A program made the translations under genes and the position numbers. A stretch of DNA of 32,424 nt from a virus: positions 1-32,424 of the IMG/VR virus record IMGVR_UViG_3300033145_000152. One strand, written 5' to 3'. The stretch's first letter is position 1. The number at the start of each line of letters is the position of its first letter. Shown piece by piece: positions 1 to 32,424 of the stretch. The notes under the pieces were generated by a model. It had not been told where the DNA came from. It ran no database searches and worked only from the letters and a program-made list of their open reading frames with translations.

Positions 1-1559
1 GTTAAATTATCCCATGCGTATTTGTCCTCTTTTGACATGAATCCATCAGTACCACCACCGGGGCTTGCTCCCGCCGTAGCCGTCGGATGACCGCTGTTAC
101 TGTCCACATGGCTCAATGGCGCATAGTCGCTATCATGGTCATGGGATGCGTCAGCGAAGTCCGTCGAGTCAGCATACGCCGCCGTGCCAAGATCGGATGG
201 CGCGACAAAGCTGGTGTCGGCATAACCGCTCTCGATTATCGTGGCCGTCCCGGTATCGTACCGAAGAAACGTCTCGCCAGTGTAAGCGTTAGAGTTCGTT
301 CCGCCACGATTAACGCCGAACTTCCCGCTATCAATTGTCGATGCCGCCTGATTGTGCGGGGGCAGCGTTGCCGAAAACTCAAGATTGCCGCTTCCGTTCA
401 CGCGCAACACCTTGAGGGAATCTGCATCCGTCCATCCCTCGTGGAACTCGGACGAGGTTATATCATGGACATCAGTTGTCGCAAGCGAATCATCCCACGA
501 CGCCACACTGCCGTCGGTTGTGAGAAAATAGCCGTCCTTGCCTGTCATGCTCGGCAGGTGCTTTGTCGAATCGTCCGCCGCGTGAGCCGACAAATCAACA
601 CCGTCAAGAGTGCCGTCGGTTGTGAGATTGCCGCTGAAATATGCGCTACTTCCATTGATTGCCTGCCCGAACTCTATCTCGTCGCTGGTATTGAGCTTCA
701 TCAATGCACGCCACCCAAAATCAGAAGAATCCCTGCCGGCAATATATGTGTCATTAGGTATATGCAACGTTCCGCTTGTTTCTATATTTTTAGCGATGTG
801 CAGCCCGCCGGTAAAGTTGCCCCCGCCGACCACCGTAAGCGTGCTATCAGGTGTGTCGGTTCCTATGCCAACATCTCCCGCCGCGTATACGTCCCCGTCG
901 GTATCAACCGTAAACTTTTCAACTTCCGTCGGCCCGTCATCCGTAAAATACACAACAATGAGCTTTGTGTCCGTGGCGCCCAACCGGGCAATCAGCTGAT
1001 CGCTTATTCGGAACCTGTACTTGCCGTCGCGGTATACGTCCAGCCTGTCATGCGTCGAATCTATAACCGCTCGCGCTGCTGACCCTGAATCAGACGACGC
1101 AAATTCTCCCTGCAATCTTCCTGCGCTACCCGTGATGTCTTCAAGGTAATCGGCATTTATGTCGTCAGGATCGACAAGCGCCCCGGTTTCGCCGAGGACG
1201 TGTATAATGTCCATTGCCGCCTCGTTAAACGGCGTGGTTACAGTCCGTAGCCGACCGTTCACGCTTTTCACATATCGCGCCTGCACCTTCACATAGTATG
1301 TTGTATCGGCACCGGCAGACATTGTAATGCTCCGGGCGTAAGTTGTTGCCACATTTTGCCAGTTCCCGCCCTCGTATTTCTTCCACACGATATACTGATA
1401 GATTCCGGGGTCGGACGGTTCGCCAATAACGACGCCTATCTCCGGTAGTTTCGTGCCGGTGTCGTATGTCTCGTACAGGAAGATGCTCTCGCCAGCCGCA
1501 TGAGCTATGCCGGTGAGTAGCAGCAAAAACAGAATGACGCCAAAGAGTCTATGTTTCAT
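1..1559 (-). CDS. Tail-fibre-like protein with signal peptide, partial (C-terminus beyond left edge)
   Basis: The minus frame stays open from ATG at 1559 to the left edge, giving at least 519 residues; the stop lies outside the window. It begins with a classic Sec signal peptide: MKHR, a Leu-rich core, then an AHA cleavage site near residue 21. Residues about 25-105 look like a fibronectin-III-type beta domain. Fibre motifs follow: GIGTDTP near residue 230, GGTN near 417, and a GGGTDGFMSKEDK stretch near the end, of the kind that usually precedes the distal part of phage fibres. A GGGGAAA ribosome site sits just upstream, 11 bases after the stop of the large ejection protein. A role as receptor-binding or appendage protein is inferred from motifs and position at the end of the virion operon. 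The signal peptide is unusual for a virion protein. Confidence 0.8.
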   Translation of the reverse strand, partial: MKHRLFGVILFLLLLTGIAHAAGESIFLYETYDTGTKLPEIGVVIGEPSDPGIYQYIVWKKYEGGNWQNVATTYARSITMSAGADTTYYVKVQARYVKSVNGRLRTVTTPFNEAAMDIIHVLGETGALVDPDDINADYLEDITGSAGRLQGEFASSDSGSAARAVIDSTHDRLDVYRDGKYRFRISDQLIARLGATDTKLIVVYFTDDGPTEVEKFTVDTDGDVYAAGDVGIGTDTPDSTLTVVGGGNFTGGLHIAKNIETSGTLHIPNDTYIAGRDSSDFGWRALMKLNTSDEIEFGQAINGSSAYFSGNLTTDGTLDGVDLSAHAADDSTKHLPSMTGKDGYFLTTDGSVASWDDSLATTDVHDITSSEFHEGWTDADSLKVLRVNGSGNLEFSATLPPHNQAASTIDSGKFGVNRGGTNSNAYTGETFLRYDTGTATIIESGYADTSFVAPSDLGTAAYADSTDFADASHDHDSDYAPLSHVDSNSGHPTATAGASPGGGTDGFMSKEDKYAWDNL

Positions 1560-1570
1560 TTCGATTTCCC

Positions 1571-4500
1571 CTATTTATAGCCGTTTTCAGCAAGGTACTC
1601 TTTGAGTTGTGTATAGGTTCGCCGCACACCCTCTTGGTCTTTGTCGCTATTGAGTTTTTTAATCCTTTTGAAAGCATGGCCTATCTCAATGCGCATACGT
1701 TTGAGCTTGTTATATTTTGTCTTTTCCTCGCGCGTGGCCTTGTCCACCTTGACTTTATTGCCAAGAGCCTCGTAATCAAAATAGAATCTTTCTGTCTGGC
1801 GCCGGGGGTTCTCTGGCATTCTCAATACCAGATCGCCATATATCGGGATGTCGGCGGCTTCTTTGATTTCTCTGCCCGGCAGTTGTCGCCTGAACCCTCC
1901 GGTATATCCGTCGATCAAATAATCAACCTGTACCGGAGACAGCTTAATCCCAATTTTATTAAACCCTTGGGCCAATGCGTCGCCCAATTTAGATGTGTAT
2001 TCTTTTCTGCGTTCGGTCACGGGCAGATATTTGAGTGATTCGCCCTCGATGGGGTTGCCGAGATAGTTTTTATTGGTTCTCACGTCATCCAGTGGGCCAA
2101 GCAATGCTGGTGTAATGCCGGGGAATTGCGCCTTGACTTGGCTTATCCATCCCTTGATATAGTCATAATCCCGACTCTTTGCATAATCCATACCCGCCAT
2201 GATGCTCGACGCAAAGATAACGCCGAGATCGAACGGGATGGGGAACCTGTGAACCACATTATTAAATTCAAACCAGAAGTTTCCATACTTGTATGCAGGC
2301 GGGAGATTCTTGTACCAATCTTTATCCTTGTTTCTCCAATAATTTGTGGCGGCAAACATAGAAAGATACAAAATGCCCTTAACCACAAATCCAACAGGGT
2401 TCTCTTTGGCATATCGGTACAATTTGTTGGGAGATTGAATGGCCACATTATAGAAGGGTATGACCTGATTCAGCTTTTTCCCGGTAATTCCAGAGCGCGT
2501 GAAATTAACCGTTACGTCCTGCGCGTCATTAAATGCCGCGACATAGCAATCATCATCGGCCCAGTCGGGGTTGTCTTTTTTGTACTTCTTATATTGGCGT
2601 TCAAGCTCAACACTTCTCGGCGCAAGCTCGCCGACTGAAATAATATCCCTTATCGCCGCCACTGGATGGCGAACAATCCTTAATGCCTTCCCCTTTTTTC
2701 CGAGTTTTTCGTGCATCATATCATCGTATGTTGACATTGTTGCATTTCGGTCGAATCCAATCATGCCAGACATCGCACCACCGCCATGCTTAAAACGCCA
2801 TATCGGCGCGCCCTCTTTTGCTGTGATTTCCCCATATAACCCCTTGGCGGGGTCGAGCGGTGTTGCAAACTTGCTCTTTGAGAGAACGGCATACGTGAAC
2901 GCATCCCTGAAAACGTTTCTAACACCGAATGACGCCTTGATGCCCGTCGCCCCAATACGCAATAGGCGTGCTGGTTTACCAAATATAAAATCTATCATGG
3001 CCGGTAGCTTATACTGATCTATTCCCGTAAGGGCGCGGGCGAGATCGGGGTGTAGTTCGTACCATTCTTGCTTCCCATTGCGCCATATTGATACGATGTT
3101 GTCTTTGCCGGATACGGATTTCCCTTGCGTAAATACCGTCATCATTTTATCGAGATCAAGGTCGGAAAGGTCTATGTCTTTGGGAAGGCCAACATCTTCC
3201 AGCAATCCCTTGAAGTTCTGTATACTTGACAGCGCGATATTCTGCGCCTTCATTGGGGCCGGAACCTTGGTGATAAAACCACCTATGCCGTGTTCCTCCG
3301 ACAACTCAGCCCACAATGATGCAATACGTATTTTATGCGCCTTATTAATTAATTCCGTTGCCTGTTTGACAAGTGATTCTATCGGATTTATGACAGGACG
3401 CCCACTGCCCTTGATGCCCTTGATAGCCTGTCCTCTATTGACAATCCCGCCCGTTCCCTTGAACGCCCCAAGTTCATCGACAAATGCCCGCATAAATGGC
3501 AAATAAATAGGATTGAGTTTGCGCATGAGTGCCGATTCTTTTTCTCCGAGGCCGCCAGCACGGACAACCCAATCAAGCAGATGATTACTCCATTCGGTAA
3601 TATCGTCTATTACACCATCCCACGCCTCGTTAGAATATTTGTCAATGATAAATTGAGAATCCGCTATTTCAAACCCGCTTTCAATTCCTCGGCGCGCCAG
3701 AATCATAGCCCGCTTGGAAATCGCGTAGGAAATAAAACTTTTCATTTCGTTGTGTTTAATTGGAGCAAGAACTTCCAGCAATCCCTTCCCAACGGGATTA
3801 TGAAACTCATCAATGGCCTTGTCAAGAACAAATGTTCTGGCAATAGCACCCGACTTGGCCTTGAAATAGTCCATCATCTGAGAGGGGCTTTGTGTCGGGC
3901 GCAACTTCTTCCCGGTAATACCTTCTATTTCCTTTTCAATCTTTCGCACATCATAAAACTCATCGACGAATTGCTTGTTAAACCATCCCCATGCTTTAGT
4001 CGCCGATGCTTTAACACCCTTGACCTTGGTGTGTTCGCCACGGAAATCTATTTGCGCAAGCACTCTATTTTCCGCGCCTTGAGTTCTCCACGTTTCCATC
4101 TTGTCTTTGAGGCTGGATATTTTTTCAGCATACCCCGGAAGCGCGGGCAATAACTTGTTTGTAAAGACATCGTAAAACATCGGAGCCTTTGCCTTCGCCT
4201 CGTCAGTGGTCAGATAATAGCGCATGAACTCAGCGAATCCCTCGTTAGTGCGCCGTTGTTTCTGGTCATAATCGAGATCGGCCAGTTCTTTTGTTATGGC
4301 ACGCTTCTTCCCTGCCGGGAATAATTCATTGCGCCACCGCTTACCGCGCACTTTAGCTATTTTCTCGTCAATATGGTGGGCGAGTTCATGACCAAGGACG
4401 GACAATTCGCCCCACTTCCGCAAGCGAACGAGCGTTTTTTCAGGATAATACATGCCCGCTATCGTTTGTTTCCATCGGTGAGTTACTTTCCCACGGATAG

Positions 4501-7500
4501 GAACGCCAAACGCCTTTTCTGTTTGGGTGATGATGTCGGTTTTATTGATAGTCTTTTGGGTGGTCGGCTCTTCCGCAAGTTTTACATCCCACGCCCGTGC
4601 ATTCATGGGGTAGGCAAGTGCCTTGCCTGACTTTGGTGATGCGGGTTCCCCTACCGTTTCTTCGGTTTCGCCTTCTCCCGGCGTTTTTTTAGCAACCGGC
4701 TTATCACCTCGTCCAGCTTCTTCTCCCGCGCCGGGTCTATCTTCAAATAACGAGGCTTGTACGTCATTGATTACCTCCCCTCTTTCTGCGGCTTTTACCG
4801 CCTGCCTGAGTAGTTCTTCCCGCGTTGCCGTTGCCTCTCCGCCGAACATATCGGCCTGATTCGGATCCCCCGCAAGATGCACAAGCTCAATATAGTTATC
4901 CAGAATAATAGACATCTTTCGTGCGCTTCGCTTGTTCGCGTCAAACAGCGTTAATATCTCTTTCGCAAGTGGCGATATATCTTCACCGAACATAGACTGT
5001 TGACGGATATAATCATCGACGGGACGCCCGCTCGACCTCAGACCGGACAGTTTTTCCGCGGCCGCCGTTATGTCTTCGGAAATAGACAGGTCGTGTCGGG
5101 TGCCGTCTTGAATGGATTCGTCGAGCATGGCGATGCGGGGGGCTACATTGAGCATCGCCGTTGTGATGTTTTTGATGTTGCTGTCGGTGGATTCGGCAAG
5201 TCGCTCAATGGCACTCGGCTCGCCGTATGCTTTTGCAAACAGGGCGTTGCGGATTCGGTTCAGCCCGTCCTGAGTAATGTTCCCTGAGCGATCAATGTAC
5301 CGGCCAAGTTCCGTTGTCCCAATGACGCGAGAGAAGAACGCCCGGCGGAAGTCTGCGTTTGCAGTAGTGTTAATATCGCCAGCCAAGTTTGGGACAAACT
5401 GCTGTAATAGGTCACTTCCGACCTTACCAGCGTCGGCCTGCGCCTGTTCCCCCGCACTCATGGCTGCCGTTGCCTGTACGTTTGCCTCCTCGACAAACTT
5501 CTTAACATCGACATCCGACGTGCGCCTGCGGACAAGCATAGGATTCTTTACGCTTTCCACCTGTTCGCGGGTAAGCCCAAACTGCTCGGCGTTATCGGCG
5601 AGCCACGTCTTGTATGCTTCGGCAGCACCCTTTCCCCTTCCTTCATAGATGCGCTGTAGTGCAATTGTGCGTGCGTTGCCGGACTCGACAAAGCCCTGCT
5701 TGTTAATAATGGGTGCGCCTTCGGATGCCATCGGGTTTTCGCCAAGGCGTTCCGGCATGAGATTAGAGACAATCTTATTAATCTGAAACTCAGATGCGGC
5801 CTTTGTTCTGTCACGCGGCTGTAGTGATGCCGGATAGTTCTTATTCGGTTTTAGCGTCGTCTTGTGCGATGCTTCAATATCTTTTGCGCCAACAAGCGCA
5901 TAATCATAGGTGATAGCCGTCCCCGCCTCAGTCTTCGCCTTCCCGGTTTTCCCCGTAGCGACGGGCGTAATGTCGGGGCGCACCGTCTCTTGTTCCTGCG
6001 ACAACTGCCGGGCTATCTGTCGAGCCCTCTTGATGGGTTGACGTTTCTTAATGACATTCCCGTCTTTGTCAACGATGTTGACGCTTCCGGTCTTTGCACC
6101 GGTCGGGACGAGAGAATACGGGCCAATGGTTTCTGTCTTAGGTGCGGGTGCGGGTTTGGGTGTAGCTTCCGTTTTTGCGCCCTGCTCTTTCGCATCATAG
6201 ACGGCAACCTTGAACGAGTTACGCGCATCCTGCGGAGAAGCGAATACCTCGCCGGGGAATACTTCGTTTTCCGTGCCACGGAAGAATAGCTTCCATTTCC
6301 CGTCGGGCTGTTTTTTTGCCCCAACTTGCCCAGCAGGAGTATTCGCCGTTACTCGCCCTGCATCTATCGCGTCTTGGATGTATCCTTTCCCGGCTGGAAC
6401 TGCTCCCGGCACAGTCGGCTTCACCTGCTCCGCGAGTTCAGGATAGTCGTCCATCACTTCCTTCGGGACGGGCTTGTTTTCGGCAATGGCCTGTTTGACA
6501 ACAAATTTCCTTGTTCCTTCGTATGGGTTTTCGTTAATTTCTTTGGTAAAATTAGCCTTCCCTACGCGTTTAATGTATGCTTTTATGGCATCATTCATTT
6601 TATCTGCCTGATCCCACGCCGGTTCGCTTGGCATATATCCAAAACCACGCGATCCCTTGACTAACTCATCATACTCTTCCCTCGTCATCTCCCACGGCTC
6701 TTTAACCTTGCCCTGAGCCGGCTCTTTCACGTCAGGAGCGACGATCTCGCCTTGAGGCGGGGTAGTAGTCACTTCGGGAGCGGGGGGCGTTACGGGCACT
6801 TTATCCTTGGCCGATGTGGGGCGCGGTTCATCCTCAATGTCGTACAGTAATGCCGCTATATCATCCTGAATGATGGGGGAGCCCTTGATTGCGGCGTTAA
6901 TCGTCTTTTGGTTTTTTAATTTCTCGCTAAACAGGCGATAATTCCCAACCTCGTAGTAAAGATCATTGCCAATCTTAATTAAATCGGCGTTGTTTTGAAT
7001 GTCAGCCTGATTAAACAACTCGGTGTTCGGATAATGATTTGCGTATCTGAACTGAGTAAATCTATCTCCATAATGGACATCAAAATACTTGCTTCCAGTC
7101 CACGCACCTTCCCATCTATCAATTTCAACGAGAGACGGGTCTACCGGTTTTTGTTTCGGCGTTTTTGTCACCACTTGTTCGGAAGTGGGAACAACTTGTT
7201 CGGGAATCGGCGCTTCGGGTATGATGGGTTTCGGTTGTGGTTGTTCGGTCGGTTCCACGGTCGGCGGTTGCGGTGTTATCTGCGCGTCCACATCAACCGC
7301 GCCGGTTCCCCCCCCGCCATCTCCGGCGTCGGGTTGCGATGGTATCACACCACCGAGTATTCCGCCGGTCACAAGTCCACCGTAGAAGGAATTGACTATC
7401 CGCTCACCCGCACCCTCCATTGCGTCCTTGTCGTACCCAAGCTCGCCGAGAATCGAAGTGATTTCCTGCGCCGATTCGGTTGTGCCTTCTGTCGGAGCCG

Positions 7501-8812
7501 CAAGTAGTGCTTTGACAACCCGGCGCTTTGCAAACTTCCCAAGTGGACCTTTACCAAGCAAGAGGTCGATACCAACTCTCTCAAACGCTGCGTTGATAGC
7601 ACCAACGGCTATCGGAATCCCTCTCCTTTGCAGGGGCGAGAGTGTTTTTCCTGTTTTCTGCTCATACTCATCAATGGCTTCTTTCGAGCTTCCACCCTCC
7701 ACGCCCATCATAAGGGCGGTTCCGAGTACGGGATTGATTGACGTTGCTGCCATGAACGTTCCCGTAAGTGGCGCATTCTCCCAGAAAGCATTCCATATCC
7801 GCTCAGGTTGCACCCATTCGGCAAGTCCTTTTGGCGCTCTCGCCATTTCCGGGTCAGGCTCCGGCACAGGCGTCTCCATTATTTTCTTTTTCCACGCATC
7901 GGCGGCCTGAGTAAATTCCTTTTCGGAGGGTACTGCCAATAGATTATACGCGCCATACGGGCCGGTTGCTATCCGAGGCTTCGACAGAAATTCCTTTTTC
8001 TTGCCTTCTGGCATTTCTATGTCCGGTGAAAATACGCCTCCGAATCTCACCACGTTACTCGCTGCAAGGGGGAGGTTCCGCCTGATTCCCCGTGTCGGTG
8101 CTTCAATTAATTTACGCCCGGATTTCTTTAACTGATTCTCTTTCATTCTTTGGTAATAATCAAGTGCTTCGCTTGGTCGCACATCCATTTCATTGGCGAG
8201 GGCAAGAACGTTCTGTATATCTCCATCGGAGACACTTGTCATGCGCTCCCTAAATTGCGCCGACAGCGGTATTCTTGTTGTTTTGGCTTTTCCTATTTCG
8301 GCATCTTGAGCAACATCGTATTTTGACAGAACGTCAAGGGGTGGTGGTGTCGGTTGCTGGTCAATGTCCGGCATCCCCGACGGCGGCAATGTTTTCCGTG
8401 ACGGGACAGATGCTGGCATTAAATCAACGTCTGTGGTGCTGGCTGGTGCAACTACAGGTGAGGGCATAATAGATGCTTGCGTTGGTTTAATTATTCCCGG
8501 CGCATAATCTCGTATTGGGATGTCAAGAGATGGTCTGTCTGGAGCTACCGGATGGCGTATAAGGCGCTCCGTATCTATAGGCTTGTATACATCGCCAACT
8601 CCCGGTGCCTGCTCCTCAAATAGCCTGTCCCAGTTGTTTTGTGGTTCTGGCGGTTTCGCTGCTACGGGTGCCGGTTTACTTCGGGCAAAGTCGTCAAGTA
8701 CTTCTTGACGCACCCGCTCTGCCCGTCGCCTTGCGTTCCTCAACGGTCGCTCGCGTTTGAGCCTGCCTAATACTGGATCATCTGAAAGACTCTCGCCCGG
8801 ATTTATATTCAT
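1571..8812 (-). CDS. Giant polyvalent internal virion (ejection) protein with ddrB-like ParB, zincin metallopeptidase and LPD38-like regions
   Basis: This 2413-residue protein is encoded after two smaller internal virion proteins, the position of T7 gp16-type ejection proteins. Visible parts in order: a basic Arg-rich N-terminus; a Gly/Ala-rich hydrophobic region around residues 340-495 with an EGTTESAQEI motif common in phage internal proteins; Pro/Gln-rich linkers; a ddrB-like ParB domain at about 960-1115 (LQPRDR, NPMASEGAPI, ESGNARTIALQR, MSAGEQAQADAG); a zincin metallopeptidase with HELAHH near 1476 and a probable third ligand in NEGFAE near 1522; and a C-terminal part from about 1640 resembling large polyvalent-protein-associated domain LPD38 (RIGATGIKASFGVRNVFRD near 1950). 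In this family such proteins enter the host with the DNA. Start ATG overlaps the upstream stop (TAATG). The peptidase substrate is unknown. Confidence 0.85.
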   Translation of the reverse strand: MNINPGESLSDDPVLGRLKRERPLRNARRRAERVRQEVLDDFARSKPAPVAAKPPEPQNNWDRLFEEQAPGVGDVYKPIDTERLIRHPVAPDRPSLDIPIRDYAPGIIKPTQASIMPSPVVAPASTTDVDLMPASVPSRKTLPPSGMPDIDQQPTPPPLDVLSKYDVAQDAEIGKAKTTRIPLSAQFRERMTSVSDGDIQNVLALANEMDVRPSEALDYYQRMKENQLKKSGRKLIEAPTRGIRRNLPLAASNVVRFGGVFSPDIEMPEGKKKEFLSKPRIATGPYGAYNLLAVPSEKEFTQAADAWKKKIMETPVPEPDPEMARAPKGLAEWVQPERIWNAFWENAPLTGTFMAATSINPVLGTALMMGVEGGSSKEAIDEYEQKTGKTLSPLQRRGIPIAVGAINAAFERVGIDLLLGKGPLGKFAKRRVVKALLAAPTEGTTESAQEITSILGELGYDKDAMEGAGERIVNSFYGGLVTGGILGGVIPSQPDAGDGGGGTGAVDVDAQITPQPPTVEPTEQPQPKPIIPEAPIPEQVVPTSEQVVTKTPKQKPVDPSLVEIDRWEGAWTGSKYFDVHYGDRFTQFRYANHYPNTELFNQADIQNNADLIKIGNDLYYEVGNYRLFSEKLKNQKTINAAIKGSPIIQDDIAALLYDIEDEPRPTSAKDKVPVTPPAPEVTTTPPQGEIVAPDVKEPAQGKVKEPWEMTREEYDELVKGSRGFGYMPSEPAWDQADKMNDAIKAYIKRVGKANFTKEINENPYEGTRKFVVKQAIAENKPVPKEVMDDYPELAEQVKPTVPGAVPAGKGYIQDAIDAGRVTANTPAGQVGAKKQPDGKWKLFFRGTENEVFPGEVFASPQDARNSFKVAVYDAKEQGAKTEATPKPAPAPKTETIGPYSLVPTGAKTGSVNIVDKDGNVIKKRQPIKRARQIARQLSQEQETVRPDITPVATGKTGKAKTEAGTAITYDYALVGAKDIEASHKTTLKPNKNYPASLQPRDRTKAASEFQINKIVSNLMPERLGENPMASEGAPIINKQGFVESGNARTIALQRIYEGRGKGAAEAYKTWLADNAEQFGLTREQVESVKNPMLVRRRTSDVDVKKFVEEANVQATAAMSAGEQAQADAGKVGSDLLQQFVPNLAGDINTTANADFRRAFFSRVIGTTELGRYIDRSGNITQDGLNRIRNALFAKAYGEPSAIERLAESTDSNIKNITTAMLNVAPRIAMLDESIQDGTRHDLSISEDITAAAEKLSGLRSSGRPVDDYIRQQSMFGEDISPLAKEILTLFDANKRSARKMSIILDNYIELVHLAGDPNQADMFGGEATATREELLRQAVKAAERGEVINDVQASLFEDRPGAGEEAGRGDKPVAKKTPGEGETEETVGEPASPKSGKALAYPMNARAWDVKLAEEPTTQKTINKTDIITQTEKAFGVPIRGKVTHRWKQTIAGMYYPEKTLVRLRKWGELSVLGHELAHHIDEKIAKVRGKRWRNELFPAGKKRAITKELADLDYDQKQRRTNEGFAEFMRYYLTTDEAKAKAPMFYDVFTNKLLPALPGYAEKISSLKDKMETWRTQGAENRVLAQIDFRGEHTKVKGVKASATKAWGWFNKQFVDEFYDVRKIEKEIEGITGKKLRPTQSPSQMMDYFKAKSGAIARTFVLDKAIDEFHNPVGKGLLEVLAPIKHNEMKSFISYAISKRAMILARRGIESGFEIADSQFIIDKYSNEAWDGVIDDITEWSNHLLDWVVRAGGLGEKESALMRKLNPIYLPFMRAFVDELGAFKGTGGIVNRGQAIKGIKGSGRPVINPIESLVKQATELINKAHKIRIASLWAELSEEHGIGGFITKVPAPMKAQNIALSSIQNFKGLLEDVGLPKDIDLSDLDLDKMMTVFTQGKSVSGKDNIVSIWRNGKQEWYELHPDLARALTGIDQYKLPAMIDFIFGKPARLLRIGATGIKASFGVRNVFRDAFTYAVLSKSKFATPLDPAKGLYGEITAKEGAPIWRFKHGGGAMSGMIGFDRNATMSTYDDMMHEKLGKKGKALRIVRHPVAAIRDIISVGELAPRSVELERQYKKYKKDNPDWADDDCYVAAFNDAQDVTVNFTRSGITGKKLNQVIPFYNVAIQSPNKLYRYAKENPVGFVVKGILYLSMFAATNYWRNKDKDWYKNLPPAYKYGNFWFEFNNVVHRFPIPFDLGVIFASSIMAGMDYAKSRDYDYIKGWISQVKAQFPGITPALLGPLDDVRTNKNYLGNPIEGESLKYLPVTERRKEYTSKLGDALAQGFNKIGIKLSPVQVDYLIDGYTGGFRRQLPGREIKEAADIPIYGDLVLRMPENPRRQTERFYFDYEALGNKVKVDKATREEKTKYNKLKRMRIEIGHAFKRIKKLNSDKDQEGVRRTYTQLKEYLAENGYK

Positions 8813-9780
8813 TATTTGTCACCTATTGTGAGTTCGTTTTGCCAGTCAATAAGATCATCTATGCTATCCTTACCGCCCGAAATAGCCGAAAGCCACTTTT
8901 GGGCGGCGGCAGTGCCTTGGGTTTGCTCAATGCGTTTGTATTCAGCAATTCGGTCTTTGACAACCGCCTTGCGTTCCATGAGCGAGCCGGGGCCATACAT
9001 GTTGGCAAATCCAAGTTCTTTCCCCAGCATCGAATATTTGAGTGACTCGGCGTAGGCGGTCGCAATTTTCCTCTGAGCGGCGACATAGTTCCTCTCTCGA
9101 TCCTTGCCCTCCTCTGTGTCATCGCCACTGAATCGCTCCAGAGCCTTCTCACTAATATTTCTTTTTGCCGCCCCTATCTTTTGGGCATACCGCGACATGG
9201 CTTCGACAATGCCCTCTGCCCTCTGGGGTTTCTTCTGTTCCGGGCGTTGGGTGGAAGGAATCGCAAGCATTTCTTCTTTGGTCAATTTCCCGCCCTGCTG
9301 GTATTTCGCAAGCGCCCTTAACCTGAACAGGTCGGTGGCCGCTTTCAGCGAATCGCGAAGCGTTACCCTCTCTGGTTCTTTACCCGCGCTCTTTACCGCC
9401 CTCAGTTTTTCCTCTGCGGCTTTCTTTTCTTCCGGCGATGCGTTAGGATTTGCAACTATCATCTGCCATGCTGCCGTTGAATCGATCAACGCCGCCGATG
9501 GGTCAGGCTTTTGGGGTTTTGTCAGGATTCCCAAAATCGTTGAATCGGCCTTATCAACACCACTTCCAACCCACGGTATGACTCCATAACGAGGATCACT
9601 TGGCGGCCAATTCTGTGTGCTTACGCGCCATCCTGCCTTCTCGCGCTCTGTTGTCCCATATCTCTCCCTCTTTGCCTTTTCTTCTGCCCTTGTTGAATCG
9701 GCAGCGGCTTTACGCTGTTCCTCAATTTTGCGGTCAAGGTCGCGCCTCATCTGCATAAGAATTGTCGCTCGGTCGGCCAT
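8812..9780 (-). CDS. Internal virion protein, coiled-coil rich (hypothetical)
   Basis: The product has 322 residues and is mostly charged and helical: an Arg/Lys/Glu-rich N-terminus (residues 1-50), an Ala/Glu/Lys-rich middle, and a C-terminal helical part. There is no signal peptide or membrane segment. It lies between the 206-residue protein and the 2413-residue polyvalent protein, with start and stop fused to both neighbours (TAATG on each side), so the three are translated as a coupled unit. I do not recognise a named family. By position it corresponds to the middle ejection protein of podoviruses (P22 gp7/gp20/gp16 or T7 gp14/gp15/gp16 trios); that assignment is inference from gene order and helical composition. 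Confidence 0.7.
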   Translation of the reverse strand: MADRATILMQMRRDLDRKIEEQRKAAADSTRAEEKAKRERYGTTEREKAGWRVSTQNWPPSDPRYGVIPWVGSGVDKADSTILGILTKPQKPDPSAALIDSTAAWQMIVANPNASPEEKKAAEEKLRAVKSAGKEPERVTLRDSLKAATDLFRLRALAKYQQGGKLTKEEMLAIPSTQRPEQKKPQRAEGIVEAMSRYAQKIGAAKRNISEKALERFSGDDTEEGKDRERNYVAAQRKIATAYAESLKYSMLGKELGFANMYGPGSLMERKAVVKDRIAEYKRIEQTQGTAAAQKWLSAISGGKDSIDDLIDWQNELTIGDK

Positions 9781-10400
9781 TATTGACCCCCATAGCTCAG
9801 TAACAGCTCATCCAATAGCACCCTTGCCCTTTCAAGGTCGCCAGCTTCGTATGCCCGTTGGTACTCCGCCATTCCCTGCTCAAAGGCGTCCGTCTCCTGA
9901 CCCTGTTGATACGCACCTGCCGCGCTTGTCCCGGCGCCCGAAAGACCCGTTATTAGGTCGGTCGTTCTCTGTCCCTGTTGTCCGCGCTGCATCGCCCCAT
10001 AAGCATCGGAACCCTGAGCATAGGCCATGCGGGCCGCATTCTTCGACATCTCGTCTTCTATGGCGAGGTTACGTGCCGTTTCACCCATCTTCTCGCCCAC
10101 ACCGGCGTCGATTGCCCGAAGCTGTCCAGCACCCGCGATACTATCGCCCATACCACGGTTTTGGAGATAGCCGCGCAGATTCACCCGTTGACGATTGGCA
10201 CCACGGCCAAGGGCGCTGCCCTGTCTCGACATTATACCCTGAATCGCCTCCGGCGAATACTTGCCTTCTCGACTGAGCCGCAATTGCTCTTGGCCTGTAG
10301 CCGTATCCTTGTACCAGCGCGGGCCTGTCCTTTTGCTTTTATTCCAGTAGTCAAACAGCGAGGAACCTGCCTGTAGTGCTGCCGGTAAGTATTGAATCAT
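9780..10400 (-). CDS. Small internal virion protein (T7 gp14-like in position)
   Basis: The product has 206 residues and is rich in Gly, Ala, Gln and Arg. It starts with a short hydrophobic amphipathic stretch (LPAALQAGSSLFDYW), followed by helical and glycine-rich segments; the last 40 residues are an acidic helix (AEYQRAYEAGDLERARVLLDE region). Small Ala/Gly/Gln-rich proteins placed first in the ejection trio are typical of podoviruses. A GAGGTGA ribosome site lies 7 bases before the ATG at 10400. Its stop overlaps the next start (TAATG at 9780-9784). Family membership cannot be shown by motif; the call rests on composition, length and gene order. Confidence 0.7.
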   Translation of the reverse strand: MIQYLPAALQAGSSLFDYWNKSKRTGPRWYKDTATGQEQLRLSREGKYSPEAIQGIMSRQGSALGRGANRQRVNLRGYLQNRGMGDSIAGAGQLRAIDAGVGEKMGETARNLAIEDEMSKNAARMAYAQGSDAYGAMQRGQQGQRTTDLITGLSGAGTSAAGAYQQGQETDAFEQGMAEYQRAYEAGDLERARVLLDELLLSYGGQ

Positions 10401-10422
10401 CTTGCATCACCTCTTCCCATGA

Positions 10423-11298
10423 TTACCGGCTCACGCCGACGCCCTTGACCTGTTCAACAATCGCGTTAAGCGCCGAGATTTCATCAATGCCCTTCTGTAA
10501 TGCCCCCGTGGCTCGATCCATCTCGTTCGCCATCGCCCAACACTCCGCTTCAGCAAGGTACACTACGGCGTTATGAAGCTGCGAATCGAGGTCGCACGTC
10601 ACACCTTCGAGATATGTCAAGTGAAAGTCGTGCTTGTCCGTGGGAATGAAATAGAAACCGGCAGTTGCTGGCGTTCCTGATGGGGAATACTCAACAACTT
10701 TTGTTTCTCCCGTATAACCCGTTATAATGTGATAAGAATTGTCATTTAGAAAATAAATGACCGCCCCTTTATAGTAATCATCCACGGTTGAATACCCGTA
10801 ATCATTTACATCGTCATATATAAAAAACGCCCCCTCTGATGGTGCATATGTGGTATTTGCAAACAGCAAAGGCGTCGGTTGTTTACGGTAATAAACGTCC
10901 GCAGCGGTGAGCGATGTTGGCATGAGCCGTATTGCCTCACTGAATAGCCACGCCAGCGGGTTTTTCGTCGATCCCGCAAGAATTGAGTTTTCCGTTTTCT
11001 TTAGGTCGTTCCAGTTGAGCATCGTACAATATAGCCCGCTGTAGTTCTTTACATTCTGTATTCCCTCGGTTCCGCGCAGCGGTTTGTATGTCAGGCCGGA
11101 GAGAGCGATAACCCCCGACGTTGCAGACTCGTTCGTGTCAAGAACTTCGAGTTGTGTTAAATACTCGTTAGCCGCAAGATTCGCGACAAGCACCTGTGAA
11201 TTGCTCAGTGTCAAGTGCTTCAGCTTGTCCGGGAACTTGGCCTTCTGCGGGTCTTCAAGCCGAAGAGCCAGCATGTCAATCATTTCCTGTACATTCAT
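10423..11298 (-). CDS. Connector/tail-adaptor-like protein, paralog C
   Basis: This 291-residue protein is clearly paralogous to the next gene upstream and, more distantly, to the gene at 14888-15910. All three open with a short helix (MNVQEMIDML here), share a beta segment ending in a DVYY/DVWY motif after a GI.VK core, and end in a helical part; this copy and the 11319 copy share LAEAECWA. Residues about 175-230 hold a beta module (VIYF, YHIITGYTGE, GFYFIPTD) like repeat units of many phage tail proteins. A GGAGAG ribosome site lies about 8 bases before the ATG. The position between the large tail protein and the ejection genes fits a tail-tube or adaptor ring protein. No named family is certain. 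Confidence 0.75.
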   Translation of the reverse strand: MNVQEMIDMLALRLEDPQKAKFPDKLKHLTLSNSQVLVANLAANEYLTQLEVLDTNESATSGVIALSGLTYKPLRGTEGIQNVKNYSGLYCTMLNWNDLKKTENSILAGSTKNPLAWLFSEAIRLMPTSLTAADVYYRKQPTPLLFANTTYAPSEGAFFIYDDVNDYGYSTVDDYYKGAVIYFLNDNSYHIITGYTGETKVVEYSPSGTPATAGFYFIPTDKHDFHLTYLEGVTCDLDSQLHNAVVYLAEAECWAMANEMDRATGALQKGIDEISALNAIVEQVKGVGVSR

Positions 11299-11318
11299 GG
11301 TATTATCTCTCCATCACT

Positions 11319-12230
11319 TTAGGTGTTTGTCCCTTTGGTGCCAATGCCAGATGCGGCTACGTAGCGCTCATTCAATGCCTTCGCCATCAGTTTTGCCCGT
11401 GCCACCGCCGCCTCCTGCCGAGCGGGTTGCGCGTCAATCGCCCAACACTCCGCCTCCGCGAGATCGAGAACAATGAGATGCAACGCACTGTTTAACTGGC
11501 ATGTTTCAACAACCGTATCCGCGTCCGACGAACTTGGGCCGATTGACAACGTATCAAAATCGCTGGTAATAAAGTAGATTTCGTCGTCCTCGAACACGGC
11601 ATCCGCCTCCGGGGCAACCGTGAATGTCCTTGTAGCGCCAACATAATCAGTTACAACGTGGAATGATTCCTGCACTGTTGACCTGATAACAGCACCGTTG
11701 TACGTGTCATCTTTCGTTGATAGGTTCTGGCCGTCGTCGCCGATGAATCCAGTACCCGCTGCTTCTGCAAGTGCACCGATGTCGTATTTGTACTTAATGT
11801 CGGCGGGTGCCTTGAGGTAGTAAACGTCGATGGACGGGTTTGTCTGCCCGTTATTGACGTAAATGGTATTCTGGTACACATAATACAGCGGGTTATTGCC
11901 AGACCTAGACAGGAACATATTCTGAACTTTTTTCAAATCCTTCTGGGTAATGTCGTGGAAATAATCGCCGTCATGTATTTTCACCTTGATTATTCCCTGT
12001 GCCCCACCGTAAACGGAGTATGTGAGCGATGACAACGCATACACGCCGCTCGTCGCCGTCAGGCTCTCTTCAATTACCTGTAATTCGGTCAGATACTCCT
12101 TTAAGACCATCGGAAGCCCTGTCTTTTGCGCGTTGTTCAGCACCCGTTCTTTCAGGGCGTCCGTAAAATTGGTGCCTGCCGCATCCGCAAGCCTCACTCC
12201 GAGGCTGTCTACCATTTCCGCAACGTTCAT
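11319..12230 (-). CDS. Connector/tail-adaptor-like protein, paralog B
   Basis: This 303-residue protein aligns by eye with the 291-residue downstream product along its whole length: MNVAEMVDSLGVRL at the start, QGIIKVKIHDGDYFHDI, DLKKVQN, NNPLYYVYQNTIYV, SIDVYYLKAP, and LAEAECWA near the end. Residues about 180-235 hold the same beta module as paralog C (VIRSTVQESFHVVTDYVGATRTFTV). An AAGGAGGAGGG ribosome site precedes the ATG. It follows the 880-residue tail protein with an 18-base gap. The likely role is a ring component between portal and tail or in the short tail; this is inferred from gene order and paralogy, not from a recognised family. Confidence 0.75.
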   Translation of the reverse strand: MNVAEMVDSLGVRLADAAGTNFTDALKERVLNNAQKTGLPMVLKEYLTELQVIEESLTATSGVYALSSLTYSVYGGAQGIIKVKIHDGDYFHDITQKDLKKVQNMFLSRSGNNPLYYVYQNTIYVNNGQTNPSIDVYYLKAPADIKYKYDIGALAEAAGTGFIGDDGQNLSTKDDTYNGAVIRSTVQESFHVVTDYVGATRTFTVAPEADAVFEDDEIYFITSDFDTLSIGPSSSDADTVVETCQLNSALHLIVLDLAEAECWAIDAQPARQEAAVARAKLMAKALNERYVAASGIGTKGTNT

Positions 12231-12248
12231 AATTTCATGCCCTCCTCC

Positions 12249-14891
12249 TTAACCGTGGAGTATTTCGATGCCGGTTATTTCAACGTCTGTTGTTCCTGAC
12301 GCATCGGTTATTTCGACACGTATCCGCTTTGCCCAATGGGCTATGCGCAGTCGGTACGATGTGTTGGCACCGTTTGCCGGGAGTGTGTGTTCCGAGTACA
12401 ATTCGACGACTCCCGTTCCCGATGTATCGTACTCATGCTTGCCAACAGTTCCCGTAAACGTCTCCCCGTGATTGTATTCCGTGCCGTTGTATGTGACGGC
12501 GTATGTAGCCCCGTCTATGTAAGGCGTTTCTGTTACTCCATATTCAACTCCGTTTTGGATGTCGCCCGATGCTATTTCGTCGTTATAGTATATTTTCATT
12601 GTAAGAGCAGCCGCCGCCTTGTAATTCACGGCGATGTATCTGACAATTTTTTCTTCCACATTGCTCAAAACAAACGTCTTCGATGTTAGCTGTATGGCAA
12701 CACTCTCGTCGGCGGTTGTCGCATAGACCTTCTTGTCCGAGTTTTGGAATACCAGCGCGTTTCCGTATTCGTCTTCGCTGAATATGCCAACGGTGATGGC
12801 ACTGTTGATTTCCCGCCATTGGTCAGTGACGATATTAAGCGCCCATATCTCGTCTCCGAGCACGAACATCACTTCCGACGTTAAGGGGTTGTAACCTGCC
12901 TTGATTGCCGCTTTATTGGCGTCGGATAGGTTGGCATACACATCGCCTATTGGCTCGCTTACACGGAGCTTTTCGGTAGGCGTCGAATCGGTGGCGGCAA
13001 GGTTGTTTGGGGAAAGTCGGTAGATGCCGTCGGTATGGCAGACGTACAGGTTCCCGGACACCTCAATATACCCGTTCGGCGCAAGGTTCCCAAGATTGTG
13101 TGCAGATTCCATGACGTTCCACTTCGTCGGGTCGGTCGGGTAGTCTTTGGTATTGATGAAGATAATGGCGTTCCGCTTCAACACAACGGGGTTGCCGTAG
13201 AGTTCCGCAAGGCCGGTGATTTCTCCGCCAGACCTGTAAGAGAAGTTCAGCACATTGGATGCGGGGTTTACGTCGTACTGTAAATATTCCGAGTACGAAA
13301 GCCAGTCGTCATGATACTCGTTCGTGCCGCCGGGATCGAGATAGATATTCGCCTGTAGCAACCGCCCATTGATTATCCGTGCGAACTTACCGTTGATTTT
13401 GATGTACTTCTCGTCGCGCCCCGTCTCGACAACAACGCCATTTGAATCAAAAATATCGCCGTGGTTTAGCGGTGGGGGTGCGCCGTCAGGCTGACCAGTG
13501 TCGAACCAGTGGTATAGGCCGGTAGTTCCGCTGTCGGCGAAATTGCAATAGTTCCCGTATGATGGCCTCAATACTTTCCATTCCGCGAAAGGCGAGCTTG
13601 GAGCCGCCACGGCAAGCGTGGTGCCGAGATATTGTATAGCTCGCTTATAACTGTTTGCGATATATCTCATGCGGATGGCAGTATCGTCTTGGAAATAAAG
13701 CACACCACCCCTGTGAGACAACGTTCCCGTGTCTTCTGTTACTATTGCCATATTCTCGCCGCAGAATAACCCTGTTTTTTGTTCTTCGAGTAGCCCGAAC
13801 CCGCCGCCCGTATCCTCATAAAGTTTCCAGCCCCCATTAAAGTGTTCATCATATTCAGTGACACCACCACCACCAGCCCATGAATCAAATCGAAACAAAT
13901 ACTCTTCGCCGATTTCCACGGGCGTAACGTTAAATAAAAGATCGATGGATGATAACTGGTAGCTATATGCAAGGTTTATTGTTTCGGTTAAATTAGACAA
14001 ATAGGCATAATTATCACCAACAACGGCACCATCGTCATCGCCAAGCACATCGGTTGCGGGGCGGGTAAAATCTATTGTTTCGAGCTCCTTATATCCCGTA
14101 CCGTCGTTATTTTCCCGGTAAATTTTCATACCCGTAACGCGCTTATTATGATTAGCATAAGTAATTGTCCAATACAGCTGGACAATACTGTTATCTTTGT
14201 CAGAGGGGAACTGAACCGTAAGCGGGTTGCTCATGAGTGATTCTTGAATCCCGTCGTAGATGTACGAGAAGCGGTAATTCAGTGTGTGCGAACCCGACAA
14301 AACCCTCCCCATCGTACTGTCGGCGACATACGTCTCGTAGTAAATATCCAAGTCAGGTGCGTCAATCGTACTCGCCATACCGTAGAACTGTGCCGTCGGG
14401 TCGTAACACCCGTCGAAGTATTCCTTGTCGATATACCCCAGCCAAATACCCTCTGATTCAAGTGTTGGCGGAGTATTTATTACAGCCCCCGGCAGAAACC
14501 GAAGCCTTCCACCCTCGTATACAATGGGATTCCTTGACTTTGCGTGATAGAACGTTCCCGTAAGCGATATTCCGCTTATGCTGTTAAGCGCCGTCCACGA
14601 TGATGGACTCTCAAAACCGTAGAGGCCAACTACCCTAAAATTCTCGGCATCCACGTACACACCAATGTAAAGCTCGCCCCCGGAAAGCTCATCATGGATG
14701 TAAGTATATAGGTTGTCCATAATAGCTGAGGCCGCCGTCGCTATTTTTGTCCCAAACCCAAACGTCTTCACCAGCTTACCGTTCAGCGGCCTCAGATTTT
14801 TAAGTTCAACCGATAGTCTGTTGTCGATTATCTCACGGTTGGCATTCGAGAATACGCCCTGAAAGTCAGTCACTTTGATTAGATTGCTCAT
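12249..14891 (-). CDS. Large short-tail protein (nozzle/hub-like, beta-propeller and FnIII-like)
   Basis: This 880-residue, almost all-beta protein opens with a segment typical of podoviral tail hub proteins: VTDFQGVF, then DNRLSVELKNLRPLNGKL. Residues about 205-285 look like a fibronectin-III-type domain (LNYRFSYIYDGIQES, VTGMKIYR). Residues about 530-720 carry repeated blade-like motifs (GLAELYGNPVVLKRNAIIFI, GNLYVCHTDGIYRLSP, SEVMFVLGDEIWALNI) that suggest a beta-propeller. The C-terminus has a small domain ending VEITGIEILHG. The start ATG overlaps the preceding stop in an ATGA junction, so it is coupled to the connector-like gene. Gene order matches T7 gp12 (tail tubular protein B) or P22 gp10; which fold it shares cannot be decided from sequence alone. 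Confidence 0.75.
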   Translation of the reverse strand: MSNLIKVTDFQGVFSNANREIIDNRLSVELKNLRPLNGKLVKTFGFGTKIATAASAIMDNLYTYIHDELSGGELYIGVYVDAENFRVVGLYGFESPSSWTALNSISGISLTGTFYHAKSRNPIVYEGGRLRFLPGAVINTPPTLESEGIWLGYIDKEYFDGCYDPTAQFYGMASTIDAPDLDIYYETYVADSTMGRVLSGSHTLNYRFSYIYDGIQESLMSNPLTVQFPSDKDNSIVQLYWTITYANHNKRVTGMKIYRENNDGTGYKELETIDFTRPATDVLGDDDGAVVGDNYAYLSNLTETINLAYSYQLSSIDLLFNVTPVEIGEEYLFRFDSWAGGGGVTEYDEHFNGGWKLYEDTGGGFGLLEEQKTGLFCGENMAIVTEDTGTLSHRGGVLYFQDDTAIRMRYIANSYKRAIQYLGTTLAVAAPSSPFAEWKVLRPSYGNYCNFADSGTTGLYHWFDTGQPDGAPPPLNHGDIFDSNGVVVETGRDEKYIKINGKFARIINGRLLQANIYLDPGGTNEYHDDWLSYSEYLQYDVNPASNVLNFSYRSGGEITGLAELYGNPVVLKRNAIIFINTKDYPTDPTKWNVMESAHNLGNLAPNGYIEVSGNLYVCHTDGIYRLSPNNLAATDSTPTEKLRVSEPIGDVYANLSDANKAAIKAGYNPLTSEVMFVLGDEIWALNIVTDQWREINSAITVGIFSEDEYGNALVFQNSDKKVYATTADESVAIQLTSKTFVLSNVEEKIVRYIAVNYKAAAALTMKIYYNDEIASGDIQNGVEYGVTETPYIDGATYAVTYNGTEYNHGETFTGTVGKHEYDTSGTGVVELYSEHTLPANGANTSYRLRIAHWAKRIRVEITDASGTTDVEITGIEILHG

Positions 14892-15910
14892 CTCGACAAA
14901 TACCCCAATCCATAGGGAATGTTCGTTTTGTATCTTGTCGTGCCGTACTTCATGTCATCGGGCAATGGCGCGGAATCGTTTATCTCGGCGATACGGGCAA
15001 GGGTGCGGTTGTAAAGCCGCATTATTGAGGAGTCCTTGTCGACATAATCTTCAAGTGCAAGCCCAATGAGTATTTCGTGGTAAACATCGTCGAGTTCACT
15101 GCTCACGTCAACAAATGGTTTAATCGAAATGACTATCTTCCCGTCAAAATCGGCGGTGGGAGTAATAACCAGATTGCCGACAGACGTAGCGGTGGTGTTG
15201 AAGGTTCCAGTAGCACTAAGACCCGGCGATGAATACCCGCCAAAAGCAATGGTGAACGTACCTGCCGTTCTGCCCGTGACCGTATAGACGATCTGGTATG
15301 TAGTTGCAACCACTGCTGGTTTCGTTTGAAGAAGGGTGACAACATTGCCAACAGTATGCGTCCATCCATCAGTCCAGTCCCCGTCCGTAGTCCATCCGGT
15401 GTTGGGCTGGTCGGTAGCAAGTAAAAACTCGTCCCCATCAGCATCGCCATCGTCAAGCGACATGGCCGTAGGTGCGGCGCGATACCACACATCGACGTTG
15501 TACCCGGTCGGCATCACATATGCGTTATTGCCGAACACGTAGTAAATCGGACGGGTGGTGTTGAACGGTGTATCACCCCCAGCATTGATTTCCTTGCGGT
15601 ATTGATCGAGCGTGATGCGGTTGCAGAATTTGTAATCCGTGCCGTGCAACTTCACCTGTAGAATACCCGCGCCGTTGCGATATACGCCGCTTTCCAAAGC
15701 AGTAATGTCGAACGCTCCGTCTGAATCCAGTTCGACACTCTCGTCTTTTGTGTCGAAAGGCGTGAGTATTCCGGGCTTCATCGTGTCGAATAGGCGTATC
15801 TGCGCAGAATTTAATAGCCCGACGAGACGGGCGGGGGTCATGTACCGCCCATCTTCGTCAAAGGTGAATGTGTACATCTGCATGGTATCGATCATCGTTT
15901 GCAGCGTCAT
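14888..15910 (-). CDS. Connector/tail-adaptor-like protein, paralog A, with inserted jelly-roll-like module
   Basis: This 340-residue protein is placed like T7 gp11 or P22 gp4, directly before the large tail protein. It shares with the two downstream paralogs the N-terminal helix (MTLQTMIDTMQM), the GAGILQVKLHGTDYKFCNRI core, the IYYVFGNNAYVMP strand and the DVWYRAAP motif. Residues about 200-270 differ: they form a beta module (TYQIVYTVTGRTAGTFTIAF, ATGTFNTTATSVGNLVI, DFDGKIVISIKPF) that occurs as an appended domain in many virion proteins. The C-terminal 60 residues are helical and then basic, without the LAEAECWA motif of the other two. The role as first adaptor ring on the portal is inferred from order. 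Confidence 0.75.
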   Translation of the reverse strand: MTLQTMIDTMQMYTFTFDEDGRYMTPARLVGLLNSAQIRLFDTMKPGILTPFDTKDESVELDSDGAFDITALESGVYRNGAGILQVKLHGTDYKFCNRITLDQYRKEINAGGDTPFNTTRPIYYVFGNNAYVMPTGYNVDVWYRAAPTAMSLDDGDADGDEFLLATDQPNTGWTTDGDWTDGWTHTVGNVVTLLQTKPAVVATTYQIVYTVTGRTAGTFTIAFGGYSSPGLSATGTFNTTATSVGNLVITPTADFDGKIVISIKPFVDVSSELDDVYHEILIGLALEDYVDKDSSIMRLYNRTLARIAEINDSAPLPDDMKYGTTRYKTNIPYGLGYLSR

Positions 15911-15916
15911 TGGCTA

Positions 15917-16255
15917 TCAGCCCTCTTCCTCGTTGTGATCGATCAAGTCAGCCAGCGCCCCCACGTATGTTTTGCCATCTTCCACAAGCGCGGCTTCGGC
16001 CTCTGCGATTTTGCGGATGAGGGTTTCGGGTTTACTCATGACCGCATACCCATTTATCTTAAGTTCCTTTGCGCGTGCCTTGAGCGCAGATACGTCGGGC
16101 GGAGTCTCCGGCTCATCACCCAATCTTTTCGGATTATCAACCCATCCTGCCCCGGCATCGTCAAACTCAATGGGGTTATCAAACAGCCTCGCGCCGTGTT
16201 CTTTGTGATACATCCAGCACGGGTAAGACTGCGGGTTTTTGCTCTTTGTTTCCAT
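15917..16255 (-). CDS. Small head protein with HeH/SAP-like helical motif
   Basis: I chose the ATG at 16255 because GGAGG lies 6 bases before it; the in-frame ATG 12 bases further upstream has no ribosome site. The product has 112 residues. The N-terminal half has an aromatic and Asp/Pro-rich stretch (CWMYHKEHGARLFDN, GAGWVDNP). Residues about 60-95 (LKARAKELKINGYAVMSKPE then LIRKIAEAE) match the helix-extended-loop-helix pattern of HeH/LEM and Rho-N-like motifs that often appear in small phage head proteins. It lies between coat-associated genes and the connector genes. The motif is used for nucleic-acid or protein contacts elsewhere; the function here is unknown. Confidence 0.7.
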   Translation of the reverse strand: METKSKNPQSYPCWMYHKEHGARLFDNPIEFDDAGAGWVDNPKRLGDEPETPPDVSALKARAKELKINGYAVMSKPETLIRKIAEAEAALVEDGKTYVGALADLIDHNEEEG

Positions 16256-16285
16256 GCGATCCTCCATGTCTGTGCTACGCGGTAA

Positions 16286-16894
16286 TTAATACCCGGTAAT
16301 TGTTGAATCTGCACCGGCACCGGATTCCAGCATACACCAGTAAACGTTACTTACCGCCAAGACCCTGAATGCAGCAGCAACGGATGCCACTGTTTTATAC
16401 TTCGTCCACGCACCGTCTACCATCGCCAAAAGGGTATCGCCAGTTGCGGTTGTAACAAGTAGGCTATCGCTGTCATTAGCGATAAACTCATAATTCCCTC
16501 CGACTGCGGCGGACGGAAGCGTGAGGGTACATTTTTGATCCATTGTTGCGCCAGCGTAGTACGTCTTTCCATATTCGTCCGCCGTGAGTACGCCGCTCGT
16601 GTTTACTATTGCCACTCCGCCAACAATACCAGCAATACTTCCGTCAGAATCAAGCACCAACGCCTTGCTCGCCTCGGCGAGTCCCGCTGTCGTTATATCG
16701 GTATAGTTAAGCTCGTCAACGTCCGATGTGATGCCATCCAGCACGTTCACCTCGTCAGCGGTCGCGGTAATCTTTGATACGTCTATCGTGGCGAACCGCA
16801 CATTGATGTTATCCTGCGCAAAGGGCTGAATAACCGGCATCACCATAAGCGCAAGCGCAATCACCATGCAGGCATAAAGAGTTACTCGTTTCAT
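16286..16894 (-). CDS. Head-fibre/decoration-like protein with signal peptide
   Basis: This 202-residue protein begins with a Sec-type signal sequence: MKR, a hydrophobic core to about residue 20, and a PFAQ cleavage region near 27. It is followed by a TATADEVNVLDGI repeat-like segment and DELNYTD, a pattern of Asp-Gly fibre repeats frequent in phage head fibres and appendages. Residues about 95-200 form a beta domain (KTYYAGATMDQKCTLTLPSA, YEFIANDSDSLLV) typical of the trimeric tip of short fibres. The gene sits between a decoration-like protein and the connector genes. The export signal on a virion-type protein is odd; if cleaved, the mature protein would lie outside the cytoplasm. Function is inferred from motifs only. 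Confidence 0.7.
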   Translation of the reverse strand: MKRVTLYACMVIALALMVMPVIQPFAQDNINVRFATIDVSKITATADEVNVLDGITSDVDELNYTDITTAGLAEASKALVLDSDGSIAGIVGGVAIVNTSGVLTADEYGKTYYAGATMDQKCTLTLPSAAVGGNYEFIANDSDSLLVTTATGDTLLAMVDGAWTKYKTVASVAAAFRVLAVSNVYWCMLESGAGADSTITGY

Positions 16895-16957
16895 TGTGTC
16901 TGTACTCCCTGTTAATCTTGTGTGCCGGGACAGCGATTAGGCCGCCCCGGCCACCTG

Positions 16958-17371
16958 TTAAGCCTTGTAATCGGCGGTTGCGAATGCCCGCGAAACATGA
17001 AGCTCGCCGGTTCTCGGGTCAACAACGGCAAGATAATTCGCCGTTTTCGCCGTATCGGTGATAGTGATAACGGCCTCGCCACTGGCGTTAGTGACAAACA
17101 GGCCGTGCTTATCGTCATCAAGCGAACCTATCAACGCACCGCTCCCGCCATCGCTATGCGCACTTGACGCATCGTCAGCAGGCGTTGCGCCCTGTGCATC
17201 GCTGCACGTATAATAGGTAAATACAAACGGCCTTTCAACCGCCTGCCCGTCGGCGTCCAGAAATTGAACGGTAACATCGGCTTCATACTGCGTTCCGCCA
17301 GCGGCGATAGCGAAGTCGATATACGGCTGGATGCCGAGATTGTTTAGTGCTGTATTTGAGCCTCGTGCCAT
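16958..17371 (-). CDS. Probable capsid decoration protein (Ig-like)
   Basis: The product has 137 residues, directly downstream of the coat gene with an AAGGAG site 8 bases before the ATG. The sequence is beta-rich with the rhythm of a phage Ig-like module: ADVTVQFLDADGQAVERPFV, FTYYTCSDAQG, a Gly/Ser/Asp-rich loop, LFVTNASGEAVITITD, YLAVVDPRTGELHVSR. No signal peptide or membrane segment is seen. Small beta proteins next to the coat gene commonly stabilise or decorate the shell; this is inferred from position and fold pattern. A hairpin (17402-17423) separates it from the coat stop. Confidence 0.65.
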   Translation of the reverse strand: MARGSNTALNNLGIQPYIDFAIAAGGTQYEADVTVQFLDADGQAVERPFVFTYYTCSDAQGATPADDASSAHSDGGSGALIGSLDDDKHGLFVTNASGEAVITITDTAKTANYLAVVDPRTGELHVSRAFATADYKA

Positions 17372-17401
17372 TGTACTACACTCCTTCGTATTGTGTTGGG
17401 G

Positions 17402-17423
17402 CGGGATGATATTTCACATCCCG
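17402..17423 (-). other. RNA hairpin after the coat gene
   Basis: A perfect 7-bp stem (CGGGATG/CATCCCG) with an 8-base loop lies 23 bases after the coat stop and before the decoration gene. There is no U-run after it on the coding strand, so it is not a normal intrinsic terminator. A 3' stabilising structure or a weak attenuator between coat and downstream genes is possible. Confidence 0.45.
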
Positions 17424-17445
17424 ACCCTTGTTATTGGTTGTTGAC

Positions 17446-18684
17446 TTATCCCAGCAAACGACATGCGAAACCGGGGTTGATGCACTGCCACGCATACAGA
17501 ATATCGAAGCGCATGACATTCACATCTGTATAAATGTTGCCCTGCCGCATATACCGCATGGAGATGCCGGTAACATCGTCAGTGGCGGTCGAACCCTTGC
17601 ACCCATCGAGAACTTCAAGCTGCGCAGTGGCAAACGTGAAGGCGTTCTTGTGGAATGCGAGGTTGGCAACGTGAGACCCCACGAGTACAGGAACCGCGTT
17701 CTCCGCCGGAGCGCTAACCACGGTCTGGTATGCCTCGTTAACGGCAGCCGTAACGATTGCCGGGGAGACGACCAAAGATAGATAGCCGCTTGAGTCCGCC
17801 GTGCCACCCGAAATAACCGTGAACTGCTGTAACTGACCGGTGCTATTGCGGTTTTTGGGATTAACTCCATACACGCCGAGCGTGATAATGTCACCCTGTG
17901 TGAAAATCTCGGTGGATGCGGTAGCGCCATCGAGATAAACCGTCGATGTAGAACCGTTCACGTCAGACGTGAGATAGGTTAAGCCTGTCGTTCCGGCACT
18001 GATGTCGGAGTCGAGGCAAACAACCGGGTCACCGCCATTGCCACCGGCAGTATGCGAAACCACGTTCTGGTCACCGTAAATGTCGAACGAACCTGTGCGC
18101 CCAAGCAGTCCGTTTGTGACCATTCCGCGAACTTCCTTCTCAAGATAGAGACCCTTGAGCGCATTGGCTATTGACCATTCCGCAGCGGGATTAAGAACGA
18201 GTTTGCGGTCTTTGCGCGGCACACCATAATTGTCGAGCTTCGTGGCTGCGTCCCCGATGGCGGCGAATGTTCCCGGTGTCGTTCCCGCGGTTCCGGCAGC
18301 GTTATAGACCTTGTAGTACTGTGCAAGGCCATCAGCGTCCACCTTGTTTGCCAGTTCATCAACGACGGGCTGGATAATGCGCTCGGAAAATCTGTCAAGA
18401 CCCAGCGTAAGGTCTTTCGCTGTAAACTCTATAGCGCAATGCTCCTGCGAGAGAGTCAGGTTCACGCTGCTTTCCTTAAGCGCATTCATGCTCGAAGTAA
18501 TATCCGACCCGCTACCAGTCATAAAACGGTTCGGCTTCTGGACGCGAATCGTCTCGCCTACTTTGCGAAACTCCTTTGAATGCCCCTGATGGACATTTGT
18601 AACGAATCTGGTGTTGTTCTTGAATTGCATGATGAACTCTTTTGCGATGATGTCATCATGCAGTTGGGTATGTATGCTTGACAT
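17446..18684 (-). CDS. Major capsid (coat) protein, P22 coat family
   Basis: This 412-residue product matches the P22 gp5-type coat family (430 residues in P22). Supporting segments are the N-terminal helix with AKEFIMQFKNNTRFVTNV, the KVGETIRVQKPNRF strand, the helix with LTLSQEHCAIEFTAKDLTLG, and SERIIQPVVDELANKVDADG, all features of this HK97-fold subgroup. A beta-rich stretch (residues about 225-300) could be the inserted I-domain-like region. The C-terminus ends with AWQCINPGFACRLLG. A TAAGGAAC site precedes the ATG. It lies directly after the scaffold gene, as in P22. It would form the icosahedral shell. Confidence 0.9.
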   Translation of the reverse strand: MSSIHTQLHDDIIAKEFIMQFKNNTRFVTNVHQGHSKEFRKVGETIRVQKPNRFMTGSGSDITSSMNALKESSVNLTLSQEHCAIEFTAKDLTLGLDRFSERIIQPVVDELANKVDADGLAQYYKVYNAAGTAGTTPGTFAAIGDAATKLDNYGVPRKDRKLVLNPAAEWSIANALKGLYLEKEVRGMVTNGLLGRTGSFDIYGDQNVVSHTAGGNGGDPVVCLDSDISAGTTGLTYLTSDVNGSTSTVYLDGATASTEIFTQGDIITLGVYGVNPKNRNSTGQLQQFTVISGGTADSSGYLSLVVSPAIVTAAVNEAYQTVVSAPAENAVPVLVGSHVANLAFHKNAFTFATAQLEVLDGCKGSTATDDVTGISMRYMRQGNIYTDVNVMRFDILYAWQCINPGFACRLLG

Positions 18685-18705
18685 GGTTCTGTTCCTTATG
18701 GGTTA

Positions 18706-19776
18706 TTATCCGCCGCCAGCATTGCGCCAAGCCTCAAACTCGGATTGAGGCATTTTGCTCGGGTCTTTCTTCACTCTTTCTACTCCCGCTAATGGCTTGA
18801 TTGGTGCTGCGGCTTTGGTTGGTTTCTTCGTTGTTTCGCTGCCTTCTTGCTTCGCGCCCTCTTGTGTGGCGGTTGATTCGAGTTTCACCTCAAGCCTTCC
18901 TATTTCTTTTGCTGCGGCATAAGATGACATACGGGAAATCCGGTCTGCTTCATCGTGATTCTGTCCGAAGTAGTAGGCTAAGTCGGCAAATAACTCCGAC
19001 TCACGCATGGCCTCGATCATCTCGGGGGAATACGGAACATCCTTACTGAGTGCAACATCCTCGAAATCCGGGTATTTCTCTATCCCGGCCTCGATAATGT
19101 TTTTAATGTTCTCCTCTTGTGCGGCCCGATCACGTTCTTCGCGCTCTGCGGCGAGTCTTGCTTCAACCTTTTGGTCAACAATCGCGTCAATATCGACATG
19201 TTGCCGACTTGACTGTTTCACTTCCCACTTCACAAGAGCCTTTGCGTAATCGGTGTAATCATCAAAATCCTCCTCTTTCGGCTCCGGCTCATCTTGCTCC
19301 TGTGGTTTTGTGTCCTCCGCGTCGGGTTTTATGTCTACCCCGGCGTCGCCGTCTTTTGGTGCGGCTTTTGTACCAGCCCTCAATTCTTCATTTTCTTTTT
19401 CGAGAATACGCGCATGTCGCTCGGCGTCCCGTTGCTTCTTAACGGCCTGATTGATGCGCTCCTGTGGCGTTTGCTTAGCCTTTGGCTTGGCATCGGTTTT
19501 ACCGTCATCTTTCGGGCTTTCCGGGCTATCTTTGCCACCAGCGTCATCTTTCGGGTCTGTGGTATCACTTGGCTTCGCCTCCTCTTCATCCTCTGCGTCA
19601 CCAGTAGCATCTTTAGACTCGCTGGCGGGGTTATCCTTCACACCCACACCGCTCGTGATTGTAATACCCTCGTGTCTGTCATCAACTACGGGTTCCGCCC
19701 CCTCCTCTTGTGTGGCGGTGCCATCCGTTTGCTCAACCGTTTCCTCTGTTACGCTGGTCGTTTTCTCGTCTTCCAT
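18706..19776 (-). CDS. Scaffolding protein
   Basis: The start is ATG 19776 with AGGAGAAG 7 bases upstream; a longer in-frame ORF from 19896 lacks a ribosome site and would have to run through the hairpin DNA. The product has 356 residues: an extremely acidic, low-complexity N-terminal half (residues 1-130, Glu/Asp/Thr/Lys), a coiled-coil with QERINQAVKKQRDAERHARI near 125-150, a helical middle, and a short C-terminal tail with KDPSKMPQSEFEAWRN. That tail motif is common at the end of phage scaffolds, where it binds coat. Its place between portal and coat equals P22 gene 8. It would direct shell assembly and then leave the head. Confidence 0.8.
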   Translation of the reverse strand: MEDEKTTSVTEETVEQTDGTATQEEGAEPVVDDRHEGITITSGVGVKDNPASESKDATGDAEDEEEAKPSDTTDPKDDAGGKDSPESPKDDGKTDAKPKAKQTPQERINQAVKKQRDAERHARILEKENEELRAGTKAAPKDGDAGVDIKPDAEDTKPQEQDEPEPKEEDFDDYTDYAKALVKWEVKQSSRQHVDIDAIVDQKVEARLAAEREERDRAAQEENIKNIIEAGIEKYPDFEDVALSKDVPYSPEMIEAMRESELFADLAYYFGQNHDEADRISRMSSYAAAKEIGRLEVKLESTATQEGAKQEGSETTKKPTKAAAPIKPLAGVERVKKDPSKMPQSEFEAWRNAGGG

Positions 19777-19845
19777 CTTTTCACTTCTCCTTTTGTTGCG
19801 CGGCGACCTTGCGCCGATTGGTTGTGGTTCGCGGCATGAAACACA

Positions 19846-19894
19846 GAAAGCCCGGATTTCACGCTGCCGTAGCAACGATACTTTCCGGGCTTTC
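19846..19894 (-). other. Long RNA hairpin with C(UACG)G tetraloop upstream of the scaffold gene
   Basis: On the minus strand, GAAAGCCCGGA and TCCGGGCTTTC form a perfect 11-bp outer stem. Inside, CGTTGC and GCAGCG form a 6-bp stem (one G-U pair) closed by a TACG loop, a member of the very stable UNCG tetraloop class, correct only in the leftward (coding) sense. There is no U-run, so a simple terminator is unlikely. It lies 70 bases before the scaffold start, in non-coding DNA. Confidence 0.6.
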
Positions 19895-19900
19895 AACCAG

Positions 19901-19935
19901 CCTGACTCAGGGGATAAGCGGGGGATAAAGTCAGG
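19901..19935 (-). other. Second stem in the scaffold leader, with a TTATCCCC direct repeat in its loop
   Basis: CCTGACT and AGTCAGG form a perfect 7-bp inverted repeat around a 21-base loop. In the loop, TTATCCCC appears twice in the coding sense. It adjoins the tetraloop hairpin, so the 243-base gap between the 62-residue gene and the scaffold gene (19777-20019) is largely structured. No convincing promoter is visible in the gap. Confidence 0.45.
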
Positions 19936-20019
19936 GGGTTTTCAGATGCCGATATGTCGGGTGCCGCCAGTTAAGCGACACTTACGGCCTTTTCTGCACA
20001 TGGCAGATAGGCTATTGTG

Positions 20020-20208
20020 CTACACTTTTTCCTCCACGCTGATCTTGACCTTGTTGTCTCGAATACCACCTTGAGACATTTTGAACGATATTAGCACTTC
20101 GCCGTCTCTTGTCTCTGATGTGGTTCGCTCCATGAGCTTACGCAACTTCTCGACAGTAGCACTTATTTTGTATGTCAGTGGCGTCATGTTTCCGCTCCCG
20201 CAGCTCAC
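20020..20208 (-). CDS. Small hypothetical protein
   Basis: The frame starts at GTG 20208, which overlaps the preceding stop (GTGA), and gives 62 residues. The ATG at 20187 with GGGAG upstream would give 55 residues and is an equally good start. The product has a helical part (YKISATVEKLRKLMERTTSE) and a basic beta part (DGEVLISFKM, DNKVKISVEEK). I recognise no family. It belongs to the leftward virion operon, between the portal and scaffold genes. Confidence 0.55.
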   Translation of the reverse strand: MSCGSGNMTPLTYKISATVEKLRKLMERTTSETRDGEVLISFKMSQGGIRDNKVKISVEEKV

Positions 20209-20357
20209 CCATCCTCGTCCTTTGCTGGCTTGCCACCTGTTATAGCGCTAACAATACAAGTGTAAGCCTCCTTGAATATTATGTCCTGCCCGATGCAATC
20301 AAGAGAACCACCGGAAGCCTTTAATGCAAGCTCGGCGATTGCTATTCTCTGACCCAT
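20205..20357 (-). CDS. Small hypothetical protein (50 residues)
   Basis: A perfect AAGGAG lies 8 bases before the ATG. The product has 50 residues, beginning MGQRIAIAELALKASGGSLD and ending GGKPAKDEDG. It is mostly helical with two cysteines. The stop overlaps the start of the next small gene (GTGA). It lies just after the portal stop. No family is recognised; the ribosome site and overlap argue that it is real. Confidence 0.55.
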   Translation of the reverse strand: MGQRIAIAELALKASGGSLDCIGQDIIFKEAYTCIVSAITGGKPAKDEDG

Positions 20358-20406
20358 TGTTATTTCTCCTTGTAACATGGCATACCCCTCTTCTCTGTGA
20401 TTTGGT

Positions 20407-22524
20407 TTACCCCGCTCCCGTCACTTCGGGCTGCGCTTCCGGTGCAACTTGCATACCAGCACTTGTTTCCCAAATTGCCTTTTGCGCCTGAGCCGCCTTG
20501 AGCTTCAATTCCTCTTCCTTTTTTGCGTTGTCGAGCTCTATGCCCTCAAGCTTTGCCTGTTCCTGCAACACCTTGATATCAAGTGTGGGATCAGCTTCCG
20601 GCATAGGTTCCTGTCCATTACCACTCATTTCTGGTTGTTCTATCTGTTCCTGAGCGAGTTGTTTTCTTTCCTTTATTTTTTCCTTCGCCGCTTCCGTGCC
20701 AAATTCGTCCTTGAGTTCGATATAATCTTTCAGTTCCGGCGGTAACGCCATTCTGAGACGCTCGACAATATCTTCACCCTCTGGTATATCGGCCAATTTA
20801 ACCGCTGCATCCATGAGAAGCGGCGCATATTCCTTGTTGGCGCGGATCAAATCAATAAGTATCTCGGACGCTTCCTGTCTGCGCGTTGTGTAGCTCGGGC
20901 CGGTAGTAACAACCACATCATAGCGCCCTATCTCATCCATGTTGAGTATCTTATCCGCTTCAATCTTTTCGCCCGTTATGAGGTCTACCTCGTGATTGAT
21001 CGTCAGGCTGTTTTCCTGTCCGTCAACGCCGAGGATGCGCACAACGCGAGCCGCGTCGTATTTGAATGGGATAAGATCGAGAATAACGCGCCCGCCGTGG
21101 GCTTTCGACTGTGCGAGATTTTCATGGTACGCATAATTAGCCCTATCCGATCCGCTTCGCCTCTCCCTGATTGCCTTGCCGGACATCTCGTTTGATGGTT
21201 TTCCGAGCGTCGCGTCGGGGATTCCGGTAACATCCTTCATCTCCTCGACAGTGAAAGCCGCCTCTGCATGGAGGCCGGTGGGCACCTGCGCACCGCTTTC
21301 GCGTATCGGGTGGTTTGTGGGTGCTTCGGGATCGGGTGTATAAATCAGGTACGGCATATTAGTTTTATTCGCGCCATCCCAGAACGCCTGAAACTTCTCA
21401 ATCATCTTTTGTGTCACGAGATACGGCTGTCTCGGAGCAAGCGCAACCTGCTCGGTGGAGGCTGACCTCCAGTAATTGTACATCCGCGCAGGGTCTTTGA
21501 AGTGCCGGATGATACCGTGATGCCGATACTGACCCTCGACGTTCGATGTCTTGCCCCACACTGGAATAATGGGGAAATACTTACCCTGCCAATCATACGG
21601 GCCTTCGAGGATGTCCGCAGCGGATATAAGCATCCACTCGATGACGATATTGTCAATCACCCTCTTGGACTTCGGCTTTACCCCTTTTGGCAGTTTGTCG
21701 GTATATGAGTTGTTTTCAAGCTGATATATAGTCCTTGTGCCCTTTTTGACCTTACGCCAGTACTCGGCAATGCGTAAATCATCGGCGCTATACCAGTCGT
21801 GGTTGTCCCCGGCGGCATCCCCAAGTGGGGATATAGCCTTATCGGGCCATCTTCGCTCGTACTCGGTGCGCTTGATGCGGTGCTGAATAAACATGTACTG
21901 CGCGTCAGTTAGCATGTCGTCTTCGGCGGACTCATCCCATACAACTGAAAACGGGTTGCCAACGCGCCGCATAAGAATTTCTTGATCCCATAGTTTGTTT
22001 AGCGAATCTGGCGAATAATCGCGCTCAAGAAGCCTTGTCGCCTCCTGATCGCTGTAGGTGTAGTCGGTGTACACACGCCAGAATCCACGCCCACACTTGA
22101 CCGCAGATGCCCCAGCCCAAGCATAAACCGATTGCGCCCGTGAGTTGTTCTCTATGTTTCGAATCAGACCTTCCAGCTTGTCGGCGGTGTCAGGATCGGA
22201 CTTGTCGTCATATGGCTTTATCTTGATGCCAGTGGTATTCTGTAGCTGGTCGCCATTGATCTGCTCAATGAATACGGGGGCACGGTTGATTACGAGACAG
22301 GGGCGGTCATCCTCTTCTCTTGACCTGCGGAGAGCGTCGGGCCACTGCTTGCCCTCGGCAAACAGCACATCGTCGAGTGCCAATTCCCGCTCGTCACCGT
22401 CGGCAGTGATGGCAGATTTATACCTGTCCATCGCCTCCTTGAGAATGTCGATAGTCTCTTTGGACGATAGCTTGGATTCTTCCGCGCTTTCCGTTAGCTG
22501 ATCGAGCGTTTCTTTATTCGCCAT
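20407..22524 (-). CDS. Portal protein, P22 portal family
   Basis: This 705-residue protein is close in length to P22 gp1 (725). Typical segments are the N-terminal helix region with GKQWPDALRRSREEDDRPCL followed by INRAPVFIEQINGDQ, KIKPYDD, the GASAVKCGRGFWRVYTDYTY strand, FSVVWDESAEDDMLTDAQYM and the later ATLGKPSNEMSGKAIRERR stretch, which all fit the P22-type portal pattern. The C-terminal 120 residues are Glu/Gln/Lys-rich and helical, as in the barrel and crown helices of portals. It would form the dodecameric ring at one vertex through which terminase pumps DNA. A GAGGGGAATAGGA region precedes the ATG. Confidence 0.9.
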   Translation of the reverse strand: MANKETLDQLTESAEESKLSSKETIDILKEAMDRYKSAITADGDERELALDDVLFAEGKQWPDALRRSREEDDRPCLVINRAPVFIEQINGDQLQNTTGIKIKPYDDKSDPDTADKLEGLIRNIENNSRAQSVYAWAGASAVKCGRGFWRVYTDYTYSDQEATRLLERDYSPDSLNKLWDQEILMRRVGNPFSVVWDESAEDDMLTDAQYMFIQHRIKRTEYERRWPDKAISPLGDAAGDNHDWYSADDLRIAEYWRKVKKGTRTIYQLENNSYTDKLPKGVKPKSKRVIDNIVIEWMLISAADILEGPYDWQGKYFPIIPVWGKTSNVEGQYRHHGIIRHFKDPARMYNYWRSASTEQVALAPRQPYLVTQKMIEKFQAFWDGANKTNMPYLIYTPDPEAPTNHPIRESGAQVPTGLHAEAAFTVEEMKDVTGIPDATLGKPSNEMSGKAIRERRSGSDRANYAYHENLAQSKAHGGRVILDLIPFKYDAARVVRILGVDGQENSLTINHEVDLITGEKIEADKILNMDEIGRYDVVVTTGPSYTTRRQEASEILIDLIRANKEYAPLLMDAAVKLADIPEGEDIVERLRMALPPELKDYIELKDEFGTEAAKEKIKERKQLAQEQIEQPEMSGNGQEPMPEADPTLDIKVLQEQAKLEGIELDNAKKEEELKLKAAQAQKAIWETSAGMQVAPEAQPEVTGAG

Positions 22525-22563
22525 TTTGTCCTATTCCCCTCACCACGTCTTTTTATTCGCTTC

Positions 22564-22716
22564 TTACCTGCAATCAACACCCACTATCTGCAACACATGA
22601 TTGACCTCAAGGCGTTCCCGCGCCGCCCTGACATGCTCGCTATACTCGTCAGGCGTCATCTCTATATTTCTCTCGCTGCCAATAGCAAAACGTAGCAGTT
22701 CATCTTCTCGATCCAT
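22564..22716 (-). CDS. Small hypothetical protein (50 residues)
   Basis: The ATG at 22716 follows AAGG with a suitable gap, 9 bases after the stop of the 49-residue gene. The product is acidic and helical: MDREDELLRFAIGSE, MTPDEYSEHVRAARERLEV, ending VGVDCR. I recognise no family. It sits in a run of tiny genes directly upstream of the portal gene. Codon and amino-acid use look like a true protein rather than a chance frame. Confidence 0.55.
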   Translation of the reverse strand: MDREDELLRFAIGSERNIEMTPDEYSEHVRAARERLEVNHVLQIVGVDCR

Positions 22717-22725
22717 CGCCTTGCC

Positions 22726-22875
22726 TCATTTGCCCTTTTTCTTCCACTGCTCGTATATGCCATAGCATTTTGCGATAGCATGATCGTCATCTTTCACGCC
22801 CTCTACATGGTGCAGGTAGCTCACACACCGCGACACAAAGTGCTGTTTTTTCTCACCCTTGACTGGTTTTGGCAT
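22726..22875 (-). CDS. Small conserved phage protein (MPKP-KGEKK-SRCVSYL type)
   Basis: The product has 49 residues. It opens MPKPVKGEKKQHFVSRCVSY and has AIAKCYGIYEQW towards the end. This pattern (MPKPxKGE, SRCxSxL, CYxIW) recurs in small proteins near the portal and terminase genes of many phages, from memory; the function is not known to me. The ATG at 22875 is 9 bases after the stop of the 105-residue protein. The best purine-rich site (GAGGTAA) is rather far upstream, so translation may be coupled. Confidence 0.65.
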   Translation of the reverse strand: MPKPVKGEKKQHFVSRCVSYLHHVEGVKDDDHAIAKCYGIYEQWKKKGK

Positions 22876-22884
22876 GAGACACGT

Positions 22885-23202
22885 TTACCTCGTGATCGGA
22901 ACGATTGTCGCAACCGCTGTTCCGCTGGTATAGTTCCCGGTTTCTATTCCAATTCGCACCCAGCACCTCGGCAAATCTATAGTACCAGCCGCGCCGTCAG
23001 CGTCAACGGCAACCTCTTTGAACGTTATCCACCGCGAACTGTCCGATGCGGGTTGAGCTGAATCGCCGTCCCACAATGCCCACTGGAGGCTGACCGCTGC
23101 AATTAGATTCGCCGCCGTGACCTGATAGGCCACTCCCTGACCCGTTCCAATCATCATCGGGTCGGAATATGTCGCCTCTGCCGCTAAAGTCTTTGTAATC
23201 AC
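22885..23202 (-). CDS. Small beta-rich virion-type protein (hypothetical)
   Basis: The start is GTG 23202, with AAGGAG 8 bases upstream. The product has 105 residues: an N-terminal ITKTLAAEATYSDPMMIG segment, then alternating strands (LQWALWDGDSAQ, RWITFKEVAVDADG, CWVRIGIETGNY). It has no signal peptide. The pattern fits a small structural or decoration protein, but no family is recognised. It follows the DNRLRE-type protein with an 11-base gap. Confidence 0.6.
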   Translation of the reverse strand: MITKTLAAEATYSDPMMIGTGQGVAYQVTAANLIAAVSLQWALWDGDSAQPASDSSRWITFKEVAVDADGAAGTIDLPRCWVRIGIETGNYTSGTAVATIVPITR

Positions 23203-23213
23203 TTCGTCGCTCC

Positions 23214-24560
23214 TTAAGGTGTTATGTCATTCCACTGTGTCGGTTCTATGTCGTTCGCGCCTGTGACAGCCACATCGTTTACTATTGCGCCCCAGCCGGA
23301 AGGTGCTTCCGTATAGGTTATTTTTAGGTATGGTGGTTCTGCTTTAGAATACTGAATATACTCTTTTCCTGAAGGTTCAGTAGCGGTGGCATCTCTATCA
23401 GAAAGTACTACAATAACAAATGAATCACTACTCTTAAGCAAAATTGCTGACTTTCCCGCATCATTAAACGTATATTCCATCCACCCTTCACTATAACTCG
23501 ATGTATTCCATGTATCAATCAACTGTGTACCATTATATGCTCCACTTGATTGCCACCCGTCAAAACTATTCCAGTCAGATGCTACAAGAGGAGTGCTAAT
23601 AGTAGCTGTATGAACCAATACATTAAAATCTGTATATGCTTGGTCATACATATAATAAGTAAATAACGATGCACTTGTTAAGTTGTTTATACTTGGGATA
23701 GTAAATGTCATAAAAGTTCTAAATATATCATAACTGTTATTCTTTTGACCAACACCAAGTTGACTTTGTGTGGCTATAAGCCACATATCGTCAGAAGTAG
23801 TAGCATTTCTTGCTGTCAAATACACATCATCATGAGACATCCCATAACCTGTATTTGTATCGACTGGTATATTAGTTGTTGGATCGAGATAGACAGGCCA
23901 CAACGTCTCACCGTACGGCTCGATGCGATAGGTGAGTGTATCACCGGATACCGTGTACGTCGTCGGAACGTCCCGCCCGTTTGCATCCCATGAGCGCGGC
24001 GGAGAAAGAGACGCCTTGCGTTCGCCGTCTGCTGAACTGATAAAGTTATTCCCAACTAACGTACCGCCGGTGATTGTCATACGCCATGACACTTCGAAGG
24101 TGTCTTTAGGCATTGTCACCGTTTGCTTTACGCCAGTACGCGATGTCTCCGTTTTCACATCGAGGCCGTCAAACAGAGCTTCGTATGTCACTGAAATGCC
24201 GCCCACCCTGAACACGTAATCGGAAATCCGCGCCGAATCGAACAGGGCATTGTACCGCCCGGAAGCCGTCTCATAGTCGAGCCGAGAAGCAAGTCTCGTC
24301 AACACCGCCCGCTTCTTGACTTTTGGGTCGATTGACCGCCATGCGTCGTCCTTGTCCTTAAAATGTACTGGAACGGTATAGACATTCGCCGTCAATGTGC
24401 CGTCATGGTTATCGAACACCTGCGTTGTCTCTGTCCGCCGCGCAACTATCTCATTCGGCAGTACAGTATCAGTCGGCGTTACCGGAGCCGTTCCTTCAAG
24501 GACACCAGTAACCGCCGCTCCCGCGAGCGCCATTGCCGCTATAGATTTCTTAACGTCCAT
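23214..24560 (-). CDS. DNRLRE-type surface/fibre protein with N-terminal signal-like segment
   Basis: This 448-residue protein begins with MDVKKSIAAMALAGAAVTGVLE, a signal-peptide-like segment without a clear cleavage site. Residues about 45-85 (RTETTQVFDNHDGTLTANVY then VHFKDKDDAWRSIDP) match the segment seen before DNRLRE domains in bacterial surface proteins. Residues about 225-415 resemble a DNRLRE domain: DVYLTARNATTS, FMTFTIPSI, WMEYTFNDAG, PPYLKITYTE. The DNA coding for that domain is clearly AT-richer than the rest of the gene (35% GC in two counted 60-base lines against 52% in a line further upstream), suggesting domain acquisition. Its place between terL and portal with other exported beta proteins suggests an appendage or adhesin-like role. 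That role is inferred. Confidence 0.65.
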   Translation of the reverse strand: MDVKKSIAAMALAGAAVTGVLEGTAPVTPTDTVLPNEIVARRTETTQVFDNHDGTLTANVYTVPVHFKDKDDAWRSIDPKVKKRAVLTRLASRLDYETASGRYNALFDSARISDYVFRVGGISVTYEALFDGLDVKTETSRTGVKQTVTMPKDTFEVSWRMTITGGTLVGNNFISSADGERKASLSPPRSWDANGRDVPTTYTVSGDTLTYRIEPYGETLWPVYLDPTTNIPVDTNTGYGMSHDDVYLTARNATTSDDMWLIATQSQLGVGQKNNSYDIFRTFMTFTIPSINNLTSASLFTYYMYDQAYTDFNVLVHTATISTPLVASDWNSFDGWQSSGAYNGTQLIDTWNTSSYSEGWMEYTFNDAGKSAILLKSSDSFVIVVLSDRDATATEPSGKEYIQYSKAEPPYLKITYTEAPSGWGAIVNDVAVTGANDIEPTQWNDITP

Positions 24561-24569
24561 TGTATCCCC

Positions 24570-26270
24570 TTACGGTGCCGGTACAGTGAAGTAATCGAGG
24601 CTCGGACGGAAGTCGATAATATCCGTTGCAAGAACCCTACCAATACGCTGCGAACGGTCACCTTCACCCGTTGGTGCTGTCTCGGTAACTACTCCAGTGG
24701 TACAACTTACATAGACATATTGACCCGGCGTGTCAACCGTTGTCCACGCAGTGTGGCAAATGTAGCCTGACCGCAAGAACCGCCCATAATTATTAGCACT
24801 AATGGTGTCAAGTGCAAGGTAGTCGCAACCCATTGTAATTGCTGAATCCGCGTCGGCTTGCCAGAGCTTTCCATCGCTATGTATACGAACAGCCTCACCG
24901 AATGTTACGTTCTCACCAGCTTGCAACAGTACCGTCTGTCCAGTCCACTCACCGTCAGCCAAGTCCCATACAGAGCCATGCGCTATGGTGTGTGTGCTGT
25001 CAGCCACAACGTCTTGTGCTGTTATACCCTTGACGGCAATATCCCCCGTATCGTCCCACTCATACTTTACAACCGTTCCCGTCTCCATCGTGGTTACGGT
25101 AGGAGTGCCGGGGTCAGGAGTGGAAGCTCTAACCATTTTAATCCAATAGCCCGCCGATGCACTGCCACCTCCGGGGTCACCATCATTAGTCCAGCCCGGA
25201 ATGTTTGCCGCTTCCCATCTGATAGTACCCGACTGCTGAAGGCCGATAGTGTCGTCATCTGGATTAAATTGCACCCACGTGTCAGCGGCGGTATTATACC
25301 AGAAAGTGATTGTAATCTGCTTTGTGGAAGCTGTACCCATAACAACTCTTATGCTGGAGAACGTCGCATCGGAACCAATATAAATCGCATCATTTTTTAC
25401 TAAAAATACCTCTTCCCCATCTATTCCATCCGCCCATACCGTGCCACCGGTACCTTTCAGGCCTGCATATTCTGTCTGTGACGGCGTGTTATAGTATCCA
25501 ATAATTTGCTCTATTGGACTTATATCGTTATGAGTGCCGAGAGCCACTACCTTTCCGTCGGGTGAGCCGTCTGTAAGCGACACATCGAAACTATGCACAA
25601 CGGAAGTGGAGTCTAAAAGCTCGGCGTCTATAACCATATCATACGCCGTAAACTCTGAACTAACCGTACCCGAAACGGCATAGTTGTGATCTATATCGCC
25701 ATCTTCAATGTAAATGGCACTGGTAGCATTTCTCGCTGCACCAACAAGGTCAGAGGGCATTATTATTCTCAAACCATTCATACTCTCTGGTATATTGGTA
25801 AGGTCTATACCGCTGAGATTAATAGACAAGCCTCTGGTTCTCGTGTCTGCTCCAGACGGGTCTAAATCATCGGGTTTAATCCGTATTCCCGTCCAATGCT
25901 CTTCTGCGCCTAATGCTTCCCCGCCGATAACGTCTATTACCTGATTGTCTGTGCCTGTAATCCCGGTCATTGTAATGGAAAGAGCCGGTTCGCTGGCCGT
26001 GACAATCCCGATGCTGCCCGTTATATCGAAAGCTCCCGTATAACGCAAAGGATTAACAATGTCAGCGCCGGAAAGCCCACCATCGGAAATCTGAGAAGAG
26101 TCAAACGATGCACGAGCCAGACCATCAGCAAGAGAATCCGGGAAGTCAGAAGCAGGCATACCGGATGATGCCGTTGCGCTTGTCTTGTCAACGTTGATTA
26201 TATGCGGCGTCTCAGCAGACACATAAACCGCGCAGAATACAAGCAGAAGAAACACCAACAGCCTTTTCAT
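24570..26270 (-). CDS. Exported fibre/appendage-like protein
   Basis: I chose ATG 26270, in an ATGA overlap with the preceding stop and with AGAGGTGG upstream; a GTG start at 26279 adds three residues. The product has 566 residues and a clear Sec signal peptide: MKRLLVFLLLVFCAVYVSA, cut before ETP. The rest is beta-rich: DSSQISDGGLSGADIVNPLR, a long region of GLRI/TGIRI-like strands (residues about 130-200), and a C-terminal part (TVLLQAGENVTFGEAVRI, GRVLATDIIDFRPSLDYFTV) resembling surface-associated capsid or fibre modules. No named family is certain. The position in the segment between terL and portal is unusual for a fibre. Confidence 0.65.
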   Translation of the reverse strand: MKRLLVFLLLVFCAVYVSAETPHIINVDKTSATASSGMPASDFPDSLADGLARASFDSSQISDGGLSGADIVNPLRYTGAFDITGSIGIVTASEPALSITMTGITGTDNQVIDVIGGEALGAEEHWTGIRIKPDDLDPSGADTRTRGLSINLSGIDLTNIPESMNGLRIIMPSDLVGAARNATSAIYIEDGDIDHNYAVSGTVSSEFTAYDMVIDAELLDSTSVVHSFDVSLTDGSPDGKVVALGTHNDISPIEQIIGYYNTPSQTEYAGLKGTGGTVWADGIDGEEVFLVKNDAIYIGSDATFSSIRVVMGTASTKQITITFWYNTAADTWVQFNPDDDTIGLQQSGTIRWEAANIPGWTNDGDPGGGSASAGYWIKMVRASTPDPGTPTVTTMETGTVVKYEWDDTGDIAVKGITAQDVVADSTHTIAHGSVWDLADGEWTGQTVLLQAGENVTFGEAVRIHSDGKLWQADADSAITMGCDYLALDTISANNYGRFLRSGYICHTAWTTVDTPGQYVYVSCTTGVVTETAPTGEGDRSQRIGRVLATDIIDFRPSLDYFTVPAP

Positions 26271-26833
26271 TGCGTCCACCTCTCGCTATTAACGATTAGC
26301 TCCGCATCCGTGCCGCCAGCCTCAGCCGTCCAGTTGAGCCGCGTTGAATCGTCAGCGGCCACCTCCGTACTCTTGATTTGCCATGTCCCGTTAGATTCAA
26401 TAACCGTCGAATCGCCGTCAGCGTCAACGTTCGTCCAACCCCCAGCGGTATTCCGCGCCTCAAGGTAAACAGTGACCGACGTATTGATTGAACCTACCGT
26501 GATGTAGTACGCCACCGCGTTAAAGCCAGTAGAGACCACCACCGGACTATATCCAGTAGCTGTGAGCGTATCAGGCCCGTCCGCTACGGTAACAATGGCA
26601 CCGCCGCCAGCACCGCTTTTGACCGACCATGCTGATCCGTTGTAGATGTATACGTTACCCGTATCGGTCTCGTAGAACGTCGATCCCGACTGATACGTTG
26701 TCGGTTTCGTGTCGGTTGACAGCCCAAGAGCCGTATATGTCCCTGTGCGGTCAACCGTGACGGCATTGATGCAGACTACCATAATAGCCGCCAGAGCTAA
26801 ACCCGCGAACACCCGTCTTGCATTAAATCCCAT
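26267..26833 (-). CDS. Exported small beta protein, virion/appendage type
   Basis: The product has 188 residues. The N-terminus is signal-like: MGFNARRVFAGLALAAIMVV then CINAVTV. It continues with TKPTTYQSGSTFYETDTGNVYIYNGSAW, a motif I recall from phage structural proteins with a short tip module, and a beta C-terminal half (AVAYYITVGSINTSVTVYLEA and TWQIKSTEVAADDSTRLNW). CGGAGGGTGCGACG gives a ribosome site before the ATG. Its stop is fused to the next start (ATGA). It may be an appendage, decoration or adhesin-type protein; function is not known. Confidence 0.6.
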   Translation of the reverse strand: MGFNARRVFAGLALAAIMVVCINAVTVDRTGTYTALGLSTDTKPTTYQSGSTFYETDTGNVYIYNGSAWSVKSGAGGGAIVTVADGPDTLTATGYSPVVVSTGFNAVAYYITVGSINTSVTVYLEARNTAGGWTNVDADGDSTVIESNGTWQIKSTEVAADDSTRLNWTAEAGGTDAELIVNSERWTQ

Positions 26834-26892
26834 CGTCGCACCCTCCGTTATGTCCTTTATTACCCATGCCGCCGTTGCGGTTCATCATATAC

Positions 26893-27027
26893 CTACCACT
26901 CACTCCAGTTTCCTTGTTTCTTGAACGTAGCTATAATCCAGCATATCCACACACCCATACTGACGATCCAGCAGACAGCCCCAAGTGCAACAAACACCCG
27001 TAATGCCGTCGGTAGCTCCCATATCAC
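26893..27027 (-). CDS. Tiny membrane protein (44 residues), GTG start
   Basis: The frame starts at GTG 27027, four bases overlapping the stop of the preceding tiny gene. It encodes 44 residues: MIWELPTALRV, a single hydrophobic Trp-rich membrane segment (about residues 11-33), then a short basic and polar tail (TFKKQGNWSEW). It would sit in the cytoplasmic membrane. Size, single span and clustering with other tiny membrane proteins are compatible with a holin or lysis-regulator role, but no endolysin is in the window, so this is only a possibility. A 62-residue frame in the same DNA is Cys-rich and much less protein-like. Confidence 0.5.
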   Translation of the reverse strand: MIWELPTALRVFVALGAVCWIVSMGVWICWIIATFKKQGNWSEW

Positions 27028-27134
27028 ATCCGCACCCACGGGTTAAATCGCCCGACCCTGAGAGAGAAACCAAACAATAGACACGCACCCAACACCAGCA
27101 GTGAACCAGCGCCCATCGCCGAAAGAAACCACAT
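27024..27134 (-). CDS. Tiny membrane protein (36 residues)
   Basis: ATG 27134 follows GAGG by 8 bases, and 8 bases separate it from the stop of the gene before. The product is MWFLSAMGAGSLLVLGACLL plus FGFSLRVGRFNPWVRM: one membrane segment (residues about 2-24) and a basic tail. Its end overlaps the GTG start of the next gene. It may be a holin-like or membrane accessory protein. The evidence is hydropathy, the ribosome site and tight packing; no family is recognised. Confidence 0.5.
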   Translation of the reverse strand: MWFLSAMGAGSLLVLGACLLFGFSLRVGRFNPWVRM

Positions 27135-27142
27135 GATGAACC

Positions 27143-27355
27143 TCATTCGCAATCTTCCAGTTCAAACTCTGTTTCCGCACCCATGCCCATATTCAAAAAG
27201 TAGTTGAATCCACCATCGTCATCGCCATCACATGTGTACTCTGAACCACTGAGATGGCATGTTTTGCGCTGATTCCGACCTCTGTACTGGCCTGTTTCCG
27301 CGGCAAGTCTGCGACTCACCAGTACTTCAGTCTGTTGATGTACGCTGCCCGCCAT
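27143..27355 (-). CDS. Small acidic hypothetical protein (70 residues)
   Basis: ATG 27355 overlaps the stop of the preceding tiny gene (TGATG). The product has 70 residues: MAGSVHQQTEVLVSRRLAAE, a basic middle with two Cys (KTCHLSGSEYTC), then a strongly acidic, Gly-rich end (DGDDDGG, ETEFELEDCE). There is no membrane segment. A longer frame from 27451 exists but lacks a start signal. No family is recognised. Confidence 0.5.
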   Translation of the reverse strand: MAGSVHQQTEVLVSRRLAAETGQYRGRNQRKTCHLSGSEYTCDGDDDGGFNYFLNMGMGAETEFELEDCE

Positions 27356-27465
27356 CACTTCGCCCCCCCATGCGCACCATAGTTGAATATCAGCACAAGA
27401 GCAACTGCCGCCACGTACAGGGCGATAATGCCGACAACTTCGGCAATGCAAGCGAGTGTGTTCAT
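27355..27465 (-). CDS. Tiny membrane protein (36 residues) next to terL
   Basis: ATG 27465 lies one base after the terL stop, with GGGGG just upstream. The product, MNTLACIAEVVGIIALYVAA then VALVLIFNYGAHGGAK, is a single hydrophobic helix with a polar C-terminus. The stop overlaps the next start. It is the first of four overlapping tiny genes, three of which encode single-span membrane proteins. A lysis or membrane-associated role is possible; nothing identifies it further. Confidence 0.5.
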   Translation of the reverse strand: MNTLACIAEVVGIIALYVAAVALVLIFNYGAHGGAK

Positions 27466-27466
27466 G

Positions 27467-30027
27467 TCATACCCCCATCCATGACTGTGCGCTCTTTGGT
27501 ATGTGCGGGATGCGGATAGTGATAGGCTCGCTCATCTTGTCCCGCCCGTATACGTGATGATACAGAGATGCCGTTTGATACCCGTCAGCACCGTGAGAAC
27601 TCCAGTCATGCACCGGATGAGAGCCGTATATTTTGTATTTTTCGTTGTATTCCTTCCGGTACGACTTGAGAGCGCTCAATCCGTCCTTGCATCCGTCTGC
27701 ATCAAACCACGACCGGCCAAGAAACTGGCGTGAAGCCTCGATACCGTCTTCCTTTTTTTTGACCCTCGGCACCGTCTCGCAGGTGATACCAAGCTCGGAA
27801 AGAAACTCTTTAGTTGTTTTCCCTGTCTGTAGTTGCCTGTTGTTACCATCGTGCGGGAGAACATGAACCCCGAACGTTAGACGCTTGCTGTCCCGCCAAT
27901 CTTTGAGGTAGTTGGCATAGTGAACCAGCCCTTCACCCGAGTTGGAGTAGTAGTTGACGAAATGCACCTCACGGCCGACCGTCTGAGCGAACCATACCGT
28001 TGTTGAATCATCAATACCCAAGTCCCAATACGTGTTGACCGGTATATTGGGCTCTATCGGCACCCGTCCGATGCGACCATCACGCTCGGCCGCCATGAGT
28101 TCGTTTGCGAAGTAAGCCCCCGGCACCGGTACGGCCCAGCTACAGTAGAACTCTTGCCGGATCATCTCCTCGCTCATGCCGTCTTTGCGCTCGCGCTCGA
28201 TTGCTTCGAGGCTGATAGCGTGGGTGTCATCGACCGTCAACGTCTCGGTGAACCACTCAGGATTGTCCTTTACACGCTGATATAGGTCGTATGCGTGGTT
28301 CTCTCCGCGCGGTGTATTGTGGCTAATCAGCCCGTTGCTGAAAAAGGAATGGGTGTCGGGAATAACGAAATCGTATACTTTCCCGCGTGTATGCTCTATA
28401 CTTGCGATAGTATCATAATAATAATTATCTTCTACGATGCCCCGTATATACGGATCGTCCTTCTTTTCGAGAAGACGGCGCAGAGTCCGGTATGTGACGG
28501 GTGTATGGCGCTTCAAATCGGTTTCATTCATTCCCCTTATGTAATTATTAAGGCGTTTCCTTGGAACGGTAACCGTATCTCCCCACCAATCACGGCACCG
28601 CTTCGGCAAAACATTTCTATGCGCCTGTTTTCGCGTGAGTCTAAAGCCTATCTGTGAATAGAATAGCTCCGCATTATACCCGTCGAAACTTAAACGCCAC
28701 GCCACGGAAGATACCTTGACGCGCTTCGTCGGCTTCGTTTTGTGCTTTGTTTTCTTGGAAATTATGCCGTAGTTGAGAAGCAACACTTGAAGGTCAGTAA
28801 TTAGGGCTTCTGATACAGAATCGCAGTGTATCCATCCCTTCTTGTCGTGACTTGACCCGTCACCATCAAAATACCCAGACAGAAACGCGGAGATATATTT
28901 CTTCGGCATCCTCATAAGTCTATCGGGGATTCGTTTGTTTTTTGCGCCTCGTTTAATGCCAAACCAGTCAATAAACGAGACTAACCGCTTGTTATGCCTA
29001 CGACTATGGCAGTCATCTCTATGGGCAAACTCATATGTGTTTTTAAGGAAATCCCTTATTTCCGCGTCCTGATTTGATATTGTTACGGTGCCGCTATTGT
29101 CCCAATTGCCTTCAGCTAATATCAACCCCATGAGATACATTAAATCCTCATTGAGGCCGAATCCATTAAATGGGTGCTTGCTTTTCCGTATTTTTGGGGG
29201 AGTCCATCCGTGGAGGTTGTCACATCCCCACACCTGCTGGTTGCGCTGTATCACAACAGGATCGCCCACTTTATGCGCATCCAGCCTGCGCCACTCTTCG
29301 CCCGTCCATATAGGGTGATTCGGGGTGCCCTCTATCACATAACCCCTTGACGTTGTTAACTTTACGAGTTCTTTAGCGCCACCATTATAAAAACTTGTTG
29401 CCCGGTGGAATCCATTTTTTCCGTAAACATCCGTCGACACGTCTGTAAAACGCTGATCTTCATTGTGGGGCATCCGCCCAATGCGTTCTATTCCGTTCCG
29501 GGTCATAACCAAGGTGTCTTTTTTAACGCAACAATTAAATGCCGCCCAGCCGTCGTTTTCCGCGAGGATCGGCCTCATGTACTCCCATGCCGCCGGATTT
29601 TGGAGGCTGTACTCGGAGAAGACGCACCCACGGGGATTGGTGCCAACGACGCTATCAATGTTATCGGTACCGATGACTTGAAAGATTGAACCGTTGACAA
29701 GCGTGATCTTCATCTCGGCTTCGTTTGGCTTCTTCGCCCTGATGGCTCCGGGGATATGGTCGAGAAACTTGAATCCGTCCCGGTCGAGGCCATCCCAGAG
29801 AATCTTACGTCCCTGAGAATACGTGGGAAAGAAATAGTAGTATATGCCGACCGTCTTCATCGCCTCTTTGGCGACCACGTTGATATAGCTCTTATCTTTC
29901 CGCTGCGCCGGTGCCATACCGTGAACATACGCTTGAACCCGTCGGCTATCGCGTTGTACAGCGGTATCTGATACGGTCTTGGCGTGTAGTTGTGCGGGAT
30001 CGTGACCTGTTGGCGCGGGCGTCTCAT
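27467..30027 (-). CDS. terL: Large terminase subunit, intein-containing, frameshifted in Walker A
   Basis: The true start is ATG 30027, overlapping the small-terminase stop (ATGA). That frame gives an N-terminus with PHNYTPRPYQIPLYNAIADG and WHRRSGK, a Walker A motif, then runs out of frame and stops at TGA 29857. The frame from 29896 continues D-K-SYINVVAKEAM, so one base is missing, or a -1 slip occurs, at GGAAAG (29896-29901). Further motifs: YYYFFPTYSQGRKILWDGLD; Walker B-like GCVFSEYSLQNPAAW; TPRGENHAYDLY (motif III); nuclease acids in YWDLGIDDSTTVWFA, HVLPHDGNNR and HDWSSHGADGY. An intein splits the protein directly before TPRG. The spliced, frame-corrected protein would have 448 residues, a normal size. 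It cuts and pumps DNA into the head. Without correction there is no complete ATPase. Confidence 0.85.
28316..29530 (-). mobile_element. Intein with LAGLIDADG homing endonuclease, in terL
   Basis: The 405-residue insert begins with Cys1 (CVKKDTLVMT, block A) and ends HN before a Thr +1 residue. Block B has T-P-N-H at intein residues 69-72. Two LAGLIDADG helices are present: YLMGLILAEGN near 132-142 and FLSGYFDGDGS near 216-226, so the endonuclease looks intact with its Glu/Asp ends. Blocks F and G are VYDFVIPDTHSFFSNG and LISHN. The residue before the insert is a Cys. All expected splicing residues are present, so splicing is predicted. The DNA is AT-richer than the flanking extein: two counted lines are 42% and 38% GC against 68% and 57% in the extein, consistent with horizontal arrival. 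Confidence 0.9.
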
Positions 30028-30548
30028 TCCATACCGTCCCTAGCCTCGTACTTGTCGCGGATCACAACCTTTACGTCGCGCTGTCGGTTGTCCTTCTCAA
30101 ATATCCCGAAGTGCTTGCCGAGCAGGTCGAGGGCACCCTTCTTGTCTGCCAGCTTGATCCTCGTCTTTTTCACCTCACGAGCGTTCCGGCCCTTCCCCTC
30201 GACGTACTCATCAACCGTGATCTCGCTGATCGCCGCCGCCTGCTCTCGCGTGAGCCTCGACAGGTCAACAAAAGCGTCACCGTTATCGTTAAGTTCAATA
30301 TAATCCTGCATGTTAAGAAAGCCTATCTTTGCCAGCTCCTCAACAACTCTATCGGCAGTGACTTGTGTTCTCGCTGACTGTTCGGCAACAGCTTTCTTGA
30401 TTGCGGCAGAGATTACAAGTTTCCTTAAGTTCTGCTCACCGATTTGACCGGCCGTTTTCTCCGAGTAGCCAGCGCGGATCGCGGCTTGCGTCGCATTCTT
30501 GTCGATGAGATATTCCTCGACGAATCTTTTTTGTTTGGGGGTCATCAT
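30024..30548 (-). CDS. terS: Small terminase subunit (Terminase_2 family)
   Basis: The product has 174 residues. The N-terminus (TPKQKRFVEEYLIDKNATQA then AIRAGYSEKTAGQIG) is the helix-turn-helix DNA-binding part typical of this terminase family. A helical oligomerisation part follows, then a beta C-terminus (TRIKLADKKGALDLLGKHFG, VKVVIRDKYE). AAGGTG lies 11 bases before the first of two adjacent ATG codons (30548 and 30545); the first is used here. Its stop overlaps the terL start. It recognises the packaging site and recruits the large subunit. It is the first gene of the leftward transcript. Confidence 0.9.
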   Translation of the reverse strand: MMTPKQKRFVEEYLIDKNATQAAIRAGYSEKTAGQIGEQNLRKLVISAAIKKAVAEQSARTQVTADRVVEELAKIGFLNMQDYIELNDNGDAFVDLSRLTREQAAAISEITVDEYVEGKGRNAREVKKTRIKLADKKGALDLLGKHFGIFEKDNRQRDVKVVIRDKYEARDGME

Positions 30549-30852
30549 CGGATTACTTCACCTTGACTGTTAGTTTTGGTAGCTGCACATGATTGCAGGG
30601 ATGTTAGATTCTGACACGCTGGCATATAAGGAATATAAAGACAAGAAGATGTATTTATAATATATAATAGAGGGGTAAAAGCGTTATTTTCCCAACCGAT
30701 CATTGTTTATCACCCTGTCGTTGAGGTTCCCGCGTATTTTTTACAAGATACCGGTTTTCTGGTCTGAGTCAAGCGTTTTGTGTGTTTACCCTTATTCCAC
30801 GGGGGTTTACGCGCACCTTCGGAAATTATTTTGATATTTCTGAAAAAAAGGC
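30549..30852. other. Intergenic control region between divergent transcripts
   Basis: No protein frame is convincing here. The stretch is AT-rich at 30651-30670, where two TATAAT hexamers lie 7 bases apart on the plus strand (30656 and 30663), without a good -35. A leftward promoter for terS must be near, but I see no clear one on the minus strand. The part close to 30840 is an AT-rich run, possibly an upstream element of the rightward promoter. Packaging (cos or pac) sequences are often next to terS, but none is recognised. Confidence 0.5.
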
Positions 30853-30866
30853 TTGACATCGGTCAA
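30853..30866. promoter_or_regulatory. Candidate operator: palindrome overlapping the -35 box
   Basis: TTGAC-ATCG-GTCAA is a perfect 5-bp inverted repeat with a 4-base spacer, and its left half is the -35 box. A dimeric repressor bound here would block the promoter. No repressor gene is in the window, so this is a structural prediction only. Confidence 0.5.
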
Positions 30867-30881
30867 CGCGCTATATATACT
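30853..30881 (+). promoter_or_regulatory. Strong sigma70-type rightward promoter
   Basis: TTGACA (30853-30858) is a perfect -35 box. After exactly 17 bases comes TATACT (30876-30881), a 5-of-6 -10 box, within TATATATACT. An A/T-rich stretch lies just upstream. It points to the six small plus-strand genes, with transcription probably beginning near 30888. Confidence 0.85.
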
Positions 30882-30921
30882 GAGAGAGACGACCGGGGAA
30901 CCGGCAAACCAAACACTAACC

Positions 30922-30945
30922 GCCGGGCGTTTTCGAGCGTCCGGC
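30922..30945 (+). other. Hairpin in the leader of the first rightward gene
   Basis: GCCGGGCG and CGTCCGGC form an 8-bp stem (one G-U pair) around TTTTCGAG, ending two or three bases before the ribosome site of the gene at 30958. It may affect translation or mRNA stability. It has no U-run, so it is not a terminator. Confidence 0.5.
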
Positions 30946-30957
30946 AAGGGGGACAAG

Positions 30958-31185
30958 ATGAAACGCTTAACAATCCATGACATTAAATATCGGGTGCAGG
31001 ACACATCACCGTATTTTTTCAGCCGGGATACGTTGCGCTTTTTCGGTCAGAGAATGAAGGATTTTCGGGTTTATAAACAAGCCGATGGCCGCTATATGAT
31101 ACGGGCACTGCATGGACCGGGGAAACCAAGGGGTGAAACAATACGATTTTTCAATCCCACTACAAACGAACTCGACCGCAACTAA
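30958..31185 (+). CDS. Small early-type protein with YFFSRDT...FFGQ motif
   Basis: ATG 30958 follows AAGGGGGACA; a longer frame beginning at 30853 starts inside the promoter and is rejected. The product has 75 residues. The core DTSPYFFSRDTLRFFGQRMK plus DFRVYKQADGRYMI recurs, from memory, in small phage and mobile-element proteins of unknown function with the pattern YFFxxxTxxFFGQxM. It has no membrane segment or enzyme motif. It is the first gene of the rightward operon and so likely early. Confidence 0.75.
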   Translation: MKRLTIHDIKYRVQDTSPYFFSRDTLRFFGQRMKDFRVYKQADGRYMIRALHGPGKPRGETIRFFNPTTNELDRN

Positions 31186-31202
31186 TCGAAACGGGGGACA
31201 AA

Positions 31203-31337
31203 ATGAAACGGGCAGACATACGCGGCTGGACATTGAAACTTGGACGGCTCTCTATCGAATATGTTAGCGAGTATCATCTTCCGGCAGTGATCGCGCTCAA
31301 CTGGGGGAATAACATACTGTGGCGTATAGAGCGATAA
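31203..31337 (+). CDS. Small hypothetical protein (44 residues)
   Basis: CGGGGGACAAA sits right before ATG 31203. The product has 44 residues: MKRADIRGWTLKLGRLSIEY, then VSEYHLPAVIALNWGNNILW and RIER. It is a basic, beta-type small protein. No family is recognised. The 17-base gap to the gene before and the shared ribosome-site type support it. Confidence 0.6.
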   Translation: MKRADIRGWTLKLGRLSIEYVSEYHLPAVIALNWGNNILWRIER

Positions 31338-31369
31338 CACCGTCGAAACACCAAACAAGGGGAAAGAAA

Positions 31370-31675
31370 ATGAAAACGACAAAAGGAACCATGAGACTGA
31401 CGCGCAACCGCAAGCTTTACAACCAGCTAAAGTCACGGTATAAGGTGGGTGACGGGTGGGTTGAGACCGAGTATAGTTTCACGCGCGCGACGTGGTGTGA
31501 ATCCAATAAGCCTTATGGTTGGTCGCCGTTCGGCCGCCCGCTATGGGATACGGACGAACTCGACCGGTACATTGCCGATCTGGCAAAGTGGGTTGAAGCC
31601 AAGAGCTTTGATAACCAACAATGGATACGGTCGATAGCGTTTTTGCGTGAGCGTGGGATCGTTATTGATGGCTAA
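31370..31675 (+). CDS. Small hypothetical early protein (101 residues)
   Basis: AAGGGGAAAGAAA lies directly before ATG 31370; an in-frame start at 31319 overlaps the previous gene and is less likely. The product has 101 residues: a basic N-terminus (KTTKGTMRLTRNRKLYNQLK), then KVGDGWVETEYSFTRATWCE, GWSPFGRPLWDTDELDRYIA and a helical end (AKWVEAKSFDNQQWIRSIAF). No family is recognised. Many tryptophans and aromatics are present. Confidence 0.65.
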   Translation: MKTTKGTMRLTRNRKLYNQLKSRYKVGDGWVETEYSFTRATWCESNKPYGWSPFGRPLWDTDELDRYIADLAKWVEAKSFDNQQWIRSIAFLRERGIVIDG

Positions 31676-31684
31676 CCTGTCGAA

Positions 31685-31704
31685 ACGGGGGCGCTTGCTC
31701 CCGT
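31685..31704 (+). other. Short hairpin between early genes
   Basis: ACGGGGG and CTCCCGT form a 7-bp stem (one G-U) with loop CGCTTG, 10 bases after a gene stop. No T-run follows. It may be a processing or stability signal, or chance in GC-rich DNA. Confidence 0.3.
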
Positions 31705-31752
31705 CTGTCGGAACGACCGGCACTGATGAGACGAAACGAAAGGGGCGAGGTC

Positions 31753-32007
31753 ATGAGATACTACCAGATCGCAGAAAGTACGTTTGTCCGTGCGAAAAGC
31801 ATTAAAGACGGTTTGCGGATTGTCGAAGCCGCCCACCACTTCGGCTTCACTTCCGAACATTTCGAGCAAGTCAACGCTCACGCAGTCAGGCATGTCAACA
31901 ACTGGAACCAGACGCGACGCGGTTGCTTCCGTCTGTACTTTGATGGCATGGACGGGTTCCCATGTCAGGAGATTCGGGAAGCGCCCGACGCTATCAGGAT
32001 ATTTTAA
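31753..32007 (+). CDS. Small hypothetical early protein (84 residues)
   Basis: I chose ATG 31753, preceded by AGGGGCGAGGTC; an in-frame ATG at 31726 has no ribosome site. The product has 84 residues: MRYYQIAESTFVRAKSIKDG, a helical middle (RIVEAAHHFGFTSEHFEQVN), then a beta end (GCFRLYFDGMDGFPCQEIRE). No family is recognised. It belongs to the rightward early cluster. Confidence 0.6.
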   Translation: MRYYQIAESTFVRAKSIKDGLRIVEAAHHFGFTSEHFEQVNAHAVRHVNNWNQTRRGCFRLYFDGMDGFPCQEIREAPDAIRIF

Positions 32008-32023
32008 CAGGAAGGGGTGAGTC

Positions 32024-32191
32024 ATGAACACGTTACAATGGTATCGTGCTATAAACGCGGGCGGCGAGGAAGTCTCACGCTTCACGGCTGCTTCAATTAT
32101 GCTTGCCAGCGAAAAACTTAAATTGCGGTTTGGCAGACAGCATTATTTTCTGCGGTTGGAGCCTATCGGCAAACCGTTCTCAATTAGGTGA
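32024..32191 (+). CDS. Small hypothetical early protein (55 residues)
   Basis: GAAGGGGTGAGTC lies before ATG 32024. The product has 55 basic residues: MNTLQWYRAINAGGEEVSRF, TAASIMLASEKLKLRFGRQH, YFLRLEPIGKPFSIR. The stop is 11 bases before the next start. No family is recognised. Confidence 0.55.
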   Translation: MNTLQWYRAINAGGEEVSRFTAASIMLASEKLKLRFGRQHYFLRLEPIGKPFSIR

Positions 32192-32202
32192 AGGGGGACA
32201 GC

Positions 32203-32424
32203 ATGACCACGAATAACGGAGCACTGGAGCACCCGCTGGACGATCCTGACGTACAGGCGTCGGTTGGCGCAATCATCGACAAGGAAGGGGCTGACATGGA
32301 AACGAAAGCGACACCGAGACCGTGGAAACATGGAAACAGGAAAAGCAAAGTGGGTTGGTGCACTATTTTGAGTGCAAACAATGGCCCCGTTGCGCGGGCT
32401 TTGTCAATTCACAAGACAGGCAAA
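32203..32424 (+). CDS. Small hypothetical early protein, cut by the right edge
   Basis: AAGGGGGACAGC is directly before ATG 32203, the same ribosome-site type as the other rightward genes. The frame stays open for 74 codons to the window end, so the length is unknown. The visible part is MTTNNGALEHPLDDPDVQAS, an acidic stretch, then a basic one (KATPRPWKHGNRKSKVGW). No family is recognised. Confidence 0.55.
   Translation, partial: MTTNNGALEHPLDDPDVQASVGAIIDKEGADMETKATPRPWKHGNRKSKVGWCTILSANNGPVARALSIHKTGK

Follow-up and report, generated by a model that had tools for sequence, protein, structure and literature searches.

Introduction

Several described systems bear on a phage gene that appears to change frame within its coding sequence. 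The tetramer A_AAG is the most shift-prone of its kind in E. coli given a strong stimulator, and Z_ZZN tetramers require such a stimulator in that organism (PMC4066793). Productive or incidental shifting on CGA_AAG has been reviewed for IS1222 and B. subtilis cdd, and the same review covers the terminase of Streptomyces phage Hau3, for which translational bypassing is likely (PMC5009743). Large terminase subunits (TerL) are also sites of intein insertion; mycobacteriophage TerL inteins in the ATPase domain are well described, one class being located in the C-motif at site TerL6-f (PMC5050341). Sporadic frame-broken genes (singleton indels) are likewise known from assembled genomes, and a 2013 survey of bacterial genomes expected singleton frame breaks of this category to be sequencing errors, not genuine indels (PMC3711429).

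The window analyzed here, which is the whole stretch of 32,424 bases, is a partial, linear virus record whose TerL gene resembles each of these systems in part. As in the IS1222 transposase and B. subtilis cdd, an A_AAG tetramer stands at the change of frame; unlike in those genes, it is preceded by GGA instead of CGA, and it is accompanied by neither a conserved transition nor a stimulator of the published type. Hau3 shares with the window a terminase gene with possibly discontinuous reading, whereas Hau3, for which bypassing tied to a UUA codon is discussed, has a prophage relative and the window shows a one-base loss that no relative shares.

The Terminase Locus

No end repeats were found in the window and phage genes run off its left end; the contig is a fragment. 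Its minus strand carries a podovirus-like module of small terminase, TerL, P22-like portal (Pfam PF16510), and P22-like coat protein (Pfam PF11651). The small terminase gene (30024-30548, minus strand; Pfam PF03592 Terminase_2, 4.3e-40; phrog_51) is intact and lies directly upstream of TerL, the start of which overlaps the small-terminase stop. Elsewhere in the window, a single ORF of 2413 codons (1571-8812) matches several very large unknown PHROG families (phrog_5143, 9.6e-90).

TerL occupies two frames of the minus strand. The ORF at 29857-30027 begins at ATG 30027, encodes the TerL N-terminus as far as Walker A (WHRRSGK), and then continues out of frame to a TGA stop at 29859-29857, its translation running as MRRPRQQVTIPHNYTPRPYQIPLYNAIADGFKRMFTVWHRRSGK and then IRAISTWSPKRR up to the stop. 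The remainder of TerL (27467-29896, minus strand), comprising ATPase, intein, and nuclease, lies in the -1 frame as 809 open codons, begins from GAT 29896 with DKSYINVVAKEAMK, and matches 445 phage records by tblastn, some of them via the intein alone. Within this part, an 8-A run at 27753-27760 holds the classical slippery heptamer A_AAA_AAG in register with TerL, at a point where the gene requires no change of frame.

Alignment with 12 annotated phage TerLs shows the two pieces meeting precisely at HRRxGKD, the Walker A motif, which is therefore one base short; at 29894-29901 (minus strand) the window has GGAAAGAT, which includes the tetramer A_AAG, where relatives have GGN AAR GAY. The translations and this alignment thereby agree with the initial annotation, which had TerL starting from ATG 30027, resuming from GAT 29896, and broken at Walker A. 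As both halves are homologous to TerL, with 40-55% identity to phage TerLs over the ATPase and nuclease parts, the frame change is genuinely present in the record and lies well outside what chance would give. The Walker A P-loop, continuous in TerL, is interrupted by it. When read through and stripped of the intein, the protein matches no Pfam family and gives a weak match to a solved terminase, and its placement in the TerL family consequently rests on phage homologues.

The proposed insertion of an A is one possible repair of the frame, though not a unique one, as GGA AAG GAT fits equally well. Among intact relatives, GGA AAA GAT occurs in 4/91 and GGA AAG GAT in 3/91, and the nearest relative found (L186; IMGVR_UViG_3300029442_000092), the site of which is intact, has GGG AAA GAT. 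Since GGAAAGAT can be derived from GGA AAA GAT or from GGA AAG GAT, the missing base may have belonged to the A-run or have been a G.

The claim of an intein in TerL was borne out by Pfam matches to splicing (PF14890 Intein_splicing, 1.5e-11) and LAGLIDADG (PF14528 LAGLIDADG_3, 2.5e-16) domains. With boundaries drawn from the 12-TerL alignment, the LAGLIDADG intein comprises 405 aa (28316-29530, minus strand) between ...AAFNC and TPRG, in the coupling/C-motif region of the ATPase, and combines a splicing domain and a DOD endonuclease with an N-terminal Cys, a C-terminal His-Asn, and a +1 residue of the Ser/Thr/Cys class (C...HN followed by T). It is of a known kind. Like the mycobacteriophage TerL inteins, it is situated in the ATPase domain at a conserved motif, just before TPRG; it differs in that its host phage is distant, its splicing is predicted, and the equivalence of the sites is by motif only. 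An in-frame intein-like insert was also observed in the TerL locus of L186 (651-2927), after GTDNID and before SIVGTNP, a site different from that of the window's intein (TPRG).

Relatives at the Walker A Site

The TerL comparison set consisted of 12 annotated phages, the best 80 viral contigs by tblastn, and 80 bacterial-genome loci. A single frame passes through Walker A in every locus that covers the site, namely 91/91 in the first set (12 annotated phages and 79 viral contigs) and 78/78 among the bacterial-genome loci, such that 0/91 and 0/78 loci are broken at Walker A. One genome locus without the N-terminal part (L269) was set aside, no TerL start being present in any upstream frame, and L252 begins at a contig edge.

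Because tblastn ranking favors continuous genes, which qualifies the result for the 80 best viral loci, two pattern scans were also made, from which the window itself was apparently excluded. The intact-site pattern, TGGCAYMGNMGNDSNGGNAARGAYAARWS, had at least 120 matches in viral contigs, these loci being by definition selected for an intact site, and the pattern with the identical one-base loss had 0 matches elsewhere in 2.9 million viral contigs. This zero count is the least biased evidence, followed, less strictly, by the 78 genome loci. A second copy of the break site is likewise absent from the record itself, and no close relative emerged when viral contigs were scanned with single proteins, either the downstream part of TerL or the portal protein. 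Within the collections searched, the Walker A frame change thus appears unique to this record. The initial annotation had suggested a comparison with related phages, and the intact frame kept by all relatives that cover the site speaks against a programmed -1 event.

TerL of the nearest relative, L186, is 73% identical to that of the window before residue 125 and 55% identical after it. Synonymous change between the two is saturated in both halves, and nonsynonymous change amounts to 22% before the break and 25% after it, so selection was acting on both halves, and the gene functioned as a single unit, up to the very recent past. This pattern would fit a record error, a fresh lesion, or a working frameshift alike and does not discriminate among them.

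Origin of the Frame Change

The analysis shows directly that the frame is broken, that no other record in the collections searched shares the break, that the relatives read continuously, and that known stimulators are absent; together these points argue strongly for an ordinary phage TerL from which a single base has been lost in the Gly-Lys-Asp codons of Walker A, in this record alone. We are highly confident that the loss is unique and not programmed and that it reflects an error or minor variant of the metagenomic contig as assembled or, with somewhat lower likelihood, a real lesion that a defective phage or prophage acquired very recently. Of the three options originally offered, a defective phage and a mis-sequenced A-run are jointly favored over a programmed -1 frameshift. 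Translation of the sequence as written would give a 56-residue dead-end peptide and a downstream part without a P-loop, so a phage with this exact sequence should not package DNA alone, and the broken TerL is probably non-functional.

Comparable breaks provide a base rate for such losses. Among the matches listed, TerL is broken elsewhere in 2/120 intact-site viral loci, about 12 codons past GKD in L193 (IMGVR_UViG_3300018425_000222) and near residue 222 in L211 (IMGVR_UViG_3300002484_000380). As in the window, one TerL is divided between two frames, the remainder is intact, and no relative was seen broken at the same place; the window differs in that its break falls inside Walker A. Scattered TerL breaks in approximately 1-2% of such records form the pattern of sporadic lesions or sequence errors. 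The window illustrates how the loss of one base in a metagenomic phage record can mimic recoding.

Counting against a unique, non-programmed loss are the in-frame homopolymer runs of the window, the shift-proneness of A_AAG, and the fact that no near-identical relative was found. The 8-A run within TerL stays in frame, as do runs of 7-8 G or A (7308-7315, 6311-6317, and 4684-4690) in the 2413-aa ORF. These runs weigh against a simple homopolymer error, given that they are where homopolymer-prone sequencing should fail first, and they leave room for a real lesion, a minor variant, or a consensus error confined to this one site.

A programmed -1 ribosomal frameshift on A_AAG, confined to this lineage and yielding full-length TerL from some rounds of translation, is very unlikely. 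The Lys tRNA would slip from AAG to AAA to give G-K-D-K, and intein splicing would be needed as well. The tetramer does lie exactly at the break, the slip would yield the correct protein, both halves of TerL are open and conserved, and precedents can be cited in the CGA_AAG shifting of IS1222 and B. subtilis cdd and in the likely bypassing of the Hau3 terminase (PMC5009743). Nevertheless, the slippery motif (GGA AAG) is a tetramer only and is itself the residue of one base lost from GGA-AAR-GAY; it also occurs in 6/91 intact relatives as a by-product of the Gly-Lys codons GGA-AAR. As A_AAG comes free with these P-loop codons, its presence in Walker A is not independent evidence of frameshifting. 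Neither a relative with the frame transition nor a second record with the loss was found, and the strong stimulator needed in E. coli (PMC4066793) has no counterpart here: the 30 nt upstream contain no Shine-Dalgarno-like element (GAGG, GGAG, AGGA, GGNGG, or AGGKG; expected 6-17 nt upstream), and no candidate of 17-140 nt forms a qualifying stem that begins 4-10 nt downstream of the motif under the published rule of a G-C pair plus 3 Watson-Crick pairs. Folding is unremarkable, with MFE z-scores of -1.8 to 0.2 in a pseudoknot-free model, and the 0-frame product, at just 56 aa, ends shortly after the P-loop. Slightly less probable again is that TerL levels are set by such a lineage-specific shift and intein splicing acting in series; the earlier suggestion that terminase is gated twice, by frameshift and intein, falls together with the programmed frameshift. 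Were the shift programmed, it would mark a new place for phage recoding, at the ATP site of the packaging motor.

It is highly improbable that the gene is genuinely split, with a separate start at ATG 29917 (MAPAQRKDKSY...) giving a product that acts in trans or as a nuclease only. Such an ATG is available in the downstream frame (ORF 27467-29917), but no Shine-Dalgarno-like sequence stands ahead of it, the cut passes through the P-loop, which would leave both pieces without the ATP site, and no relative is split at Walker A. Transcriptional slippage that restores the missing base in some mRNA is barely credible, as the short A-run containing the break has three A's only, slippage being reported for runs exceeding roughly 7 A or 8 T (PMC3711429), and the 8-A run at 27753-27760 of the same gene sits where a shift is unwanted.

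Separately, two TerL relatives were observed to contain in-frame TGA codons, with 7 in L154 (IMGVR_UViG_3300033129_000615, 375-1625) and 17 in L197 (IMGVR_UViG_3300025162_000221, 6052-7131). Several of these codons occur at conserved glycines (DGGG, NGG), a pattern that would fit the reading of TGA as glycine (code 25), as in hosts of the Gracilibacteria/SR1 type.
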